A DNA stretch of 64,000 nt from Hydrogenothermaceae bacterium (GTDB taxonomy: Bacteria; Aquificota; Aquificia; Aquificales; Hydrogenothermaceae). The notes under the pieces are model-generated. The model was not told the DNA's origin. It saw only the letters and a program-made list of their open reading frames with translations, and searched no databases. Positions within the stretch are counted from its first letter, which is position 1; the number at the start of each line of letters is the position of its first letter. Shown here one piece after another: positions 1 to 64,000 of the stretch. The stretch spans positions 62,001-126,000 of the forward strand of contig JAOABH010000004.1 of the NCBI GenBank assembly GCA_026418455.1, read 5' to 3'. Position numbers and translations under genes: made by a program.

Positions 1-1
1 C

Positions 2-493
2 TCTGGAAAAGACAAAGGAACTGTAACCCATGAAGATGTTATGTTTGTTGATAAAGATGGTAAACCGGTGGAAGCTACCAAGATGAAACCTTCGGCGGAA
101 GTGAAGATACACTCCGGCATATACCAAAAAACAGATGCAGGATGTGTTATCCATATACATACACCTAATAATAACTTTATATCCTCCGTATATTTTGAAG
201 ATGGTAAAGTTTATATAAAAGATATGGAGATGATAAAGGCTTTGGATATATGGAAAGAAGATGCATATATAGAGATTCCTGTAGTTGAAAATTATTTTAA
301 CTTAGAAAAACTTGCAGAAGAAAGTGTTAAAGCTATAAACCCGGATGTTCCTGCAGTTTTGATAAAAAATCATGGTATATATGCTTGGGGAAGAGATGAG
401 TTTGAAGCAAAAAGGCATATAGAGGCATTTGAATTTATGTTTGAATATATGAAGAATATGATTATTTTTAAACAGACCAAGAACATCTTTTAA
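2..493 (+). CDS. mtnB: Methylthioribulose-1-phosphate dehydratase, C-terminal part (MtnB)
   Basis: The 5' end lies outside the window; the reading frame is open from base 2, giving 163 visible residues. MtnB is a class II aldolase-fold, metal-dependent enzyme that dehydrates methylthioribulose 1-phosphate in the methionine salvage pathway. Visible are the zinc-binding HIHTP motif and the downstream NHGIYAWG segment that carries the last metal histidine in this family. The next gene, 12 bases on, is the acireductone dioxygenase of the same pathway, which supports MtnB over fuculose- or ribulose-phosphate aldolases. The stop is followed at once by the AAGGAGG of mtnD, so the two are cotranscribed. 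mtnP of the same pathway lies alone at 31323-32162. Confidence 0.88.
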   Translation, partial: SGKDKGTVTHEDVMFVDKDGKPVEATKMKPSAEVKIHSGIYQKTDAGCVIHIHTPNNNFISSVYFEDGKVYIKDMEMIKALDIWKEDAYIEIPVVENYFNLEKLAEESVKAINPDVPAVLIKNHGIYAWGRDEFEAKRHIEAFEFMFEYMKNMIIFKQTKNIF

Positions 494-505
494 GGAGGAA
501 AAACA

Positions 506-1045
506 ATGGCAAAACTTGTTTTTAGAAACAGCGGTAAAACCATAACAGATAGTAATCAGATAAAAGAGTTTTTGGCTCAGTATGGTGTTGTTTATGACAG
601 ATGGGGAGTAGATAGACTTAGTGAAGATATTAGAAAGAAATACGATATAGATGAGGAAAACTCTAAAACCATAATAGAGGCTTACAGAAAAGAACTTGAA
701 GAGTTAAAATCAAAGATGGGATATATTACAGAAGATATAGTGGTTTTATCTGATAAAACACCTAATCTTGATGGACTTATGGAAAAGTTTAAAAGGGAAC
801 ATCATCACACAGATGATGAAGTTAGATTTGTTGTTGATGGAAGTGGAATATTCCCTGTTAAGATAGATGGAGATATAGTTGATATACACGTAGAAGCTGG
901 AGAGCTTATAGTTGTCCCTGCCGGAGCAAGACATTGGTTTGAACTTGATGAAAATAGAAAAATTAAATGTATAAGAGTGTTTAAAACACCTGCTGGTTGG
1001 GAAGCTATATACAATGAAAACGAGAAAGCTACAATGAGGGACTAA
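506..1045 (+). CDS. mtnD: Acireductone dioxygenase (MtnD)
   Basis: A 179-residue single-domain cupin, the usual ARD length. It oxidises the acireductone intermediate of methionine salvage to the 2-keto acid precursor of methionine plus formate (Fe form). The metal ligands are visible as the H-x-H-x3-E motif (H99, H101, E105) and a distal histidine at H143 in GARHW. The start has AAGGAGG at 492-498. It follows mtnB by 12 bases. Its TAA is directly abutted by the ATG of the next gene, a DUF2628 protein of unrelated family. Cytosolic. Confidence 0.93.
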   Translation: MAKLVFRNSGKTITDSNQIKEFLAQYGVVYDRWGVDRLSEDIRKKYDIDEENSKTIIEAYRKELEELKSKMGYITEDIVVLSDKTPNLDGLMEKFKREHHHTDDEVRFVVDGSGIFPVKIDGDIVDIHVEAGELIVVPAGARHWFELDENRKIKCIRVFKTPAGWEAIYNENEKATMRD

Positions 1046-1537
1046 ATGACAAGAGAAGAGAGGGATATATATCGACTATTTGTAGGTAAAAGTTCTGATT
1101 ACTATATACAAAAATGGGAAGAAATAGAAAGTGGCGGAAATAAGATAAGTTGGAACTGGTCAGCTTTCTTCTTTGGACTTTTCTGGCTTGGATACAGAAA
1201 GATGTATCCCCATGCTTTTGGGCTTATGATATTCAGTCTTATCCTTCAGTATATTCAAAAAATTATGAATACAGACCCAGTTATAGTAGCTCTTACCAAT
1301 CTGAGTATATCTATAGTTTTGGGAATGTTTGGAAATTATCTGTATTACGAATATACAAAATCAAAGATTCAAGAAATTCAGACGAAATTTGAAGATGAAA
1401 ATATGAGAAATCTTGAGATAGTGAGAACCGGTGGAGAAAGTCTTTCAACAGCCATAGCTATAGGACTTATGTATATAATAGCTTCATCTATGATTGAATA
1501 TGGTCTGGAGGATAAAAATGAAACTACTGGAAGGTAA
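1046..1537 (+). CDS. DUF2628-type small membrane protein
   Basis: A 163-residue protein whose ATG follows the mtnD stop with no spacer, so it is probably translated by coupling. After a charged N-terminus it has the aromatic WNWSAFFFGLFWLGYRKMY signature of DUF2628 proteins (about residues 33-52), then two to three hydrophobic segments (about 55-75, 80-102, and a weaker one near 130-148). Function is unknown; DUF2628 proteins are small inner-membrane proteins. Its 3' end overlaps the true start of fabI by 20 bases. No operon neighbour suggests a role. Confidence 0.7.
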   Translation: MTREERDIYRLFVGKSSDYYIQKWEEIESGGNKISWNWSAFFFGLFWLGYRKMYPHAFGLMIFSLILQYIQKIMNTDPVIVALTNLSISIVLGMFGNYLYYEYTKSKIQEIQTKFEDENMRNLEIVRTGGESLSTAIAIGLMYIIASSMIEYGLEDKNETTGR

Positions 1538-2285
1538 AAAGGCATTAATACTTGGGGTTGCAAATGACAAAAGTATAGCCTATGGTATAGCAAAAATTTT
1601 CTACGAAAACGGAGCCACATTAGGATTTAATTATCTTGATGAAAGAATAGAGAAAAGAGTTAGACCGATAGCTCAAGAGTTTAATTCCGACCTTTTAGTT
1701 AAATGTGATGTTTCCAAAGATGAAGATATAGAAAATCTTGTAAATACAGTAAAGGAAAAATGGGGCTCTGTAGATATTATAGTTCATTCAATAGCCTATG
1801 CTAATAAAGAGTATCTTAAGGATGTGTATTATAAAGTAGATAGACAGTCATTTTTGCAGGCTATGGATATAAGTGTTTACTCTTTTACTGCAATTGCAAG
1901 AGAGTTTCTACCAATAATGAATGAAGGAGGTAGTCTCTTAACTTTATCTTACTATGGAGCTGAAAAGGTAGTTTATAACTATAATGTTATGGGAGTTGCA
2001 AAAGCAGCGTTAGAAGCCAGCGTTAAATATCTTGCAAGGGACTTTGGGGAGAAAGGTATAAGAGTTAACTGTATATCTGCCGGACCTATAAAAACTCTTG
2101 CTGCTATGGGAATAGCGGATTTTGGAGATATACAGAAAGTTGCTGCAGAAAGGTCTCCTTTAAAGAGAACAGTAACGATAGAAGAGGTAGGAAAGGCAGC
2201 ACTATTTTTAAGCTCTGACCTTGCAAGTGGAATAACCGGAGAAATATTATACGTAGATGCAGGTTATAACATCATAGGTATGTGA
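1518..2285 (+). CDS. fabI: Enoyl-[acyl-carrier-protein] reductase, NADH type (FabI)
   Basis: A 255-residue short-chain dehydrogenase-fold enzyme that reduces enoyl-ACP in the last step of each fatty-acid elongation cycle. The nucleotide-binding segment GVANDKSIAYGIA near residue 15 is the FabI form of the glycine motif, and the active-site pattern Y-x6-K appears as YNVMGVAK. An upstream in-frame ATG at 1494 exists, but the start at 1518 has GGAGG five to six bases ahead and gives the normal N-terminus MKLLEGKKALILG, so 1518 is preferred. It overlaps the end of the DUF2628 gene. Confidence 0.93.
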   Translation: MKLLEGKKALILGVANDKSIAYGIAKIFYENGATLGFNYLDERIEKRVRPIAQEFNSDLLVKCDVSKDEDIENLVNTVKEKWGSVDIIVHSIAYANKEYLKDVYYKVDRQSFLQAMDISVYSFTAIAREFLPIMNEGGSLLTLSYYGAEKVVYNYNVMGVAKAALEASVKYLARDFGEKGIRVNCISAGPIKTLAAMGIADFGDIQKVAAERSPLKRTVTIEEVGKAALFLSSDLASGITGEILYVDAGYNIIGM

Positions 2286-2295
2286 GGTAGTAATT

Positions 2296-2778
2296 ATGAA
2301 AGTTTCAGATATAAGTAAAGAAGAGTTAAAACGGTTATACGATGAAGATTTTCCACAGTGGGCTGAAATTAATCTACAACTTCTAAAAGAGAAAGCTTAT
2401 GAGTTGGTAGATTGGGATAATCTACTTGAGGAGATTGAGGATATGTCAAGATCAGATTTGAAAGCTTGTGTAAGTTTTATGGTTGTGATCTTGGAGCATC
2501 TATATAAATTTGATAACTTTAAAGATTTGGCCGGAGGAGAAACTGCTGGAAAAAGCTGGATAAGAAGTATAGAGAATTCCAGAGATAGATTAAATTTACT
2601 GTTTAATAGATATCCAAGTTTAAGAATAAAAACACTTACAGAACTTAGTTGGGCTTGGGAAAAGGCAAGAGTTAACCTCCGTATATGGCTTAGAAATAAT
2701 AATTATAATCCGGATAACTTCAATATTCCAGAAAACTGTCCTTACAGCTTTGATGATATTATAAATAGAAAACTGTGA
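2296..2778 (+). CDS. DUF29 family protein
   Basis: A 160-residue soluble, helical, acidic protein matching DUF29: it opens with a segment ending YDEDFPQWAE, has WDNLLEEIEDMSRSD at about residues 46-60, and a helical ILEHLYKFD near 72. DUF29 proteins are common in cyanobacteria, proteobacteria and Aquificota and have no established function. It starts 10 bases after fabI with a GAGGTAG ribosome site and is followed by thiS with an identical GAGGTAGT leader. The leader before thiS looks like a copy of the one before this gene, perhaps only a shared translation signal. Confidence 0.72.
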   Translation: MKVSDISKEELKRLYDEDFPQWAEINLQLLKEKAYELVDWDNLLEEIEDMSRSDLKACVSFMVVILEHLYKFDNFKDLAGGETAGKSWIRSIENSRDRLNLLFNRYPSLRIKTLTELSWAWEKARVNLRIWLRNNNYNPDNFNIPENCPYSFDDIINRKL

Positions 2779-2788
2779 GGTAGTGATT

Positions 2789-2989
2789 ATGAAGTTGATA
2801 GTAAATGGTGAAAGTAAAGAACTACCAGATAATTTAACTATAAAACAATTGATAGATTATTTAGGAATAAAAGCTCCTAACTATGCCGTTGCAGTAGGTA
2901 TGGAAGTTATACCTAAAAGTGAGTATGAAAGCTATAGATTGAAAGATGGTGATAAAGTTGAGATAGTAACTTTTGTTGGTGGTGGGTAA
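2789..2989 (+). CDS. thiS: Sulfur carrier protein ThiS
   Basis: A 66-residue beta-grasp protein. ThiS carries thiocarboxylate sulfur on its C-terminal glycine for thiazole synthesis in thiamine biosynthesis. It has the family's short N-terminal strand (MKLIVNGE), a central hydrophobic helix and the diagnostic C-terminus FVGGG (one glycine more than the common GG). A GTG at 2783 lies in frame, but it is only one or two bases from the GAGGT ribosome site. The ATG at 2789 has normal spacing, so I use it. The last base of its stop is the first base of the hisS ATG. ThiG and ThiF are not in the window. Confidence 0.88.
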   Translation: MKLIVNGESKELPDNLTIKQLIDYLGIKAPNYAVAVGMEVIPKSEYESYRLKDGDKVEIVTFVGGG

Positions 2990-4218
2990 TGATACAGAAA
3001 GTCAGAGGCTTTCAAGATATATATGGAGAAAATGCAAAAAAATACAGATATATAGTTGAAACAGTCAGAAATATATTTAATCTTTATAGCTTTCAAGAGA
3101 TAATACTTCCATATGTTGAAGATATATCACTTTTTAAAAGGTCTGTTGGAGAAGAAACTGATATAGTCCAGAAAGAGATGTATACCTTTAAAGACAGAGG
3201 TGGAAGAGATTTAGCTTTAAGACCAGAAGGAACAGCCAGCTGTGTTAGGGCATATATAGAAGAAAAGATGTATGCTCAAGGTAGTTATCATAAGTTATTT
3301 TATGAAGGAGCAATGTTTAGATACGAAAGACCACAAGCTGGAAGGTATAGACAGTTCCACCAGATAGGAGCGGAGATTTTTGGAGTTTCTTCTGTGTATG
3401 CAGATGCAGAGCTTATACAGATGGTTGATAAAATAGTTAAAACATTAAATATTCAAGCAAGGTTAGAGATAAATACATTGGGAGATTTCAATTCACGAAA
3501 ATTATATTCTCAGGCTTTAAGAGATTACTTTTCACAGTATAAAGATAAACTATGTGAAACATGTTTAAAAAGATTAGATACAAATCCTCTACGTATCCTT
3601 GATTGTAAAGTTGAAAGTTGTAAAGAAATATCCAAGGAAGCTCCTGTTATAACTGATTATATATCAAAGGAATCCAAAGATAGATTTAATGAGCTTTTAG
3701 ATATACTATCTAAACTTGGAGTAAATTATAGAGTTAATCCTGGACTTGTCAGAGGACTTGATTACTATACAGAAACTGTTTTTGAGTTTATAACAGATAA
3801 AATAGGAGCTCAAGGAACGGTAGCTGCCGGAGGCAGATATGACAATCTGGTAGAGCAACTTGGAGGACCACCTACACCAGCTCTTGGATTTGCTGCAGGT
3901 ATAGAAAGGTTGATGCTTTTAATTTCACAGCTAGAGAAAAAAGATATTTTGATTACTATAATTCCTATAAATAGTGATTATATACTAAAAGGTTTAGAAC
4001 TGTCAAAATTTTTAAGAGATTCTGAAATTAAATCAGAATTTATGTTAAAAACGGGAAGTTTAAAATCAATGATGAAAACAGCAGATAAATTTAGGACAGA
4101 TTTTGTTATATTTGTATCAGATAAGTTAGAGTTAAAAGATATGAAATCAGGAGAGCAGCTTATCTTCTATTCTGAAGAGGATTTAATAGACCATATTAAA
4201 GGAGAGAAAGCTGTTTAG
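2989..4218 (+). CDS. hisS: Histidyl-tRNA synthetase (HisRS)
   Basis: A 409-residue class II aminoacyl-tRNA synthetase charging tRNA-His. Visible in order are the LRPEGTASCVRAY loop, motif 2 (FRYERPQAGRYRQFHQIG, near residue 115), the histidine-binding RGLDYYTETVFEF (near 255), GGRYDNLV, and motif 3 (PALGFAAGIERL, near 300). A smaller C-terminal anticodon-binding region follows. The length is normal. Its ATG overlaps the thiS stop by one base. Near its end, AAAGGAGA at 4198-4205 provides the ribosome site for tgt, whose start codon lies inside hisS. Confidence 0.96.
   Translation: MIQKVRGFQDIYGENAKKYRYIVETVRNIFNLYSFQEIILPYVEDISLFKRSVGEETDIVQKEMYTFKDRGGRDLALRPEGTASCVRAYIEEKMYAQGSYHKLFYEGAMFRYERPQAGRYRQFHQIGAEIFGVSSVYADAELIQMVDKIVKTLNIQARLEINTLGDFNSRKLYSQALRDYFSQYKDKLCETCLKRLDTNPLRILDCKVESCKEISKEAPVITDYISKESKDRFNELLDILSKLGVNYRVNPGLVRGLDYYTETVFEFITDKIGAQGTVAAGGRYDNLVEQLGGPPTPALGFAAGIERLMLLISQLEKKDILITIIPINSDYILKGLELSKFLRDSEIKSEFMLKTGSLKSMMKTADKFRTDFVIFVSDKLELKDMKSGEQLIFYSEEDLIDHIKGEKAV
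4198..4205 (+). promoter_or_regulatory. Ribosome binding site deciding the tgt start
   Basis: AAAGGAGA near the 3' end of hisS. GGAG ends six bases before the CTG at 4211, the normal spacing. No ATG, GTG or TTG in the tgt frame lies near the conserved N-terminus of the protein, so this site marks CTG as the probable start codon. Confidence 0.6.
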
Positions 4219-5347
4219 ATTTGAGCTTTTAAAAACTGATGGGAACGCAAGATTAGGTAAAATTTACACTTCCCACGGTGAGATAGATACACCAATTTTT
4301 ATGCCTGTTGGCACACAGGGAACAGTTAAGGCTATAACTATGGAACATCTTCAGAACATCAACGCTCAGATAATTCTTGGTAACACTTATCATCTTTACT
4401 TAAGACCGGGTTTAGAAGTTTTAAGACATTTTAAAGGATTACATAACTTTTCTGGATGGAGTAAACCTATCCTTACAGATAGTGGAGGATATCAAGTATT
4501 TTCACTTTCTACAGGTAAAGAAAAAGAAGGAAAACATAAAGCAGAGGTTATTATTACAGAAGAAGGTGTGAAATTTAAATCCCACCTTGATGGGTCATGG
4601 CATTTTTTTACTCCGGAGTTTGTTGTAGAGATTCAAGAGATTATAGGTAGTGATATAATGATGCCCCTTGATGAATGTCCACCATATCCATGTAGCCACA
4701 GCTACGCTTTAGAATCACTAAAAAGAACTGTAAGATGGTTAGAGAGGTCAAAAAAAGCAAAAAAGAATGAAAATCAGGCTCTATTTGGAATAGTGCAGGG
4801 GTCTGTGTATGAAGATTTAAGGATAGAAAGTGCTTTAAGGACGGTTGAGATTGATTTAGATGGCTATTCCATAGGTGGATTATCTGTAGGAGAGCCTACT
4901 GAGTATATGTATGCTATGACAGAGATTGTATGTGATATACTTCCAAAAGACAAACCCAGATACCTTATGGGAGTTGGGACTCCGGAAAACATAATAGAGA
5001 GTGTAGAGAGAGGAGTTGATATGTTTGACTGTGTCATGCCTACAAGAAATGGTAGGAATGGAACACTCTTTACACATTTTGGAAGATTAAATATAAAATC
5101 TGCAAAACATAAATTTGATGATACTCCTGTAGATTCTCTCTGTGATTGTTATACATGTAAAAATTTTTCAAGGGGATATTTAAGGCATCTTTACAACGCA
5201 GAAGAGATTACAGCTTATATTCTTGGGACCATCCATAATTTAAGATTTTATATAAAACTTATGGAAGATATAAGGAACTCTATAAAAGAAGAAAAATTTA
5301 AGCAGTTTAAAAATGAGTTTTATGATAGATATTTTGGCGGTTTATAA
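4211..5347 (+). CDS. tgt: tRNA-guanine transglycosylase (Tgt), apparent CTG start
   Basis: A 378-residue enzyme, if started at CTG, that exchanges guanine 34 for preQ1 in GUN-anticodon tRNAs (queuosine pathway). Visible are the substrate-binding DSGGYQVFSL, the VQGS loop, the nucleophile region DCVMPTRNGRNGT and the zinc site C-x-C-x2-C plus a downstream histidine (CDCYTC...HNLRF). The first ATG in frame (4301) would delete the conserved FELLKTDGNARLG strand. Reading back, CTG at 4211 gives (M)FRFELLKTDG, the normal Tgt N-terminus, with a well-placed Shine-Dalgarno. It overlaps hisS by eight bases. The enzyme identity is firm; the start is inference. Confidence 0.9.
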   Translation: MFRFELLKTDGNARLGKIYTSHGEIDTPIFMPVGTQGTVKAITMEHLQNINAQIILGNTYHLYLRPGLEVLRHFKGLHNFSGWSKPILTDSGGYQVFSLSTGKEKEGKHKAEVIITEEGVKFKSHLDGSWHFFTPEFVVEIQEIIGSDIMMPLDECPPYPCSHSYALESLKRTVRWLERSKKAKKNENQALFGIVQGSVYEDLRIESALRTVEIDLDGYSIGGLSVGEPTEYMYAMTEIVCDILPKDKPRYLMGVGTPENIIESVERGVDMFDCVMPTRNGRNGTLFTHFGRLNIKSAKHKFDDTPVDSLCDCYTCKNFSRGYLRHLYNAEEITAYILGTIHNLRFYIKLMEDIRNSIKEEKFKQFKNEFYDRYFGGL

Positions 5348-5417
5348 ATGTATAAAACTGAATATGTTAAATGGTTAGATTTTACTAACTTATTCATATA
5401 TTCAAACACTGTTATAA

Positions 5418-5446
5418 TTGAAATTTTAACCAAATTGGCTTATACT
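5418..5446 (+). promoter_or_regulatory. Sigma-70-type promoter for ferredoxin
   Basis: TTGAAA at 5418-5423 and TATACT at 5441-5446 are separated by exactly 17 bases. Transcription would begin near 5453, about 23 bases before the ferredoxin ATG, with AGGAGG at 5464-5469. The ferredoxin therefore appears independently transcribed from tgt. Confidence 0.75.
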
Positions 5447-5475
5447 ATTGAAAATCTTTATTTAGGAGGTTTGTT

Positions 5476-5700
5476 ATGAAGGTAAAAGTATCTGTTGACA
5501 AAGATCTCTGCACAGCTTGTGCACTTTGCTATGATGAAATTCCTGAAGTTTATGAGGATGCCGGAGATGGAATAGCTCAAGTTAAAGCTGAAGTTGGTGG
5601 AGAAGGTGCTATTATAGAGGGAGACCTTGCTCAAAGGGTTCTTGAAGTTACTGATGAGTGCCCTTCTGGTGCATTAGTTACTGAAGTAGTAGAAGAGTAA
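5476..5700 (+). CDS. [4Fe-4S] ferredoxin, single cluster
   Basis: A 74-residue acidic ferredoxin of the Thermotoga/Pyrococcus single-cluster type. Cluster ligands are C12, C15 and C18 (CTACALC) and C62 in the ECPSGAL motif. The second cluster pair present in 2[4Fe-4S] ferredoxins is missing, as expected for this family. It is a soluble low-potential electron carrier; its partner cannot be read from the context, as it stands alone with its own promoter and a terminator at 5714. Confidence 0.9.
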   Translation: MKVKVSVDKDLCTACALCYDEIPEVYEDAGDGIAQVKAEVGGEGAIIEGDLAQRVLEVTDECPSGALVTEVVEE

Positions 5701-5713
5701 TTTTTCTATAAAT

Positions 5714-5736
5714 AAAGGGGGCTTAAAGCCCCCTTT
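5714..5736. terminator. Bidirectional terminator between convergent genes
   Basis: A perfect stem AAAGGGGGC/GCCCCCTTT with a 5-base AT loop (the outer loop bases can also pair). T-rich bases follow on the + strand and A-rich bases precede, so it can serve both the ferredoxin (+) and the haem lipoprotein (-). Confidence 0.85.
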
Positions 5737-5741
5737 CAAAA

Positions 5742-6335
5742 TTATCTTAATTTTTCTCCATCGATAGAAACTCTTACAACTCCTCTAAAATCACCTTCTT
5801 TATATCCGTAGGCTTTATCCTGAGGATAGAGTTTATCTATCTTCTCAACTAACTGTTTATCCATAAGATTTTTATCTCCGTGACAAGTTAAACATATTCC
5901 TTCAACTTTCAGAGGTTTGTAGTATCTGTATGTTATCTTTCCGTTTTCTTTAACTGTCTGTATGTAATAAGGAGGTAGTTTTCCCTCTTTTTTTAAAGCC
6001 TCTTCAAAGTATGTTAAAGCTTCTGCTTCATACTTGTCTGGAGCATTATTAGGATTTCTGTATTTGAAGGTTGTTCTTTTAATCTGATTTGAAGTTTCAA
6101 TTTCTATCTGTTTTGTTAAAGCCATTGCTTTGTTTGAGCATACTTCTACAGCCCCAACAGGTCCATCTTTCTGCATAGCAGCCATAAGTTCACCTTTTAA
6201 AGTTTTTAGGAGCTTCATTGAAGAGGCCTCACCTATCTCTTTTATCTTCTCCTGTTTTTCTGGACTAAGTTGAACTTGCTGAGATGCACATCCCAGTAAG
6301 ATAACAACACCAGCGGTTAAAAGTACTCTTTTCAT
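5742..6335 (-). CDS. DUF3365 (Tll0287-like) c-type haem lipoprotein
   Basis: A 197-residue exported protein. The N-terminus has a lipoprotein signal with lipobox ILLGC near residue 18, so the mature form is probably anchored to a membrane on the periplasmic side. The C-terminal half has a single CxxCH haem motif (GICLTCHG) within a Tll0287-like/DUF3365 domain, a family of single-haem sensor-like or electron-transfer proteins. An in-frame TTG precedes the ATG; the ATG at 6335 has GGAGGT six bases ahead and is chosen. It is the last gene of the herA operon. Its redox partner is unknown. Confidence 0.78.
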   Translation of the reverse strand: MKRVLLTAGVVILLGCASQQVQLSPEKQEKIKEIGEASSMKLLKTLKGELMAAMQKDGPVGAVEVCSNKAMALTKQIEIETSNQIKRTTFKYRNPNNAPDKYEAEALTYFEEALKKEGKLPPYYIQTVKENGKITYRYYKPLKVEGICLTCHGDKNLMDKQLVEKIDKLYPQDKAYGYKEGDFRGVVRVSIDGEKLR

Positions 6336-6364
6336 CAATTTACCTCCAATATTTAAATTTTACA

Positions 6365-7018
6365 TCAAAAGTATAAGCCTTCTTCTTCTGCCTTTTTTAT
6401 GATTTGGAAAAGTTCTGAATCTTCAACTTGATGAAAATCTTCATAAAAAGCACCTACGGCAAAGAAATAGCTATCAACTTTGTGATAGCAGATAACATCA
6501 TCAAAATATTGTAAAACTCTGTGAATACTATCCGAAGGGCAAACGGGAACTGCAAGTATGACACTTTTTGCACCCTGCTTTTTAACATACTTTGCAGCCG
6601 CAATTGCAGTGTATCCAGTAGCTATCCCATCATCTACAATGATGACATCTTTACCTTTTAGTTCCGGCTTTGTTTTTAAATACTTTTTTTCTTTTTCTTG
6701 AGCTTCTCTCAGGGCTTTCTCTTTAACTATCTGAAACTCATCATCTGATATACCCATATATCTTTTCAACTCGTTATCTACAACAAAGCTTCCGTCTGTT
6801 GCTATAGCTCCAAAGGCTGCCTCTGGATCAGATAAGGGGGCAAGTTTTTTTGTTATTACAAGGGAGAAAGGGATATTTAATTCCTTTGATAACTGATAAG
6901 CAACAGGAACTCCACCTCTTGGTATTGCAAGGATGATACTATTATCTCTGTCAAAGTTGTATTTTCTTACCTCTTTTGAGAGGAGTTTTCCTGCTTCTTC
7001 CCTATCTCTAAAAATCAT
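6365..7018 (-). CDS. Phosphoribosyltransferase-domain protein
   Basis: A 217-residue type I phosphoribosyltransferase fold with the PRPP-binding motif VIIVDDGIATGYTAIAA near residue 125 and an N-terminal AIPRGGVPVAYQLS segment. Proteins of this subfamily are annotated as putative phosphoribosyltransferases of unknown substrate; they are not the purine or pyrimidine salvage enzymes. It overlaps the end of herA by four bases (ATGA), so translation is coupled. No function beyond the PRPP-binding fold is claimed. Confidence 0.75.
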   Translation of the reverse strand: MIFRDREEAGKLLSKEVRKYNFDRDNSIILAIPRGGVPVAYQLSKELNIPFSLVITKKLAPLSDPEAAFGAIATDGSFVVDNELKRYMGISDDEFQIVKEKALREAQEKEKKYLKTKPELKGKDVIIVDDGIATGYTAIAAAKYVKKQGAKSVILAVPVCPSDSIHRVLQYFDDVICYHKVDSYFFAVGAFYEDFHQVEDSELFQIIKKAEEEGLYF

Positions 7019-8586
7019 AGATACTCTAAATTTTCTAATTTTTCTATCTTCTCTGAATCTTTATTTCTACTCCAAAGTTCTACAACTGGAATATCATTAC
7101 CTTGTACTTTACCTTTTGCTTTGTCTATCTTGATAAGTAGTGGTATTCTTGTCATATTACCGATAATGATAGCTTCTCCTGGGTTTAAAGCGGGTAAATA
7201 ATCCATAAGCTCTTTTGAGAGAGACTCGCTTGCACTTTGGACATGCTTTTGATCTTCCGGTTCAACAAGTTTCAGAATTATCAAGTTGTTCATCTGAGAA
7301 AGTATCTCTTTATCTAAACCTTTTGGTCTTTGGGTTACTATACAAAGTCCTATGCCGAACTTTCTTCCTTCCCTTGCTATCTTTGTCATATAGTATTTTG
7401 ATTCAGTATTTTTGTTGACTCCTGCAAGTATGTGGGCTTCTTCTACTATAAATAAAACTGGATTTTTCAACTTCGAAGTGGAATACACTCCCTCTCTAAC
7501 TGCTTTTTTTCTCTCTTCAAGGGCATGTTTTAGTATATTTGAAGCTATTGCATCTGCTATATTTTCATCAACTTCTGAGAAGTTAAAAACATTTATCTTT
7601 CCTTCCTCTATTTTTGACAGTAAATCCGGTTCACCAACTTGAAGTATGTGTCCTATATCATTTACAGCATCTTCTATCTTGTTTATAACTTCATAAAGAG
7701 AGTCTTCCCTTAATTTACCTTTAAAAGGTGATTTTTCACTATCTTCTAACCATTTTTCCATTAACTCTATAACTCTTCCAAAGAAATCTTTAGTTCCTAT
7801 AAATCTTCTCCAATCTTCTCCTTTCTCTTCTTTAAAGATTTCAAAGGTATCTTTTATGGCTCTTTTGAAGTATCTAAACTGAACAGTGGCATTCTGTTTT
7901 ATACCTATTAAATTAGCGAAATCTCTATCTGGAAGTGTTGTTGGATCAACAACCGGCTTTATATCTTTGACGATCTTTTTCCCGTCTCTCTCAAATTTTG
8001 AGTTAATATACTCACCGTGAAAGTCAAAAACTACAACAGTCCCGTTTAAATTTCCTATCTGATCAAGTAAAACAGATACAGTGTTGGACTTTCCTGCTCC
8101 TGTTATTGCAAGTATAGCAAGATGTCTCAAAACAACTTGAGATATATCTATATGAACTGGTATCTCTTCCTCTTCAGACAGTAGTTTTCCTATTCTCACA
8201 AAACTATTTCCTTTTTTACCAAACAGTTTTTCGAGAAGAGATTTTTCCGGTTTTACCACTTTTGCAGATGGAGGTGGTGGTGTTTTCAGCATCTCAAGGG
8301 TTATATTTCCGTCATACTCTTTTATTTCACCGAGAATCTGGATTCTTCCGGTAACCTTTGTTTCTGAAGTATCAAGGACTATACCCATATTTTCAAAATC
8401 TGATATCCCATCATGTATATATCTATTAAATCTTTCTACAGACTCAACCATACCAAGGAGTTTTTTTTCTCTTTCATCCTCTTTGTATACTATATAAACA
8501 AACTGTCCCAGTTTAAGAACTTTCTTTGCTAAAAAATTTACTTTTATCGGACTTGTGTTTCCCACACAGATTCCATACACTTCCAT
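7015..8586 (-). CDS. herA: HerA-like DNA helicase/translocase ATPase
   Basis: A 523-residue hexameric-type ATPase of the HerA/FtsK superfamily. The N-terminal 110 residues form a beta-rich HAS-barrel-like domain. A Walker A motif (ITGAGKSNT, about residue 160) and a Walker B with the family's extra glutamate (FIVEEAH, about 383) follow, then an ARREG-like segment and a TQRP sensor motif. In archaea and some bacteria HerA works with the NurA nuclease in DNA end resection; no NurA is seen here. It begins the minus-strand operon herA-phosphoribosyltransferase-haem lipoprotein. The ribosome site (GGTGATG) is weak. Confidence 0.82.
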   Translation of the reverse strand: MEVYGICVGNTSPIKVNFLAKKVLKLGQFVYIVYKEDEREKKLLGMVESVERFNRYIHDGISDFENMGIVLDTSETKVTGRIQILGEIKEYDGNITLEMLKTPPPPSAKVVKPEKSLLEKLFGKKGNSFVRIGKLLSEEEEIPVHIDISQVVLRHLAILAITGAGKSNTVSVLLDQIGNLNGTVVVFDFHGEYINSKFERDGKKIVKDIKPVVDPTTLPDRDFANLIGIKQNATVQFRYFKRAIKDTFEIFKEEKGEDWRRFIGTKDFFGRVIELMEKWLEDSEKSPFKGKLREDSLYEVINKIEDAVNDIGHILQVGEPDLLSKIEEGKINVFNFSEVDENIADAIASNILKHALEERKKAVREGVYSTSKLKNPVLFIVEEAHILAGVNKNTESKYYMTKIAREGRKFGIGLCIVTQRPKGLDKEILSQMNNLIILKLVEPEDQKHVQSASESLSKELMDYLPALNPGEAIIIGNMTRIPLLIKIDKAKGKVQGNDIPVVELWSRNKDSEKIEKLENLEYL

Positions 8587-8600
8587 ATCATCACCACATA

Positions 8601-8610
8601 TGTTTATAAT
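8601..8610 (+). promoter_or_regulatory. Possible -10 element for the MFS gene
   Basis: TATAAT at 8605-8610, with TG two bases further upstream, lies 30 bases before the MFS start in the short divergent gap. No convincing -35 is found at 17 bases, so the call is tentative. Confidence 0.35.
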
Positions 8611-8620
8611 ACTAAATCAA

Positions 8621-8629
8621 ATTATAGCA
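8621..8629 (-). promoter_or_regulatory. Extended -10 promoter for herA operon
   Basis: Read on the minus strand this is TGCTATAAT, a perfect extended -10, placed about 35 bases upstream of the herA ATG. It lies in the 53-base divergent gap next to the candidate -10 for the MFS gene. Confidence 0.5.
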
Positions 8630-8639
8630 TAAGGAAGAG

Positions 8640-9752
8640 ATGAAGAGAATCAGAAAAAATTTACTGATTGTAAATTTGATAACTATGTTATTTTTTGCCT
8701 CTACAGAAATAGTAGAATCCATTTTACCATTCTTTCTCGTCACTTATCTTGGTGCTTCTATGTTGATAGTTGGTATTATAGAGGGATTTTCTGAAGGATT
8801 CTCAAATTTTCTAAAGATAGTGGGAGGCTATTTTTCCGATTTTAAGAGAAGAAAAAGGATTGTTGTCTTTGGGTTAATTTCTTTTATGTTCTCTTCCGTA
8901 TCTCTTTTCTTTGTAAAAAGATGGTCTGATCTGATACTGTCCATAGTTTTAAAAGATATATCGGAAGGAAGTTTAATACCGGCTAAAGACTATATACTTT
9001 CATCCAGTTATAAAATAAAAAAAGCGGAAATTTTTTCTCTTAATAGGATTTTTGAAAACGCCGGGGAGTTTTTGGGTGTATTTATTGTTTTCTTATACTC
9101 CATGTTTTTTATGAATTATAGTATTTATTATCTCTTCTTTGTTTCTTTGTTATTTTCAACTTTTGCTCTCCTTATTTTCCTGAATTTTAGAGAAAAAAGA
9201 TTGGTTCGATCTCCTAAAAAATCTATCTCTTGGAAAATACTTTATCCAAACTATCTTTTACTGTTTTCTATCTTTTCATTTATAAATTTTGGATACTCTT
9301 TTTATATACTAAAAGTTTATTCCCAGACAGAGAGTGTATCAGCTTCTTTGGGTTTTTACCTTGTTTTTAGTATTATCCTCATAGTAGGTACCTTTTTTTC
9401 AGCTAAACTCTTTGATAAAATTGGAGAGTCTAAATTTTTGGAGATCACATTTTTAACCTTTTTTATATCCCACATTCTCTTTATACTTTTACCGGTTGCC
9501 GGATTTTTATCTGTTGCTGTAGCTGATGCAATGTTTGAGATAGGTATATGGGGAACTTTGGGAAATAAGATAAAGTATAGGCAAGGTTTTGTGTTTGGGG
9601 CTTATCACTTTCTTATAGGAATAACATCTTTACTGTCCGGAGTGTTTTTAGGGTATATATGGGATGTTTTTGGTAGTGATGTTCCTTTCTGGATAGGTGC
9701 TGTCATATCAATCTTCGGATACTTGGTTTTAAAATATCTATTCAGAAGATAG
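8640..9752 (+). CDS. Major facilitator superfamily transporter
   Basis: A 370-residue, strongly hydrophobic protein with about ten to twelve membrane segments and the loop 2-3 signature GGYFSDFKRRKRIVVFG (near residue 62), which is typical of MFS permeases. It is shorter than the usual 400-450 residues. Substrate cannot be read from sequence. The ATG is preceded by AAGGAAGAG. It lies upstream of the PhnD-like sensory operon, separated by 43 bases, so read-through is possible. Confidence 0.8.
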   Translation: MKRIRKNLLIVNLITMLFFASTEIVESILPFFLVTYLGASMLIVGIIEGFSEGFSNFLKIVGGYFSDFKRRKRIVVFGLISFMFSSVSLFFVKRWSDLILSIVLKDISEGSLIPAKDYILSSSYKIKKAEIFSLNRIFENAGEFLGVFIVFLYSMFFMNYSIYYLFFVSLLFSTFALLIFLNFREKRLVRSPKKSISWKILYPNYLLLFSIFSFINFGYSFYILKVYSQTESVSASLGFYLVFSIILIVGTFFSAKLFDKIGESKFLEITFLTFFISHILFILLPVAGFLSVAVADAMFEIGIWGTLGNKIKYRQGFVFGAYHFLIGITSLLSGVFLGYIWDVFGSDVPFWIGAVISIFGYLVLKYLFRR

Positions 9753-9759
9753 TTACTGT

Positions 9760-9788
9760 TTGCTAACTTAACCTTTTTTGTATATATT
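9760..9788 (+). promoter_or_regulatory. Possible promoter for the sensory operon
   Basis: TTGCTA (9760-9765) and TATATT (9783-9788), spacing 17. The transcript would start close to the ATG at 9796, which lacks a Shine-Dalgarno sequence, so this operon may begin with an almost leaderless message. Alternatively it is transcribed from the MFS promoter. Confidence 0.35.
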
Positions 9789-9795
9789 TTTAAGC

Positions 9796-10605
9796 ATGAA
9801 AAAATTTTTAACACTCTTTTTGGTTTTACTGTTTAACTTTTCATATGGAAAGGATAGTTTAAAGTTTGCTGTTTTGTCCTACGGCAATCCTGTTGAAGAG
9901 TACAAAAGGTATAAAATTTTAGCTGACTATCTTTCTAAGGAAGCGGCAGTAGATATAAATATTCAGATAGTTAAAGACATAAACACTCTCTTTGATATGT
10001 TTAAGAGTAATCAAGCTCAGATGGCAGTTGGATGTTCTATAGTTTATTTTGAGTTGAAGAAAAAGTATAATGTAGAAGCTGTTGCTGTTATGAAGATAAA
10101 TGGTAAAGCCGTAGAAAACGGAGTCCTTATAACTAAATCTGACAGTGATATAGATAAAATAGAGCAGGTAAAGGGTAAAAAGATTGTTCTAGGAAGTCCA
10201 ATATGTATGAGTAACTGTGTTATGCCTCTTTATATGCTTACGTTGGCGGGTATAACTCAGGAAGATGTACATAACATTTGGAGTGCTGGAACAGATAAAG
10301 GAGCAATTATCACATTACTTTCAAGTCTTGCAGATGTTGCCGGAGTTAGAGAAGAGAGTTTAAAAGGTTTTGAAGATAGAGTTAAGGTTATGGCAAAATC
10401 TCCATCTTTTCCACGACATATCCTCATGGTTTCAAAAAACATCAATCCCAAAATATACAGAGATATAGAAAGAAGTTTATTTATATTGGATAGTCAAACT
10501 GCTGAGAAGATGGGTATAGATGGATTTGTAAAACCACAGAGCAACATGTTCGAAGTTATAAGAAAATACCAGCAGATACTGCAACTTTTCCCATTTGTAA
10601 GATGA
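9796..10605 (+). CDS. PhnD-like periplasmic binding protein (sensory)
   Basis: A 269-residue protein with a cleavable signal peptide (MKKFLTLFLVLLFNFSYG) followed by a phosphate/phosphonate-type (PhnD, PF12974-like) binding fold: it contains the KFAVLSYGNPVEEYKRYKILADYL opening segment in pieces and a central VKGKKIVLGSP. No PhnC/PhnE permease genes are nearby. Instead a histidine kinase follows with a four-base overlap, then a sigma-54 activator. This is the layout of binding-protein/kinase/regulator systems such as AioX-AioS-AioR, in which the binding protein presents a ligand to the kinase. The ligand is unknown; the sulfur-oxidation island downstream suggests an inorganic sulfur oxyanion. 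A longer TTG start at 9778 is possible. Confidence 0.75.
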   Translation: MKKFLTLFLVLLFNFSYGKDSLKFAVLSYGNPVEEYKRYKILADYLSKEAAVDINIQIVKDINTLFDMFKSNQAQMAVGCSIVYFELKKKYNVEAVAVMKINGKAVENGVLITKSDSDIDKIEQVKGKKIVLGSPICMSNCVMPLYMLTLAGITQEDVHNIWSAGTDKGAIITLLSSLADVAGVREESLKGFEDRVKVMAKSPSFPRHILMVSKNINPKIYRDIERSLFILDSQTAEKMGIDGFVKPQSNMFEVIRKYQQILQLFPFVR

Positions 10606-12155
10606 AGAAGTTAGGAAATCTATCTATTAAGATAAAAACATCTACTCTTACATCTCTTTATATTTTGATAATTTTGGTTCTCTCTATCTCTATAACTGCT
10701 TATAACTTTAATGAGAAGTTATTTCAGGAAAAAGAGAATGCTCTAAAAGAAAATGTGATAAATCTATCAGAAAGTTATAAGGAAAGTGTCATAACATCTA
10801 ATCTTGAAAAGATAGATGAACTCGTAAATTTTTTAAGAAAGATAAAATCTGTAAAGGATGTTTTTGTTATTGATGAAGAGGGTAAAGTGGTTGGAGGGAC
10901 AGATTTTAGATACTTAGGTTTAAAAAATCCGGATTTTTCAGATTTGGCAAAGAGTTTAAACCAATTTTTATTTACCTTGAAAGTTGATAACTTTACTGTC
11001 GGTAAAGTGATAGTTTTTTACAATCAAGAAATATTGGAAGAAGAGGTAATTAAGGATATAAGAAAAGTTATAACGCCATTGCTTTTTGTTGTTAGTTTTA
11101 TAATAGTGGCTTCCTTTTTGGGAACATTTTTTATATCTTCTATCCTTGTTTCTCCACTTTTAACTCTTAGAGAGAGAATATTGAATCTTCTATCAGAAGG
11201 TTTTAATCCAAAAACCCAGTATATAAATCAAAAATCAAAACCACACAGATGTATAGAAAATATAACAGAAGATTGTTGGATGTTTTCAGAGAATCCTTAT
11301 AACACTATACTTCCTATGGCTGAGAAAGCTTCAAAAGTCTGTATAAACTGTAAAATCTTTAAAGAGAACTCCGGAGATGAGATACATCAGCTCTCTTACA
11401 GTTTTATTATAATGGTCGCATCGTTAAATGACTTTATAAAGAAACTTGAAGAGGCTCACAAAGAGAGGGAAACTCTCAGTTGTATGGCTGCAATGGGTGA
11501 AATGAGTGCAAGACTTGCTCATGAGATAAAAAACGCTCTTTACTCAATATCAAACGCAGCAAGTTATATAAAACAGAATACAGATGATAAAACTATAAAA
11601 GATTTTGGTAGAGTTATAAAAGATGAAGCCAATAGACTGAACGAGATAACTATATCTTTCTTGAACTTCTCAAAACTTTTAGACCCGAAATTTGAGGATA
11701 AGGATATAAATCAGACTATTCTTGAATCTGTTGAACTTCTTAAATATGACTGTGAAGATGAGGATATTATGTTATCTCTGGTGTTGGATAGTAATTTAAA
11801 ATCTGTTAAACATGACCCTAATCTCATAAAGCAGGTTATTTTTAACCTTGTTATAAACTCAATAGATGCTATAAAGGAAAAGGGGACAAATCAGATAGAT
11901 AAGATAACTATAAAAACCTATAAAATAAAAAAAGATAATGATTATGTGAGATTAGAAGTTGAAGATAACGGTATAGGGATAAAGAGAGAGAATTTAGAGA
12001 GTATATTTAAGCCATTTTTTACAACTAAACAGAGGGGAACAGGTCTTGGACTTTCTATAGTTTACAAAATAATCCACGCTCATGGGGGAAATATAACAGT
12101 TGAAAGTGAGTATGGTCAATATACCAAATTTATTATAGAAATTCCGGTGAGGTGA
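10602..12155 (+). CDS. Sensor histidine kinase with cysteine-rich cytoplasmic insert
   Basis: A 517-residue membrane kinase. Two transmembrane helices (about residues 15-35 and 158-184) flank a periplasmic sensor domain of about 120 residues. The dimerisation domain has phospho-acceptor H307 in LAHEIKN, followed by an ATPase domain with VINSIDAI, DNGIGI and GTGLGLSI motifs. Between TM2 and the H-box lies an insert with C217, C225, C247 and C250 (CW and C-x2-C), resembling the CW/CxxC inserts of some redox- or metal-sensing signal proteins. It is translationally coupled to the PhnD-like gene and to the response regulator. Signals may thus enter both from the periplasm and through thiol chemistry in the cytoplasm (inference). 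Confidence 0.88.
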   Translation: MKKLGNLSIKIKTSTLTSLYILIILVLSISITAYNFNEKLFQEKENALKENVINLSESYKESVITSNLEKIDELVNFLRKIKSVKDVFVIDEEGKVVGGTDFRYLGLKNPDFSDLAKSLNQFLFTLKVDNFTVGKVIVFYNQEILEEEVIKDIRKVITPLLFVVSFIIVASFLGTFFISSILVSPLLTLRERILNLLSEGFNPKTQYINQKSKPHRCIENITEDCWMFSENPYNTILPMAEKASKVCINCKIFKENSGDEIHQLSYSFIIMVASLNDFIKKLEEAHKERETLSCMAAMGEMSARLAHEIKNALYSISNAASYIKQNTDDKTIKDFGRVIKDEANRLNEITISFLNFSKLLDPKFEDKDINQTILESVELLKYDCEDEDIMLSLVLDSNLKSVKHDPNLIKQVIFNLVINSIDAIKEKGTNQIDKITIKTYKIKKDNDYVRLEVEDNGIGIKRENLESIFKPFFTTKQRGTGLGLSIVYKIIHAHGGNITVESEYGQYTKFIIEIPVR

Positions 12156-12160
12156 TAAAT

Positions 12161-13492
12161 ATGAGAATACTGTTAATTGATGATGAGGAGAGCATTTTAA
12201 AGATTATCAAAACTGTCCTTGAGAAAGAAGGTTTTGAAGTTGATACAGCTTCTTCAAAAAGGGAAGCTATTTTAAAAATAAAAACTCAAAATTATGGACT
12301 TATACTAAGTGATTACAGACTTGAAGATGGAACAGGTTCAGAGATATTAAAGGAGTTTAGAAAGATAGATAAGACAACGCCGTATATAATAATTACGGCT
12401 TACGGGTCAATAAATGGAGCAGTTGAGGCAATAAAAGAGGGGGCAAACCACTATATACCAAAGCCTATAGATACAGATAACCTTATAAAGATTATCCAGT
12501 TTTTTATTGATAAAACAAACAACGTAATAGAAGTTGAGGAGTTTGAAGGGATAGTTGGAAAAAGTAAAAAGATGCAGGAGATATTTAACGAGATAACCAT
12601 AGTAAGTAAAAGTGAGTCTTCTATTCTCATAGAGGGGGAAAGTGGAACAGGAAAAGAGCTTGTAGCAAAGGCTATACATAAGCTTTCAAGGAGGAGAGAT
12701 GATCCATTTATCGCTGTAAACTGCTCTGCTATACCTTCTGATCTATTTGAAAACGAATTCTTTGGACATGAGAAAGGATCCTATACAGGAGCAAACCAGA
12801 GAGAGATAGGTAAAATAGAGCTTGCCGGAGAAGGCACTCTCTTTCTTGATGAGATAGGAGAAATGCCTCTCTATATGCAGGCAAAACTTCTCAGAGTTCT
12901 TCAAGAAAGAGAATTTTACAGAATAGGAGGGAAAAGTCCTATACCTATGAGATGTAGAGTTATATCTGCAACAAATAGGAATCTTGAAAAGATGGTTGAA
13001 AATAAGGAGTTTAGAGAAGACCTGTTTTACAGGATAAATGTTATCCATATAAAACTTCCTCCTTTGAGAGAGAGAAAGGAAGACATACCGCTTCTTGCTA
13101 AAAAATTTTTGGAAAAGTTTAGTATTCTCAATGATAAAAACATCATTGGAATAGATGATGATGCTATGGATATACTTATGAACTATAACTGGCCAGGGAA
13201 TGTAAGGCAGCTTGAAAATGTTATAGAGAGAGCTGTTGTTTTATGCCAATCTGAGTTTATAAAGCCGGAACATCTACCAAAGAGATTAAGAGAGCAGCAA
13301 AATGATGAAAACTTTAAACCTTTTAATCTGGATGTGAAATCAAAAGAAAAGTTAAATCTATTTGAGATAGAAAAAAATATAATACTTAAAATTCTTCAAG
13401 AGGAAAATTTTAATCAAACAAGGACAGCGGAGAGATTGGGAATAAGTAGAAAACAGCTTAGAACCAAGATGAAAAACTATGGTTTATTATGA
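12161..13492 (+). CDS. NtrC-family sigma-54-dependent response regulator
   Basis: A 443-residue regulator with three domains: receiver (phospho-acceptor D51 in LILSDYRL), AAA+ domain (Walker A GESGTGKE, Walker B TLFLDEIGEM, arginine fingers in REDLFYRINV) and a Fis-type helix-turn-helix (TRTAERLGISRKQLRTKM) at the end. The sigma-54 contact loop reads GSYTGA (206-211) instead of GAFTGA. A GTG at 12152 overlaps the kinase stop; the ATG at 12161 has GAGGTGA at proper spacing and is preferred. Two clear sigma-54 promoters in this window (18998 and 39469), both before sulfur genes, are its natural candidate targets (inference). Confidence 0.93.
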   Translation: MRILLIDDEESILKIIKTVLEKEGFEVDTASSKREAILKIKTQNYGLILSDYRLEDGTGSEILKEFRKIDKTTPYIIITAYGSINGAVEAIKEGANHYIPKPIDTDNLIKIIQFFIDKTNNVIEVEEFEGIVGKSKKMQEIFNEITIVSKSESSILIEGESGTGKELVAKAIHKLSRRRDDPFIAVNCSAIPSDLFENEFFGHEKGSYTGANQREIGKIELAGEGTLFLDEIGEMPLYMQAKLLRVLQEREFYRIGGKSPIPMRCRVISATNRNLEKMVENKEFREDLFYRINVIHIKLPPLRERKEDIPLLAKKFLEKFSILNDKNIIGIDDDAMDILMNYNWPGNVRQLENVIERAVVLCQSEFIKPEHLPKRLREQQNDENFKPFNLDVKSKEKLNLFEIEKNIILKILQEENFNQTRTAERLGISRKQLRTKMKNYGLL

Positions 13493-13548
13493 TATGATGT
13501 ATTAAATATATATAAGTATATGATTGATATTAGAAACACAATATATAT

Positions 13549-13577
13549 TTGACAACAGAAAAAATTTTTTTTATACT
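13549..13577 (+). promoter_or_regulatory. Strong sigma-70-type promoter for the first porin
   Basis: Consensus TTGACA (13549-13554), 17-base spacer made largely of A and T runs, TATACT (13572-13577). The start would fall near 13584, leaving a leader of about 55 bases that contains the hairpin at 13596. Confidence 0.85.
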
Positions 13578-13595
13578 CTTTAACGAATTTTAATA

Positions 13596-13615
13596 AACCC
13601 GAAGGCGCCCGGGTT
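13596..13615 (+). other. Hairpin in the porin 5' leader
   Basis: AACCCG and CGGGTT enclose an 8-base GC-rich loop. No U run follows and AAAGGAGG comes 10 bases later, so it is not a terminator. A stem close to the 5' end resembles stabilising leaders of abundant outer-membrane-protein messages (inference). Confidence 0.55.
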
Positions 13616-13639
13616 AAAAATTTAAAGGAGGTTGATGGT

Positions 13640-14992
13640 ATGAAGAAGTCATTAGCGGCAGCAGGTTTGTTTGCGGTTGTTGGTTTTGGTGCTGTTGATC
13701 AGGTCAAAGCCGAGATAGCTACATTCATCGGTGAGGTAAAACCAGAGTTAGAGATAAGACCAAGATTTGACTGGACAAGTAAAAATGCAACACCTGGAGC
13801 CACAGAAGATGCTACAGCTCTTACAACAAGAATCAGATTGGGAGCTCATATTGATAAGATATTCCAAGTTAATGGTTTAAAGGGTTATATTGAGTTAAAC
13901 GATGCTTCTGATTTCATAGATAATAAAAGAACATATGGAAATAGTTGTCCTGGATCTGTTGAGTGTAAGTATCCTTTTATAGCAGACCCATCAGTAACAA
14001 GATTAACTGAAGCAAAAATATCTTACACATGGGGGAAAACAACTTTCTTATTTGGTAGAACAAGAGTTAACCTTGACGACCAAAGATTTATATCTGATGC
14101 TAACTGGAGACAAACTCCACAGACATTTGGAGTTGTTGGTATCCACACTAAGGAGATACCAAACTTGGATCTACTAATAGCTATGGTTTATGAGAGAAAA
14201 TGGTGGGCTCAAGATGGGCTTATTGCTCCAAATGCTACTGGTGTGAATTTCACTGGAACATCCAGTTTAAATTGGTCTCTTGATAAAGCTCCTTGGGTGA
14301 TACATGGAACTTACACTGTGGCACCTATGCTTAAACTTACAGGCTATGCATATCTTATAACTGATGCAAGTAGTACTTACGGTATAAATGCCAGAGGAAA
14401 TATAAAAGTTTCTGATGCTTTCTCTTTCAACTACTTAGCTGAGTACGCAACCCAAACTGATCCCCATCAAAATAAATACCTGACTACAAAGCCAAAAGTT
14501 GATGGAGACTTTTGGAGGATTTATGTGGGAGCATCTTCTGGTGGATTATCCGGAAGAGTGGGATACTACGAATTTAGTGAATACAAAACATCCGGTGGTG
14601 TAATAAAGAGAGGATTTTCTACTCCTCTGACTACTTACCACGGATTTGAAGGATGGGCAGACGTTCTCGCAGCCGGAACAGCTAACGGATTCTATTACGG
14701 TTTACAAGCGTGGCATGTTACTTTAAGCTACAATCATAAAGATTATGGAAACTTTGATTTTATCTATTACGACTTTTCAGCTAAAAAGTCTCAACCAGGT
14801 GTGGGAGACAAATACGGTAATGAGATAGACCTACAGTATACAAAATCACTAACAAAGAGATTGTCTTTCCTTGCTAAAGCTGCATTCTACAATGCAGATA
14901 AGAGTATATCTTTAAATACAGCAACTGGTGGGCTAGCTTCTCCAGTAAAAGATGTAACAAAATACTGGTTACAACTTACTTACAGATATTAA
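13640..14992 (+). CDS. Outer-membrane beta-barrel porin
   Basis: A 450-residue exported protein with a signal peptide ending near residue 24. The body is an alternating aromatic/polar beta pattern: EIRPRFDW near the start of the barrel, repeated strands with glycine turns, and a terminal LQLTYRY with a C-terminal aromatic residue as required for barrel assembly. The family cannot be fixed by eye; alginate/OprD- or putative-porin-type barrels are possible. It has its own strong promoter, leader hairpin and tandem terminators, and sits at the edge of the sulfur island. It may admit sulfur compounds or other anions. Confidence 0.8.
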   Translation: MKKSLAAAGLFAVVGFGAVDQVKAEIATFIGEVKPELEIRPRFDWTSKNATPGATEDATALTTRIRLGAHIDKIFQVNGLKGYIELNDASDFIDNKRTYGNSCPGSVECKYPFIADPSVTRLTEAKISYTWGKTTFLFGRTRVNLDDQRFISDANWRQTPQTFGVVGIHTKEIPNLDLLIAMVYERKWWAQDGLIAPNATGVNFTGTSSLNWSLDKAPWVIHGTYTVAPMLKLTGYAYLITDASSTYGINARGNIKVSDAFSFNYLAEYATQTDPHQNKYLTTKPKVDGDFWRIYVGASSGGLSGRVGYYEFSEYKTSGGVIKRGFSTPLTTYHGFEGWADVLAAGTANGFYYGLQAWHVTLSYNHKDYGNFDFIYYDFSAKKSQPGVGDKYGNEIDLQYTKSLTKRLSFLAKAAFYNADKSISLNTATGGLASPVKDVTKYWLQLTYRY

Positions 14993-15005
14993 TGGTCTTA
15001 ATTTC

Positions 15006-15031
15006 CCCGGTCTTTTTGGCCGGGTTTCTTT
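15006..15031 (+). terminator. Porin terminator 1
   Basis: CCCGG/CCGGG stem with a 9-base T-rich loop, followed by TTTCTTT. It is the first of two consecutive Rho-independent terminators after the porin gene. Confidence 0.75.
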
Positions 15032-15050
15032 GTAGTAAAACCTCTTTTTT

Positions 15051-15080
15051 ACCTGCCTTATATGGCAGGTTTTTTATTTT
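15051..15080 (+). terminator. Porin terminator 2
   Basis: ACCTGCC/GGCAGGT stem with a TTATAT loop and a long T-rich tail. Twin terminators fit a highly expressed gene and isolate fccA from the porin promoter. Confidence 0.85.
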
Positions 15081-15143
15081 TATATCGGTTTTTATATTTT
15101 AGTTTTATTCATATATTTTTATATTTATCTAAATAATATGTAT

Positions 15144-15172
15144 TTGACAAAGAAAAAAATTAGTATCAAAAT
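15144..15172 (+). promoter_or_regulatory. Promoter for fccAB
   Basis: TTGACA (15144-15149), 17 bases, CAAAAT (15167-15172). The -10 matches four of six consensus bases. The spacer begins AAGAAAAAAATT, close to that of the porin promoter, so the two may be expressed alike. Confidence 0.6.
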
Positions 15173-15207
15173 AGTTTTTACAAAATAAATCCATAGGAGG
15201 TATAATC

Positions 15208-15519
15208 ATGAAAAAGCTACTAACCTTAGGGTTAGCAGTTGGGATGGTAGGCATATTTACATTCCCTGCTAACGCAGAAGTCTCTCCAAAAGCAGCAGAG
15301 GTAATGGCAACTACCTGTTTTGGTTGTCATGGTTCTGAAGGTAAAACGGCTAATAAAAACGGCTACTCTATAGCTGGAAAACCAGCAAAAGTTATAGAGA
15401 TGGATCTAAAAGCTTACAAAGAAGATAAGAAAAAAGGCACAATTATGAACAGAATAGCAAAAGGCTATTCTGATGAAGAGATCGCTGAAATAGCTAAGTA
15501 TATTTCTTCTTTAAAATAA
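15208..15519 (+). CDS. fccA: Cytochrome c, FccA-like subunit of flavocytochrome c
   Basis: A 103-residue monohaem class I cytochrome: signal peptide ending ANA near residue 23, haem motif TCFGCHG near 37-42 and a methionine ligand probably within GTIMNRIAKGYSDEEI. The last third has the Y-I-S-S-L-K ending of cytochromes c4/c5. It is directly followed (19 bases) by a flavoprotein of the FccB family, which makes it the likely electron acceptor subunit of periplasmic sulfide dehydrogenase. AGGAGGT precedes the ATG. Confidence 0.85.
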   Translation: MKKLLTLGLAVGMVGIFTFPANAEVSPKAAEVMATTCFGCHGSEGKTANKNGYSIAGKPAKVIEMDLKAYKEDKKKGTIMNRIAKGYSDEEIAEIAKYISSLK

Positions 15520-15538
15520 AAGGTAGGAGGTTGGTAAT

Positions 15539-16852
15539 ATGAGAATTTCTAGAAGGGATCTACTTAAACTAACAGGGTTAGCAGGGGCAGGGTCTCTAAT
15601 TGGATTAGATAAAGCCATGGCAATGTCCTCTATGCCATCCGAAAGTCAGGTTAAAGGAAAAGCTCATGTTGTAGTAGTTGGTGGCGGATTTGGTGGTGCT
15701 ACTGTTGCAAAGTATATAAGAAGGGCTGACAAAGATATAGCTGTTACTTTAATAGAACCAAATGAAAAGTTTGTTACATGTCCATTTAGTAACACTGTTA
15801 TAGGTGGATTTAAAAAGTTAGAGGAGATTACATTTGATTACTCTATCTTAAAAGGTAAGTATGGTGTAAATGTTATCCACAAATATGTCGCAGAGATAGA
15901 CACAGCAGCTAAGAAAGTTAAACTAGATGATGGAAAAGTTGTTTCTTATGATAAGTTAGTTCTATCACCTGGTATAAGCTTTAATTTTGGTGCTGTAGAA
16001 GGTGCAAGCCCAGATATGGTAAACGATATTCCTCATGCTTGGAAAGCCGGAGAGCAGACTGTTATACTCAGAAAACAGCTTGAAGCTATGCCTGATGGTG
16101 GCGTGGTTGTTATGGTAGCTCCACCAAACCCATTCAGATGTCCTCCTGGTCCTTATGAGAGAGCTTCTTTGATAGCTTGGTATTTAAAGAATAACAAACC
16201 TAAATCAAAGATAATAATATTAGATGCAAAAAATGAGTTTGCTAAACAAAAGCTGTTTATGGAAGGATGGAATAAGCTTTATCCTGGAATGATTGAATGG
16301 GTTCAGGCTGATTTAGGTGGAAAGGTTGTAAAAATAGATCCTAAGACCAAAACAGTGGAAACATCTTCCGGTGAAAAGATTAAGGCTAATGTTTTAAACT
16401 TCATACCTCATCAAAAAGCAGCTGATCTTGTGTTGAAGTCTGGTCTTGCAGATGATAAAGGATGGGCTCCTGTTGTCGCTAAAACCTTTGAATCTACAAA
16501 GGCAAAGGATGTCTATGTAATAGGTGACTCTTGTATAGCAGGACCACTTCCTAAGTCTGGATATTCTGCAAACTCTGAAGCAAAAGTTGCAGCTAACGCA
16601 ATTGTAGCTTCTATAAATGGTCAAAAGATAGACGATATAACTATGGTTAACACATGTTACAGTTTAGTATCTCCAGAGTATGGTATATCTGTTGCCCATG
16701 TGGTAAGGGTAAGTGATAAAGGCTTTGATGCTGTTAAAGGTTCAGGAGGAGTCAGTCCTGCAGGAGAAGATGAAGGAATTAGAGTTAAAGAAGCAGTGTA
16801 CGCTCAAGTCTGGTATGACAATATAGTTGCAGACACTTGGGGAAAGGGATAG
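15539..16852 (+). CDS. fccB: Flavocytochrome c sulfide dehydrogenase, flavin subunit (FccB)
   Basis: A 437-residue FAD protein that oxidises sulfide to sulfane sulfur in the periplasm. It has a Tat signal (SRRDLLKL, residues 3-10), an FAD-binding VVVGGGFGG near residue 46 and a second dinucleotide-fold region. The redox-active disulfide cysteines of FCC/SQR enzymes are visible in FRCPPGPYERAS (about residue 200) and VNTCYSLVSPEYG (about 370). The YVIGDSC segment near the C-terminal FAD site is also typical. It forms a pair with fccA and ends before a strong terminator at 16891. Confidence 0.9.
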   Translation: MRISRRDLLKLTGLAGAGSLIGLDKAMAMSSMPSESQVKGKAHVVVVGGGFGGATVAKYIRRADKDIAVTLIEPNEKFVTCPFSNTVIGGFKKLEEITFDYSILKGKYGVNVIHKYVAEIDTAAKKVKLDDGKVVSYDKLVLSPGISFNFGAVEGASPDMVNDIPHAWKAGEQTVILRKQLEAMPDGGVVVMVAPPNPFRCPPGPYERASLIAWYLKNNKPKSKIIILDAKNEFAKQKLFMEGWNKLYPGMIEWVQADLGGKVVKIDPKTKTVETSSGEKIKANVLNFIPHQKAADLVLKSGLADDKGWAPVVAKTFESTKAKDVYVIGDSCIAGPLPKSGYSANSEAKVAANAIVASINGQKIDDITMVNTCYSLVSPEYGISVAHVVRVSDKGFDAVKGSGGVSPAGEDEGIRVKEAVYAQVWYDNIVADTWGKG

Positions 16853-16890
16853 TATATACTTACTAACGTAGACACATTTGTGATAAAATT

Positions 16891-16920
16891 AAAGGGGGAT
16901 GTAATTCCCCCTTTTTTATT
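16891..16920 (+). terminator. Terminator after fccAB
   Basis: AAAGGGGGA/TCCCCCTTT stem (16891-16914), 6-base loop, and a TTTTATTTTT tail. It lies only about 20 bases upstream of the Rieske gene start, so the Rieske/fccB2 pair either reads through it or depends on a promoter I cannot identify. Confidence 0.88.
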
Positions 16921-16938
16921 TTTATAGGAGGTGAAGTG

Positions 16939-17661
16939 ATGAATAGAAGAGATGTGATAAAGAGTTGCTCTATGTTTGCAGTTGGGACGATGTTCAACCT
17001 TATAAATTTTGAGGATGTCTTGGCATCCGATTCTGATAAAGGAAGTTATAAGGTTTATAAAAAAACATTACTTGTAAAAGAAGATGGAACCCCATTAAAA
17101 GAGTCAGATATTCAGCCTTATACAGCATTTCTTTTTTTCTATCCTTTTAAATCAACTCCTTGCTATATAATAAATACGGGACATGAAGTTAAACCTGTTG
17201 AAGTTAAACTTAAAGATGGAAAATCTTATAAATTTGCAGGTGGTATAGGGTCAAAGAAAAGTATAGTTGCATACTCTGCTATATGTCCCCATCAATGGAG
17301 TTATCCTACAAAAGATTTCTCTCTTCTTAATTATTACTCTCCAACAGAAAAGTCCGAAACTACTGGAAAATCTGGAGTTATACAGTGTTGTGCCCATATC
17401 TCAGTTTTTGATCCTACAAATGGGGGTACAGTATTAGAAGGTCCTGCTGAATTTCCTCTAGCTGCTGTCGTTTTGCAAGAAGAGAATGGCAATCTTTATG
17501 CTGTTGGTATTTTAGGGAAAGATCAATTTAATGAGTTTTTTGACCTTTATAAATCAGATATGATAGAGCAGTTTGGCTCATTAGAAAAAGCAAAAGAAGA
17601 GTTAGATAAAACGGTTGTTATGGAGGTAGGAAAACATGTCAAAGAACAGATTAAATGTTAA
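16939..17661 (+). CDS. Tat-exported Rieske [2Fe-2S] protein
   Basis: A 240-residue protein. The N-terminal NRRDVIK followed by a hydrophobic stretch is a Tat signal or signal-anchor. The cluster-binding motifs are C-x-H (ICPHQWSY, about residue 118) and C-x2-H (QCCAHISVFDP, about 155); the second motif carries an extra cysteine. The region between the motifs is longer than in bc1-complex Rieske proteins, and no cytochrome b is present nearby. The next gene, an FccB-like flavoprotein, overlaps it by 26 bases, so they are probably redox partners. It ends in a cysteine (EQIKC). A GTG three bases earlier is rejected because the ATG has better spacing to AGGAGG. Confidence 0.82.
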   Translation: MNRRDVIKSCSMFAVGTMFNLINFEDVLASDSDKGSYKVYKKTLLVKEDGTPLKESDIQPYTAFLFFYPFKSTPCYIINTGHEVKPVEVKLKDGKSYKFAGGIGSKKSIVAYSAICPHQWSYPTKDFSLLNYYSPTEKSETTGKSGVIQCCAHISVFDPTNGGTVLEGPAEFPLAAVVLQEENGNLYAVGILGKDQFNEFFDLYKSDMIEQFGSLEKAKEELDKTVVMEVGKHVKEQIKC

Positions 17662-18907
17662 CAGGAGAGATCTCTTTATTGCTGCTGCATCTGTTGCTGC
17701 TTCTGGGATGCTTGATGTTTCTGTAGGAGCAGTTTCTGATTACAAAGATTTTAGGTCCGATAAGAAAGCTAAGATTGTGATAGTCGGTGGTGGTTATGGG
17801 GGTATTACTGCAGCTAAGTATGTAAAGAAACAGAATCCGGAAACCTCCGTAATTCTTATTGAGAAAAATCCCTTCTTTGTTTCCTGTCCTATGAGCAATC
17901 ACTATTTAGGTGATTTTTATGAATTTTCCAATTTATGTTTTCCCTATAACAATTTAACTGTAAAGTATGGTGTTGAAGTTATAAATGACAGAGTCCAAGA
18001 TATAGATTTAGATAAGAAGATTGTTATAACACCGAATTTTAAAATCTCTTATGACTTTCTGATACTTTCTCCGGGTATATCCTATGATGTAAAAGAAGAG
18101 GAAAAACCTTTCTTTATAGCCAACCCTCCAGCATTTAAACCAGGAGGAGAACACCTTTATCTGAAAAAACTTATAGATGAATTTGAAGGTGGAGATATAG
18201 TTATGACTGTTCCTGCATATCCTTATAGATGTCCTCCTGCACCTTATGAGAGAGCAGCAGTTTTACTTAACTATATTAAAAAGAGAAACATAAAAGCAAA
18301 ACTCTACTTTATAGATGCTAATGAGAGACCTGTAATAAACTCTGAAGGGTTTATGAATGCATATTATGATCTATACAAAGGATATGCAGAATATGTAACG
18401 GGAACGTATGTAAAAGGAATAGATGCTGAGAAGAAAGTAGTTAAAACAACAAATGGAGATTTTAAATTTGACTTGGCTAATGTTATACCACCTATGAAAG
18501 CCTCCAGACTAATTGAAAAAATAGGTCTCTTGGAAAGTGGTCAGAGATGGGTTGAGGTGGAAACTTTTACTTTTGAATCCAAGGTAAAAGATGTTTATGT
18601 GATAGGTGATTCTGCCAGAAGTTTCCTTCCAAAATCTGGGTTTGGAGCTCATATGCAGGGTAAAATAGTGGCGAATAACATAACAGAAAAACTAACCGGT
18701 AAAAAGGCAAAAGATGAGCTTCTTATGGTCCTGTGTTACTCTATGGTAAGTGATGAAGAGGCAATTATGTCAGAGACAAGTTTTAAAATAGATAAGGCTA
18801 CAGGAAAGATTATTCCTATCCACAGAGAAGATAACGTAAGAAGAAAATCCACAGTTAAGAGATACAACGAATGGGCAAGAGGATTATGGAGAGACTTATT
18901 TGGTTAA
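17636..18907 (+). CDS. FccB-like flavoprotein 2 (sulfide dehydrogenase type)
   Basis: A 423-residue Tat-exported (NRRDLFIAA) FAD protein with IVIVGGGYGGITAAKY near residue 46. It has the same two redox cysteine segments as FccB: YRCPPAPYERAA and MVLCYSMVSDEEA. It is a diverged paralogue of the upstream fccB, and unlike it has no cytochrome gene beside it. It overlaps the Rieske gene by 26 bases with its own GGAGG site. I infer that the Rieske protein takes the electrons here. Substrate (sulfide, polysulfide or another sulfur species) is not readable. Confidence 0.8.
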   Translation: MSKNRLNVNRRDLFIAAASVAASGMLDVSVGAVSDYKDFRSDKKAKIVIVGGGYGGITAAKYVKKQNPETSVILIEKNPFFVSCPMSNHYLGDFYEFSNLCFPYNNLTVKYGVEVINDRVQDIDLDKKIVITPNFKISYDFLILSPGISYDVKEEEKPFFIANPPAFKPGGEHLYLKKLIDEFEGGDIVMTVPAYPYRCPPAPYERAAVLLNYIKKRNIKAKLYFIDANERPVINSEGFMNAYYDLYKGYAEYVTGTYVKGIDAEKKVVKTTNGDFKFDLANVIPPMKASRLIEKIGLLESGQRWVEVETFTFESKVKDVYVIGDSARSFLPKSGFGAHMQGKIVANNITEKLTGKKAKDELLMVLCYSMVSDEEAIMSETSFKIDKATGKIIPIHREDNVRRKSTVKRYNEWARGLWRDLFG

Positions 18908-18909
18908 TA

Positions 18910-18925
18910 TGTTCTTTTTGGAACA
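18910..18925 (+). promoter_or_regulatory. Palindrome A upstream of the sox sigma-54 promoter
   Basis: TGTTCTTTTTGGAACA: 5-base arms TGTTC/GAACA around TTTTTG. The same layout recurs 23 bases downstream (TGTCCC-TTTT-GGGACA). It lies about 85 bases before the -24 element at 19001, a fitting place for an NtrC-type activator site. It could also be an RNA hairpin at the end of the previous gene. Confidence 0.5.
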
Positions 18926-18931
18926 ACTTCT

Positions 18932-18949
18932 CTGTCCCTTTTGGGACAG
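18932..18949 (+). promoter_or_regulatory. Palindrome B: activator site or terminator
   Basis: CTGTCCC/GGGACAG around TTTT, followed by CTTTTTATACTTT. The DNA fits the same 16-base palindrome as site A, TGTYCYTTTTGGRACA. As RNA it would also make a good Rho-independent terminator for fccB2. Both roles may apply. Confidence 0.6.
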
Positions 18950-18997
18950 CTTTTTATACTTTACCGTTAGTCCTACTGTATTTCTGTGCTATCCTCC

Positions 18998-19016
18998 TTT
19001 GGCATGAAAATTGCTT
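18998..19016 (+). promoter_or_regulatory. Sigma-54 (-24/-12) promoter of the sox operon
   Basis: TTTGGCATGAAAATTGCTT. The invariant GG (19001-19002) and GC (19013-19014) are separated by exactly 10 bases, and the flanking TTGGCA and TTGCTT match the consensus. Transcription would begin near 19026, about 25 bases before soxX. Confidence 0.85.
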
Positions 19017-19050
19017 ATATATTTTTAAGAAAATTTAATAGGAGGGTAGC

Positions 19051-19578
19051 ATGAATATAATGAAAAGAATAGTTTTAGCTGGTAGCTTGATGGCAGTTTC
19101 TGTGTCTACATTTGCTTTAACACTTCAAGAAGCTGGTGTAGAAAATCCATCTGCAAAAGAGATAATGCTCAAAGACGTTCCTCCGGAGTCAAGGTTATAT
19201 GCCATAGACCCGTCTTCTTGTAATTTATCCGATAAAGAAAGTGTTAAGAAGTTAGCTGAAAAAGGACAGAAAATCTTTAACGAAGTAAGTAAAGGAAACT
19301 GTGTAGCTTGTCACTGTGCAGCAGGAACAAAAGGTTGTGGAAATGTAGGGCCAAGTTTGGTAGGTTATAAAAATGGCCTTTTTAAAGCCCCAGATTATAG
19401 AGGAAATCCTAAAACTATAGATTGGTTATACCAGAAGATAGCTGATGGTAGAGTTTTATTGCCAAAAGAGTTAGAAAATATTCCTTACTACCAAATTATG
19501 ACAGTTCAGGTCACTACCGGACAGCTTACAGCACAAGAAGTTTGTGAGTTAACGGCATTTTTATTAACTCAGGAGTGA
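19051..19578 (+). CDS. soxX: Sulfur-oxidation cytochrome c SoxX
   Basis: A 175-residue monohaem cytochrome c with signal peptide (cleavage near TFA). Haem motif CVACH near residue 87 is followed by two more cysteines (CHCAAGTKGC) that may form a disulfide; GPSLVGY and a PYYQIMTVQ segment with the probable axial methionine follow. SoxX pairs with SoxA to form SoxAX, which joins thiosulfate to the SoxY cysteine. It begins the sox operon behind a sigma-54 promoter. GGAGGGT lies five bases before the ATG. Confidence 0.92.
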   Translation: MNIMKRIVLAGSLMAVSVSTFALTLQEAGVENPSAKEIMLKDVPPESRLYAIDPSSCNLSDKESVKKLAEKGQKIFNEVSKGNCVACHCAAGTKGCGNVGPSLVGYKNGLFKAPDYRGNPKTIDWLYQKIADGRVLLPKELENIPYYQIMTVQVTTGQLTAQEVCELTAFLLTQE

Positions 19579-19581
19579 GAA

Positions 19582-20013
19582 GTGAGAAAGGCTTTATTTC
19601 TGTTGCTTGTATTGATAGGTATTGCTAAAGCAGAGATAAACTGGGTTGATTACTATCAAGCTTTTGACAAGGCAAAAAAAGAGAATAAGATAGTGTTTAT
19701 CTATATCTATTCTCCATCTTGTCACTACTGTGATATTATGGATTTTAAGGTGTTTGATAGTAAGAGGGTAGAAGATACTCTTAATAAAAACTTTGTCCCG
19801 GTTAAACTTAGAAAGTGTAGTAAAGAAGGAGTAGAAGTCCGTAAGAAGTATGGATTTACAGGAACTCCAATGTTCTATTTTGTAGAACCAAACGGTAGGC
19901 TTATAAAATCAGTATTTGGTGCCTGGGAAGAGAAAGATTTTGTTAAAATATTGGAATATTTTTACTCCGGTGCCTATAAAGAGATGAATATGACAGAATA
20001 CTTTATGAAATAG
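19582..20013 (+). CDS. Periplasmic thioredoxin-like protein (SoxW-like)
   Basis: A 143-residue protein starting at GTG with AGGAG six bases ahead, three bases after soxX. Signal peptide MRKALFLLLVLIGIAKA, then a thioredoxin fold with C-x2-C active site (PSCHYCDIM, about residue 51) and a cis-proline loop GFTGTPMFYF. Thioredoxins in sox operons (SoxW, SoxS) reduce or protect the SoxY cysteine. Position between soxX and soxY suggests the same role. Whether it is SoxW proper cannot be told by eye. Confidence 0.85.
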   Translation: MRKALFLLLVLIGIAKAEINWVDYYQAFDKAKKENKIVFIYIYSPSCHYCDIMDFKVFDSKRVEDTLNKNFVPVKLRKCSKEGVEVRKKYGFTGTPMFYFVEPNGRLIKSVFGAWEEKDFVKILEYFYSGAYKEMNMTEYFMK

Positions 20014-20026
20014 GAGGTTTGTATTT

Positions 20027-20494
20027 ATGGACAGAAGATCATTTTTAAAAACAACGGCTTTTGCAACTGCCGGTTTAACATTGGGTGGTTCTGTTCTGTT
20101 TCCTTCAAATGCTGCAGAGCTTGTAGATAATCCGCCACCAAAGAAGCCTTACGAAGAAGCTTTAAAGGAGATCACAAAGGGTAAACCTGTCTCCGATTCT
20201 GATAAAGTTAAGTTAGTAGCTCCGGAGATAGCAGAGAATGGAGCGGTAGTTCCTATAACTGCCGAAGTGGAACTTCCTATTGAACAGGTTAAAGCTATAC
20301 ATATTCTTACTGACAAAAACCATAATACGAGAACATTGAGTGTGTATTTTACTCCTGCTAATGGAAAAGCCTACATATCAACAAGAATAAGACTTGCTGA
20401 AACTATGAATGTGGTAGCTATAGCAGAACTTGCAGATGGAAGCTTTATAAAGGCTCAAAAGCCTGTTAAAGTTACAATTGGTGGTTGCGGATAA
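20027..20494 (+). CDS. soxY: Sulfur-carrier protein SoxY
   Basis: A 155-residue Tat-exported protein (DRRSFLKT, residues 2-9) with the SoxY immunoglobulin-like domain. The substrate-binding swinging arm is the C-terminal IGGCG; the cysteine is one residue from the end, whereas the classic motif is GGCGG with two trailing glycines. SoxY forms a heterodimer with SoxZ, encoded next. It carries thiosulfate-derived sulfur between SoxAX and SoxB. GGAGG precedes the ATG. Confidence 0.94.
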   Translation: MDRRSFLKTTAFATAGLTLGGSVLFPSNAAELVDNPPPKKPYEEALKEITKGKPVSDSDKVKLVAPEIAENGAVVPITAEVELPIEQVKAIHILTDKNHNTRTLSVYFTPANGKAYISTRIRLAETMNVVAIAELADGSFIKAQKPVKVTIGGCG

Positions 20495-20523
20495 TTTAAA
20501 ATTTAAAATCAGGAGGAATAGAG

Positions 20524-20850
20524 ATGCCAAAAAATGCAATGATAAAAATAAATCCAAAAGAGTATAAGAAGGATGATTTGGTGAGAGTTGATACAGTTAT
20601 TATGCATCCAATGGAAACAGGTCTTGTGAAAGACAAAGAAAGTGGTAAGTATATAGCTGCTGAACATATTACATCTGTTGAAGTTTTCTATGGTGATGAA
20701 AAGATAACATGGATGGAAGTGTCAGGTTCTGTAAGTGCAAATCCATTTATATCTTTTTACATTAAAGCTACGAAGTCTGCTCCTTTAAAGATTGTATGGA
20801 AAGATAACAAAGGAGATGTAACTGAGAAAGTAGTTGATATAAAGGTATAA
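20524..20850 (+). CDS. soxZ: SoxZ, partner of SoxY
   Basis: A 108-residue immunoglobulin-fold protein without signal peptide; SoxZ is exported with SoxY by Tat hitch-hiking. Typical family features: an N-terminal block with IKINPKEYKKDD, the VIMHPMETGL segment, and a strand with NPFISFYIKAT. It contains no cysteine. It is followed by a G/C-rich hairpin at 20860 before soxA. Confidence 0.95.
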   Translation: MPKNAMIKINPKEYKKDDLVRVDTVIMHPMETGLVKDKESGKYIAAEHITSVEVFYGDEKITWMEVSGSVSANPFISFYIKATKSAPLKIVWKDNKGDVTEKVVDIKV

Positions 20851-20859
20851 ATATAAATC

Positions 20860-20878
20860 CCCCCTGTTAATCAGGGGG
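20860..20878 (+). terminator. Intra-operon hairpin between soxZ and soxA
   Basis: CCCCCTG/CAGGGGG stem with a TTAAT loop, but only TTATC behind it. With no real U tract it probably acts as an mRNA stabiliser or partial attenuator setting SoxYZ above SoxAB. Confidence 0.55.
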
Positions 20879-20910
20879 TTATCTAAAATTTTCCTTTTAG
20901 GAGGGTAGCT

Positions 20911-21717
20911 ATGTTAAAAAATAGGAAGGTGTTATTCTGTCTTTTTGCAGCTGGCTCTTTGATTGTCTCGTCAAAAGTTATCTCAGCCGAGGATGCAGGA
21001 CAGGCAATATCAGAAGAAGATTTAAAACTGTACCAATCAGGAATAAACCCGGGAGAAGTTTTTGCACAGGAAGTAGGTGGAGCTTTATTTAATAAGCCTA
21101 TGGGAACGTCAAACAAATCCTGTGCTTCATGTCATAGTGAAGAAAAGTTAAAAAAGGTTGTTGGAACTTATCCTAAATACGAACCAAAAGTTAATGCAGT
21201 TATATCACTGCAGCAGAGAATACAGATGTGTCAAAAGTTAAATCAAGGAGTAGAGAAACCCTTCGAGTTAAAAAGCCAAGAGAATACGGCATTACTTACC
21301 TATCTAAAGTATATAGCAAGTGGTGAGAAGGTAAATGTGGACACATCTTCAAATCCTGTTGTTAAAGATTACTATAACTACGGAAAGTATGTTTTTGAGT
21401 TAAAGAGAGGCAAGAGAAATCTTGCTTGTTCTAGTTGTCATGAAAATGCGGCTGGTTTCGTTTTAAGGATGCAAAGGTTGGCACCTCTTGGCTTTGAATA
21501 TAACGGAATAAAAGGAACTACGGCAGCAGCCCATTGGCCTGGCTACAGGATGACTCAAAGTAGAGTAGTGACGATAGAACAGAGATTTCAGCAGTGTATG
21601 TCTCAGGCTGGTATGAAGGTTTTACCTTTGGGTTCCAAAGAGATGGTTGCACTTGAACTCTATGTGACTTCACTTGCCAATGGAGCAACCATAGAAGCAC
21701 CTGGATTAGTCAGGTAG
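20911..21717 (+). CDS. soxA: Dihaem cytochrome c SoxA
   Basis: A 268-residue exported cytochrome with two CxxCH motifs: SCASCHS (about residue 70) and ACSSCHE (about 172). QQCMSQAGM near residue 232 matches the cysteine that ligates the active-site haem in SoxA and becomes a persulfide. SoxA with SoxX catalyses oxidative coupling of thiosulfate to SoxY. Signal peptide with the SLIVSSKVISA hydrophobic core. AGGAGG six bases before the ATG. SoxB follows after nine bases. Confidence 0.93.
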   Translation: MLKNRKVLFCLFAAGSLIVSSKVISAEDAGQAISEEDLKLYQSGINPGEVFAQEVGGALFNKPMGTSNKSCASCHSEEKLKKVVGTYPKYEPKVNAVISLQQRIQMCQKLNQGVEKPFELKSQENTALLTYLKYIASGEKVNVDTSSNPVVKDYYNYGKYVFELKRGKRNLACSSCHENAAGFVLRMQRLAPLGFEYNGIKGTTAAAHWPGYRMTQSRVVTIEQRFQQCMSQAGMKVLPLGSKEMVALELYVTSLANGATIEAPGLVR

Positions 21718-21726
21718 GAGGCTGAG

Positions 21727-23457
21727 ATGAATATAAGTAGAAGAGAGCTTTTTCATCTTGCTGCAATAGCAGGTTTATCGCTTACAGCAGAAGATGTTTT
21801 TGCAAAGTTAAATGATATGAATCCGGAGAAACTGTTTGAATTTAAACCTGTCGGTAATGTTACACTTTTACATATATGTGATTTACACGCCCATCTAAAA
21901 CCTCTATACTGGAGAGAGCCATCTACCCTTATATCTGCAAGAGAGTTGGTTGGGACTCCGGGATTTCTATGTGGAAATACATTTATGAAATACTACGGTA
22001 TAAAGCCAAATACGATGAGGGCTTATTTTGACACCTACATTGCCTTTGAGGAGCTTGCAAAAAAATACGGAAAGATGGGTGGTGTTGCCTATATAAAAAC
22101 ATTGGTAAACCAGATTAAAGCTGAAAGAGGAAACGATAAAGTCTTATTTATGGATTCAGGAGATACATGGCAAGGAACAGCAGTAGGACTTTTTACAAAA
22201 GGTCAAGCTATAGTAGAAGCTCAAAATGCCCTTGGAATTGATATTATGGTGGGGCACTGGGAGTACACCTTCGGAAAAGACAGGGTTTTGGAACTTATAA
22301 ACAACCACCTTAAAGCTGAATTTATATCTCAAAATGTGGCAGATGATATGTGGGGTGAGCTTATATTTAAACCATACACAATAAGAGAAGTTGGTGGTGT
22401 GAAGGTTGCAGTTATTGGAAACTCATTCCCTTACACACCTATAGCAAACCCGAGAGAGTTTACAGAAGGTTGGACTTTTGGAATACAGACAGAGAGACTT
22501 CAAAAATTTGTTGATGAAGTCAGAAGTAAGGGAGCTGATGTGGTTGTTTTACTATCCCATGATGGTTTTACTGTTGATCAGGCTGTGGCAAAGATGGTAA
22601 AAGGTATAGATGTTATACTATCCGGCCATACTCACGACCCTGCACCAAAACCTATAATCATTAATAACACGATTATAGTTATAGCTGGATCCCACGGAAA
22701 GTATCTTGGAAGGCTTGATTTAGAAGTTAAAAACAAGAAGATAACGAACTTTGCATTTAAACTTTATCCAGTAGCTTCTAACTTTATAAAACCTGACAGA
22801 GAAGTAGAAAATCTTGTAAATGAACTTTATAAACCATACGAAAAACAGCTTTCAGAAGTGATAGGAAAAACACAGACAACCCTTTACAAGAGAGACACAT
22901 TCTACTCAACATTTGATAGAGTTATAATGGATGCTATAAAGGAAGAAGCAGACTGTGAAATAGTTTTCAACCCAGGATACAGATGGGGAACCACACTACT
23001 TCCAGGAGATAATATAACGGTTGATGATGTTTACAGTATGACAGCTATAACATATCCAGATGTCTATAAATTTGAGATGACCGGAACCCAGATAAAGAAT
23101 ATACTTGAGGATATTGCCGATAACGTGTTTAACTCAAATCCACTGTACCAACAAGGCGGAGACATGAGTAGAACCCTTGGAATTGATTATGAGATAAAGA
23201 TAAATGGGGAACCTGGTAAGAGACTTTCTAATATCAAAGTAAACGGAAAAGACCTTGATCCAAACAGGACTTATGTAGTGGCAGCTTGGGGCGGAAATAT
23301 GCACAGGGCTGGTAAAAATGTTAAAAAATTGAGAGCTGTCTATGATATTACAATGGACTACATAAAGAGAGTTAAGGTTGTGAATCCACCTCAAAAATCC
23401 AATGTTAAAGTTTTAGATTATGCCTGTGGCTGTCCTGTGACAGATGGAAAATGTTAG
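21727..23457 (+). CDS. soxB: Thiosulfohydrolase SoxB
   Basis: A 576-residue Tat-exported (SRRELFHL) enzyme of the metallophosphatase/5'-nucleotidase fold. Metal ligand motifs: CDLHAH (about residue 52), MDSGDTWQG (about 142), HWEYTFG and SGHTHDP (about 300). SoxB hydrolyses the sulfonate from SoxY-bound thiosulfate, releasing sulfate. The extreme C-terminus, ACGCPVTDGKC, has three cysteines and ends in one, which I do not recall as a standard SoxB feature. No soxCD follows; a DUF302 lipoprotein does. Confidence 0.95.
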   Translation: MNISRRELFHLAAIAGLSLTAEDVFAKLNDMNPEKLFEFKPVGNVTLLHICDLHAHLKPLYWREPSTLISARELVGTPGFLCGNTFMKYYGIKPNTMRAYFDTYIAFEELAKKYGKMGGVAYIKTLVNQIKAERGNDKVLFMDSGDTWQGTAVGLFTKGQAIVEAQNALGIDIMVGHWEYTFGKDRVLELINNHLKAEFISQNVADDMWGELIFKPYTIREVGGVKVAVIGNSFPYTPIANPREFTEGWTFGIQTERLQKFVDEVRSKGADVVVLLSHDGFTVDQAVAKMVKGIDVILSGHTHDPAPKPIIINNTIIVIAGSHGKYLGRLDLEVKNKKITNFAFKLYPVASNFIKPDREVENLVNELYKPYEKQLSEVIGKTQTTLYKRDTFYSTFDRVIMDAIKEEADCEIVFNPGYRWGTTLLPGDNITVDDVYSMTAITYPDVYKFEMTGTQIKNILEDIADNVFNSNPLYQQGGDMSRTLGIDYEIKINGEPGKRLSNIKVNGKDLDPNRTYVVAAWGGNMHRAGKNVKKLRAVYDITMDYIKRVKVVNPPQKSNVKVLDYACGCPVTDGKC

Positions 23458-23471
23458 ATGGAGATGAAAAC

Positions 23472-24110
23472 ATGAAAAAACTTTCTTTGGGAATAATAGC
23501 TACAGTTTTGATATCTTCCTGTGGTGGTACAGTTAAAGATATCTCTTTCCAAACAGGAGATTACTTGGGAACCGGATATGATGAACCTGAACAACAGAAG
23601 AAGATAAAAATTTCCAGAGAAAGTAGTAAGAACCAACCAAAAGAAAACAAACCTTCTTTCTTAGAATCTCTATCTTCTGCTGTTACTGTAGTAGATGATG
23701 AAGATGAAGAGATGCCGGATATCTACGAAAGGTCTGTAAATCTGACATTTGAGGAGTTAGATTTACTCTTAAAAACCGAGCTTGAAAATGCAAACTTTAA
23801 GATAGTCCATGTTTCTCATATCACGAAAGGAGTCCAAGAGCAAGGTGTTAAAGATTTTTGGAAAAATATGACTCTCTACATGGTGTGTAAGCTTTCGGAA
23901 TGTTCTAAAGTTCTTAAACATAATCCACAGCTTTTATCGCAGTTTCCTTTGAGAGTTTATGTGTATGAGAAAGATGGGAAAATGGTTGTAGGAACATATA
24001 AGCCCAGCACAGCTATAAAGTATATGGGAAATCCTGATGCAGACGCCATAAAAGCCCTCAAACAGTTAGATAAGGAACTAAAAAAAGTTATAGATACAGT
24101 TGTTAAATAA
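23472..24110 (+). CDS. DUF302-type lipoprotein of the sox operon
   Basis: A 212-residue lipoprotein (lipobox ISSC near residue 19). The earlier in-frame ATG at 23451 overlaps soxB and lacks the signal at the right place; the ATG at 23472 gives MKKLSLGIIATVLISSCGG and has a GGAG site. A low-complexity charged linker follows, then a DUF302-like alpha/beta domain (about residues 90-205) with TLYMVCKLSECSKVL. DUF302 has no known enzymatic role. A second DUF302 protein ends this island at 26920. Location in the operon suggests a role in periplasmic sulfur handling. Confidence 0.75.
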   Translation: MKKLSLGIIATVLISSCGGTVKDISFQTGDYLGTGYDEPEQQKKIKISRESSKNQPKENKPSFLESLSSAVTVVDDEDEEMPDIYERSVNLTFEELDLLLKTELENANFKIVHVSHITKGVQEQGVKDFWKNMTLYMVCKLSECSKVLKHNPQLLSQFPLRVYVYEKDGKMVVGTYKPSTAIKYMGNPDADAIKALKQLDKELKKVIDTVVK

Positions 24111-24133
24111 CTACTTTTAGGAGGTTATCTAAG

Positions 24134-25414
24134 ATGAAGAAGTTGTTCAAAACCGCAGTTTTAGGACTGTCAGCAGCAGCTTTATTACCATCTGTGGTAA
24201 ATGCTGCACCAAAGTTTTACTTTGGAGATGGAAAAGAGCTGGAGATATTCTTCATGAACCAGCTCTGGGCTGTTTATACTATGGATAGGGTTGAAAAAGG
24301 AACAAAATACGATAACAGAACGGATTTCTTTTTGAGAAGGTCAAGGGTAGGATTTCAGGGAAAGATTAATGAAGATCTATCTTGGAGAGTTTGGTTCGCA
24401 TATGATAACGTAGGATTGGATCCACATACGGGTTTAGCTAAAAATAATAATATAGGGTTAGTGGGAGCAAACTCCGGTAATACACAATTCTATCTCTGGG
24501 ATGCATATTTCACATATACTCTTAATCCAAAATGGGTAAATATTACTGTTGGGTATTTTAGACCGCAGGTTGGTAGAGAAAGTATTACAGCTGGATTTGA
24601 GGTAAATTCTTTTGAAAAAGCTTTAACAAACTTTTATCCAAGGCAGCATATAGTTGGAACTGGACCTGGTCGTGAAACTGGAATAAATATAGGTGGTCTT
24701 TACAATGATGATAAAACTAAGCTCGGATTAAATTATAATTTTGGGATTTTTAATACTGATAAATTTAACAGCGGATCCGGAGGTGATAACTTACTTTATA
24801 CAGCAAGGGTGGCAGTATCTTATGGTGACCCGGAGATGAAAAAGTATGGATTAGGATATAAAGTTAACTACTTTGGAAAGAGAAATGGTGTAACAGTAGC
24901 ATTTAATTATGCATATCAAGGTAGAGGACAAGATACAAATAGTTTTCCTTTAGCACCATCTGTATGGAGTACATATTTAAATGCAAATGTACCAAAAATT
25001 CAATTTAAAAACAATCAGCTGTTAGGTATAGATATACTTGCTAACTATAAAGATTTTAACTTTAATTTTGAATATGATGAACTTAAGAGAAATTTTGATG
25101 TTTCAAAACTTGATTATAAGGATAAAGTATGGCATGTAAGAGCAGGATATAATTTCACTCTCCCTAATAAAACAGTACTTGAGCCAGCCATAACATATGC
25201 AGAGTGGAAAGGAGATGCTACAAGTCTAAATGGAAATGGAAAGTATAAGGTTACAGATATTGGCTTAAGCTGGTATATAAAACAGAATAATCTGAAGTTT
25301 AATCTTCATTATGTTAATCAAGATGGTTCTGCCAACTCTGCATATGCCGGAACAGATGCAACTAAAAATAAAGCCGGAGATTATATAGGTGTTGGATTAC
25401 AGCTTATATTCTAA
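24134..25414 (+). CDS. Porin, OprP/OprO-like
   Basis: A 426-residue outer-membrane barrel: signal peptide ending VNA near residue 24, an opening FFLRRSRVGFQGKINEDLSWRVWF in pieces resembling phosphate-selective porins O and P, a central VGYFRPQVGRES, and a C-terminal YIGVGLQLIF ending in phenylalanine. It is preceded by AGGAGG and lies 23 bases after the lipoprotein, so it is part of the sox operon, before a strong terminator. It is a good candidate for anion (thiosulfate or sulfate) passage across the outer membrane. Confidence 0.82.
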   Translation: MKKLFKTAVLGLSAAALLPSVVNAAPKFYFGDGKELEIFFMNQLWAVYTMDRVEKGTKYDNRTDFFLRRSRVGFQGKINEDLSWRVWFAYDNVGLDPHTGLAKNNNIGLVGANSGNTQFYLWDAYFTYTLNPKWVNITVGYFRPQVGRESITAGFEVNSFEKALTNFYPRQHIVGTGPGRETGINIGGLYNDDKTKLGLNYNFGIFNTDKFNSGSGGDNLLYTARVAVSYGDPEMKKYGLGYKVNYFGKRNGVTVAFNYAYQGRGQDTNSFPLAPSVWSTYLNANVPKIQFKNNQLLGIDILANYKDFNFNFEYDELKRNFDVSKLDYKDKVWHVRAGYNFTLPNKTVLEPAITYAEWKGDATSLNGNGKYKVTDIGLSWYIKQNNLKFNLHYVNQDGSANSAYAGTDATKNKAGDYIGVGLQLIF

Positions 25415-25422
25415 GATCACTA

Positions 25423-25447
25423 CCTTTCCCCTTAGCCGGGGGAAAGG
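25423..25447 (+). terminator. Terminator after the sox-operon porin
   Basis: CCTTTCCCC/GGGGAAAGG stem, 7-base loop, then a T-rich tail (CTTTTATTACTTTTTT). It likely ends the main soxX-porin transcript. Confidence 0.85.
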
Positions 25448-25478
25448 CTTTTATTACTTTTTTAAGAGGTAGGTAGGT

Positions 25479-26399
25479 ATGGTTTTAAAAATCCTTTTTA
25501 TATTTTTTGCTTTAGTAGGTTACTCATTCTCTATGGAGATTAAACAGTTTTATAAGAATATGTATATGGTTCGTGGTGTAGATGGTATGCCGTCTGTTGA
25601 GAATAAAGGGTTTATGTCCAACGCTTACGCTATTCTTACAAAGGAAGGTTGGGTAGTTATAGATAGTCTGTCAACACCTGAACTTTCAAAAGAGTTTTTG
25701 TCCGGACTTCAAAAAATTAAAAAAGCTCCTGTAAAGTATCTGATTATAACTCATTACCATCCAGATCACTGGTATGGTGCTTCTACTTTTAAAGAAGTCG
25801 GCTCAACAGTTATAGCCCATAAAAAACTAAATGAGTTCTACAAAACTCCGGAAGCTAAAATGGCAGTTGAAGCATCAAACCAAAGATTTGGGGGAATTTA
25901 TAAGAATGTTAAACTAATACCAGCTGATATAGAGATAACATCAACCTATGACCTAAAAGTAGGAGAGTACAACTTATCAATTATCCCTACGGCTCCAGCT
26001 CACACTGACAACGATATAGTGGTACTTGTCAAAGGTGAGAATATTTTGTTTGTGGGAGATTTGGTTTATCTAAACAGGATTCCGTTTGCGGGAGATAGAG
26101 GTGCTTCTGTTAAAAACTGGCTAAAAATTCTTAAAGATATGGAAAATTTAAACCCTAAAATCATTCTTGGTGGACATAATCAACCTATGGATATTACAGC
26201 TATAAAATTCACATACGATTATTTAAATTACACCAGAGAAACTGTGAAAAAACTTAAAGATGATGGAAAAACCTTAGACCAGATAAAAGCATATATTAAC
26301 CAAAACTCTCCTTATAAAAACTTTGTTATGTATGACACATTTAACGATCCAAATGTTTATAAAATATATAACGATTTAGATTTGGAGGATTTCCAGTAG
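25479..26399 (+). CDS. Periplasmic metallo-beta-lactamase-fold hydrolase (SoxH-like)
   Basis: A 306-residue protein with an N-terminal signal (MVLKILFIFFALVGYSFS) and the metal motif H-x-H-x-D-H as THYHPDHW near residue 91. Further ligands appear in TAPAHTDND, FVGDLVYL and LGGHNQP. MBL proteins in sox clusters (SoxH) and the so-called quinoprotein relay hydrolases have this form; true substrate is unknown. It follows the porin terminator and is close to the DsrE-like gene (15-base gap). Confidence 0.82.
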   Translation: MVLKILFIFFALVGYSFSMEIKQFYKNMYMVRGVDGMPSVENKGFMSNAYAILTKEGWVVIDSLSTPELSKEFLSGLQKIKKAPVKYLIITHYHPDHWYGASTFKEVGSTVIAHKKLNEFYKTPEAKMAVEASNQRFGGIYKNVKLIPADIEITSTYDLKVGEYNLSIIPTAPAHTDNDIVVLVKGENILFVGDLVYLNRIPFAGDRGASVKNWLKILKDMENLNPKIILGGHNQPMDITAIKFTYDYLNYTRETVKKLKDDGKTLDQIKAYINQNSPYKNFVMYDTFNDPNVYKIYNDLDLEDFQ

Positions 26400-26414
26400 A
26401 TGGAGGTGATGTAG

Positions 26415-26876
26415 ATGAGAGTGATTATCTTTTTGATTTTGTTTATATTTTCTTTCTCATTAGCCGATGATAACCCAAAGGCGGTTATTAATCTCACAAC
26501 TGGAGATATAAACAGATTTAAGATGTATCTTTTAAGTGGTGTTGCCAACTCAGCAGAATACTATAAAAATAATCTTAAAGAGCTTAAAGTAGTGGTAGTT
26601 ATACACGGAGATGCTTACAAATTCTTTATAAAAGATATAAATAACTCACCATATAAAGATGATAAACTGTTAATTGAAAATCAAAAAGAGATAGAATCTA
26701 AACTTAACTATCTTTCAAAAAATTATGGTATTAAGTTTGTTATGTGCGAGCAAGGTATGAAAGGAAGGAAGATAGACCCAAAAACTCTTTATCCGTTTGT
26801 TGAACTTGTAGAAAATGCTTTTATAGCTCTTGTAGATTGGCAAAACAAAGGATATGCTTATATTCCATTAAATTAG
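26415..26876 (+). CDS. Exported DsrE-like protein
   Basis: A 153-residue protein with signal peptide (MRVIIFLILFIFSFSLA) and a DsrE/DsrF-like fold: VVVIHGDAYKFF near residue 58 and FVMCEQGMKGRKID near 112, where the cysteine matches the conserved position of DsrE-family sulfur-transfer proteins. Together with the MBL protein it may act on persulfide or sulfane sulfur in the periplasm. A GGAGGTGATG site precedes it. Confidence 0.78.
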   Translation: MRVIIFLILFIFSFSLADDNPKAVINLTTGDINRFKMYLLSGVANSAEYYKNNLKELKVVVVIHGDAYKFFIKDINNSPYKDDKLLIENQKEIESKLNYLSKNYGIKFVMCEQGMKGRKIDPKTLYPFVELVENAFIALVDWQNKGYAYIPLN

Positions 26877-26882
26877 ATGTTT

Positions 26883-26891
26883 TGATATAAT
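26883..26891 (+). promoter_or_regulatory. Extended -10 promoter for the second DUF302 gene
   Basis: TGATATAAT, a consensus extended -10, lies about 30 bases before the ATG at 26920. The -35 region is weak. Confidence 0.45.
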
Positions 26892-26919
26892 TTTTATAAA
26901 AAGCGGAGGTTGTTTTATT

Positions 26920-27480
26920 ATGAAAAAAGCTTTATTTGGACTTTTATCTCTTGCCTTGATATCTTCTCTTTCCTATGGAATGGGAAGTGATGCATCACCT
27001 AAAGCCAAAAAAGAAACTCAAAAAAATCAAACAGCTCAATCAAAGTCAGAAAGTATCTTTCCTTCAGGAAAAGGTTTAGTTATATATAAGGTAGATGGAG
27101 ACCCGGGTGATGTGATGATTGCCTTGAAAGGCAACCTTGAAGCCTCTCAGATTGTTGTTGTTACAACCACAGACCCGGCAGCACCGTTGGCAAATAACAT
27201 AAAACTCTTTCCAGATTACAAAAAATTGAAAGTTGATTATATTCAAAACTTTTTAGTTACAAGTATGACAACCCTTTACAAAATCTTTACAAACGACCCG
27301 AATGCTATGGTTATATCTCCGTTGGTTATAACAATTTATCAGTATGAGGGAGATGATAAAACCTATATAGTCAGGACAAAACCTTCATTACTCCTTGATG
27401 GGACAAAATATCCGGAAGCCAAAAAAGCCGTTGAAGAGTTAGAAGACAGAATAGATAAAGCAATAAAGCAGCTTCTTTAA
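26920..27480 (+). CDS. Exported DUF302-family protein
   Basis: A 186-residue protein with signal peptide (cleavage near SYG), a short polar linker rich in K, Q and S, then a DUF302-like domain: GKGLVIYKVDGDPGDVMIAL opening, NFLVTSMTTLYKIF in the middle, VITIYQYEGDDKTYIVRT near the end. It is a relative of the lipoprotein at 23472. No catalytic residues are recognisable. GGAGG lies seven bases before the ATG. Confidence 0.72.
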   Translation: MKKALFGLLSLALISSLSYGMGSDASPKAKKETQKNQTAQSKSESIFPSGKGLVIYKVDGDPGDVMIALKGNLEASQIVVVTTTDPAAPLANNIKLFPDYKKLKVDYIQNFLVTSMTTLYKIFTNDPNAMVISPLVITIYQYEGDDKTYIVRTKPSLLLDGTKYPEAKKAVEELEDRIDKAIKQLL

Positions 27481-27487
27481 CTGTTAT

Positions 27488-27503
27488 AGGGGGTTGTCCC
27501 CCT
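27488..27503 (+). terminator. Probable terminator at the end of the sulfur island
   Basis: AGGGGG/CCCCCT stem with a TTGT loop, followed by CATTTACC. The U run is poor, so it may need Rho or act mainly as a stabilising hairpin. Confidence 0.55.
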
Positions 27504-27558
27504 CATTTACCCTATCCCAGTAAAATCTGTTTTCCATATTTTTACCTGTGTTTTTTCT

Positions 27559-27587
27559 TTGAAAAATCATAATTTTTAATCTATATT
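27559..27587 (+). promoter_or_regulatory. Promoter for mnmG
   Basis: TTGAAA (27559-27564), 17 bases, TATATT (27582-27587). Start near 27594 gives a leader of about 26 bases containing AAGAGGTGA. Confidence 0.7.
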
Positions 27588-27619
27588 ATACTATCCAAAT
27601 CTAAGAAGAGGTGAAGTGT

Positions 27620-29482
27620 ATGGTTTATGATACAGAGTTTGGAGTTGTTGTTGTTGGTGGTGGACATGCAGGTATAGAGGCAGCTTTAATATCTGCAAAA
27701 ATGGGAGTTAAAACAGCATTAATTACATTAGATAAAGAAAAGATAGGGCTTATGCCGTGTAATCCTGCGATAGGAGGAATTGCAAAAGGTATAGTTGTTA
27801 GGGAGGTTGATGCCTTAGGTGGAGAGATGGGAAAAGCTATAGACAAAACTGGAATACAGTATAAGATGCTTAACACAAGAAAAGGTCCGGCAGTTCAATC
27901 ACCTCGAGCTCAGGCAGATAAAGAGGAATATAGAAAATATATGGTAGATAAAACTCATAACACAGAAAATTTAACAGTTATAGAAGATGAAGTGATAGAT
28001 ATAGTTTTAAAGAGAAATTCAAACGAAGTAGAGGGAGTAATAACAGCTAATGGAATAAAGATAAAAACAGATGCTGTAGTCGTAACAACGGGAACATTTT
28101 TAAACGGTGTTATACATATAGGAGATAAGAGATTTTCTGCCGGAAGAATAGAGGAAAGACCAGCAACAAAACTTCCAGAGTTTTATAAGAAACATGGATT
28201 TGAAATGGCGAGATTTAAAACTGGAACTCCGGCAAGATTGGACAAAAGAACCATAGATTTCTCCGGACTTGAAGAGGCAAGGGGAGATAATCCTGCACCT
28301 AAATTCTCTTTTTGGACTCATCCAGAGGGAACTTACTGGTTTAACTTTGAAGATGAAGTTCCATGTTATATAACTTATACAACACCTAAAACTCACAAAA
28401 TTATAAAGGATAACCTACACAGAACTGCACTTTACGGTGGAGCAATCACAGGAATAGGACCAAGATACTGCCCTTCCATAGAAGATAAAATAGTTAAATT
28501 TGAGGGGAAAGAGAGACATACGATATGGCTTGAACCAGAAACGAGAGATGGTATAAGTATATATCCTAATGGGATGAGTACATCTCTTCCTGAAGAGATA
28601 CAGTGGGAGATGTACAGGACTATACCTGGCTTGGAAAATGTGGTTTTACTAAAACCAGCCTATGCTATAGAGTATGATATTGTTATGCCGACAGAACTCT
28701 ATCCGACCCTTGAAACTAAGAAAGTTAAAGGACTTTTCCATGCAGGAAACTTCAACGGCACAACGGGATACGAAGAAGCAGCAGGACAGGGAATAGTAGC
28801 AGGAATAAATGCAGCATTGAAATCTCTCGGCAAAGAAGAACCTTTTGTAGTTAATAGAGATGAAGGGTATATTGGAGTTATGATAGATGACCTTACAACA
28901 AAAGGAGTTATAGAACCATATAGACTGTTTACATCTCGGTCAGAGTATAGACTTCACATAAGACAGGATAACCCTATATTGAGACTGTATGAAAAAGCTT
29001 ATAGAATAGGTACTTTAACCGAAGATGAATATAAATTTGTTAAAGATATAGAAAAAGAGATAAATTACTGGCTCAATAGATACAGAGAAGAAACAGTAAA
29101 GTTAGGAGATAGGAGAGTATCTATTTTTAACTATTTACAGAAGCCGGAGGTAGATGTAAAGAAACTATCAGAAGAAGGATTTCCAACTCCAACTCAAGAG
29201 TATGTAAAAGATGAAGTTGAGATTCTTGTAAAGTATGATGGGTATTTTGAGAGAGAAAAAAAGTTGAATGAAAAGATGAAGTACTTAGATAGTATAAAGA
29301 TACCTGCTGATATTGATTACTCACAGGTAGCAGGACTTACAAAGGAAGCAGTTCAAAAACTTTCAAAAGCAAAGCCTTTAACATTAGGACAGGCATCAAG
29401 GTTAGAAGGAATAACTCCAGCAGCAATAACAGCGATATTGGTTCATATAGAGAAGTTGAGAGAAAAGAAAAAAACAGGTTGA
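27620..29482 (+). CDS. mnmG: tRNA uridine-34 carboxymethylaminomethyl enzyme MnmG (GidA)
   Basis: A 620-residue FAD protein that with MnmE modifies wobble U34 of several tRNAs. Visible are the FAD motif [14 protein letters not shown], the GlcNPAIGG segment ([11 protein letters not shown]), [11 protein letters not shown], the conserved cysteine in RYCPSIEDK (about residue 280) and [18 protein letters not shown]. The C-terminal helical domain ends with [16 protein letters not shown] at 27611 is in frame but too close to the ribosome site; ATG at 27620 gives the normal N-terminus. Confidence 0.95.
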
Positions 29483-29536
29483 TAAATTTTATACTACTGT
29501 TTATATTTAAGAGTTAATGGAATCCGGAGGTATACA

Positions 29537-30403
29537 ATGGCTTATATAGAAGAAAGAGTGGAAAGTCTCGAAGAAACAGCAGATAAGCTTCTTGAATTAG
29601 TTAGAGAACTTTATAAAAGTATAAAAGAATCTGAAATCCAAAGAGAAAAAGACCGTCAAGAGTGGGAAAAACGTATGAAGGAGGTTGAGGAAAAAAGAGA
29701 AAAAGACCGTCAGGAGTGGAACGAGAAATTTGAAAGAGAAAGAAAAGAATGGAATGAAAAGTTTGAGAGAGAAAAGCAAGAGTGGAATGCAAAATTTGAA
29801 AGAGAAAAGCAAGAATGGAACGAGAAGTTTGAGAGGGAAAAGCAAGAATGGAATGAAAAGTTTGAAAGAGAAAAACAGCAACGGGAAGAAGAGTTTAAGA
29901 AATCTCAACAGGAATGGGATAGAAAGTTTGAACAGCAGAAAAGAGAAGATAGGAAAAAGTGGGAAGAAATGGTCCTGAGATTGGGAACTTTGGTTGAAGA
30001 TATAGTAGCACCTAATATTGAAACAATAGCAAAAAAATATTTTGGCTGTGTTGATGTTATATTTGACGGTATAAGGATTAAAAAGAGACATTTTGCAGAT
30101 AGAGGCAAAAGAAGGGAGTTTGATTTTATCCTTGTGTGTGATGATGTTATACTTCTGAATGAGACAAAAGCAAATCCAAGACCTGAGTATGCGAAGGAGT
30201 TTGTTGAGTTTGTGAAGAGTGGAGAGTTTTGGGATTACTTTCCGGAGTATAGGGATAAAAAACTTATACCTATATTTTCAACTCTTTATATGCCGGAGGA
30301 TATAGTTTCATATCTTACGAAGAATAAGATATATGCTCTTGCTATGAAAGGTGATGAGATGGATATTTTAAATTACAATGAGGTTTCAGGAGGATTAAGA
30401 TGA
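29537..30403 (+). CDS. Hendecad coiled-coil protein with nuclease-like C-terminal domain
   Basis: A 288-residue protein with two parts. Residues 1-150 form a highly charged coiled coil, including seven 11-residue units (residues 60-136) of the form EWNEKFEREKQ. Residues 155-285 form an alpha/beta domain with REFDFILVCDDVILLNETKA, whose D...E-x-K pattern resembles a PD-(D/E)xK nuclease core. Similar coiled-coil proteins with nuclease-like ends (often labelled DUF3782 or SMC-like) are known in thermophiles and cyanobacteria without a defined role. GGAGG precedes the ATG. It overlaps the ferritin-like gene by four bases. Function unknown. Confidence 0.75.
   Translation: MAYIEERVESLEETADKLLELVRELYKSIKESEIQREKDRQEWEKRMKEVEEKREKDRQEWNEKFERERKEWNEKFEREKQEWNAKFEREKQEWNEKFEREKQEWNEKFEREKQQREEEFKKSQQEWDRKFEQQKREDRKKWEEMVLRLGTLVEDIVAPNIETIAKKYFGCVDVIFDGIRIKKRHFADRGKRREFDFILVCDDVILLNETKANPRPEYAKEFVEFVKSGEFWDYFPEYRDKKLIPIFSTLYMPEDIVSYLTKNKIYALAMKGDEMDILNYNEVSGGLR
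29714..29944 (+). repeat. Seven 33-bp tandem units encoding hendecads
   Basis: Units of 33 bases begin at 29714, 29747, 29780, 29813, 29846, 29879 and 29912. Units 2-5 are nearly identical in protein (EWN[E/A]KFEREKQ) with mostly synonymous base changes; the last two have diverged. Eleven-residue periodicity predicts a straight or slightly right-handed coiled coil. Repeat number may vary between strains by slippage. Confidence 0.85.
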
Positions 30404-31326
30404 GAGATTTAGAGAGAGAAAAGATAATACAGTACTTTAATTATAATATAACTCTTGAACATTCAGCTATAATTCAGTATCTTTTCCACGCTTACACCAT
30501 AGGTGATGCTGAAACGGAAAATGAACTTGAAGAGATAGCAAGAGAAGAAATGAAACATCTTAGGATGTTTGCCCATAAGGTTGTAGAACTGGGAGGAAAA
30601 CCGGCAATATTTGACAGGGCGGCAGTTTTCCTAAATGCTCCAACTTATGAGGATCTTATTCAACTTGATATAGATGCAGAGCTTATGGCTATTCAAGAGT
30701 ATAAAAGACAGAGAGATGAAATAACTGAAGAGTCCGCTAAGAAAATATTAACGAGAGCAATTGAAGATGAAACAGCACACAGTGTAATTTTTAAAAAGAT
30801 GAAAGAAAATGTTAAAAATATAGTTAAAAATGGCTCATCAGAGATAGATGAAAACATGGCAAAAGTGGTTCAACTTTTAAACACAGTTTTACAGAAACAG
30901 TATCAGAAGATACTTGAACATCTCTTTCAATCATTCATGCTTCGCCATAAAAACCCTATACTCAGTGACGAGGTAGAGCAGAAAGCAATAGACCAGATGA
31001 AGCATTTTGGATGGATAGCAGAGGAGATATCTGAAAAAGGCTTCAGCATTGATGTAAATCTTCCGAAAGCAAAACCTATGGAAAATCCCCAGGATATAAT
31101 AAAAGCAGTGAAAGAAGAGGAGATAACAGCAAAAAAAGAGTTTCAGGAGATATCTTCAAAGGTAGAGTCTCCGGATTTATCTTGGATTTTACAGAGAATA
31201 GCAGACAGAGAGATCCATTACACAGATTTAGAGAGATTTTTAAACAGTAATGATGTTGATGCTAAAATGGCTTCAGAAATAGTAAAAGCTTTTACAGTTG
31301 GAAGTCTGTTTAAGAGAGGTGGCTAA
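30400..31326 (+). CDS. Double ferritin-like (four-helix diiron) protein
   Basis: A 308-residue protein made of two ferritin-like four-helix domains. The first (residues 1-150) has the full diiron set: E in LEHSAIIQYL, E-x2-H in REEMKHLRMF, E in DAELMAIQEY and E-x2-H in EDETAHSVIF. The second (about 160-300) repeats the pattern with variations (KILEHLFQSF, AIDQMKHFGW, EITAKKEFQE, ADREIHYTDL). Its role may be iron storage or oxidative-stress defence; tandem fusion is less usual than single bacterioferritin domains. Its ATG overlaps the previous stop (ATGA), and its stop overlaps the convergent mtnP stop. Confidence 0.75.
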   Translation: MRDLEREKIIQYFNYNITLEHSAIIQYLFHAYTIGDAETENELEEIAREEMKHLRMFAHKVVELGGKPAIFDRAAVFLNAPTYEDLIQLDIDAELMAIQEYKRQRDEITEESAKKILTRAIEDETAHSVIFKKMKENVKNIVKNGSSEIDENMAKVVQLLNTVLQKQYQKILEHLFQSFMLRHKNPILSDEVEQKAIDQMKHFGWIAEEISEKGFSIDVNLPKAKPMENPQDIIKAVKEEEITAKKEFQEISSKVESPDLSWILQRIADREIHYTDLERFLNSNDVDAKMASEIVKAFTVGSLFKRGG

Positions 31327-32162
31327 ATAGCCGCCCCTTTTAAGACCTCTTCACATTGACAGTTAAAGTTATCAGGTAGAATATCTAAGAATTTAAGTAT
31401 AACCTGTTTTATCTCTTCATTCTTTTTATGCATCATCTCAACAACTTCATCAGAAGTTAATCTGTTTTCCGATATACCGGCTGCAAGATTTGTAACTATA
31501 CTTATACTACCAAAATGTATCTTTAACTCTCTTGCTAAAACAACTTCCGGAACAAGAGTCATTCCTACAATATCAAATCCCATGTTTGAGAACATCTTTA
31601 TCTCTGCTTTTGTCTCTAATCTTGGACCTTCTGTTGCAACATATACTCCTTTTTCATGGAATTTTGATCCATTTTCTCTACAAGCTTTAATTAAACTTTC
31701 TCTCATTATCGGACAGAAAGGCTCAGTAACATCAATATGAACCACTCTTTTTGTGTTTAGATACTCTTCAACCTCATCCTGATAGTTTGTATCGCTATCC
31801 TTTGAGTATATACCTTCGTAAAAAGTCTGAATCCTTGACTTTGTAAAATCTACGAAGTTGTCTGATATAACAAAATCTCCGGGATTAAAATTGGGGTTTA
31901 TACCACCAACGGCTGATACAGACAGTATCCTATTTACCCCTAACTTTCTAAATCCCCATATATTAGCTCTAAAATTTATAAGGTGAGGTGGAAATTTATG
32001 ACCTCTTCCATGTCTTGGTAGAAAAATGACTTTTTTATCTTTATATTCAGCAACGATATAACTGTCAGAAGGTTCTCCAAAAGGTGTTTCAACCTTAACC
32101 TCTTCTAAAACTTTAATACCTTCTATGTTATATAAACCACTTCCACCTATGATTCCTATCAT
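31323..32162 (-). CDS. mtnP: S-methyl-5'-thioadenosine phosphorylase (MtnP)
   Basis: A 279-residue trimeric-type purine nucleoside phosphorylase fold. It splits methylthioadenosine into adenine and methylthioribose 1-phosphate, the step before MtnA/MtnB. Visible: GIIGGSGLYNI at the start, the phosphate-binding RHGRGHKFPPH (about residue 50), a SAVGGINP segment and GMTLVPEVVLARELK. A relaxed MTAP/PNP specificity cannot be excluded. It is separated from mtnB and mtnD by 30 kb. It is convergent with the ferritin-like gene with a four-base overlap. Confidence 0.9.
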   Translation of the reverse strand: MIGIIGGSGLYNIEGIKVLEEVKVETPFGEPSDSYIVAEYKDKKVIFLPRHGRGHKFPPHLINFRANIWGFRKLGVNRILSVSAVGGINPNFNPGDFVISDNFVDFTKSRIQTFYEGIYSKDSDTNYQDEVEEYLNTKRVVHIDVTEPFCPIMRESLIKACRENGSKFHEKGVYVATEGPRLETKAEIKMFSNMGFDIVGMTLVPEVVLARELKIHFGSISIVTNLAAGISENRLTSDEVVEMMHKKNEEIKQVILKFLDILPDNFNCQCEEVLKGAAI

Positions 32163-32169
32163 CTAAACC

Positions 32170-32880
32170 TCATCTATTTTCGTAGTATAGGTATCTGCCA
32201 CAGTTTGGACAGGTAAGCATCTTGTCTGTTTTCAGAAGTTCTGAAAAGATTTTAGGAGGTATTATCATATAACAACCGCTACACGTAGAGTCCTGAACTA
32301 TCGCTATAACTTTACTTTTGACTCTCTTCTTTATGTTCTCATACTGCTGATAATCTTGAGGTTTTAGATTTTTTACTAACTCTTCTCTATTAGATTTTAA
32401 CTGTTCTAATCTCTGTTGCAAGTTTTTCTCTTCTTCTTGAAGCTGATTTATCTGGTAGTCAATTTCTTGGACTTTTCTGTTTATCTCAATCTCTAACTGA
32501 GGTATCTGATTTTTTAGATTTTCTATTTCTTCCATAAGGTTTATTATCTCATCTTCTATTTCCATAATAGATTCTTCTGCTCTTGCTTTTTCTCTTAATA
32601 GGTTTTTATACTCTTCATTGGTTTTTACTTTTTCTAAGGCTTTTTCTACTTTCTTTATTCTCTCTTGTAAATCTTGAATATCTAACTCTTTCTCTTTCTT
32701 TGCAAATTCAAGCTCTTTAACTCTATGTTTCAAATTCTCTAATTTGTAGGTTTCTTCTTCTTTGCTTTTTTCAAGATTTTCTATCTTTGTTGGTAGACTT
32801 TGTAGTTTTTCTGTTGTAGATTGAATCTCCAGGTCTATTTCCTGAAGTTTTAAAAGGTTCTTTACTGTTGTGCTGTCCAT
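32170..32880 (-). CDS. Zinc-ribbon coiled-coil protein (CdsZ/FlgN-like C4 family)
   Basis: A 236-residue protein: a long antiparallel coiled coil (residues 5-190, rich in E, K, L heptads) ending in a C4 zinc ribbon, C-x2-C (TCSGCYMIIPP) and C-x2-C (LTCPNCGRYL). The PPK/IPP segment between them is typical of this widespread family, which has been proposed to act in RNA-related or stalled-ribosome processes; the biochemical role is not settled. It is 26 bases downstream of the tRNA gene on the same strand and probably shares its promoter. Confidence 0.82.
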   Translation of the reverse strand: MDSTTVKNLLKLQEIDLEIQSTTEKLQSLPTKIENLEKSKEEETYKLENLKHRVKELEFAKKEKELDIQDLQERIKKVEKALEKVKTNEEYKNLLREKARAEESIMEIEDEIINLMEEIENLKNQIPQLEIEINRKVQEIDYQINQLQEEEKNLQQRLEQLKSNREELVKNLKPQDYQQYENIKKRVKSKVIAIVQDSTCSGCYMIIPPKIFSELLKTDKMLTCPNCGRYLYYENR

Positions 32881-32906
32881 ATTCTCTCCGCTTTTACATT
32901 AGAAAG

Positions 32907-32980
32907 TGGGCCTGGAGGGACTCGAACCCCCGGCCGGACGGTTATGAGCCGTCTGCTCTAACCAACTGAGCTACAGGCCC
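32907..32980 (-). tRNA. tRNA with CAT anticodon (probably tRNA-Ile2, lysidine type; or elongator Met)
   Basis: On the minus strand a full 74-base cloverleaf: acceptor GGGCCTG/CAGGCCC, D-arm GCTC..GAGC, anticodon stem GACGG/CCGTC with loop CTCATAA, T-arm GGGGG-TTCGAGT-CCCTC (one G-U pair), discriminator A. CCA is not encoded. CAT anticodons serve initiator Met, elongator Met or lysidine-modified Ile2. The G1-C72 pair excludes a typical initiator. C4-G69 and C5-G68 pairs fit known TilS recognition, favouring Ile2, but this is not decisive. Confidence 0.92.
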
Positions 32981-32996
32981 TCCAAATGAGATAAAT

Positions 32997-33025
32997 AATA
33001 TACTACATTTTTGACTTCCGGTCAA
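32997..33025 (-). promoter_or_regulatory. Promoter for the tRNA and zinc-ribbon gene
   Basis: On the minus strand TTGACC (33025-33020), 17 bases, TATATT (33002-32997). The start would be about 10 bases before the tRNA 5' end. It overlaps the divergent dedA promoter. Confidence 0.7.
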
Positions 33026-33040
33026 GTGGGATGTTATAAT
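33011..33040 (+). promoter_or_regulatory. Promoter for dedA-comEC
   Basis: TTGACT (33011-33016), 18 bases, TATAAT (33035-33040) preceded by TGT to form an extended -10. The -35 lies inside the spacer of the divergent tRNA promoter; the two -35 elements form the inverted repeat TTGAC-TTCCG-GTCAA. Confidence 0.75.
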
Positions 33041-33058
33041 TTTTGAAAAAGAGGTGTT

Positions 33059-33670
33059 GTGTTGGAAATAGTTGATTTTATATTACATCTGGATAAATAT
33101 CTATCTACCTTAGCACAAAGTTATGGTAGTTTCATTTACTTTCTACTTTTTTTAATTATCTTTGCTGAAACGGGATTTGTCATAACTCCTATTTTACCAG
33201 GGGACTCTCTACTCTTTGTTGTAGGTAGTTTTTGTGCTGTTAATATACTGGATGTCAGGATAGTGTATCCGGCTCTGTTAGTGGCATCTATAACTGGCAA
33301 TACAATAAACTACTTTATAGGTCTAAAGTTTGGGAGAAAAATTTTAGAAAACACGAGACTGATAAATCCTAAGTACATAGAAGAAACAGAAAAATTTTTT
33401 GCAAAGTATGGAAGTAAGGCGGTAGTCATATCAAGATTTTTACCTTTTTTCAGAACCTTTGTGCCATTTTTTGCCGGTGTAGGAAAGATGGATGTTGAAA
33501 AGTATCTATTTTACAATGTGTTGGGCGGTTTATTGTGGATAACAGGTTTTATCTTTGCCGGCTACTTTTTTGGTAATATACCATTTGTGAAAGATAATTT
33601 TACCCTTTTTATTTATGGAATTATAGTTTTAACTGTTCTACCTGGTTTAATCAAGATAGTTAAAAGATGA
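33059..33670 (+). CDS. DedA family membrane protein
   Basis: A 203-residue inner-membrane protein of the DedA/SNARE-associated superfamily. Motifs: FAETGFVITPILPGDSLLF (E and the P-x2-PG-D segment, about residue 38) and SRFLPFFRTFVPFFAGVGKM (about residue 120), with the arginines conserved in the family. DedA proteins are implicated in lipid (undecaprenyl phosphate or phospholipid) flipping. No ATG is available: the start is GTG at 33059 or TTG at 33062, behind AAAGAGG. It overlaps comEC by four bases (ATGA). Confidence 0.85.
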   Translation: MLEIVDFILHLDKYLSTLAQSYGSFIYFLLFLIIFAETGFVITPILPGDSLLFVVGSFCAVNILDVRIVYPALLVASITGNTINYFIGLKFGRKILENTRLINPKYIEETEKFFAKYGSKAVVISRFLPFFRTFVPFFAGVGKMDVEKYLFYNVLGGLLWITGFIFAGYFFGNIPFVKDNFTLFIYGIIVLTVLPGLIKIVKR

Positions 33671-35379
33671 TCTATCCTTGGTTATATATCTTTGTTGGAC
33701 TTGTTTTTGGTATCGTTTTAAACAGATATATAAACATTGAGATAAGCCTTCTTATACCTCTTATATTTCTTGGACTGTCTTTTATACTGAGAGATTATCT
33801 TGGTTATCTTTCTCTCTTGGTAGGTTCTATCTTGATTGGTATCTATATAACTTTTAAGCCTGATATAGATACAGATAAAGAGGTTATTTTCGTAGAGTGT
33901 GTATCATTAGATGTTCCTTATAAGTTTGATAGTAGAGTTACATTTGACTGTAATGTTATAAACTCAGATGTTAAAACTTTGATAAACAGGGATATAAAGG
34001 TCTATACAGACAGAGAAGATGTTTTTATTCTATCAAGAGTTGCCTTTTTAGGTAAGATTAAAAGTGAAGATGGTTTGATAAAAGCTTATCCTAAGAGAGG
34101 TTTTTTGGAGGTTGATAACTCTTCTAACCCTCTTTTCATTATAAAGGTTTTCAAAGATAGGCTCATCGAAAACTATAGGTATAAGGCTCTAAATGATCAA
34201 ACGTATAACTTAGGATTAGGGGTTATCTTTGGAGAGAGGGAAAGTATATCTAACCAAGATTATCAGAGATTTGTTGAGTCTGGACTGGCTCATATGCTTG
34301 CCATATCAGGATCACATGTGGCTATACTTATATTCAGTCTTACGGTTATTTTATTTTTTGTTAAGCAAAATCTAAGGTATGCCATAATCTTAGCTGTCCT
34401 TCCTTTCTATGCTATCTTTACTGGGTTTACAGTTCCTGTTGTAAGGGCTTGTATTGTGGGAATGTTATACGCTCTCTCTAAGGTAAAATATTTTAAGTTT
34501 AACAGTTTAAATGTTCTGTTTTTCGTTGGCTTTGTTTATCTACTTTTTTCTCCTGAATCTGTCTTTTCTGTATCTTTTCAACTTTCGTTTATAGCTGCTT
34601 TAAGTATCATCATAGCTATTGATATTTTTAAAGACAGAAACGTTGTTCTATCTGTTTTAGGTGTGTCTTTTATAGCTACTTTATTTACTGGACCGATTGT
34701 TATGTATCACTTTGGTAGTGTCTCTCTTAACTCTATACTGTCAACACCTATAGCAACTTTACCTATGTATCCTTATCTTACTTTTGCTATTTTAAATCTT
34801 TTTACAGGGTTTAGTATAGATTTCCTTGTTAAGATTATGGATGGCTTTGGAATGATCTTTTTAGATGTGGTTTATATATTTGAAAAATTACCGTTTTACT
34901 TTATAGGTTTCAAACCCTCTCTATTTATAATCTTTCTGTTTTATATCTCCTTTATCACAATTCTACTTCTTAACATAAGATTAAACCGTAAGATTTTGTT
35001 AGCTTTCTTAACCTTTCTACTTTTTGCTCTTGTATCAAAATCAGAGAAAAGTCAGTTTGTTATTCATAGTTTTAAATCTACAGAATATCCTGTTGTTTTT
35101 GTTGTAGCCAATGATAGATGTTATTTAATATCTGACTATCCCGTGTTTAAACAGTTATATCTCTTTAATAAAGAAGACTGTAAATACAGAGTTTTGATAA
35201 CTGAAAAACCTGAGAGATTCAAAGATGAGTATCTATCAGGATTTGATAATGTTATATCTTACACTTATCAGGTAAATACACCGGACTTCTTACTGAAAAA
35301 GTGGGTTGAATACAGATTATACACAAATTCGAAAGAGTATATAATCACAAACCAAGACGGTGTAATAGAGATTGAGTAA
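33667..35379 (+). CDS. comEC: ComEC/Rec2-type DNA uptake channel, lacking the beta-lactamase domain
   Basis: A 570-residue membrane protein. N-terminal membrane segments are followed by a soluble region (about 75-160, OB-like, DUF4131 position) and the competence domain with its core LAHMLAISGSHVAILIFSL in pieces near residue 212, then further helices to about residue 460. Many ComEC proteins end with a metallo-beta-lactamase domain; no H-x-H-x-D-H motif is seen here, and the last 100 residues form a short tail. ComEC imports single-stranded DNA in natural transformation. Its 3' end overlaps a small membrane gene on the other strand. Confidence 0.85.
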   Translation: MIYPWLYIFVGLVFGIVLNRYINIEISLLIPLIFLGLSFILRDYLGYLSLLVGSILIGIYITFKPDIDTDKEVIFVECVSLDVPYKFDSRVTFDCNVINSDVKTLINRDIKVYTDREDVFILSRVAFLGKIKSEDGLIKAYPKRGFLEVDNSSNPLFIIKVFKDRLIENYRYKALNDQTYNLGLGVIFGERESISNQDYQRFVESGLAHMLAISGSHVAILIFSLTVILFFVKQNLRYAIILAVLPFYAIFTGFTVPVVRACIVGMLYALSKVKYFKFNSLNVLFFVGFVYLLFSPESVFSVSFQLSFIAALSIIIAIDIFKDRNVVLSVLGVSFIATLFTGPIVMYHFGSVSLNSILSTPIATLPMYPYLTFAILNLFTGFSIDFLVKIMDGFGMIFLDVVYIFEKLPFYFIGFKPSLFIIFLFYISFITILLLNIRLNRKILLAFLTFLLFALVSKSEKSQFVIHSFKSTEYPVVFVVANDRCYLISDYPVFKQLYLFNKEDCKYRVLITEKPERFKDEYLSGFDNVISYTYQVNTPDFLLKKWVEYRLYTNSKEYIITNQDGVIEIE

Positions 35380-35521
35380 AGTCCGGATATTTAACAAACA
35401 GTAGGTAAAAAAGAAGAGCAAATATTATTAAATTCAGTATCCTGAAAAACATAGATGTGATAAACGTAAAAATTTTATAAGCTATGAAAAATAGTATAAA
35501 TGCTGTTATTAACTTTAACAT
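35345..35521 (-). CDS. Small membrane protein (58 aa), unrecognised
   Basis: An open frame on the minus strand starts at an ATG overlapping the stop of the aminotransferase gene (shared ATGTTAA) with AAGGAG five bases ahead. The product of 58 residues is strongly hydrophobic: two membrane segments, about residues 4-22 and 28-45, with a short polar tail KYPDFTQSLLHRLGL. Frame, spacing and ribosome site support a real gene at the end of the gyrA operon, fully within what otherwise looks like an empty gap. It overlaps the comEC end antisense by 35 bases. No function can be given. Confidence 0.6.
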   Translation of the reverse strand: MLKLITAFILFFIAYKIFTFITSMFFRILNLIIFALLFYLLFVKYPDFTQSLLHRLGL

Positions 35522-36693
35522 CCTAACTCCTTATGGACTTTTTCCCAAACTTTTATAGCTTCTTTACACTCTTCTATGGTAGGCACTAACGCAATTCTAA
35601 AATACTGACTTTCACAACTTCCATCTGATATCTCTTGACTGCTACAGAAATTCTCTCCTATTGACACCACTATTCCGTTTTCAAGAAGTTTCTTCACATA
35701 ATCTTTTGCTGGAATGTTGGTAGGTGATTTAATCCATATATAAAATGTTGCTTTTGGATATAAGTATTCCAATCCTATTTTATCTAAGAAATCTATAAAT
35801 AGGTCTCTCTTCTCTTTAAAGATTCTGTTTCTCTCTTCAACATGTGTGTCATCTTCCCATGCGGATTTTGCAGCTATCTGTATAAAGTCAGGAGATGCAA
35901 CTCCGAAGTTTGCTCTCTCTTTTATGTAGGTTGATACTATCTTTTCATCTCCGGCTATAAATCCACTTCTGTATCCTGTCATTCCACTTCTCTTTGAAAG
36001 AGAATGGAAAACTACTATATTCTCTATTCCAAACTCCAGTATAGAGTGAGGTTTATCTTCAAAGTATACCTCTACATAACACTCATCAGAGCATAGTATT
36101 ATGTTGTATTCTTTACATATATTTACAACATCCTTTAAATACTCCGGATCTGCAACGGCACCTGTAGGGTTATGGGGATAGTTTATCCAAACTATCTTTG
36201 TTTCTTCTAAAATAGATTTTTCAACTTTATCTAATCTAAGTAAAAACCCATCCTCTTCTTTTAGTTTTATGGCTGTAGGTAATCCTCCAGCGTATAATGT
36301 CCCTCTCTCATAAACGGGATATGCAGGGGTTCCAAATATTACTCTCCTCTTATCACTTTCTGGGTCAATAAACACAAGTGGAAAGTGGAATATAGCTTCC
36401 TTTGATCCGGCAGATGGTATTATCTGGCTGTCAGGGTTTAATTTTACAGAAAATCTCCTCTCAAAGTATCTTGATATAGTATCTCTAAGGTCTTTTCTTC
36501 CTGCAACAGATGGATACTGACTTACAACAGGAACGGAGTCTAAAAGTGCTTTTCTGATAAAGTCAGGAGTAGGTTCCCTTGGATCTCCGGTTCCAAAGTC
36601 ATATATCTTTACACCTTTTTCTTTTAGAGAAGCTTTTATTCTATTTAACTCTTCCATAGGGTAGTTTTTAAGATTTCTTATCTGTTGTCTCAT
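35515..36693 (-). CDS. Class I/II PLP aminotransferase (possibly DapC)
   Basis: A 392-residue fold type I aminotransferase. Visible: YDFGTGDPREPTPDFI near the N-terminus, NYPHNPTGAV (about residue 173), a CSDECYVEVYF segment with the PLP aspartate, and the lysine region SLSKRSGMTGYRSGF (K about 234). The closest assignments are N-succinyldiaminopimelate aminotransferase (DapC) or a related LL-DAP/aspartate aminotransferase; specificity cannot be settled by eye. It overlaps the small membrane protein gene upstream by 26 bases and a 58-aa membrane gene downstream by 7 bases. Confidence 0.85.
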   Translation of the reverse strand: MRQQIRNLKNYPMEELNRIKASLKEKGVKIYDFGTGDPREPTPDFIRKALLDSVPVVSQYPSVAGRKDLRDTISRYFERRFSVKLNPDSQIIPSAGSKEAIFHFPLVFIDPESDKRRVIFGTPAYPVYERGTLYAGGLPTAIKLKEEDGFLLRLDKVEKSILEETKIVWINYPHNPTGAVADPEYLKDVVNICKEYNIILCSDECYVEVYFEDKPHSILEFGIENIVVFHSLSKRSGMTGYRSGFIAGDEKIVSTYIKERANFGVASPDFIQIAAKSAWEDDTHVEERNRIFKEKRDLFIDFLDKIGLEYLYPKATFYIWIKSPTNIPAKDYVKKLLENGIVVSIGENFCSSQEISDGSCESQYFRIALVPTIEECKEAIKVWEKVHKELGC

Positions 36694-36898
36694 TATCTTT
36701 CTCCTTCTTTGAGAAAAGTCCGGAAAAACTTACGTATATGATAACTATACCTGCTATAACTGGAAAGAGAGCTATGAGAAACTTTCCAAAGGCAAGGATA
36801 GGGTCATCTATACCTGCTGGATTTAGACCTCCAATGTTGTTAAATATTGCATACAAACCTATTAATATTCCAAGTATAAGTAAAATCCTTACAGCCAT
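36668..36898 (-). CDS. Small two-helix membrane protein (76 aa)
   Basis: A 76-residue protein with two hydrophobic segments (about 3-22 and 37-60) separated by a short loop with GGLNPAGIDDP, and a charged lysine/glutamate/aspartate tail. It lies directly after gyrA (1-base gap) and overlaps the aminotransferase start by 26 bases. No family recognised. The position between gyrA and the aminotransferase within a tight operon supports its reality. Confidence 0.65.
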   Translation of the reverse strand: MAVRILLILGILIGLYAIFNNIGGLNPAGIDDPILAFGKFLIALFPVIAGIVIIYVSFSGLFSKKEKDNETTDKKS

Positions 36899-36899
36899 C

Positions 36900-39254
36900 T
36901 TAAACCTTCAAAACTTTTGAGATTCTGTCTGCATCAAAATTTAACTTTTTCTCTCCGGTTGCCGTTCTTTTTGATACAGTGAAAGTTTGAGTATCTACTT
37001 TAAGTTTTAACAGTTTACCACTGTATGTGTTGATAATCACGGTATCCCCAAGATTTACAGGAGCAACTGATGCTAACCTGTCACCTCTGTTAAGTTTAAC
37101 TATCATAAGACCCTTTTGCCCTCTCTTTTTTACCGGTATCTCATCTCTTGCCACTAACTTCATATATCCCTCTTCTGTTACAACGAAGAAATAATTGTCG
37201 CTGTTTAGTAGGAAAGACCCGGCTACTTCGTCAGTTTCATCAAGGTCTATAGATTCAACACCTTTTGCTTTATCTCCCGTTACTCTGACCTCATTTCTCT
37301 CAAATATGAGCAAATCAGCATTTTTCGTATATACTCCTATGTATGTATTTTCTTGGTCTGCAAAAGCGGTTACAACTTCATCATCCTCTGAAAGTGGCAT
37401 AATGGTGTGTCCTTGAGATTTGTAAAATATCTCTTCATCAAACATTCTCTTTATAACGCCTTTCTTTGTGAGTATAAACACTCTGTTTTCTTTCCCTTCT
37501 CCTTGATAAGCTGATCCAACAATCTCCTCGTCTATGCCTAGTTTGTCCTCACCTTTCGGCAGATCTATAACCAGGCTCCAGAAGGTTTTACCTGACTTTG
37601 TTATGAAAACTATAGGTTTTGAACCTTCAACTTTCTGTATAGAGATTATCTTCTCTCCCTCTTCAAGTCTTGATGCAAAACTGTTTATTATTTTCTGGAT
37701 ATAATCCTCTTCACTGTTTTCATCATACTTTATATTTGCTATTTTTCCAAAGTTTGTTATGCCAAAGTAAAACTCTTCTTTAAATGTAAGTTCCTTTTCT
37801 GTTGATATTGTGGTTTTTCTCTCGTCCCCATACTTTGAAAGCATATAATCCATCTCTTCTATGAAGACTTTTATTTTCTCATCTTCACTTGATAGAATAA
37901 GCTGATACTTTCTTATATCATTTTCAAGCTGCTTTGCCTCTTCTTTAAGTTTTTCGCTTTCTAAAGTAGTGAATCTGGCAAGTCTCATATCAAGTATGGC
38001 ATCTGCCTGTGCTTTTGATAGCTCAAACGCTGAAGATAGATCTTCTCTTGCTTGATTTGTATCCTTTGATGATCTAATTATAGTTATAACTTTGTCAGGA
38101 TTAGATAATGCTTTAAGTAATCCTTCTACTATATGTAATCTTCTCTGTGCTTTGTCTAATTCAAACTGAGTTCTTCTCGTTATGACTTCTATTCTGTGTT
38201 TTATAAACTCTAATAAAAGTCCTTTAAGAGTCAATATCTTAGGTTGTTTATCAACTAAAACAGTCAAGTTTATAGGAATGTTTTTTTCAAGAGGTGTGCT
38301 TTTATACAGCTTTTTCAATACTTTCTCCGGATTTGCATCCCTCTTTAAATCTACTATTATCCTTATACCTGTCCTGTCTGATTCGTCTCTTAGATCAGAT
38401 ATTCCCTTTTCTTTACCTGTTCTAACCAACTCTGCTATCTTCTTTATAAGTTCAACTTTATTCACCTGGTATGGTATCTCGTATATAACTATTCTCTGAC
38501 GGTTTCCAGGTAGTTTTTCTATTCTTGCCTTTCCTTTTACTGTGATTGAACCTCTTGACGATTTATATATATTTACTATCTCATCATGGGGTGTTGTTAT
38601 TATTCCCCCTGTAGGAAAATCCGGACCTTTTATAAACTGACACAACTCCTCCTCTGTAGCATCTGGAAACTGGGCAAGGTATTTAAGAGCTTCACCGACT
38701 TCTTTGAAATTGTGAGGGGGAATACTTGTTGCAAGTCCTACCGCTATGCCGGAAGTTCCGTTACATATAAGGTTTGGAAATTTTGAAGGAAGAACTGTTG
38801 GCTCCTCTAAAGATGCATCGAAGTTTGGCATCATATCAACTGTGCTCTTCTCTATATCCTCAAGCATCTCAACGGCAAGTTTTGTAAGTCTGGCTTCAGT
38901 GTACCTCATAGCGGCCGGAGGATCTCCATCTACTGATCCGAAGTTACCCTGTCCATCTATAAGGGGATATCTCATAGTAAAGTCCTGAGCTAATCTAACA
39001 AGTGCATCATAGACAGAAGTATCACCGTGGGGATGAAATTTACCTAAAGTCTCCCCTACTATTCTTGCAGATTTTTTATAAGGTTTTCCCGGAAGTAATC
39101 CAAGTTCATACATGGAAAAGAGGATTCTCCTCTGGACAGGTTTTAGACCATCTCTTACATCCGGAATTGCTCTTCCGGCTATAACTGACATAGCATAATC
39201 TATATAAGCACTTTTAACTTCCTCTTCTATAGGAATTTTCTTAATATCTTCCAT
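36900..39254 (-). CDS. gyrA: DNA gyrase subunit A
   Basis: A 784-residue type IIA topoisomerase subunit. The active-site tyrosine is Y118 in [10 protein letters not shown]; the quinolone-resistance region [16 protein letters not shown] has wild-type S80 and D83 (E. coli S83/D87 positions). The C-terminal beta-pinwheel has a degenerate GyrA box, KKRGQKG near residue 710, in place of QRRGGKG, so its wrapping strength may be altered. ParC is the alternative, but the presence of a box-like motif favours GyrA. It heads the operon gyrA-76aa-aminotransferase-58aa. Confidence 0.92.
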
Positions 39255-39293
39255 TTGATTTAGCCCTCATCTATTGATATTTTGCATAACATT

Positions 39294-39299
39294 ATTATA
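39294..39299 (-). promoter_or_regulatory. -10 element for gyrA operon
   Basis: TATAAT on the minus strand, 40 bases upstream of the gyrA ATG. The -35 17 bases ahead is poor (GATACA), so the call rests on the -10 and its position. Confidence 0.4.
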
Positions 39300-39345
39300 C
39301 CTTAACCTTAATATTATGTATCTTGCTTGGTAATAAGGTGTAATG

Positions 39346-39385
39346 TGTTTTCATCTTGAAATATATGTTTTCATTTTGAAATATA
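39346..39385 (+). repeat. Tandem 20-bp repeat, probable activator sites
   Basis: Two abutting copies of TGTTTTCATYTTGAAATATA (39346-39365, 39366-39385), differing only at one base (C/T). Each contains the inverted repeat TTTCA-TYT-TGAAA. A 20-base period puts both on the same DNA face, and the sites lie about 85-125 bases ahead of the sigma-54 promoter, the usual location for enhancer-binding proteins. The arms differ from those of the palindromes upstream of soxX. Confidence 0.65.
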
Positions 39386-39468
39386 TAAATTTTCGAATAT
39401 TCTTATTAGTTAATGTTAGCTAACTTTCCGATCAAATTCAGTTAATGAATTTTAAAAAATTTTAAAAT

Positions 39469-39485
39469 TTGGCATAGAATTTGCT
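39469..39485 (+). promoter_or_regulatory. Sigma-54 (-24/-12) promoter of the rhodanese/molybdoenzyme operon
   Basis: TTGGCATAGAATTTGCT. GG (39471-39472) and GC (39483-39484) are separated by exactly 10 bases, as required. Transcription would begin near 39496, leaving a leader of about 97 bases before the rhodanese ATG at 39593. Confidence 0.85.
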
Positions 39486-39530
39486 TTTAATTATAACGGT
39501 GTTATGAAATTGAATATGTTTGGTTAGTGT

Positions 39531-39557
39531 TTGACAACCTAATGTTTATAGTAATAT
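39531..39557 (+). promoter_or_regulatory. Possible second, sigma-70-type promoter
   Basis: Consensus TTGACA (39531-39536) followed at 15 bases by TAATAT (39552-39557); spacing is short. The TTTGACAA core is shared with the porin (13549) and fccA (15144) promoters. It would give basal expression alongside the sigma-54 promoter. Confidence 0.45.
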
Positions 39558-39592
39558 TTTAATATGTGAATATTCTTAAAGGAGGTTTTAGT

Positions 39593-40507
39593 ATGAAGAA
39601 AATTTTAGCTCTCGCAGCGGCAGGACTTCTCTCAGTCTCCGCATCAAATGCAGCAGATCTACTTATCTCTGTAGATCAGGCAAAGGATCTTGTTGGTAAA
39701 GCCGTATTTGTCAATGGTGATGATCCTAAGGTTTTTGCTCAAGGACATATTCCAGGTTCAGTTAATGCTTTTGCTCACGACCTACACTATTTAAATGATA
39801 TTAAGAAGTGTGGTGGTCTTCCTATGTGTGAAAAGACAGCTGAGAAATTCATCTCTGAACTTGGAATTAGTAATAACTCACATGTAATTGCCTATGACGA
39901 TGGTAAAGGTCCAAACGCATCCGGTGTTTGGTTCTTCCTCTATCTATATGGTGTTGACAACGTTCAGATGTTAGATGGTGGATTTGCTACTTGGAAAGCA
40001 AAAGGACTTCCAGTAGAAACTGGTCCAGCTAAGAAACCTGCTCCAGGAAAATTTACTGTAAAAGTTAGAAAAGATATCCTTGCTACAAAAGATGAAGTTT
40101 TAAAAGCTTCTAAGGATCCTAATTACGTGATTCTCGATGCAAGAAGATTTGAGGAATATACTGGGAAAACTCTACTTGATGCTCTTGAAGCCCCAGGAAA
40201 ACATATACAGGTTGCAAGAGGTGGACACATTCCAGGAGCTAAATTCTTTGAGTGGAAGAAGATTGCAGGAAACCCTAACGGAGAAGCAGATAAGCCTCTA
40301 TTTAAACCTGTAGATCAGATTAAGAAACAACTTGAAAGAGCCGGTATCACTCCGGATAAAACAGTTATATCATACTGTCACGTAGGTCTTGGAAGAGGTT
40401 CATTTGTTTATGCAGCTTTAAAACTTGCAGGTTATCCTAAAGCTAAGGTTTATGTTGGTTCTTGGGATGAGTGGGGTAACGACTCATCTCTCCCTCTTGA
40501 GCAGTAA
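39593..40507 (+). CDS. Secreted two-domain thiosulfate sulfurtransferase (rhodanese)
   Basis: A 304-residue protein with signal peptide (MKKILALAAAGLLSVSASNA) and two rhodanese domains. The N-terminal one (about 25-145) has GHIPGSVNAF and AYDDGKGPNASGVWF; the C-terminal one has ARGGHIPGAKFF and the active loop YCHVGLGRGSFVYAA with the catalytic cysteine near residue 264. It transfers sulfane sulfur from thiosulfate, or another donor, to an acceptor in the periplasm. The GTG at 39566 is rejected; ATG at 39593 follows AAAGGAGG and starts the signal peptide. Confidence 0.9.
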   Translation: MKKILALAAAGLLSVSASNAADLLISVDQAKDLVGKAVFVNGDDPKVFAQGHIPGSVNAFAHDLHYLNDIKKCGGLPMCEKTAEKFISELGISNNSHVIAYDDGKGPNASGVWFFLYLYGVDNVQMLDGGFATWKAKGLPVETGPAKKPAPGKFTVKVRKDILATKDEVLKASKDPNYVILDARRFEEYTGKTLLDALEAPGKHIQVARGGHIPGAKFFEWKKIAGNPNGEADKPLFKPVDQIKKQLERAGITPDKTVISYCHVGLGRGSFVYAALKLAGYPKAKVYVGSWDEWGNDSSLPLEQ

Positions 40508-40519
40508 GAAAATCTTCTT

Positions 40520-40534
40520 GGTGGCTTTGCCACC
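40520..40534 (+). terminator. Hairpin between rhodanese and transporter genes
   Basis: GGTGGC-TTT-GCCACC, followed by CTCCTTTATA without a U run. It is more likely a processing or stabilising stem than a full terminator, permitting higher rhodanese levels. Confidence 0.5.
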
Positions 40535-40565
40535 CTCCTTTATATAATCAACGGAGGTTAGTATC

Positions 40566-41702
40566 ATGGAACATTCTGAATATTTAATTAAAGGTATTTT
40601 AATGGGAGCCCTCTTTGGTTTCGTTCTGTTTAAAGTTGGAGCAATTAGATATTCGAGAGTAGAAGGTATGCTTTTATTGAGGGACCTTAAAATAATGAAA
40701 TTTGCTTTTACAGGAATAGCAACTGCTTCTATCATCTATGGTGTTGCAGCCATTTTTGGTATAGCTGAAAGTACAAATCTTATCCCAAGAGTAATGCCGT
40801 ATATGGGAATTGCTCATGTTATCGGTGGAGTTATGTTTGGTATAGCAATGGCTTCTGCAGGTTTCTGCCCTGGAACATGTGTTGCAAGGGTCGGTGCAGG
40901 TAAGTTTATATCTGCAGCTGGCGTTTTAGGTTTGATTGTTGGAATACTGGCATACAATGCAATTCAGCCATCTTTGGTTGAAGCGGGTATACTTGGACAC
41001 TCTAAGGATCTTACTCTCTATGGAGTTTTAGGTATATCGTTTGGTCCTTTGGCTGTAGCCTGGGGTGTTTTGTTCATTATTCTTGCTTTAGTGGCAGATT
41101 ATTTAGATCCGGCAAAGAAGCTCTATCAAGAGCAACAGTATAGTAGCTTTGCGGAAAAGCTTATAAAAGGTGAGTGGCACTGGGCTGTTGGTGGAGTAGC
41201 TGCAGGATCTATAATTGCTGCAGTCACAGCTCAAGGTGAGTATCTCGGTTTTTCAGGTGCTTTACTTGCTTTAGTTGGATGGATAGCTGATAGTTTAGGT
41301 CATCCTTTATCTAATGTTCTTCCAAAAATCACAGAAAGTACTATGTATAGAGCCGGTTTACTTATCGGTGTTCTTCCAGGAGCATTTTTAGCTGCTTTAA
41401 TATCCGGTAAATTTAAATTTGATCCTGTTCCTCCTGCTTTTGCACAAGCTGTTGCACCTCTCCCAATAGTTAGAATGGTTTTAGTTTTCTTTGCAGGGGT
41501 GTTCTTAGCATTAGGAGCTATGATAGGTGGAGGATGTACAACAGGAGCGTTCTTGGCAGCTTATCCTACTTTGTCAATAGGTAGTATGGTTATGTCTGCA
41601 ACTTACTTTATAGTTGGCGTTATCACTGCTAATCTTATTTATATGGGAAGATGGCAGAGATTTATAGAAGCTAAGAAAGTTTCTGAGGAAGTCTATGATT
41701 AA
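40566..41702 (+). CDS. YeeE/YedE (TsuA-type) sulfur-compound transporter
   Basis: A 378-residue inner-membrane protein with about nine to ten helices and the internal duplication typical of the family. Each half carries the conserved cysteine motif: AGFCPGTCVARVGAGK (near residue 100) and GGGCTTGAFLAAYP (near 324). TsuA homologues import thiosulfate through relay cysteines; many YeeE/YedE proteins are paired with sulfurtransferases (TsuB/TusA-like). Here the neighbours are periplasmic rhodaneses instead. GGAGG precedes the ATG at proper distance. Confidence 0.85.
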   Translation: MEHSEYLIKGILMGALFGFVLFKVGAIRYSRVEGMLLLRDLKIMKFAFTGIATASIIYGVAAIFGIAESTNLIPRVMPYMGIAHVIGGVMFGIAMASAGFCPGTCVARVGAGKFISAAGVLGLIVGILAYNAIQPSLVEAGILGHSKDLTLYGVLGISFGPLAVAWGVLFIILALVADYLDPAKKLYQEQQYSSFAEKLIKGEWHWAVGGVAAGSIIAAVTAQGEYLGFSGALLALVGWIADSLGHPLSNVLPKITESTMYRAGLLIGVLPGAFLAALISGKFKFDPVPPAFAQAVAPLPIVRMVLVFFAGVFLALGAMIGGGCTTGAFLAAYPTLSIGSMVMSATYFIVGVITANLIYMGRWQRFIEAKKVSEEVYD

Positions 41703-41717
41703 TAGAGGTGAAGTGAG

Positions 41718-41855
41718 ATGAGTATGGTAGAGAGAGCTTTATTTTGGATAGCAATAATCATTTTAATAGTATCTGCTGTTGGAATGAATAAACAGGTTGG
41801 AGAGCTTGAGAAAAAGTTATCCCAGGTTTCTGCTACACAAGGAGGTAATCAGTGA
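41718..41855 (+). CDS. Single-helix small membrane protein (45 aa)
   Basis: A 45-residue open frame with GAGGTGAAG ahead of the ATG, 15 bases after the transporter stop. Residues 8-22 (LFWIAIIILIVSAVG) form one membrane helix, followed by a polar tail KQVGELEKKLSQ that could coil. Its stop overlaps the start of the next gene (ATGA). The coupled position between the transporter and anchored rhodanese supports a real gene, perhaps a small subunit or adaptor of the membrane complex. No family recognised. Confidence 0.65.
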   Translation: MSMVERALFWIAIIILIVSAVGMNKQVGELEKKLSQVSATQGGNQ

Positions 41856-42346
41856 TGAGTCCAAAAGTAGAGAGATCTATATATATAGTAGTTATAGCTA
41901 TATTAGCTGTTTATCTTTTAATCTTAGGAAAAAAACAGATTGAACTTCAAAAGAATATTCCTATAACAGCTGAGGAGCTGTATAAAAAGCTTTCTAATCC
42001 GAAGTTAAAAGTTCAGATAGTTGATGTAAGAGAACTAACCTCATCTGATGAAGTTGGCGGTTATGAGGACTCCAGAATACCTGGAGCTTTACCTTTTCCT
42101 AACTGTGATGAGTCAAAGATGAATACTGAAAACTTAAAAGATGCTCTCCAAAGGATAAACCCATATATATATACTGTAATTGTATCTACAGATGGAAATC
42201 CAGAGATATTTAAAAAATGTGCACAAAAATTCAATAATGCCCAGAATCTTGCCGGTGGTATGAAGGCATGGCAAGCAGCAGGTTTACCTGATGAATCTGG
42301 AGAATATACTCCACCTAAAGCTGGTGGTGGTGGTGGCTGTTTATAA
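41855..42346 (+). CDS. Membrane-anchored rhodanese without loop cysteine, C-terminal GGGGGCL
   Basis: A 163-residue protein with an N-terminal membrane anchor (about residues 8-24) and a single rhodanese domain in the periplasm (VQIVDVRE, RIPGALPF, GGMKAWQAAGLP). The active loop, which normally carries catalytic cysteine, reads IVSTDGNPEIF with no cysteine at that place; C107 and C127-type residues elsewhere are not in loop position. The C-terminus is PPKAGGGGGCL: a flexible glycine run ending with a cysteine one residue from the end. The tail recalls SoxY, and recurs in the gene at 47596. GTG at 41852 is in frame but the ATG has the better spacing. Probably a sulfur carrier rather than an enzyme (inference). 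Confidence 0.8.
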   Translation: MSPKVERSIYIVVIAILAVYLLILGKKQIELQKNIPITAEELYKKLSNPKLKVQIVDVRELTSSDEVGGYEDSRIPGALPFPNCDESKMNTENLKDALQRINPYIYTVIVSTDGNPEIFKKCAQKFNNAQNLAGGMKAWQAAGLPDESGEYTPPKAGGGGGCL

Positions 42347-42373
42347 AATAGAAAATAACCTGGAGGTAAAGTG

Positions 42374-45262
42374 ATGGCAATATCAAGAAGGGATTTTTTA
42401 AAGGTTATGTCAGTAACAGGTGCTGCAACTACTATGGGTACCTCTCAAGCTTTTGCAAAAAGTAATGCTCTGATAGTAGAAGATCCAAGGTCTTCTTATC
42501 CAAACAGCTCTTATGTTGAAAATATGTATAGAAAAGAGTTTGCATACACATATGGACAAAAGGAAGAGCATGGTACAGCTTATCACTGTGTAAACTGTCA
42601 AGGAAACTGTGCTTGGGATGTATGGGTTCAAAATGGTATCGTTACAAGGGAAAATCAATCTGCTAACTATCCACTTTTAAACCCTAAGATTCCAGATGCA
42701 AACCCAAGAGGTTGTAATAAAGGTGTTCAACACTCTCAAGTTATGTATGAAAAAGACAGAATCCTCTATCCTATGAAGAGAGTTGGGGAAAGAGGAGAAG
42801 GAAAGTGGAAAAGAATTTCTTGGGATGAAGCTATTACAGAAGTTGCAACAAAGATATATGAAACAATGTTAACTGTAGGTCCTCAAGGAAATTATATACA
42901 CGTTGGAGCAGGAATGCTAACAGAGGCAAGAGCTGCTTCTGGAAAGAGACTTGGAACATTACTTGGTGCAGTTAGACCTTACATAGCTTCTTATGTTGGT
43001 GATATGTTCCCAGGAGTTTCTCTAGTCTATGGTGAAGGTAACATAGGTTTCTCTTATGATTTTGTTTATACTGCAAATGTTCAGATATGGTGGGGACAAG
43101 ATCCTAATAAAACAAGGATACCGGATGCTCACTGGGTTTGGGAAGGAAAGTATAACGGTGGAAAGGTTATAGTTATAACTCCAGATTACAATGCAACCTG
43201 TAAAAGTGCAGATCTTTGGGTTCCTGTAAGAGCTGGATATGACGGCTTTTTGGCTATGGCAATAATAAATGAGATAATACAGAAAAAACTCTATAAACCT
43301 AACTTTGTAAAAGTATTTACGGATCTTCCTTTCTTGGTAAGGCTTGATAACAAAAAGCTTTTAAGACTATCTGACATCGACACAAACGATCCACAGTTTG
43401 ATAAAGAGATTTTCCACAATATGGAAGAAAAGGCACACGGAAAACATTTTGAAGAGCACGAAGTTTTCATATCTTACAACCTCAAAAATGGTAAATTTAC
43501 AATAATGCCAGGTTCAGAAGGTAATCCTGTTAAAACATTGAGACTTAAAGATGTTGGATGGGACATAGACCCTGCTTTAGAGGGAGTGTATGAAGTTAAA
43601 CTAAAAGATGGCTCTAAAGTGAAAGTTACACCTGCTTTTGAGTTATTGAAAGCCGAGGCTCAGAAATTTGCTGCTGAGAAGGTGTTCAAACTTACCAACG
43701 TCCATCCAAAAATAGTAGAACAGCTTGCAAAGGATATTGCACTTCCTAAGGTTGTAACATTATCTATGGGATTCACCATAGGTAAATACTTTAACGGTAT
43801 GCTTGTTCAAAGAGCTATAGCTTCTATAACTCCTCTATGTGGAAGACTTGGACCTTATGGAGGATTTAACTCTGAAAACGAATGGTCTATAAGTGGTCTT
43901 GACATCATATCTGGATTTGCTGGTAAGTACCAACATAGGTTTGCTTCTGGATTTGTAAGTGAGTTTGTCCTTGGAAATATGATGAAAGATTTTGATAAAC
44001 TCTACGAAGAAGATACATTCAAACAGGTTATGGGAGTATCAAAAGAAGAGTATAAAAAGAAAGTCCAAGAGATGTTGTCTAAATCTGAAGGAGACGAAGG
44101 AATAGGTAAAGGTAAACCTCACTGGAATGATGTTCAGACATTCCTCTTATTTGCAGATGCTAGATTTAGAAGAAACAAAGGTTCTTCTTACAAAAAGGCA
44201 TTTTTAGAGAAGGCTAAATTTATAGCTTATGTTGATTTCAGAATGTCTGATTTTGCTAACTATGCAGATATACTTCTTCCTGCGAAATCTCACTATGAAG
44301 TTTGGGATTTAAGAACAAACCCAGGTTATCACAGGTTTGCAAACCTTGCTCATCCACCTGCAAATCTGAAACCTGTTGGTGAAGCTAAATCAGAGTGGGA
44401 AATCTGTACTATGATTGTTGAGAAAATCCAAGAGATAGCAATGAAAAAGTATAAAGAGACCGGAGATGAGAAGTACATTAAGATACCGGATCCTAAGTTC
44501 TCAAAAACTGGATATAGAGATTTAGATAAAGTTGTAGAAGAGTTTACTATCGGTGGGAAGCTTAGAACAGATAAAGATGCAGTAGAACTTGCTCTTGAAC
44601 ATACTGCACAGTTCAAACCTAACACAATAGAGTCAATGTTTAAGAGAGGTGGTTATCTAACTTTAAATGAAAAAGCAGGAAAATCATCTCCACTTTATCC
44701 TGATAAACCTTACAACGTATTTGAAAACAACCTATATCTCTATGAAAGATTTGAAACATTATCAGGAAGAATCACTTACTATGTTGATGATGATCTATGG
44801 ATACAGGAAGGAGCTAACGTACCAACAGCTAAGGAACCAATTAGACCAAGAAAATATCCATTTGTTTTAATGACTCCTCACGCAAGATGGTCAATCCACT
44901 CAACTTACAAAACGTCTACACTACTTCTTAGATTACAAAGAGGAAAACCTTATGTAATGATAAATCCAGAAATGGCTAAAAAGAAAGGTATTAAAGATGG
45001 AGATGAGATAAGAGTGTATAACTCTCTTGGTGAGTTTTACGCAATGGCTAAAATATATCCATCTTGCCCTAAAGATGCGATAATTCTTGAAGATGGATGG
45101 GAACCTTTCTTCTATAAAGGCAGAAAAGGACACAACGAGGTTGTGGCTTCTCCTCTTAACTTGCTTGAACTTTCAGACGGTTGGGGACACTTGAAGTTTG
45201 GTGGTAACTGGGATGGAAACCAGCATGCTTATGAAACTTCTGTAGACATAGAAAAAGTATAA
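42374..45262 (+). CDS. Type II DMSO-reductase-family molybdoenzyme, catalytic alpha subunit
   Basis: A 962-residue Tat-exported (SRRDFLKV) Mo-bis-MGD enzyme. The first cluster motif has a histidine, H71-x3-C75-x3-C79 and C114, as in NarG, SerA, DdhA and EbdA, placing it in the type II family; D210 (YVGDMFPG) is the probable molybdenum ligand. The beta and haem-binding gamma subunits follow in order. Known members act on nitrate, selenate, chlorate, dimethyl sulfide or ethylbenzene; none of these is shown here. The rhodaneses and sulfur transporter upstream suggest a sulfur substrate (inference). GTG at 42371 is in frame; ATG at 42374 has better spacing to GGAGG. No dedicated chaperone gene is adjacent. 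Confidence 0.88.
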   Translation: MAISRRDFLKVMSVTGAATTMGTSQAFAKSNALIVEDPRSSYPNSSYVENMYRKEFAYTYGQKEEHGTAYHCVNCQGNCAWDVWVQNGIVTRENQSANYPLLNPKIPDANPRGCNKGVQHSQVMYEKDRILYPMKRVGERGEGKWKRISWDEAITEVATKIYETMLTVGPQGNYIHVGAGMLTEARAASGKRLGTLLGAVRPYIASYVGDMFPGVSLVYGEGNIGFSYDFVYTANVQIWWGQDPNKTRIPDAHWVWEGKYNGGKVIVITPDYNATCKSADLWVPVRAGYDGFLAMAIINEIIQKKLYKPNFVKVFTDLPFLVRLDNKKLLRLSDIDTNDPQFDKEIFHNMEEKAHGKHFEEHEVFISYNLKNGKFTIMPGSEGNPVKTLRLKDVGWDIDPALEGVYEVKLKDGSKVKVTPAFELLKAEAQKFAAEKVFKLTNVHPKIVEQLAKDIALPKVVTLSMGFTIGKYFNGMLVQRAIASITPLCGRLGPYGGFNSENEWSISGLDIISGFAGKYQHRFASGFVSEFVLGNMMKDFDKLYEEDTFKQVMGVSKEEYKKKVQEMLSKSEGDEGIGKGKPHWNDVQTFLLFADARFRRNKGSSYKKAFLEKAKFIAYVDFRMSDFANYADILLPAKSHYEVWDLRTNPGYHRFANLAHPPANLKPVGEAKSEWEICTMIVEKIQEIAMKKYKETGDEKYIKIPDPKFSKTGYRDLDKVVEEFTIGGKLRTDKDAVELALEHTAQFKPNTIESMFKRGGYLTLNEKAGKSSPLYPDKPYNVFENNLYLYERFETLSGRITYYVDDDLWIQEGANVPTAKEPIRPRKYPFVLMTPHARWSIHSTYKTSTLLLRLQRGKPYVMINPEMAKKKGIKDGDEIRVYNSLGEFYAMAKIYPSCPKDAIILEDGWEPFFYKGRKGHNEVVASPLNLLELSDGWGHLKFGGNWDGNQHAYETSVDIEKV

Positions 45263-45276
45263 AAGGAGGTCGTTAA

Positions 45277-46428
45277 ATGTCAAAAAGACAACTTGCGATG
45301 GTAATGGATTTAAATAAATGTATAGGTTGCCAAACCTGTACAGTGGCATGTAAAACTCAGTGGACAAACAGAAATGGTAGAGAGTATATGTATTGGAATA
45401 ACGTTGAAACACATCCGGGATATGGATATCCAAGAAATTGGATGGAGGCTGGTGGTGGTTTTGACGAAAATGGTAATCTAAGAGATGGAATTATCCCGGA
45501 TATGGTATTAGATTATGGTGTTCCCTGGGATTACAACCACGATGAACTGTTTAATGGATCATTACTACAGGCTAATACAAACGATTTAGAGTGGGGACCA
45601 AACTGGGATGAAGATGTAGGTGGTGGTGAGTATCCAAACTCTTACTTCTTTTACATCCCAAGGATATGTAATCACTGCTCTAACCCTGGATGTCTTGCAG
45701 CATGTCCAAGAGAGGCAATATTCAAGAGAGAGCAAGATGGTATAGTTTTAGTTGATCTTGAAAGATGTCAAGGCTATAGATACTGTATAGCAGGATGTCC
45801 TTACAAGAAGATATACTTTAACCCTAAGATATCAAAATCGGAAAAATGTATATTCTGTTTCCCAAGGGTTGAGAGAGGTCTTCCACCTGCCTGTGCCCAT
45901 CAGTGTGTAGGTAGAATAAGATTTGTTGGATTTTTAGATGACGAAGAAGGTCAAGTTTACAAGCTTGTTCATAAGTATAAAGTTGCTTTACCTCTAAGAC
46001 CTGACTTTGGAACACAACCAAATGTTTACTACGTACCACCTTTATTTGAGCCACCAAAATTTGACGACAATATGCAACCTATAGAAGGATCAAGAAGAAC
46101 ACCAATTGAGTACCTTGAACTTCTATTCGGTAAAGAGGTTCATCAAGCTCTTGAAACTCTCAGAAGAGAGCAGGAAAAGAGAGCAAGAGGAGAAGAGTCT
46201 GAGCTTATGGATATTCTAATTGCATACTCCCATAGGGATATGTTTAGACTTGACAACAACTACTACCAAGGTTTAGTTGATAAGAAACTTAAGGGAACAG
46301 AGTTTTTCAGAGTTATAGACCAGAGATATTTACATGGTGCTAATACTCAAAGGATAGAGATAAAGGATTACACATTCCACGAAAAGATACTTCCTCAAAA
46401 AGAAAAAGCTAAAAATACTCACCATTAA
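45277..46428 (+). CDS. Type II molybdoenzyme beta subunit, four Fe-S clusters
   Basis: A 383-residue iron-sulfur protein of the NarH/SerB/DdhB/EbdB type. First cluster motif C15-x2-C18-x2-C21-x3-C25 (CIGCQTC...), followed by an insert, then CNHCSNPGCLAACP, CQGYRYCIAGCPYK (one cysteine replaced by Y, the feature of the [3Fe-4S] site in this type) and CIFCFPRVERGLPPAC. No signal peptide: it is exported as a complex with the Tat-bearing alpha subunit. AAGGAGG precedes the ATG 15 bases after alpha. Confidence 0.9.
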   Translation: MSKRQLAMVMDLNKCIGCQTCTVACKTQWTNRNGREYMYWNNVETHPGYGYPRNWMEAGGGFDENGNLRDGIIPDMVLDYGVPWDYNHDELFNGSLLQANTNDLEWGPNWDEDVGGGEYPNSYFFYIPRICNHCSNPGCLAACPREAIFKREQDGIVLVDLERCQGYRYCIAGCPYKKIYFNPKISKSEKCIFCFPRVERGLPPACAHQCVGRIRFVGFLDDEEGQVYKLVHKYKVALPLRPDFGTQPNVYYVPPLFEPPKFDDNMQPIEGSRRTPIEYLELLFGKEVHQALETLRREQEKRARGEESELMDILIAYSHRDMFRLDNNYYQGLVDKKLKGTEFFRVIDQRYLHGANTQRIEIKDYTFHEKILPQKEKAKNTHH

Positions 46429-46436
46429 TCAATAAT

Positions 46437-46451
46437 GGGGCTTGATGCCCC
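46437..46451 (+). terminator. Intra-operon hairpin between beta and gamma genes
   Basis: GGGGC-TTGAT-GCCCC, without a U tract. It likely separates expression of the alpha/beta and gamma parts or stabilises the upstream message. Confidence 0.45.
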
Positions 46452-46481
46452 TATGAAAAATGAATATTAAGGAGGTTTTAA

Positions 46482-47582
46482 ATGAAATTAAAGCTGCTTA
46501 CGATGGGAGTTATAGGAGTAGTAGCTACAACTTTTGCTGACAGTTTTGAGGATGATGTTATAAATGTTAAGAAAGCTCCTAAGTTTGATATATCTACTGT
46601 AGAGTTTAAAAAAGTTAATGTTTATCCACAAGCTACTGTCAGGTTAAACGATAAAAATGCAAAATCTGCAGATATAGATGAGATTCAAGTAGGGTCAGTG
46701 TATACAGGTAAGGAAATTTATCTGGTTATCAAGTGGAAAGATGACACTTTTTCTGTTCAGCCTAAATTGACTACAAATAAATATGGAGATGGTGTATCTG
46801 TTCAATTCCCTGTTTCTTACGGCAAAGGTAAAACATTACCATACATAGGTATGGGTAATGAAGGTAATCCCGTTGTGGTCTATCTTAGAAAGATGGTAGA
46901 AAATAGGGATTATGTTAAATCTTTTGTTTCTGAAGCTTTTGGATCATTAACAGAACAGAGAGATAATACATTCTCTCTTGAGATGAATTATGATAAAGAT
47001 AAAAAAGAGTATATAGCTATTTTCAAGAGAGTAGTTAAACCTACAGATTTAAAACCTGGAATAATTCCAGTTGCCTTTGCTGTTTGGGATGGGGACAGTT
47101 TAAACAGAGGTGGAAAGAAAAATATATCAAGTTGGAAGTTCTTAAAGATAGAAGGTGTTAATCCGGATAAATCTTACATATCGTATCTATCCTGGGGATA
47201 CGGTAATATAGGAGATCCTAACAGAGGAAAGGAGCTGATGGTTCAAAATGGCTGTAATGGTTGCCACAACTATGCAGATCAGAACAATGCTTTACCTGAT
47301 TTAGCTCCTAACTTATCTAAGATAGGTGGTTACTCTAATCCAGTTTATCTAAGAGAGTCTATAATAAATCCATCTGCAGTAGTGATAAGGAACCTCAACA
47401 TAAACAGACATTACGACAAATCTCAGCAACCTGATAAAAATGGTGCATATCCTAATAATGAGATGTATACCTGGTATACAAAGGATGAGAAAGGAAAGAG
47501 AGTATCTAAGATGCCACCGTACAATTACTTGTCAGAACAGGATGTTAACGATATAGTAGCTTATCTGAAAACCTTAAAATAG
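46482..47582 (+). CDS. Gamma subunit: ethylbenzene-dehydrogenase-type haem b domain fused to cytochrome c
   Basis: A 366-residue exported protein (signal peptide ending FA near residue 19). Residues 40-235 match the haem b-binding gamma subunit of type II enzymes (EbdC/DdhC/SerC); M124 in IGMGNEGNP is a likely axial ligand. Residues 245-366 form a class I cytochrome c with C258-x2-C261-H262 and a distal SKMPPYNYLSEQDVNDIVAYLK. Known gamma subunits are about 210-240 residues without the haem c domain. The fusion would pass electrons directly from haem b to haem c. AAGGAGG precedes the ATG. Confidence 0.85.
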   Translation: MKLKLLTMGVIGVVATTFADSFEDDVINVKKAPKFDISTVEFKKVNVYPQATVRLNDKNAKSADIDEIQVGSVYTGKEIYLVIKWKDDTFSVQPKLTTNKYGDGVSVQFPVSYGKGKTLPYIGMGNEGNPVVVYLRKMVENRDYVKSFVSEAFGSLTEQRDNTFSLEMNYDKDKKEYIAIFKRVVKPTDLKPGIIPVAFAVWDGDSLNRGGKKNISSWKFLKIEGVNPDKSYISYLSWGYGNIGDPNRGKELMVQNGCNGCHNYADQNNALPDLAPNLSKIGGYSNPVYLRESIINPSAVVIRNLNINRHYDKSQQPDKNGAYPNNEMYTWYTKDEKGKRVSKMPPYNYLSEQDVNDIVAYLKTLK

Positions 47583-47595
47583 GAGGTTATTGATT

Positions 47596-47997
47596 ATGAA
47601 AAAGTTAATTTTATCTACATTTATGTTTTTTTCTTTGATCTCTTTCTCTTTTGCTACTGAAAATCCAGGAGAGGAGATAGAACTTTCAAGTGCTGTGATA
47701 ACTGCAAAGTCCTGTGCTGAAAAGGCAAAGGAAACAGGAAGCTTTGAACTTCTATCGTCTTGCCCTCCGGCCGAAGCAGCTAAAACTGGATATGTTATCT
47801 ACGATGTGACAGAAAATACATTCTATGCAATAGCTCCAAAAAACATTTATCTATTTGAACTTGATGAAGGCTTTGGTGGAAACATAGATGTAAGCGGAAA
47901 TATAGTTGGTAAAGAAGGAGACCTACCTGTTATAGAAGCTAAAGAGTATAAAATATCTCCGAAACCAAAAGCTGGATTCTTTAAAGGATGTCTCTAA
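47596..47997 (+). CDS. Secreted small protein with C-terminal PKAG-x3-GCL tail
   Basis: A 133-residue protein with signal peptide (MKKLILSTFMFFSLISFSFA). Three cysteines: SC near residue 33, SSCPP near 48, and the one at 132 in the C-terminal KPKAGFFKGCL. This tail matches that of the cysteine-free-loop rhodanese (PPKAGGGGGCL) at P, K, A, G and GCL. The domain between has a short beta-rich pattern (VIYDVTENTFYAIAPKNIYLFE) that I do not recognise. It ends the operon, before a strong terminator. TTG at 47590 is too near the ribosome site; ATG at 47596 is chosen. Possibly the soluble sulfur carrier partner (inference). Confidence 0.75.
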   Translation: MKKLILSTFMFFSLISFSFATENPGEEIELSSAVITAKSCAEKAKETGSFELLSSCPPAEAAKTGYVIYDVTENTFYAIAPKNIYLFELDEGFGGNIDVSGNIVGKEGDLPVIEAKEYKISPKPKAGFFKGCL

Positions 47998-48006
47998 TGG
48001 TTAATT

Positions 48007-48026
48007 CCTGTGCCATTTGGCACAGG
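48007..48026 (+). terminator. Strong terminator of the first molybdoenzyme operon
   Basis: CCTGTGCC/GGCACAGG with loop ATTT and tail TTTTATTTGTTTTATTT. It separates the two molybdoenzyme operons. Confidence 0.92.
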
Positions 48027-48065
48027 TTTTATTTGTTTTATTTATTTTTATATAGAGAAATTAAA

Positions 48066-48094
48066 TTGTTTTACAGAAGATTAGGCTGTAAAAT
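48066..48094 (+). promoter_or_regulatory. Promoter for the second molybdoenzyme operon
   Basis: TTGTTT (48066-48071), 17 bases, TAAAAT (48089-48094). Start near 48101, 21 bases before the ATG. No sigma-54 pattern is seen here, so the two molybdoenzymes are controlled differently. Confidence 0.55.
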
Positions 48095-48121
48095 ATTTCT
48101 ATAAACTACAGGAGGGTTCAG

Positions 48122-48757
48122 ATGAGACTGGGTTTTTTAGTGGATTTAAGTAGGTGTATGGGTTGTATGGCCTGTGCTGTTTCCTGTAAGGCAGAAAATG
48201 ATGTCCCTCTTAACAGCTGGAGGCTTAGGGTTAAATATATAGATCAGGGAGAGTTTCCGGAAGTTAAAAGACATTTTGTTCCTCTCAGATGTAATCACTG
48301 TGAAAACGCACCTTGTGAGAGAATCTGTCCTGTAAGTGCCCTTCACTATCTACCAAATGGTATAGTAAACGTAGATCATAACAGATGTATAGGTTGTGCT
48401 TCTTGTATGATGGCATGTCCTTACAACGCTATCTATATTGACCCTCTAACAAACTCTGCTGATAAATGTACATACTGTGCTCATAGGATTGAGGTAGGAA
48501 TGATGCCTGCATGTGTTGTTGCATGTCCTACACATGCAAATATATTTGGTGACTTAGATGACCCTGAAAGTGAAATATCAAAATATCTAAAAGAACATAG
48601 AGATGTTATGGTTAGAAAACCTGAGCTTAATACAAAACCTAAACATTTCTATGTAAGAGGTTCTACTGTAGCACTTGATCCTCTTGCATCAGAAAGACCA
48701 GAAGGTTATACACTCTTTACAGAAGTTAAGTTTTTAGACCATATAGGAGGGCATTAA
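48122..48757 (+). CDS. Psr/Sre-type Fe-S beta subunit (four [4Fe-4S])
   Basis: A 211-residue ferredoxin-like electron-transfer subunit of the PsrB/TtrB/DmsB family. It has four cysteine groups: C12-x2-C15-x2-C18-x3-C22, CNHCENAPCERICP, CIGCASCMMACP, and CTYCAHRIEVGMMPACVVACP, enough for four clusters. No signal peptide, so it is probably exported together with the Tat-bearing catalytic subunit. It overlaps no gene; the membrane anchor follows after two bases. Confidence 0.88.
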   Translation: MRLGFLVDLSRCMGCMACAVSCKAENDVPLNSWRLRVKYIDQGEFPEVKRHFVPLRCNHCENAPCERICPVSALHYLPNGIVNVDHNRCIGCASCMMACPYNAIYIDPLTNSADKCTYCAHRIEVGMMPACVVACPTHANIFGDLDDPESEISKYLKEHRDVMVRKPELNTKPKHFYVRGSTVALDPLASERPEGYTLFTEVKFLDHIGGH

Positions 48758-48759
48758 TC

Positions 48760-49641
48760 ATGTTGGGAGCAGAAGTAACCTTTGATGTTGCATTACCAAA
48801 AGTCGTATGGGGATGGCTTGTTTCTACAAATATGTGGGCAAAGAGTATAGCTACAGGAACATTCTTATTAGGGCTTTACTTTATAAAGAGATATCCAGAG
48901 AATGATAACTTTTTTAGAAAGTGGATTCCTATACTTGGACTTATATTTATAGGTATAACCCTTCTTGTTACAGTCTTAGACTTACATCATATGTTTAGAT
49001 TTTGGAAGATATTCTTATTTGCTCACTTTACCTCTGCTGTTACACTTGGAGCTTGGGTGGTATCTGGTTTTGTTATTGTTTTACTTATTTCTTTCTGGTC
49101 TTGGATAACAGGGAACAAAAAACTGTTTGATAAGGTTATGATACCCGGCTCAGTTTTGGCCTTTTTCTCAACTATATACACAGCAGGAATTATGGGACAG
49201 TCTACTGCAAGAGAATTCTGGGTTTTTCCTGCAGAGATGATTCAGATGCTGTTATCTGCTGCCATAGCAGGTTCTGCAACTTATCTTTTGATTATGTCAA
49301 TCTATAATATTCAAAATGAAAACATTAAGAGAGAACTTGGATATATCCTTATAGGTTCTGCGTTTTTATCTGGTTTAATGTATGTAGGAGAGCTTCTTTT
49401 CTCTAAAATGCACAGTGAGTTTTCTTACGAAACAGCAAAGATTTTACTTTTTGGAGAGATTGCACCTTTTTTCTGGATAGGTTTGTTCCTTACTATTGTT
49501 ATTCCTATTGTTTTAGTAGGGATAGCTAATGAGAAGAAGAAGTATGAATATATACCTATAGGTTCTGTATCGGCGTTGATTGGGCTTTGGTTTATAAAAC
49601 ATGCATGGTTGTTGGCACCTCAGATGTTACCATTAAGTTAA
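48760..49641 (+). CDS. NrfD/PsrC-type membrane anchor, quinone site
   Basis: A 293-residue inner-membrane protein with eight predicted helices. The family (NrfD, PsrC, TtrC, SreC) anchors the Fe-S/Mo subunits and exchanges electrons with quinone. Features: a VLDLHHMFRFW segment (D and H near residue 68), a WDH-like STAREFWVFPAEMIQ near 150, and a C-terminal helix. GGAGGGC precedes the ATG. Completes a membrane-bound three-subunit complex with its neighbours. Confidence 0.88.
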   Translation: MLGAEVTFDVALPKVVWGWLVSTNMWAKSIATGTFLLGLYFIKRYPENDNFFRKWIPILGLIFIGITLLVTVLDLHHMFRFWKIFLFAHFTSAVTLGAWVVSGFVIVLLISFWSWITGNKKLFDKVMIPGSVLAFFSTIYTAGIMGQSTAREFWVFPAEMIQMLLSAAIAGSATYLLIMSIYNIQNENIKRELGYILIGSAFLSGLMYVGELLFSKMHSEFSYETAKILLFGEIAPFFWIGLFLTIVIPIVLVGIANEKKKYEYIPIGSVSALIGLWFIKHAWLLAPQMLPLS

Positions 49642-49653
49642 GGAGGGTGAAAT

Positions 49654-52600
49654 ATGATAAGAACAACAAGAAGAAACTTTTTAAAAGGAACAGCTGCGGT
49701 TGTTGGTGGTGCAGCTTTAGCAAAGGGTGTGTTTGAGAAAACCCAAGCGGATAATAAAGTTGCAAACAATCAAGAGTTAACATTCGAACCAAAACATTTA
49801 GATTACTATCCACCTTTTGAAAAGTGGAATGACTGGAAAGAACCTGCCGGAGATTACTGGAAAAAAGAAGGTGGAGCATTAAGAGATGGTGTAAAGCTGA
49901 TAAACTATATCATAGTTCCAACTGTATGTAATAACTGTGAAGCGGCTTGTGGTCTCACAGCTTGGATAGATAAAGATACCATGACTGTTAGAAAGTTTAT
50001 GGGTAATCCATTCCACAGTGGAAGTATGGGGAGAAACTGTGCAAAAGGCTATGCTGCTCTTGCTCAGATGTATGATCCAGACAGAATACCTTTCCCATTA
50101 AAGAGAGCTCCTGGTTCAAAGAGAGGAGAAAATAAATGGGTAAGGACAACATGGGAGGAAGCCCTTGAAACTATTGGAAAAAAGATGAGGGAAGTTTTAC
50201 AAAGAGGTGATGAAATATCTAAGAAACAGATAATGTACCAAGTTGGAAGACCCAATGAAAATGGTTTTCATGTAAGGAGAGTTGTTTGGAGTTGGGGAGT
50301 AGATGGAAGAAATACTCATACCAACATCTGCTCTTCAAACGGAAGATTTGGAAATATAGTCACCGTTGGAGATGACAGAACATCTCCTGATTTTGCAAAT
50401 TCAAGGTTGATAATCCTTGTATCTTCCCACGCAGCAGATGCAGGTCACTACTATCAACAACATGCAGGATATATTGCAGATGCAAGGGCAAAAGGTGCTA
50501 AGCTCGTTGTTATTGACCCACGAATGTCTAATTCTGCTGGAATGGCAGACCTCTGGATACCTGCATGGCCAGGAACTGAGGTAGCTATAAACCTTGCTAT
50601 GGTAAGCAGGTTAGTCAGAGAAGAAAAGTTCAATAAAAAATTTGTGGAAAGGTGGTTTAACTGGAAACAGTTTATATCTGATAAAGAGTATTTAAGTTAT
50701 CTAAAAGAAAAAGGATTTTTAACAGAGATACCTTCTGGAGATAGTTTTGATGATTTTGTTGCTGTTTTAAAGGATCTGTATAAAGATTACACATTTGAAT
50801 GGGCAGCTCAGGAAGCAAAAATACCAGTTAATATGCTTGATAAACTTTATGAGATGATACTTTGGGCAGGAGATAGGATAACACAGTATCATTGGAGAGC
50901 AGTTGCGGCTGGAAACAGAGGCGGTTGGATGGGTGCAGGTAGAACGGGAACTATGCTTATGGCATTTATGGGGGCTCTTGGTGGACCTGGTGGAACCGGT
51001 TGGTATAAATGGCATACAATCTCCTTAGGAGATAAGGGTGGCGATGCTTGTATGGCAGATACTCCTGAGCCTGTTAAAGCTTGGAATGAGCTTGAATGGC
51101 CTCCTGAATGGCCAATGTCTTCTTATGAGCTTAGCTACCTACTACCACATCTTCTTATGGATGACGAATGGAGAAACAGGTGGAAAGAGAAGGGTCTAAA
51201 AATTCCTGATAAAGTTGAAGTATGGTTTTCAAGAATATACAACCCTGTATGGATAAATCCTGATGGATTTAGATGGGTAGAAGCTCTTAAAGATGAAGAT
51301 AAATTTGGTTTAACTATCTATATGTCTCCAAACTGGGCTGAAACAGCGTTTTACTGTGACTATATTTTACCAATGGGACTTGCTGGAGAGAGACACGACC
51401 AACATTCAGAACCTACAAAACCTGAGAAATGGACTGGATTTAGGCAACCTGTATTAAGAGTTGCTCTTCAAAAGATGGGCTGGAAACCAAACGATCCTGC
51501 TAAAGCAACATTGGAAGCTCATAAAAAAGTTGGTCTTGGAGAGATATGGGAGGAGGATGAGTTCTTTGTAAATCTTGCCTTTGCTATAGACCCAGATGGT
51601 TCTCTTGGAATAAAAAAATACTGGGAGTCTAAAAATAATCCAGGTAAACCTGTTACTATGGAAGAGTATTACAATGCTGCATTCTCAAAATTACCTAAGT
51701 TGTCTCAATTATGTCAAGAGATGGGAATAACTCCTTATGAGTATATGAGGGACAGAGGTGCATGGACAGAAGCTACAGATGTTTATAATGTCCATGAGAA
51801 ACCATTACCTTACGATCCAGATAAGAGAGCATATCAGTATGATGGAAAGTGGATACCGGAAAGTGAGATAAAGATAGAGGGAGATCTTGTCTACCATATA
51901 GAAGAAGGTGGTAAAAAACATAAGATAGGTGTGGTAAAAGATGGAAAAATAGTCAATGGTTGGAAAACACCTTCTGGACATATTGAGTTTTACTCAAAAA
52001 CATTAAAAGATTGGAAGTGGCCTGAGTATGCTATACCTATCTATCCGAGAAATAAGGAAGAGAGGAAACAGATGATACACATCGTTTCTCAAGTCCATCA
52101 CGACTATATGACTGAGCCAAATGCCTTTGCTTTAAATCCAATATTTAGACTACCTTATTTAGTCCATACCAGATCTGTAAATGCTAAGTGGCTTATGGAG
52201 ATTGGGCAGAACCATAACCCACTCTGGATATATGAAAAAGATGCTCAGAGATTAGGTATAAAGAGAGGAGATGCTGTAAAAGTTAGGGTTGTAGATACAT
52301 TGACAGGTATAGAAACTGGATACTTTGTAGCTATGGCTGTACCTACACAGGCAACAAGACCTGGGGTAGTTGCTTGCTCTCACCATAACGGAAGATGGAG
52401 AATTATAAACGAAGTTAAGATAGATGGATTTGAACATGAACTTGGTGTAATGAGAATGGGAAGTGTGCTTGTAGATATAAAATCCCAAAACGGTAAATAC
52501 TTTATGAGAACAAAGGAAGGTGTGAAACCTTTCAGATCTTGGCAGTTTCCTGAGTTTAACAAAGATACAGAACAGATATGGTGGAAAGGGACTACTGGAG

Positions 52601-52869
52601 TGTTCCAAAATGCTGTGTTCCCTGCAAACCCTGACCCACTTTCCGGAATGCACTGTTGGCATAAGAAAGTCCTTATAGAAAAGGCAGGTCCTGAAGATAA
52701 GATAGGAGATATTTTCGTTGACATAAACAAAACCTGGGAAGTTTATAGAGCTTGGAGAGATCAACTTACAAGACCTGCTCCGGGACCAGACAATCTCAGA
52801 AGACCAAAATGGATGCCAAGACCTTGGTTCCCTATTGCTGACGAATACTGGAAATTCCCATCTGCTTAA
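49654..52869 (+). CDS. Psr/Sre/Ttr-type molybdoenzyme catalytic subunit
   Basis: A 1071-residue Tat-exported (TRRNFLKG) Mo-bis-MGD enzyme. The first cluster is C92-x2-C95-x3-C99 and C129 (all cysteine, so not type II); the predicted Mo ligand is C226 in TNICSSNG. Large size (over 1000) resembles sulfur reductase SreA, tetrathionate reductase TtrA, SoeA or arsenate-type enzymes. Gene order (beta, anchor, alpha) is that of ttrBCA, but the TorD-like and polyferredoxin genes downstream match the sre cluster of sulfur-reducing thermophiles. I favour sulfur/polysulfide reductase; substrate is not proven. A terminator follows at 52879. Confidence 0.85.
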   Translation: MIRTTRRNFLKGTAAVVGGAALAKGVFEKTQADNKVANNQELTFEPKHLDYYPPFEKWNDWKEPAGDYWKKEGGALRDGVKLINYIIVPTVCNNCEAACGLTAWIDKDTMTVRKFMGNPFHSGSMGRNCAKGYAALAQMYDPDRIPFPLKRAPGSKRGENKWVRTTWEEALETIGKKMREVLQRGDEISKKQIMYQVGRPNENGFHVRRVVWSWGVDGRNTHTNICSSNGRFGNIVTVGDDRTSPDFANSRLIILVSSHAADAGHYYQQHAGYIADARAKGAKLVVIDPRMSNSAGMADLWIPAWPGTEVAINLAMVSRLVREEKFNKKFVERWFNWKQFISDKEYLSYLKEKGFLTEIPSGDSFDDFVAVLKDLYKDYTFEWAAQEAKIPVNMLDKLYEMILWAGDRITQYHWRAVAAGNRGGWMGAGRTGTMLMAFMGALGGPGGTGWYKWHTISLGDKGGDACMADTPEPVKAWNELEWPPEWPMSSYELSYLLPHLLMDDEWRNRWKEKGLKIPDKVEVWFSRIYNPVWINPDGFRWVEALKDEDKFGLTIYMSPNWAETAFYCDYILPMGLAGERHDQHSEPTKPEKWTGFRQPVLRVALQKMGWKPNDPAKATLEAHKKVGLGEIWEEDEFFVNLAFAIDPDGSLGIKKYWESKNNPGKPVTMEEYYNAAFSKLPKLSQLCQEMGITPYEYMRDRGAWTEATDVYNVHEKPLPYDPDKRAYQYDGKWIPESEIKIEGDLVYHIEEGGKKHKIGVVKDGKIVNGWKTPSGHIEFYSKTLKDWKWPEYAIPIYPRNKEERKQMIHIVSQVHHDYMTEPNAFALNPIFRLPYLVHTRSVNAKWLMEIGQNHNPLWIYEKDAQRLGIKRGDAVKVRVVDTLTGIETGYFVAMAVPTQATRPGVVACSHHNGRWRIINEVKIDGFEHELGVMRMGSVLVDIKSQNGKYFMRTKEGVKPFRSWQFPEFNKDTEQIWWKGTTGVFQNAVFPANPDPLSGMHCWHKKVLIEKAGPEDKIGDIFVDINKTWEVYRAWRDQLTRPAPGPDNLRRPKWMPRPWFPIADEYWKFPSA

Positions 52870-52878
52870 TATCAGATT

Positions 52879-52900
52879 GGCGGGTTGAAAAATACCCGCC
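52879..52900 (+). terminator. Terminator after the large molybdoenzyme subunit
   Basis: GGCGGGT/ACCCGCC with an 8-base loop and TTTCATTT behind. Chaperone and polyferredoxin genes lie beyond it and would be expressed at a lower level by read-through. Confidence 0.75.
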
Positions 52901-52949
52901 TTTCATTTATATTAAATCTACTTAAAACTTTTATATCCCGAGGTAATAG

Positions 52950-53588
52950 ATGAACGAAAAAATCCGAGAGAATCAAGCCCGTCAGAATATGTATGGTTTT
53001 TTATCAAGGTTACTTATTGAGGAAGTAGATTACAATCTTCTTGAGAATATAAAAAATACACCATCTCTCATGGAGCTTTTCCCAAACACTGCAAACTGGG
53101 AAACTTTTCTACAAAAAGATACAAAATCTCTTATAGATGAAGAACTAAATGTTGATTTCACAACAGTTTTTCTTCTTAATGTATATCCATACGAATCTGT
53201 ATTTATGAACGATGAAGGACATATAAATCCATCCCTTACAAATCCAACTTTACAGTTTTATCTGGAACATGGTTATGAAATAGACCTAAACAAAACGAGG
53301 GTTTTATCTCCGGATCATATAGCTGTTGAGATGGAATTCATGATAACTCTTATAAATGACCAACTTAATGCTTACAGTATGTTTAATAAAGAAGAAGAGA
53401 TTAAAGCTCTTCAAACCCAGAAAGAGTTTATGGAGAAACATCTGCTTAAATGGGGTGTTATCTATCTACTTGCAGCAAGGGATATGGCTGAAACACCTTT
53501 TTATTATGATTTGTGTCAAACTACTCTTGAATTTTTACTTTCTGATTACGAATACATAGTTTCTCAACTTCAAGAGGTAACAGTTTAA
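52950..53588 (+). CDS. TorD/DmsD-family chaperone for the molybdoenzyme
   Basis: A 212-residue all-helical cytosolic protein of the TorD/NarJ superfamily: NEKIRENQARQNMYGFLSRLL opening (in pieces), a central LSPDHIAVEMEFM (the EPxDH-like motif) and RDMAETPFYYDLCQTTLEFL. Such proteins hold the apo-enzyme and guard its Tat signal until cofactor insertion. The neighbours identify the large Mo subunit as its client. The type II enzyme upstream has no chaperone of its own and might share it. The ribosome site CCCGAGGT is moderate. Confidence 0.82.
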   Translation: MNEKIRENQARQNMYGFLSRLLIEEVDYNLLENIKNTPSLMELFPNTANWETFLQKDTKSLIDEELNVDFTTVFLLNVYPYESVFMNDEGHINPSLTNPTLQFYLEHGYEIDLNKTRVLSPDHIAVEMEFMITLINDQLNAYSMFNKEEEIKALQTQKEFMEKHLLKWGVIYLLAARDMAETPFYYDLCQTTLEFLLSDYEYIVSQLQEVTV

Positions 53589-53589
53589 G

Positions 53590-54672
53590 ATGTCTGATAA
53601 AATAAAGTTTGATATATATTCATGTGTTAGAGTATATTACAGATACGCAGACTGTAATAAGTGTGTTGAAGTTTGCCCAGTAGATGCTGTTTATATAGAT
53701 AATGACAAAGTCCATCTGAATGGAGAAAAATGTATAGATTGTGGAGCTTGTGTAGGAAACTGCCCTACAGAAAGTTTTACCCTAAATGGTTTTAATCCAA
53801 ATGAGTTTGTTGAAAGTTTTTCAAAAGTAGAAGAAAATCTAATATCCTGTAAATTGAATGTTCCCTGTCTGTCTACGTTAAGTCCTGAACATTTATCTAC
53901 TGTTGTTTTAAGTAAGAAAGATGATATTATCTTAGATATTGGACACTGTCAGAACTGCAGTATAGGAAAACAGTTGAATATTATAAATTCAAATGTAGAT
54001 ATGGCTAACTATATACTTTCTTCCGTAGGTTTTTCAGGTAAAGTTAAGTTAGAAGATCTAAAGTATGAAAAACCAACTAAACAGGAAAATTCAAGAAGGT
54101 CCATACTTAAACTTTTTGCGAAGAAGACTGTAGCTTTAGCCTTTTGGACTGTTGAAGATAAGTTACCTTTAACAGAAGAGGAAAAAGAGGAGAGAGATTT
54201 TAAAAATATAGTTTCTGAAAAGGTAGTTCCCCAGAAAAGAGTTAGTTTTATAGAGGCATTATCATCTTATGGATTTGATGAAAACAGCTACTTTGAAGTT
54301 GATAAAATAAATTTCACATCTGATAAATGGATTGATAACAATTTATGTACAAACTGTGGAATATGTGGAAATATATGTCCTACAGGAGCTATAACAAATA
54401 GTGATGATAGATTGAAAGTTCTATTTAACCCTTCTATCTGTATAAAATGTAGAATATGTCATGATATATGTCCGGAGAAATGTTTACATCTTCAGGACAA
54501 ACTTTATGTAGAAGATTTTGTCTCAAATAAATATAAGATTCTGTCAACCCATGTTATGATACCTTGTAGTGAATGTCTTGTGCCTTTCTCCTATAAAGGA
54601 GATACAACTGTATGTCCAAGATGTAGACAGCTTGAAGATGAACTTAAAGAGCTTTTAAAAATAGGAGATTAA
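53590..54672 (+). CDS. Multi-cluster ferredoxin-like protein (SreD-like)
   Basis: A 360-residue soluble protein with at least four [4Fe-4S]-type cysteine groups: two near the N-terminus (CNKCVEVCP and CIDCGACVGNCP, residues 23-58), two near the C-terminus (CTNCGICGNICP and CIKCRICHDICP, about 255-300), and a final zinc-ribbon-like C-x2-C ... C-x2-C (CSECLVP, CPRCR). A middle region has additional isolated cysteines. Its place after a TorD-like gene matches the polyferredoxin gene of sre clusters. It may help assembly or supply electrons in the cytoplasm. Stop codons overlap with the convergent BioC gene. Confidence 0.75.
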   Translation: MSDKIKFDIYSCVRVYYRYADCNKCVEVCPVDAVYIDNDKVHLNGEKCIDCGACVGNCPTESFTLNGFNPNEFVESFSKVEENLISCKLNVPCLSTLSPEHLSTVVLSKKDDIILDIGHCQNCSIGKQLNIINSNVDMANYILSSVGFSGKVKLEDLKYEKPTKQENSRRSILKLFAKKTVALAFWTVEDKLPLTEEEKEERDFKNIVSEKVVPQKRVSFIEALSSYGFDENSYFEVDKINFTSDKWIDNNLCTNCGICGNICPTGAITNSDDRLKVLFNPSICIKCRICHDICPEKCLHLQDKLYVEDFVSNKYKILSTHVMIPCSECLVPFSYKGDTTVCPRCRQLEDELKELLKIGD

Positions 54673-55391
54673 CTTTTTTGTGCTTCTATAAAAAGTAAGT
54701 TAAAGTTTAATATGGTTGGACTTTTATACTCAGAGAAAGACTTTACAATCTGTAGTTTTTCTCCCATTGATAAATCTTTTGGATTAACTGCCGTTCCTGT
54801 TCTGTGTAAATGTTTTAGAAGAGACATTCCATCTTCAAACATGAGTTTAAACTCTTTTTTAAAAAGCTCTCTTATCTTAAAATATTCTTTGGCTTTTTCT
54901 ATAACTTCTTCTTCAGTTGGAAATTCAAAAAAAGTCTTCCCTAAGATATCCTCAATAGCCTTTAAGCTTCCAACGACAGGAATAGAGAATAATATATATC
55001 CCCCATTTTTTAAAACTCTGTCTATCTCCTGAAATGATATGTTTAAGTCGGTCCAATGTAAACTGAAATTTGATAAACAGTAATCAAAGATTTCATCTTT
55101 AAATGGCAGATTTTCTATATCTCCTACAACAGCTTTATAACCTTTCTTTTTACAGATATCAACCATAGATTTAGATATATCTACACTTATGATATCTTTA
55201 GTCGGAAGATAATCCTTTATAAAACATGTTCCACTTCCACAATCTAAACCTAAGCCGGAGTAATCTTTTGCTATATCAGAGATAATTTTTGCACTCTCTT
55301 TTTGTATAACAGCATCTTCTTCATAACTTTTACAAGCTTTTGAAAACGATAATCTGTAAAGATTTTTTAAGTTACTCACCGAGAAGCTCAA
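54669..55391 (-). CDS. bioC: SAM-dependent methyltransferase, BioC-like
   Basis: A 240-residue class I methyltransferase with SAM motif LGLDCGSGTC (near residue 47) and GDIENLPF, SNFSLHWTDLN, typical of malonyl-ACP O-methyltransferase BioC. BioC disguises malonyl-ACP so that fatty-acid synthesis can build pimeloyl-ACP methyl ester. It overlaps the hydrolase gene upstream by 20 bases, which suits a BioC/BioH pair. Other methyltransferases (ubiquinone/tRNA types) are less likely given the context. Confidence 0.75.
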   Translation of the reverse strand: MSFSVSNLKNLYRLSFSKACKSYEEDAVIQKESAKIISDIAKDYSGLGLDCGSGTCFIKDYLPTKDIISVDISKSMVDICKKKGYKAVVGDIENLPFKDEIFDYCLSNFSLHWTDLNISFQEIDRVLKNGGYILFSIPVVGSLKAIEDILGKTFFEFPTEEEVIEKAKEYFKIRELFKKEFKLMFEDGMSLLKHLHRTGTAVNPKDLSMGEKLQIVKSFSEYKSPTILNFNLLFIEAQKS

Positions 55392-56013
55392 AAATATCCC
55401 ACTCTATAAAAGGTATATGATGAGAGTTTAGTAAAATCACTTCACTATCTTTAATTTTTTTCTTACAAAACAGTGCTGCATTCATGTTTACTATTTTATC
55501 ATTTATTCCGTGGATTATAAATGTTTTCTGTCTTAAATCTTCTATAATATCAGACAAGTCAGTATTTATATAATCTTTAAGAAGTTCTATGGAACCTCTT
55601 TTATCTGGTAAAGGACAGTTAAACTCTTTTTCACCGGCTGTTTTTCTAAAATTAAAAACCGTATTTTCAAAATCCTTGTTAAGGTTATACATAAAAGCTC
55701 TTACAGTTTTTGGGTCACTACCAAGGTTTTCATCGTTAAATTTTGGACTAAATCCAACAAGTATAAGATTCTTAACATTTGGATTTTGTAGTGCTGTTAA
55801 TACTGCAATGGTTGACCCTAAAGACCAACCTACTATTGTAGTCGGTTCCGTTAAGCTGTCAGATATTTTTTTTACATACTCATTAATTGAGTTATAACTT
55901 TCCCTACTTTCTCCGTGAAATGGTAAATCTAAAAATACGGCATTATCTATATAAAAGTAATCTTTCCATATATTTTTTGAGAACCCCCAGCCGTGAATAA
56001 ACACAGTTTTCAC
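55372..56013 (-). CDS. Alpha/beta hydrolase, BioH-like
   Basis: A 213-residue hydrolase. Nucleophile elbow GWSLGS (serine near residue 67), oxyanion segment HGWGFSKNIW near residue 8, a catalytic aspartate region GINDKIVN (about 172) and histidine in NSHHIPFI (about 195). BioH and its analogues (BioG, BioK, BioV) demethylate pimeloyl-ACP methyl ester; they are diverse in sequence, so the symbol is left open. Position next to bioC and bioW makes this role likely. ATGA overlap with bioW upstream. Confidence 0.72.
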   Translation of the reverse strand: MKTVFIHGWGFSKNIWKDYFYIDNAVFLDLPFHGESRESYNSINEYVKKISDSLTEPTTIVGWSLGSTIAVLTALQNPNVKNLILVGFSPKFNDENLGSDPKTVRAFMYNLNKDFENTVFNFRKTAGEKEFNCPLPDKRGSIELLKDYINTDLSDIIEDLRQKTFIIHGINDKIVNMNAALFCKKKIKDSEVILLNSHHIPFIEWDIFELLGE

Positions 56014-56750
56014 TTTATTTCCCCCAAATCTTTGATTAAGAAACTTCTCTTCTCTAAGTAGTCATATAATTTTACCAAATCTGTGTTGTTTTTTACAAAG
56101 TATATCCTTCCTCCTTTTTGATTTCCATTTTCTTTTAAAGGTGTTATCCGAATGTATCTATCTTTTAATGCTACATAGCCAGTTATGTAATCTGGATCAT
56201 CAGATATACAGTATTCTGCCAAGATATATTCAGATTTTAAATTCTTTGTTGCTAATGCAAGAGCATCTACAGTTCTAAATGTGTATCCTCTCTTTGAAAG
56301 CTCTTTTTCTATATCTTCTCTATTTTCAAAATCTATATTTGTGGTTCTGATTCCTCTCTCTCTATCTATCTCTACTCTCTCTCCATTTTGATTTACTATC
56401 ATAGCTCCTCTCATAACTTCTCCCGATGGTGAAGCTCCTCTGTGTATAATGTCTATGTATTGTTTTACAGTCTGTTTGTCAATGCCAGTTTCCCTGCTTA
56501 TTATCTCTACAGCAAAGGAGTTTGCGGACATATAGTCCTCAAAAATAAAGTTTTCTATATCTAAACTTTTCTCTATGTAATCTATCTCCCTTATCTTTTC
56601 TACTTTTATATTTAAGAAATCGTAGATGTTAGGTCTCTTTATGAGTTGATTAACTGTATTTTCCACTTTACTTTCTTCTACTATCCTCTCTCCCCCTGAT
56701 ATGTGTTTTCCTTCAAAGGAAGCTCTCATCTTGATGCTGAAATATCTCAT
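56010..56750 (-). CDS. bioW: 6-carboxyhexanoate-CoA ligase (pimeloyl-CoA synthetase, BioW)
   Basis: A 246-residue protein with the BioW N-terminal signature FSIKMRASFEGKHISGGERI (residues 4-20 in pieces), GIDKQTVKQYIDIIHRGASPSGEVMRGAM and the RERGIRTTNID segment around residue 140. BioW makes pimeloyl-CoA from free pimelate and ATP. It is normally the alternative to a BioC-BioH route, yet here lies in the same coupled operon. The ATG overlaps the stop of the thioesterase (ATGA). Confidence 0.88.
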   Translation of the reverse strand: MRYFSIKMRASFEGKHISGGERIVEESKVENTVNQLIKRPNIYDFLNIKVEKIREIDYIEKSLDIENFIFEDYMSANSFAVEIISRETGIDKQTVKQYIDIIHRGASPSGEVMRGAMIVNQNGERVEIDRERGIRTTNIDFENREDIEKELSKRGYTFRTVDALALATKNLKSEYILAEYCISDDPDYITGYVALKDRYIRITPLKENGNQKGGRIYFVKNNTDLVKLYDYLEKRSFLIKDLGEIK

Positions 56751-57136
56751 CTTTCAAGAACGTGTTTATCAAGAGAGTAACATTTAAACTCTCCCTCAAA
56801 AACTTTCTCTTCTCCTTTGAACCCCTCTACTTTTACAGTTGATTTTATTCCTTCTGTCAGAATTACCTCACTTTTAAAAATTATCTCATCTCCAACTTTT
56901 ACAGGTTTTATAAATCTAACAGAAGATGAGCCTAATACAACGTTAGGATGATTAACCGTTATCATTGCAAGGTAGTCCGCTGCAGAGAATATGAAACCTC
57001 CATGTATAAGTCCTTTCTCATCTGCAACCATATCTTCTGTTGTTCTAAGTAAAAGTTCTCCCTTCTGTCCTTCTGTTATACTTATCGGAGTTCCATTTAA
57101 TTTTTGATTTATTTTAAGATGTGTTTTTATCTGCAT
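56747..57136 (-). CDS. Hotdog-fold acyl thioesterase (PaaI-like)
   Basis: A 129-residue single hotdog domain with GLIHGGFIFSAADYLA (about residue 38), which matches the helix of the 4HBT/PaaI family, and strands GSSSVRFIKPVKVGDEI. Substrate unknown. Its tight coupling to bioW suggests release of a pimeloyl or related acyl group from a thioester, giving BioW its free acid (inference). One base separates it from the tsaC/sua5 gene. Confidence 0.75.
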   Translation of the reverse strand: MQIKTHLKINQKLNGTPISITEGQKGELLLRTTEDMVADEKGLIHGGFIFSAADYLAMITVNHPNVVLGSSSVRFIKPVKVGDEIIFKSEVILTEGIKSTVKVEGFKGEEKVFEGEFKCYSLDKHVLER

Positions 57137-57137
57137 T

Positions 57138-57749
57138 TTATAACACCTCTAATTTTTTACTTCCATGTCTTACTATCTTAACTTTTCCATTTTCTGTCTC
57201 TACTATGGTTGAAGGTATATTATTTATCACTTCTCCTCTGTTTATATATAAATCAATTTTATCTGAGAAGTAATTTATGGCTTCTTCTATATTTTTTGCA
57301 GGTTCAAGTCCTGAAGGATTACAACTTGGTGCTACAACTGGTCTGTTTAGTTCTTTTAGAAATTTTAAAAATTCATGATCATCTGGAATTCTGAATGCAA
57401 GTTTTTTTGTTCCTCTATGTAGATACTCAAACTTTTCCGGATTTTCAACTTTAAGGATAACCGTTATACCCTTTGTAGATAAAATTTTTCTGGCTTTATC
57501 ATTTACAGAAACATTGAATTTTTCAAGACAGTCTAAATCTGGAATCAGTATTATGAAGGGTTTGTCCAGTTCCCTCTCTTTTATATTGTATATTTTCTCT
57601 ACACTTTCTGGATTAAATGCATCTGCTAATATTCCATAAATTGTATCAGTTTTAGTTGCCACCAATCCACCATTTTTTATAACTTCTATACCATCTTGCA
57701 ATCTATCTGATATTTTAATATTGGTGTTCTTTCCCTGGAAAGACTCCAT
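57138..57749 (-). CDS. tsaC: Threonylcarbamoyl-AMP synthase (Sua5/YrdC/TsaC)
   Basis: A 203-residue YrdC-domain protein that makes threonylcarbamoyl-AMP for t6A37 in ANN-decoding tRNAs. Visible: KNGGLVATKTDTIYGILADAF (about residue 25 on, in pieces), KERELDKPFIILI, and RPVVAPSCNPSGLEPA near 130. It has no C-terminal Sua5 extension, so it is the short TsaC type. The ATG lies inside the 3' end of panB (35-base overlap), with a GGGAGAAG ribosome site. Confidence 0.88.
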   Translation of the reverse strand: MESFQGKNTNIKISDRLQDGIEVIKNGGLVATKTDTIYGILADAFNPESVEKIYNIKERELDKPFIILIPDLDCLEKFNVSVNDKARKILSTKGITVILKVENPEKFEYLHRGTKKLAFRIPDDHEFLKFLKELNRPVVAPSCNPSGLEPAKNIEEAINYFSDKIDLYINRGEVINNIPSTIVETENGKVKIVRHGSKKLEVL

Positions 57750-58503
57750 TTTCCACTTCTCCCTTGTAGTTTTTTAAAGCTTCTTTTATGAGTTTTCCAG
57801 TTTCTAAATATCTTTTTACAAACTTTGGAGTTTTTTCAAAGATACCTATAAGATCGTGGAACACTAAAACCTGACCATCTGTATTACTACCAGCACCTAT
57901 TCCAATTGTAGGTATTGATATGGATTGTGTTATCTCCTTTGCTAAATCTGATGGGACAGCTTCAAGGACAATAGAGAAACATCCGGCTTTTTCAAGAGCT
58001 TTTGCATCTTCTATTAATCTCTCTCTATCTTTTTCTGTTTTTCCCTGAACTTTATAGCCACCAAGCTGATTTATAAACTGTGGAGTAAGTCCTATATGTC
58101 CCATAACAGGAATACCAACGGATACAAGCTTACTGATAATATCTGTCATCTGTCTTCCGCCTTCTATCTTAACGGCATTTGCTCCTGTTTCTTTCAAAAC
58201 TTTTCCGGCATTTCTCACAGCATCTTCTACAGACACATGATAACTCATAAATGGCATATCTACTATTATGAATGTGTTTGGAGCACCTCTTTTGACGGCT
58301 TTTGTGTGATATATCATCTCTTCCAATGTTACTGGTAAAGTTGAGTCATTTCCCTGTATAACCATAGAGAGAGAATCTCCTACTAATATTGCATCTATTC
58401 CAGCCTCTTCACACAGCTTGGCAGACCAATAGTCGTAGGTAGATATTACAGTTATCTTCTTTCCGGATTCTTTTGCTTTTAAAAATTCAGTTATACTTTT
58501 CAT
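57715..58503 (-). CDS. panB: 3-methyl-2-oxobutanoate hydroxymethyltransferase (PanB)
   Basis: A 262-residue TIM-barrel enzyme, first committed step of pantothenate and CoA synthesis. Motifs: VISTYDYWSAKL, DAILVGDSLSMVIQG, VKRGAPNTFIIVDMPFMSY (pieces near residue 70), ANAVKIEGG, GHIGLTPQ and the catalytic VLEAVPSDLAKEIT. Length is normal. It is 20 bases downstream of proA on the same strand and overlaps tsaC. Confidence 0.95.
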   Translation of the reverse strand: MKSITEFLKAKESGKKITVISTYDYWSAKLCEEAGIDAILVGDSLSMVIQGNDSTLPVTLEEMIYHTKAVKRGAPNTFIIVDMPFMSYHVSVEDAVRNAGKVLKETGANAVKIEGGRQMTDIISKLVSVGIPVMGHIGLTPQFINQLGGYKVQGKTEKDRERLIEDAKALEKAGCFSIVLEAVPSDLAKEITQSISIPTIGIGAGSNTDGQVLVFHDLIGIFEKTPKFVKRYLETGKLIKEALKNYKGEVENGVFPGKEHQY

Positions 58504-58523
58504 AATATCCTAAAATATAGCCA

Positions 58524-59864
58524 CTATTTTAAATTGCAAGATTCTGTGTTTATCTTTATCTCTTCATCTTTTGGTATTCCAATATTTTCCCTAAGTTGTC
58601 CATCTCCAAAAACTATAAATTTGGGAATTGTTAATTCTTTTAGAGCCATAGGACCTCTGGCATGTATTTTATCTGTAGATATTCCCATCTCTGCTCCAAG
58701 TCCAAACTCATTTCCATCTGTAAATCTTGTTGAAGCATTTATATATACTGCTGCACTATCAACTTCCTGAATAAACTTCATTCCTTTTGTATAGTTTTCC
58801 GTAACTATTGCATCAGAGTGATGAGATCCGTATTTCTCTATAAAATCTATCGCTTCATCAAGACTATCGACGACTTTAACTGCTATTATTAAATCTAAAA
58901 ACTCTTCATAGTAATCTTCCTCTTTTACCGGAACAATCTCCGTATCCTTTGCTTTTGGATGGTTTATAAGAAGATTATAACTATACTCATCACATCTCAT
59001 TTCAACACCAGCTTTTCCGTAATAATAGGCTATCTCAGGTAAAAATCTATCAGCTATACTTCTATGAACAACTAAGTTTTCTATTGCATTACATACAGAT
59101 GGTCTTTGGACTTTTGCGTTGTATGCTATGTTGAGAGCTTTTTCCATATCTGCTTCATCATCTATGTACAGGTTACAAACACCTTTGTAATGTTTTATAA
59201 CTGGGATTTTAGAGTTTTCCGCCACAGCCCTTATTAAACTCTCTCCTCCTCTTGGTATTGCTACATCTATTAAACCTTCAAGTTTAAGAAGCTCATTTAC
59301 AACAGATCTATCGGTAGTATCTACGAACATAACAGCATCTTCAGGAAAACAGGTCTCTCTGCAAGCCTGCTTTATTATATCAACCAGTATCCTATTTGAG
59401 TTTATTGTCTCACTTCCACCTTTTAGTATAACTGCATTTGATGATTTCATACAGAGAGATGCAGCCTCTATAGTCACATTTGGTCTTGCCTCGTAAATTA
59501 TGAGTATTACTCCAAGTGGAACCCTCATCTGTCCTACTTTTAAGCCGTTAGGTCTTGTCCACATATTTACAATCTCGCCTACAGGGTCAGGCAAAGCCGC
59601 CACATCTTTTAGAACTTGAACCATCTGTTTTATTCTCTTTTCATCAAGAGCAAGTCTATCAAGTAAAGCTTTGGAGTATCCTTTTTTCTCTGCATTTTCA
59701 AGGTCCTTTTTATTCTCTGCTATTATCTCTTCCTTTCTCTCTAAGAGAAGCTCTGCTGTCCTTAGTAATGTTTTATTCTTTATATCTGTTTTTAAGTTTG
59801 TTAATGTCCTTACAGTTTTTTTTGCTTTCTGTGCTAAATTTAAAGCATACTCTTTTGCCTGCAT
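58524..59864 (-). CDS. proA: Glutamate-5-semialdehyde dehydrogenase (ProA)
   Basis: A 446-residue NADPH-dependent aldehyde dehydrogenase-fold enzyme reducing gamma-glutamyl phosphate in proline synthesis. Catalytic cysteine is in QRPSVCNAIENLV (about residue 258). Other signatures: YEARPNVTIEAASL, LKGGSETINSN, IPRGGESLIRAV and GLGAEMGISTDKIHARGP. It has a roughly 30-residue C-terminal extension compared with the E. coli enzyme (417 aa). It starts three bases after the DUF4388 gene. Confidence 0.95.
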   Translation of the reverse strand: MQAKEYALNLAQKAKKTVRTLTNLKTDIKNKTLLRTAELLLERKEEIIAENKKDLENAEKKGYSKALLDRLALDEKRIKQMVQVLKDVAALPDPVGEIVNMWTRPNGLKVGQMRVPLGVILIIYEARPNVTIEAASLCMKSSNAVILKGGSETINSNRILVDIIKQACRETCFPEDAVMFVDTTDRSVVNELLKLEGLIDVAIPRGGESLIRAVAENSKIPVIKHYKGVCNLYIDDEADMEKALNIAYNAKVQRPSVCNAIENLVVHRSIADRFLPEIAYYYGKAGVEMRCDEYSYNLLINHPKAKDTEIVPVKEEDYYEEFLDLIIAVKVVDSLDEAIDFIEKYGSHHSDAIVTENYTKGMKFIQEVDSAAVYINASTRFTDGNEFGLGAEMGISTDKIHARGPMALKELTIPKFIVFGDGQLRENIGIPKDEEIKINTESCNLK

Positions 59865-59867
59865 CTT

Positions 59868-60617
59868 CTACACCTCTGATTTTTTAGGTCTATTTTCTAA
59901 AAGTTGAATTATTCTATCAAATATAGTTTCATTTTTCTTTAACTTTAAAGGTAGTTTTATAATTCCGGCTGTTAAAAATCCGTAGAGAGCCCTTCTTGTT
60001 AGGAGTTTTATATTTTTAATCTCATTACTGTCTACTATTTTTCCGGATTTTAAAAGTTTATCTAAAGTTATCTTAGATTCTATATCAAAAATGGTTTTTA
60101 TCCCATCTATTAACGACAAAATTTCTTCCTCGTCTTGGTTAAGTGAAGAGATCTGAGCTTTTTCTTTGTAGTTCTCCACTTTTTCGTATATTAAATTTTC
60201 ATAGGTTATCTTTCTGCTTACTTCCTCTTCTGATAAATTCCTTGAAAGGTACATTATCAGTTTCTCTGTATCAACGGGAGATATTATATCATCTGGAATT
60301 TTTATAAAACCAGAAGTTACAGAAAATCTCCCTTTTTTTACAGACAATACAGTTGGTAATTTTTCAACGATGTTAGCTATAAGTTTATCCTTAGTTATGC
60401 CTTCTTTCCGGAGTATAGACTCAAAATCAAGGTCAAGGTATATGAGGAAGCTTTTTGAGACCTCTCTTATAAACACTGGCTTACCTTCTTTAAAATAGAT
60501 AGCTACATATCTTTTATTCTCTGCCGGCTCTATAACAAGAATACAACTTTTACTGTCTTTTAAAATAACTCCCAAAACATCTATAAGTCCGAAATTTTCA
60601 AGATTTCCACTAATCAT
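59868..60617 (-). CDS. DUF4388-domain protein
   Basis: A 249-residue protein beginning ISGNLENFGLIDVLGVIL and GKPVFIREV, which fit the DUF4388 (PATAN-like) domain found in gliding, signalling and type IV pilus-related regulatory proteins. A second half (about 150-245) is helical, with a winged-helix-like repeat DGIKTIFDIE and ALYGFLTAGIIKLPL. Function unknown. GGAGAG lies upstream of the ATG; first gene of the long minus-strand operon ending in bioC. Confidence 0.72.
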   Translation of the reverse strand: MISGNLENFGLIDVLGVILKDSKSCILVIEPAENKRYVAIYFKEGKPVFIREVSKSFLIYLDLDFESILRKEGITKDKLIANIVEKLPTVLSVKKGRFSVTSGFIKIPDDIISPVDTEKLIMYLSRNLSEEEVSRKITYENLIYEKVENYKEKAQISSLNQDEEEILSLIDGIKTIFDIESKITLDKLLKSGKIVDSNEIKNIKLLTRRALYGFLTAGIIKLPLKLKKNETIFDRIIQLLENRPKKSEV

Positions 60618-60639
60618 AAAAGTCTCTCCAAAGTTTATA

Positions 60640-60648
60640 TGCTATAAT
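60640..60648 (+). promoter_or_regulatory. Extended -10 promoter for the TonB-receptor operon
   Basis: TGCTATAAT, a perfect extended -10, 30 bases before the receptor ATG, in the 60-base divergent gap with the DUF4388 gene. No clear -35 element. Confidence 0.55.
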
Positions 60649-60677
60649 TATACAACAGGTAGAGAGGCGGTAAAAGT

Positions 60678-62606
60678 ATGAAAAATATAAGAATTTTTGT
60701 TTCTATCTTATTTATGGTTTTACCTCTTGTAAGTTATGGAGAGGATATCGGAAAGATTCTATCTGAGTATGAAGAAGCTTCAGATATGTCTAATAAAACA
60801 AAAACCGAGAGTTTAGGACATTACACAGTGATAACAAGAAAAGAGCTTGATATAATGCAAGCTTATACCCTTTCCGATGTATTAAAATCTCTTAAATTAC
60901 ATACTTACATACCAAACAGGTTTGGTGTTTATCAGTTAACTTCTGCTGGAGCTTCTGTAGGATTAAACACTTCCTATAGGCTTTTCATAGATGATCATGA
61001 GGTAAGCTCTATACATACTGATAATCCTTTTTTGATATTTGATAGATATCCTCTTGATAACATAGATCATATAGAGATATATTATGGAGCTGGTGCTGTT
61101 AGAATCGGAAATGAACCCTCTTTAATAATCATTAAACTCTACACAAAAGAACCTTCACGGGAAAATGCTTCATTATTGAGAACATCTGTATCATCAAGGA
61201 AATATTACACATTAAGCTTTAATGATGCAAGGGTTATTAAAGGTATATCTTACAATCTCCTTGTAAGTAGGAGTTATGAAAACTTTCCTACTTATAGAAT
61301 ATCATCAACAGATTTAAGTAAAGATACAAAAAGAAACTATCTCTTTTTTAAGATAAACTATCAGGATACTTCTGTTGATGTTAGTTTTGCTGATGTGAAG
61401 AGAGACGCCTTCAGCGGTCTTGCGGTAGATCTTACTCCAACAATATCAAGAACCACATCTCAGGACTTTTATATAAATCTAACTCAAAAATTTTTAGAGG
61501 ATAAATCTTTAAAATTAAATTTATCAGCTGATATAAATAGGAGAGATGGAGAGTTTGCAAATGATTTAGTAGGTGGAGGTGTGTTTGTTACTTCGATTTA
61601 TCCTTATCCTGTAAATCCTTTACAGATACCAACATATTACTATGAAAAACGAAATCTCAACAAATACACTTTCTATATATCCAAGGAGTTTAAGACAGAA
61701 AAAAATGTGCTATTAATAGGCTCTTCATATAAGATTAAGGAAAATGATATAAAGTTTATTAAATATAAAACCTCTTTAGGAGATTACACACCGAATAAGC
61801 TGTCTGGATTTGATAAAGTTGATCTCTTTACAGCGTTTGTAGAAAACCAGTTTAACATAACAGATAAAAATCTGCTTTTTCTCTCTTTAAAGGTTGACCA
61901 TTATCATAGAAACGGAGGATATAAGGAGATTACAAACTACATAGCGAGAGCTGGCTTTGTATCATACTTAAATGACAATCTATACACAAAAGCTTTCATC
62001 ACAAGAACATATGTTCCTCCATCTTTCTTCGAAATTGAGATGTCAAAAAACGGTCAAGACCTTTCTTCAGAAAAGTTAAAAGGTTTAAGCTTTGAAACGG
62101 AGTATAAAAAAGATAACCATAAGCTAAATCTCTTTTATGGATACAGTGAGGCAAAAGATATGATCGTATTTTTTTCTTACTCCCAAAACTACAATAAAAC
62201 CCTAAAAGGACACTACTTCAGTTTAGATTATGAGTATAGATTTGACAGTAATAATAAGTTATCATTTAATCTTTTTAAAACATTTAGTAACATTGATACA
62301 ACCTTTTCAAGCGAAGATGGTGGATTTATTAAGCTGTTTAACTCTACCGATAAGTTTGATATATACAATGAGATTATTTATAGAAAAGGTTTTAAGGTGT
62401 ATGGGTACAAAGTTAATGACAGTTTTAACTATAATGTAGGAATTTCTTATAGATTAAAAAATGACTGGTTTGTTAAACTAAAAGGTGAAAATCTTTTAAA
62501 TAGTAGTCCTAAGGCTGTTTTTGTAATTCCTGTTCCACAACCTTCAGTAATCTCTTTGCCTTCTTACGACAGAAGAGTTATATTTAGTATTGAGAAGGTA
62601 TTTTAG
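60678..62606 (+). CDS. TonB-dependent receptor-like outer-membrane protein
   Basis: A 642-residue protein: signal peptide (cleavage near SYG, residue 21), plug domain with YTVITRKELDIMQAYTLSDVLKSL in pieces (about 48-75) and DNIDHIEIYYGAGAVRIG (about 125-143), then a beta barrel ending in RRVIFSIEKVF with terminal phenylalanine. No clear TonB box is seen in the mature N-terminus, so it may be a plug-barrel channel rather than a high-affinity siderophore receptor. The next genes (YfiR-like, GGDEF) suggest it works with c-di-GMP signalling. Confidence 0.8.
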   Translation: MKNIRIFVSILFMVLPLVSYGEDIGKILSEYEEASDMSNKTKTESLGHYTVITRKELDIMQAYTLSDVLKSLKLHTYIPNRFGVYQLTSAGASVGLNTSYRLFIDDHEVSSIHTDNPFLIFDRYPLDNIDHIEIYYGAGAVRIGNEPSLIIIKLYTKEPSRENASLLRTSVSSRKYYTLSFNDARVIKGISYNLLVSRSYENFPTYRISSTDLSKDTKRNYLFFKINYQDTSVDVSFADVKRDAFSGLAVDLTPTISRTTSQDFYINLTQKFLEDKSLKLNLSADINRRDGEFANDLVGGGVFVTSIYPYPVNPLQIPTYYYEKRNLNKYTFYISKEFKTEKNVLLIGSSYKIKENDIKFIKYKTSLGDYTPNKLSGFDKVDLFTAFVENQFNITDKNLLFLSLKVDHYHRNGGYKEITNYIARAGFVSYLNDNLYTKAFITRTYVPPSFFEIEMSKNGQDLSSEKLKGLSFETEYKKDNHKLNLFYGYSEAKDMIVFFSYSQNYNKTLKGHYFSLDYEYRFDSNNKLSFNLFKTFSNIDTTFSSEDGGFIKLFNSTDKFDIYNEIIYRKGFKVYGYKVNDSFNYNVGISYRLKNDWFVKLKGENLLNSSPKAVFVIPVPQPSVISLPSYDRRVIFSIEKVF

Positions 62607-62608
62607 AT

Positions 62609-63124
62609 ATGAAATTTTTAAAATCTAAAATCATCTTTATATTGGTGATAAGCCTTTTATCAACATTGAAAGCTCAAGAGTTAGCGGAAAAATATTTGGT
62701 GATAAGCCTTTTATCAACATTGAAAGCTCAAGAGTTAGCGGAAAAATATGAAGTTAAACTTATAGAAAAGATAGTTATGGGTATAACCGGAAAAAGTTAT
62801 CCTAAAATATGTACTGTAAATTATCCTGTTGATAGGATAAAAGAGTATTCAACATATCTTGTTATATCTTCCTGTAAACAAGCTGATATGGTGATAGCAG
62901 GAACTGATGAGTTAGAGAGCTTTGATAAACCTATTTTATTAATTGGTGATACAGAAATCAAGGATAGAAAAGATGTAATAGGTGCTATCTTTTGGAAAAA
63001 AGGAAGACCTCAGATCATATTTATAGATAAAAATCTGAAACGCTTTGATATTCAGATTCCAAGAGAATACAACAAATATATAATAAAAAAGGACTCTTTA
63101 AAATATGCTGAAGCTGTTTTTTAG
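62609..63124 (+). CDS. YfiR-like (DUF4154) periplasmic protein with duplicated signal region
   Basis: A 171-residue protein. The N-terminal signal peptide is unusual: LVISLLSTLKAQELAEKY occurs twice in exact tandem (54-base duplication, 62642-62749), so there are two hydrophobic cores and two KAQEL cleavage regions. The rest resembles YfiR/DUF4154 proteins: an early IEKIVMGITGKSYPKICTVNY, a SSCKQADMVIAG and KPILLIGDTEIKDRKDVIGAIFWKKGRPQIIFIDKN (pieces). Known YfiR proteins restrain a partner diguanylate cyclase; here the next gene, overlapping by 20 bases, encodes one. Assignment is moderate. Confidence 0.6.
   Translation: MKFLKSKIIFILVISLLSTLKAQELAEKYLVISLLSTLKAQELAEKYEVKLIEKIVMGITGKSYPKICTVNYPVDRIKEYSTYLVISSCKQADMVIAGTDELESFDKPILLIGDTEIKDRKDVIGAIFWKKGRPQIIFIDKNLKRFDIQIPREYNKYIIKKDSLKYAEAVF
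62642..62749 (+). repeat. Exact 54-bp tandem duplication
   Basis: Copy 1 spans 62642-62695 and copy 2 62696-62749 with no mismatch. It is in frame, adding 18 residues to the signal peptide of the YfiR-like protein. The complete identity shows a very recent event or an assembly artefact. Confidence 0.95.
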
Positions 63125-64000
63125 GGAGCTTTTAAAGGGTAAAATCAGTATAGGTGTAATCTCATTCTCTTTAATAGTGTATATATCATTTCTATTCTAT
63201 CTTCCAAACTTAGAAAAAAAGCTTCATAAACTAATAGTAGATAGGGATATAGAGAATATAGATACTTTCTCTGTATCTGTCTTAAATACACTTTCAAAAC
63301 ATTACGATAGAGGAGATTATAAAATTCTCACAGATATACTTGAAACATTAAATGTTAAAGATGTTAAGTATGTGTTTATAGTTTCAAAAAGTGAGAGAGG
63401 TTATAGAGTTTTAATTGATGCTTCAAAGAATGATAGATTACCTCCGGGAAGTCCTATACAGCTACTTCCAGAAGAGGAAAATATTTTACAGAATGTATAT
63501 ACAACAAAAGATAAAGTTGTTTTAAACCATGAAAATATAGACACAATAGGAATAACCATCTATAGACCTTTTATTAAAGATGGCGAAATTTTGGGAGTTC
63601 TGATAGTTGATTTTTCTACACGAAAATTAAAAGAGATATCTCAATTAGTTCATAATCTCAAGAATATTATAATTTTTATAGTAGCTGGTTTTCTTCTTAG
63701 TTTAAACGCTGTAATAATTTCAGTATTAAAAGCTGTATATCACAGGAAAAAAAGTAGGACTGACAGTTTAACAGGTTTGTACAACAGGACATTTTTGGAA
63801 GATTTAGAATATACAATGAATTTATCTAACTATGTTGTTGCTGTCATTGATGTTGACTTCTTTAAGAAGATAAATGATACTTATGGTCATGAAGTAGGAG
63901 ATATAGTGCTAAAAGAGGTTGCAAAAATACTTAAGAATAACATAAGGTCTGAAGACTACCTTATAAGGTACGGTGGAGAGGAGTTTTTACTTTTTATAAG
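63105..64000 (+). CDS. Membrane diguanylate cyclase (GGDEF), 3' end outside window
   Basis: The frame starts at ATG 63105 inside the YfiR-like gene and is still open at the window edge (298 complete codons). Two membrane helices (about residues 14-31 and 185-205) flank a periplasmic sensor region of about 150 residues. The GGDEF domain begins at SRTDSLTGLYNR, continues with VIDVDFFKKINDTYGHEVGD and ends here with the catalytic motif RYGGEEFLLF (GGEEF, active form). With a YfiR-like repressor gene upstream, it resembles YfiN/TpbB cyclases. Confidence 0.9.
   Translation, partial: MLKLFFRELLKGKISIGVISFSLIVYISFLFYLPNLEKKLHKLIVDRDIENIDTFSVSVLNTLSKHYDRGDYKILTDILETLNVKDVKYVFIVSKSERGYRVLIDASKNDRLPPGSPIQLLPEEENILQNVYTTKDKVVLNHENIDTIGITIYRPFIKDGEILGVLIVDFSTRKLKEISQLVHNLKNIIIFIVAGFLLSLNAVIISVLKAVYHRKKSRTDSLTGLYNRTFLEDLEYTMNLSNYVVAVIDVDFFKKINDTYGHEVGDIVLKEVAKILKNNIRSEDYLIRYGGEEFLLFI

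Follow-up and report, generated by a model that had tools for sequence, protein, structure and literature searches.

In Allochromatium, DsrC carries a persulfide on its penultimate cysteine only, within a flexible C-terminus that is loaded by a sulfurtransferase (PMC3397948), and in SoxY the intermediates are carried on the cysteine of a C-terminal GGCGG arm (PMC6067878, PMC5336275). The LbpA proteins, lipoate-binding carriers of the sHdr pathway that also rely on swinging-arm carriage in sulfur oxidation, often have a Gly-flanked C-terminal cysteine (PMC6067878). The protein described here, RHOD, is alike in anatomy to DsrC/TusE (PF04358), a small protein in which a redox enzyme receives sulfur from the penultimate cysteine of a flexible C-terminal arm (PMC3397948). 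However, it differs from it in having a rhodanese body, a membrane anchor and a GGGGG hinge, and in lying next to a molybdenum enzyme and not DsrAB. With SoxY (TIGR04488) it shares a Gly-rich C-terminal arm bearing one cysteine, and Sox genes are present in the same organism, but the order of residues is GGGGGCL with respect to GGCGG and its putative partner is an enzyme of the type II DMSO-reductase family. As compared to LbpA, it has no lipoyl domain. A Pfam scan of RHOD gave no PF04358 match, and the NCBIfam scan did not find the SoxY domain (TIGR04488), giving just a weak match to a rhodanese model.

Hydrogenothermaceae are hot-spring and vent bacteria. The window analysed here, a stretch of 64,000 nucleotides from a member of this family, contains a cluster of genes, all on the + strand, that begins with a periplasmic two-domain thiosulfate/mercaptopyruvate-type sulfurtransferase (39593–40507), which has a signal peptide and keeps the loop cysteine of its C-terminal domain intact (YCHVGLGR). 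This is followed by a YeeE/YedE-type sulfur transporter (Pfam Sulf_transp, 40566–41702), a 45-residue ORF with one predicted membrane segment (41718–41855), RHOD (41855–42346), and the three subunits of a molybdenum enzyme. These are the molybdopterin alpha subunit MoA (42374–45262), the iron-sulfur beta subunit MoB (45277–46428) and an EB_dh-type heme subunit with a fused cytochrome c domain (46482–47582). A secreted protein, here called the GCL protein (47596–47997), comes next, and then a second complex (48122–52869) made of an FeS subunit (48122–48757), an NrfD-like subunit (48760–49641) and a Psr/Phs-like molybdopterin subunit (49654–52869), which always adjoins the cluster. This gene order was fixed in all of the 15 neighbourhoods compared (13.5–20 kb each), and the cluster is kept across Hydrogenothermaceae, in Persephonella, Sulfurihydrogenibium, Hydrogenothermus and their relatives. 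The link of RHOD to the Mo alpha subunit, on which the original prediction proposed to dock it, is thus supported as a constant genomic adjacency.

Some features of these neighbourhoods were observed besides. The 45-residue ORF is conserved in sequence too, and it begins much as RHOD does (ER, a hydrophobic segment, LEKK). One relative (L063, G006:C48) has the YeeE-type transporter gene three times in tandem. The FeS subunit of the second complex is 94–99% identical across the family, as compared to 72–87% for its NrfD-like partner, an unusually strong constraint. In the complete 1.64-Mb genome of a Sulfurihydrogenibium-group strain (L098, G025:C1:1307001-1326000), a deletion joins the small-ORF region to MoA; RHOD and residues 1–122 of MoA, including the Tat signal and the FeS motif, are gone, and the rest of the cluster stays. 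This shows that a joint loss of RHOD and the start of MoA is possible in this strain, and nothing more.

The 163 residues of RHOD comprise a predicted membrane helix (3–34), a rhodanese domain (38–142) and a tail. Pfam Rhodanese matched residues 38–142 with E = 5.3e-10 and 40.1 bits (cut-off 22.2), and the AlphaFold2 model (mean pLDDT 76) retrieved rhodaneses from the PDB in a Foldseek search with a probability of 1.00. The fold and most motifs (DVR, IPGA, NLxGGxxAW) are common to the single-domain rhodaneses (PF00581). In contrast, where active rhodaneses of the same genome and of relatives read YCxSGNRS, the aligned loop of RHOD reads VSTDGNPE. On this alignment the catalytic cysteine corresponds to S111 and the loop glycine to G114 (S111-T-D-G114, 42185–42196, +), and the loop arginine of active rhodaneses is replaced by a proline. 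Both S111 and G114 are identical in all members of a set of 26 distinct homologues, whose identity goes down to 47%, and the loop cysteine is absent from every one of them. RHOD therefore has the rhodanese fold but lacks the loop cysteine of active sulfurtransferases, and the alignment shows a specific Cys-to-Ser replacement. The original prediction of a rhodanese domain that had lost this cysteine is confirmed by these data, and the homologues, in which a cysteine might have been found elsewhere in the active loop, contain none there.

The tail is also an addition with respect to the single-domain rhodaneses. Residues 157–163 (GGGGGCL; codons and stop at 42323–42346, +) are unchanged in the 26 homologues, as compared to 0.78 on average over the rhodanese domain, and form the longest invariant run in RHOD. 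The codons differ among homologues (3–4 for each Gly, 2 for Cys, 3 for Leu); since all of them vary synonymously, it is the peptide that is under selection. In the AlphaFold2 model, residues 150–163 are predicted to be disordered (pLDDT <50), so that C162, the penultimate residue, lies in a flexible C-terminus. A segment that is predicted to be disordered and yet is invariant points to a mobile functional arm. The C-terminal cysteine and the mobility of the tail, both claimed beforehand, hold in the alignment and in the predicted structure; disorder, which would have spoken against the claim had it come with poor conservation, is here accompanied by complete identity.

However, C162 is not the sole invariant cysteine of RHOD, since C84 (42104–42106, +), which directly follows strand 3, and C122, which lies in the helix behind the loop, are equally conserved in the 26 homologues; the original prediction had missed both. 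For this reason the further claim that the tail cysteine is the only exposed thiol is unproven, and the original inference of a reactive cysteine moved to a mobile arm is supported in part. The pocket of rhodaneses is bordered by the parallel strands at their C-terminal ends, and from the fold C84 probably lies on the rim of what was once this pocket. The charges beside the helix, with means of +1.0 on the N side and +1.3 on the C side, favour neither side of the membrane for the domain. Nevertheless, a periplasmic location of RHOD is likely, because MoA has a Tat signal (SRRDFLK) and both the sulfurtransferase and the GCL protein start with signal-peptide-like sequences. A role of RHOD as a carrier for MoA requires this: its domain must share the membrane side with the Tat-exported MoA.

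Among the family models run on the Mo complex, TIGR03479 matched with E = 1.8e-241 and 804 bits, below its cut-off of 984.75, TIGR03478 with 526.9 bits, above its cut-off, and TIGR03477 with 91 bits, below its cut-off. MoA is placed within the type II DMSO-reductase family, with the subtype left unassigned. It groups with the perchlorate, chlorate and ethylbenzene enzymes, and among solved structures it is closest to enzymes for perchlorate reduction or ethylbenzene oxidation. The cluster has the same alpha, beta and heme subunits, Mo-ligand Asp and Tat signal as the known members of the family (PcrA, 4ydd; ethylbenzene dehydrogenase, 2ivf; ClrA); it differs from them in the fusion of its heme subunit with cytochrome c and in the constant RHOD and GCL neighbours, and MoA is only about 36% identical to ClrA. 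A 2016 study by Youngblut et al. is said to have described D170 of PcrA as the Mo ligand and F164 and Y165 as part of an 'aromatic gate'. At the position of D170, all 28 sequences have an aspartate (D210 of MoA), which by this correspondence we take to be the Mo ligand. At the positions of F164 and Y165 they have I204 and A205 (28/28), which agrees with a more open entry. Since the heme subunit ends in a cytochrome c domain, its electrons may well leave to cytochrome c.

The GCL protein, encoded by the fourth gene downstream of RHOD, had been missed by the original prediction. In its homologues the C-terminus is always GFFKGCL, preceded by PKPK, and two further cysteines, C40 and C56, are invariant. 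It belongs to no Pfam family, its profile gave no match among solved structures, and the fold search returned weak OB-barrel-like matches (best E = 0.15), so that an OB-like barrel is a prediction only. A scan of the whole genome (1.535 Mb) for Gly-Cys-Leu-stop gave 56 matches in the DNA, two of which are real ORF ends, those of RHOD and of the GCL protein, both inside the cluster. GCL as a general C-terminal signal of the genome was ruled out, the other in-frame stretches being of 28 codons at most.

As regards sulfur oxidation in general, SoxX, SoxY (with a GGCG end), SoxA and SoxB are encoded in the same window between 19051 and 23457, the true SoxY at 20027–20494. DsrC/TusE (PF04358) is absent from the genome, and no protein of the genome exceeded the curated cut-off for SoxC; the three PF00174 proteins examined fall below it, which is compatible with a missing SoxCD and is not proof of it. 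A SorA-like sulfite dehydrogenase was found at G000:C3:17153-17662. With no DsrC, no SoxC over the cut-off and only a SorA-like enzyme, a known route for sulfane sulfur appears to be missing, and sulfane sulfur would therefore need another oxidase. Two other ORFs of the window drew attention: the start of one (62609–62760) carries a tandem duplication of the signal-peptide region (VISLLSTLKAQELAEKY twice), and another (29537–30403) contains many tandem coiled-coil repeats of the EKQEWNEKFER type.

Considering that RHOD, though unrelated to DsrC and SoxY, has a like anatomy, with a penultimate cysteine and a Gly hinge, and that a sulfurtransferase and a redox enzyme adjoin it, we propose that it is an anchored pseudo-enzyme acting as sulfur carrier, whose C162 arm takes sulfane sulfur to or from the Mo enzyme; we give this reading about an even chance. 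The body of RHOD, held by the N-terminal helix and unable to form a loop persulfide after the Cys-to-Ser change, would be a docking and specificity module, and the GGGGG hinge would present C162 as a sulfane-sulfur (persulfide) arm. The sulfurtransferase of the cluster would load C162, and the arm, docking on MoA, would hand the sulfur to the MoA complex, which would oxidise it; electrons would then leave by way of the FeS subunit and the heme/cytochrome c subunit. Any sulfite that the Mo enzyme produced might be passed on to SorA. The GCL protein, with its like end, may be a second carrier or an exchange partner. Taken together, RHOD, the Mo enzyme and the second GCL end suggest an undescribed way of sulfur carriage to a molybdenum enzyme.

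Other readings have to be weighed against this proposal. A docking or assembly peptide would be an equally possible role for an invariant tail. In this case GGGGGCL and KGCL would fit into set places on the Mo complex or on its maturation factors, with the cysteine as a structural ligand or in a disulfide; even a bond between the two GCL ends is conceivable. Both ends are in fact invariant up to the last Leu and in their exact place, as is expected when a fixed site reads them, and the genes of RHOD and of the GCL protein flank those of the Mo subunits. However, five glycines in a row look more like a hinge than like an epitope for binding, and the cluster holds many sulfur-transfer genes, so that we judge a docking peptide unlikely. 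Alternatively, C84 may be the reactive thiol, as a new catalytic cysteine with C162 as its resolving partner through an intramolecular disulfide or trisulfide. Its probable position at the pocket and the invariance of both residues would fit such a pair, and in organisms with DsrAB two cysteines of DsrC are conserved (PMC3397948), which may act in this way. On the other hand, the tail is unplaced in the model, which gives no C84–C162 distance; we regard this pairing as quite improbable.

The direction of the reaction may also be the opposite, with the Mo complex reducing a sulfur compound, such as thiosulfate or polysulfide, on the arm. This would agree with the perchlorate and chlorate reductases among the type II relatives and with the Psr/Phs-like complex that adjoins the cluster. 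However, the cytochrome c domain joined to the heme subunit suits oxidation better, as do the periplasmic Sox enzymes encoded in the genome, and a reductive role seems to us very improbable.

The genomes that encode RHOD, MoA and the GCL protein are almost the same ones for all three, and they belong to a single family. A survey of 391 genomes from 261 genera gave no RHOD in other families, nor was it found outside Hydrogenothermaceae in the genome collection when searched by peptide patterns, which limit the reach of this search; the few weak matches listed are ordinary rhodaneses, and the viral contigs contained no relatives. Outside the family, the MoA that comes nearest (36%, L168) has no rhodanese or GCL protein downstream, and its upstream side ends with the contig. 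A search of open-licence papers found no published description of the cluster. RHOD is a real and selected protein, undescribed in the literature searched, whose architecture is a variant among peptide-arm sulfur carriers and whose function we infer.

The picture proposed is of a dead enzyme fold turned into a platform, with the thiol on its tail. If the carrier proposal is true, an enzyme of the type II DMSO-reductase family would act on protein-bound sulfur, whereas its known members act on small molecules, and two scaffolds would be added to the peptide-arm sulfur carriers. More tentatively, and with more doubt than confidence, we suggest that Hydrogenothermaceae have a periplasmic Mo-dependent system for the oxidation of sulfane sulfur, in which two unrelated GCL-ended carriers, RHOD and the secreted barrel, replace SoxCD and Dsr. 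Such a system could explain how sulfane sulfur is disposed of in Hydrogenothermaceae without SoxCD and Dsr.

Follow-up and report, generated by a model that had tools for sequence, protein, structure and literature searches.

Within the 64,000-nucleotide stretch of DNA analysed here (the window), four overlapping genes encode the pimeloyl-CoA synthetase BioW, relatives of BioC and BioH and a small hotdog protein. This operon probably encodes one linear hybrid pimelate route, in which BioC and BioH would lead to free pimelate and BioW would then activate it. The reading is favoured by the coupling of the genes, their linkage within the family, the co-occurrence of their products across the phylum, an independent linkage in Desulfuromonadales, the lack of BioI, the conserved active-site residues, among them those of BioW, and a BioF protein akin to those of BioW organisms.

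Locus organisation

The four genes form the end of a longer co-directional run, DUF4388-proA-panB-sua5-hotdog-bioW-bioH-bioC; we know of no link between sua5 and biotin. The genes were assigned as follows.

58524..59864, minus strand: proA, upstream in the same run (TIGR00407, 492 bits, above the cut-off)
57715..58503, minus strand: panB, ketopantoate hydroxymethyltransferase of the CoA precursor pathway, upstream in the same run (TIGR00222, 370.8 bits, above the cut-off)
57138..57749, minus strand: sua5-type threonylcarbamoyladenylate synthase, upstream in the same run (TIGR00057, 156.5 bits, above the cut-off)
56747..57136, minus strand: hotdog thioesterase-like protein, 129 aa, PH1136/FapR-domain-like, candidate releasing thioesterase
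56010..56750, minus strand: bioW, pimeloyl-CoA synthetase, 246 aa, curated cut-offs passed
55372..56013, minus strand: bioH, short-lid pimeloyl methyl ester esterase, 213 aa, GTG start, best model TIGR01738
54669..55391, minus strand: bioC, malonyl-ACP O-methyltransferase, 240 aa, TTG start, best model TIGR02072

The last four frames were found where the first-pass annotation had placed them and are free of internal stops. They overlap by 4 bases (hotdog/bioW), 4 bases (bioW/bioH) and 20 bases (bioH/bioC, with the TTG start of bioC); an alternative in-frame GTG start of bioC, 4 codons downstream, would give an overlap with bioH of 8 bases.

Assignment of BioW, BioC and BioH

In profile searches, the 246-aa protein matched PF03744 (247 bits), NF002360 (263.6 bits, cut-off 226) and TIGR01204 (203.9 bits, cut-off 193.55), and it was matched by the AaBioW structure 5tv5 with an E value of 1e-63. 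Alignment placed its residues Y188, Y199 and R201, which were invariant in 16 sequences, at the AaBioW pimelate contacts Tyr188, Tyr200 and Arg202 (PMC9544090); the residues kept include the Tyr linked to pimelate specificity. On its sequence the protein is BioW, with ATP-dependent formation of pimeloyl-CoA predicted.

The methyltransferase scored 111.8 bits with TIGR02072 (cut-off 184.95), 63 bits with another BioC model and 37 bits with the next model. Residues F16, Y23, Q30, S107 and W113 were invariant in 20 rows, E. coli BioC included, with which an N-terminal F, Y and Q and an S....W motif after the SAM site are shared. The AbBioC structure 8x8i matched with an E value of 8.7e-11, and in the fold comparison many class I methyltransferases stood beside AbBioC, which ranked 18–20 (Z 19.8). 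For the esterase the best model was TIGR01738, at 75.2 bits against a cut-off of 206.95. Its triad S64-D172-H199 was invariant in 20 sequences, and the positions of E. coli W22, S82, D207 and H235, comprising the Ser-Asp-His triad and the HGW motif, were identical in 20/20 rows. Comparison of the predicted fold returned E. coli BioH (4etw) first (Z 27.5, 1.8 A, 213 aligned), within 1 of another esterase and other hydrolases. The cut-off of TIGR02072 was reached in none of the 121 Aquificota genomes, nor was that of TIGR01738. Best model, motif residues and context nevertheless identify the two proteins, called BioC-like and BioH-like at first, as BioC and BioH, both below the curated cut-offs.

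These low scores would fit a repurposing of the two proteins outside biotin synthesis, a reading that we consider very improbable. In each case the BioC or BioH model leads the next one by a clear margin, the catalytic and motif residues are invariant, the coordinates show bioH and bioC overlapping as a pair in 16 of the 19 f2/f3 genomes inspected, and the two genes are found in genomes that also have bioF and bioW.

In the lid of E. coli BioH, R138, R142, R155 and R159 serve in ACP docking (PMC9302846). At these sites the window BioH has N, N and two deletions, and the segment of R155 and R159 is missing in 17/17 Aquificota BioH rows. Such a lid would suit an inverted order of events, in which a thioesterase would first release pimelate from ACP as its monomethyl ester, this free ester would be cleaved by the short-lid BioH, and the resulting pimelate would be activated by BioW. 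We regard this order as unlikely: BioG and BioK, whose evolutionary history is separate from that of BioH, nonetheless replace it (PMC3494674), so that the loss of the arginines does not show a loss of ACP substrates, and the BioH of Desulfuromonadales has a longer lid in which R159 is retained.

Co-occurrence and gene neighbourhood

Genome counts refer either to all 121 Aquificota genomes, which include incomplete ones, or to the 88 of the good quality class. BioW was present in 111/121 genomes and in 86/88 good ones, more than would be expected of a salvage gene in Aquificota, which are mostly autotrophs. This count stands against a possible alternative to the linear route, to which we give less weight: pimeloyl-ACP from BioC and BioH would pass straight to BioF as in E. 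coli, and BioW would be a side entry, salvaging outside pimelate or repairing pimelate from accidental hydrolysis of pimeloyl-ACP. The common operon would then be explained by a common regulon. Such parallel routes agree with the patchy linkage of the thioesterase and with a 2004 paper (PMC545781), in which Desulfuromonas was described as having bioC-bioH together with bioW and read as having two pathways. In the same paper Geobacter has BioC-BioH and no BioW.

The premise of the first-pass annotation that organisms normally have either BioC-BioH or BioW fails for the phylum, in which BioW, BioC and BioH occurred together in 84/88 good genomes (with BioF as well in 82/88), as it does for the Desulfuromonas case. 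The combination of the two routes' genes is not a local oddity.

BioW occurs in 33 genomes of the family, and neighbourhoods were counted in 29 of these (all but G096, G106, G114 and G119). The genes adjoin in these relatives, as the proposal of a mixed route had presupposed: BioH adjoins BioW in 24/29, and BioH plus BioC do so in 16/29, a linkage that is more than chance. According to their coordinates, bioW, bioC and bioH are all unlinked in the f4 genomes. Outside the phylum, bioW-bioF-bioH-bioC stand in a row in 11/11 Desulfuromonadales/deltaproteobacterial loci, and neither BioH nor BioC was nearby in the 10 other non-Aquificota BioW loci. In Bacillus cereus, bioH adjoins bioC (PMC3494674). 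A P450 (PF00067) was detected in the B. subtilis control and in none of the 121 Aquificota genomes, that of the window included, which therefore have no BioI.

Later pathway genes and BioF

The remaining biotin genes, whose presence had been left to be checked, were all four found in the window's own genome: bioF at C8:116233, bioA at C3:344564, bioD at C5:31409 and bioB at C5:105641. The BioF proteins of genomes with BioW, BioC and BioH grouped with those of BioW-type and BioW-only organisms (support 96/94; 75/91 with more taxa), in a split that partly follows taxonomy and weakens as taxa are added. Piscirickettsia and genome G059 formed long branches in the first tree and were both omitted from the second; matches from Pseudoalteromonas and Rubrobacter were left out because they lie outside biotin loci.

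BioF specificity bears on both readings. The B. subtilis enzyme accepts pimeloyl-CoA as its sole donor and that of E. coli accepts both thioesters (PMC7645780), the latter in keeping with parallel routes. G059, a good genome with BioC and BioF but without BioW, points the same way; its BioF, however, stands apart from those of the other Aquificota (35% to that of the window's genome). The clustering of the BioFs of BioW, BioC and BioH genomes with BioW-only BioFs likewise argues against parallel routes and for the linear one.

The hotdog protein and the proposed release of the C7 chain

The hotdog protein matched PF03061 (34.7 bits); the best NCBIfam model was FapR, through its hotdog domain (73.4 bits, cut-off 183). 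PH1136 (PDB 1ixl) matched over the whole chain (123 bits, E 5.9e-35), and Cj0977 and FapR were also matched. Residues H45-G46-G47 and D54 of the HGG....AD motif were invariant in 10 sequences; we take D54 to be catalytic.

The gene adjoins bioW in 8/29 family genomes, lying elsewhere or undetected in the others, and no homologue was found in 22/88 good Aquificota genomes; the idea of an obligatory BioW partner was rejected. The Desulfuromonadales bioW-bioF-bioH-bioC operon holds neither a hotdog gene nor another thioesterase. As releasing enzyme the protein is thus weakly supported, although it is the likeliest candidate in the window's genus and one neighbouring genus. The scheme first put forward, in which a BioC-derived thioester is demethylated, released by this thioesterase and reactivated by BioW, stands as the best reading as far as the linear passage through free pimelate is concerned; the hotdog protein as its dedicated step is the weak part.

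Other candidates were inspected. In several genera bioW and bioH are separated by ~360 bases, a gap suspected of hiding a thioesterase. It holds instead a frame of 116–121 aa (c8) for which Pfam, NCBIfam and PHROGs gave no significant family, and which therefore gives no evidence for release. In L099 a frame next to bioW was first clustered as hotdog; at 327 aa its sequence is not hotdog-sized, the real hotdog match of G028 lies far away, and the frame does not enter the statements made here. In the Firmicutes loci, the small protein encoded upstream of bioW had no NCBIfam match and reads as a membrane protein.

Proposed route

The linear route is a prediction in each of its enzymatic steps, as are its free-acid intermediate and the identity of its thioesterase. 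BioC would methylate malonyl-ACP, and type II fatty-acid synthesis would extend the product twice to methyl-pimeloyl-ACP, from which BioH would take off the methyl ester. The C7 chain would then be released from ACP as free pimelate, by the coupled hotdog protein in the two genera and by BioH itself or another thioesterase elsewhere. BioW would convert pimelate to its CoA ester at the expense of ATP, and a CoA-type BioF would begin the biotin rings, followed by BioA, BioD and BioB. Against this route it counts that cleaving a thioester and spending ATP to rebuild it looks wasteful, that no thioesterase is consistently linked, that the f4 genes are dispersed, that the BioF split is partly taxonomic and that BioC and BioH score below curated cut-offs.

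A 2024 review describes the pathway that gives BioW its pimelic acid as unknown in B. subtilis or any strain (PMC11089781). The linear route would supply this unexplained substrate; in the open-access literature covered, no proposal of BioC-BioH as pimelate source for BioW was found. Operons with BioC and BioH beside BioW in two lineages name candidate enzymes, and the question is testable with few proteins. Related genomes suggest that in these hot-spring bacteria two 'alternative' precursor routes form one pathway, which could explain the origin of free pimelate. The operons also call into question the division between organisms that use BioC and those that use BioW, which a genome-based vitamin survey adopts in its rule table (PMC4403557). 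A broader and rather doubtful proposal is that a hybrid route became fixed in Aquificota and Desulfuromonadales: a BioC-primed C7 chain would be freed from ACP (in Aquificota perhaps as the monomethyl ester), demethylated by a BioH that has lost the E. coli mode of ACP docking, and passed to BioW, whose CoA ester would serve a CoA-only BioF; the BioW-only pathway of Firmicutes may be a remnant after loss of BioC and BioH.

Comparison with known systems

The E. coli BioC-BioH pathway shares the signature residues of BioC and BioH and the genes bioF, bioA, bioD and bioB; here, by contrast, BioW is coupled, BioH is short-lid without the four ACP-docking Arg, and BioF groups with the BioW type. 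With the BioI-BioW pathway of B. subtilis the window shares the BioW pimelate-contact residues, and free pimelate would derive from fatty-acid synthesis in both (for B. subtilis, PMC7645780); BioC and BioH are present here, whereas a P450/BioI is not. For B. subtilis, a carbon-13 pattern scrambled by passage through a symmetric free diacid has been used to argue for free pimelate. Desulfuromonas has the same set of early enzymes (PMC545781), with the gene order given above in 11/11 related loci, but differs from the window in having bioF inside the operon, no hotdog gene and a long-lid BioH. PH1136, Cj0977 and FapR-domain hotdog proteins resemble the window's in the whole-chain match to 1ixl and the HGG....AD motif; unlike them, the latter is coupled to bioW in two genera.

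Operon structure and gene identity

The gene set is real and conserved, and departs from the usual descriptions in its combination of known enzymes: BioC and BioH would supply free pimelate, which BioW would activate for BioF (linear route). In the host genome (1.54 Mb), the genes end a co-directional minus-strand run, DUF4388-proA-panB-sua5-hotdog-bioW-bioH-bioC, with intergenic gaps of 3, 20, -35, 1, -4, -4 and -20 bases. The last four were coupled as claimed in the first-pass annotation (overlaps of 4, 4 and 20 bases). The bioC end meets a convergent pair encoding a nitrate-reductase-delta-like chaperone and a ferredoxin-type protein; these are preceded by a 1071-aa molybdopterin oxidoreductase-like protein with a twin-arginine-like start (all within 49654-54672, +). 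A 642-aa putative TonB-dependent outer-membrane receptor, recognized by eye only (60678-62606, +), is divergent from the DUF4388 gene.

BioW scored above all curated profile cut-offs, and its pimelate-contact residues, among them a Tyr that PMC9544090 ties to pimelate specificity, were present and invariant in 16 sequences. BioC was the top model for the methyltransferase (111.8 bits, cut-off 185) and BioH for the hydrolase (75.2 bits, cut-off 207); since neither cut-off was reached by any of the 121 Aquificota genomes, such scores are a phylum-wide trait. BioC residues F16, Y23, Q30, S107 and W113 were invariant in 20 sequences (Aquificota, Desulfuromonadales and E. coli) and the protein matched the solved AbBioC in sequence (E 8.7e-11); fold comparison did not single out BioC. 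The BioH triad S64, D172 and H199 plus W9 was invariant in 20/20 rows, and the predicted model (pLDDT 95.7) ranked E. coli BioH first (Z 27.5, 213 residues aligned), other alpha/beta hydrolases tying with it to within 1. Whereas the E. coli lid stretch comprises 73 residues, that of the window BioH has 57, with N, N and two deletions at the four sites said to dock ACP in E. coli (PMC9302846); the R155/R159 segment was absent from 17/17 Aquificota rows. The missing ACP-docking arginines leave room for an inverted order, with release before demethylation, which we regard as improbable and whose likelihood overlaps that of the linear route, of which it is a variant.

Distribution across Aquificota

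In a sample of 121 genomes taken from across the phylum, BioW was found in 111, BioC in 112, BioH in 107 and BioF in 107; for the 88 good genomes, the counts were 86, 85, 85 and 86. Co-occurrence, worked out from the lists of genomes without each gene, was 84/88 for BioW, BioC and BioH, and 82/88 with BioF as well.

Good Aquificota genomes without each gene
BioW: G059, G111
BioC: G056, G083, G111
BioH: G056, G059, G111
BioF: G061, G072

No P450 was found in the 121 genomes searched. The bioA, bioD and bioB genes, which were to be checked, are all present at scattered sites in the window's genome, as is bioF.

G059 is the only good genome having BioC without BioW:

L128:3398-4706, minus strand, overlapping genes for BioC and a BioG-like esterase

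The overlapping gene encodes a 208-aa protein that matched no Pfam or NCBIfam model and resembles BioG of Parabacteroides (E 4e-6, two-sequence comparison) and Persicobacter (E 0.002). G059 BioF is 35% identical to the window BioF, against 48-66% for three other Aquificota BioFs. G059 looks like an ordinary BioC-BioG genome.

BioF and the route to pimeloyl-CoA

A BioF able to use pimeloyl-ACP from BioC-BioH would make BioW redundant for synthesis (parallel routes); one requiring pimeloyl-CoA would leave BioC-BioH alone useless and BioW essential. According to PMC7645780, B. subtilis BioF uses pimeloyl-CoA only and E. coli BioF strongly prefers pimeloyl-ACP. The BioF of the window's genome shares 45-46% identity with its Alkaliphilus and Anaerovirgula counterparts and 34% with that of E. 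coli. A 25-row BioF tree split BioW-bearing (Firmicutes including a Bacillus, Aquificota, Desulfuromonadales) from BioW-less genomes at 96/94, and the split persisted (75/91) in a second tree with more BioC-type rows and one BioZ-type row, G059 being left out. As the labels partly track taxonomy, this sequence-based split is no more than suggestive of a BioW-type BioF here. Because BioW is kept in 86/88 good genomes, parallel routes seem rather unlikely and the linear route is preferred as the somewhat more probable account. The gene set offers a testable answer to the source of free pimelate for BioW, described as an open question in PMC11089781.

Gene linkage within and outside the phylum

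The proposed neighbourhood survey upheld the linkage. Of the 33 BioW-bearing genomes of the family, 29 were covered: BioH adjoins BioW in 24 of them and BioH plus BioC in 16. In 11/29, bioW and bioH flank and both overlap a frame of 116-121 aa that belongs to no known family (L039:4574-4924, +; also loci L036, L042, L051 and others) and may be a further operon part in those genera. In the family-level groups f2/f3, 16/19 genomes examined have the BioH gene overlapping that of BioC at a site apart from BioW, and f4 genomes (G001, for example) have the three genes unlinked.

The hotdog protein groups with PH1136, Cj0977 and FapR-domain proteins and retains HGG....AD. Its proposed role as the releasing thioesterase is weakly supported: coupling to bioW occurs in two genera, also without panB and sua5 directly upstream (G026, G053), but adjacency is limited to 8/29 family genomes, namely all eight g1 and g4 genomes examined. 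It is a candidate release-step enzyme at the window's operon; as a general component of the route it was rejected, the gene being located elsewhere or undetected in most genomes with BioW, BioC and BioH.

Outside the phylum, neighbours were sought by tblastn with one Desulfuromonadales protein set at 21 loci taken as non-Aquificota among the best 80 of 438 loci of a BioW scan. Within this sample, bioW-bioF-bioH-bioC were consecutive in 11/11 Desulfuromonadales/deltaproteobacterial loci (two profile-scanned: BioH 157-162 bits, BioC 168-174 bits), and neither BioH nor BioC was found near bioW in the 10 others (Firmicutes, Nitrospirae, Methanothermococcus and Acholeplasmataceae; L202 spans just 3.5 kb). 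Coexistence was already known, since a 2004 paper reports bioC-bioH and bioW in Desulfuromonas, with a predicted BirA site ahead of bioW (PMC545781); it presents them as two pathways, whereas we read the same genes as one. As far as the open-access literature searched shows, what is added here is the arrangement in one operon, the parallel across the phylum and the reading as a single pathway.

In several Firmicutes, a gene for a 163-173 aa protein precedes bioW, often overlapping it:

L195:5505-6005, plus strand, membrane-transport-like protein
L208:5502-6005, plus strand, membrane-transport-like protein
L205:5493-6014, plus strand, membrane-transport-like protein
L211:5507-5998, plus strand, membrane-transport-like protein

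Two tested gave no NCBIfam match; the protein is perhaps a membrane transport component for pimelate or biotin uptake. Locus L164 (RFFP01000017.1, 'Acidobacteria bacterium') probably derives from a mislabelled Aquificota genome of the window's order.
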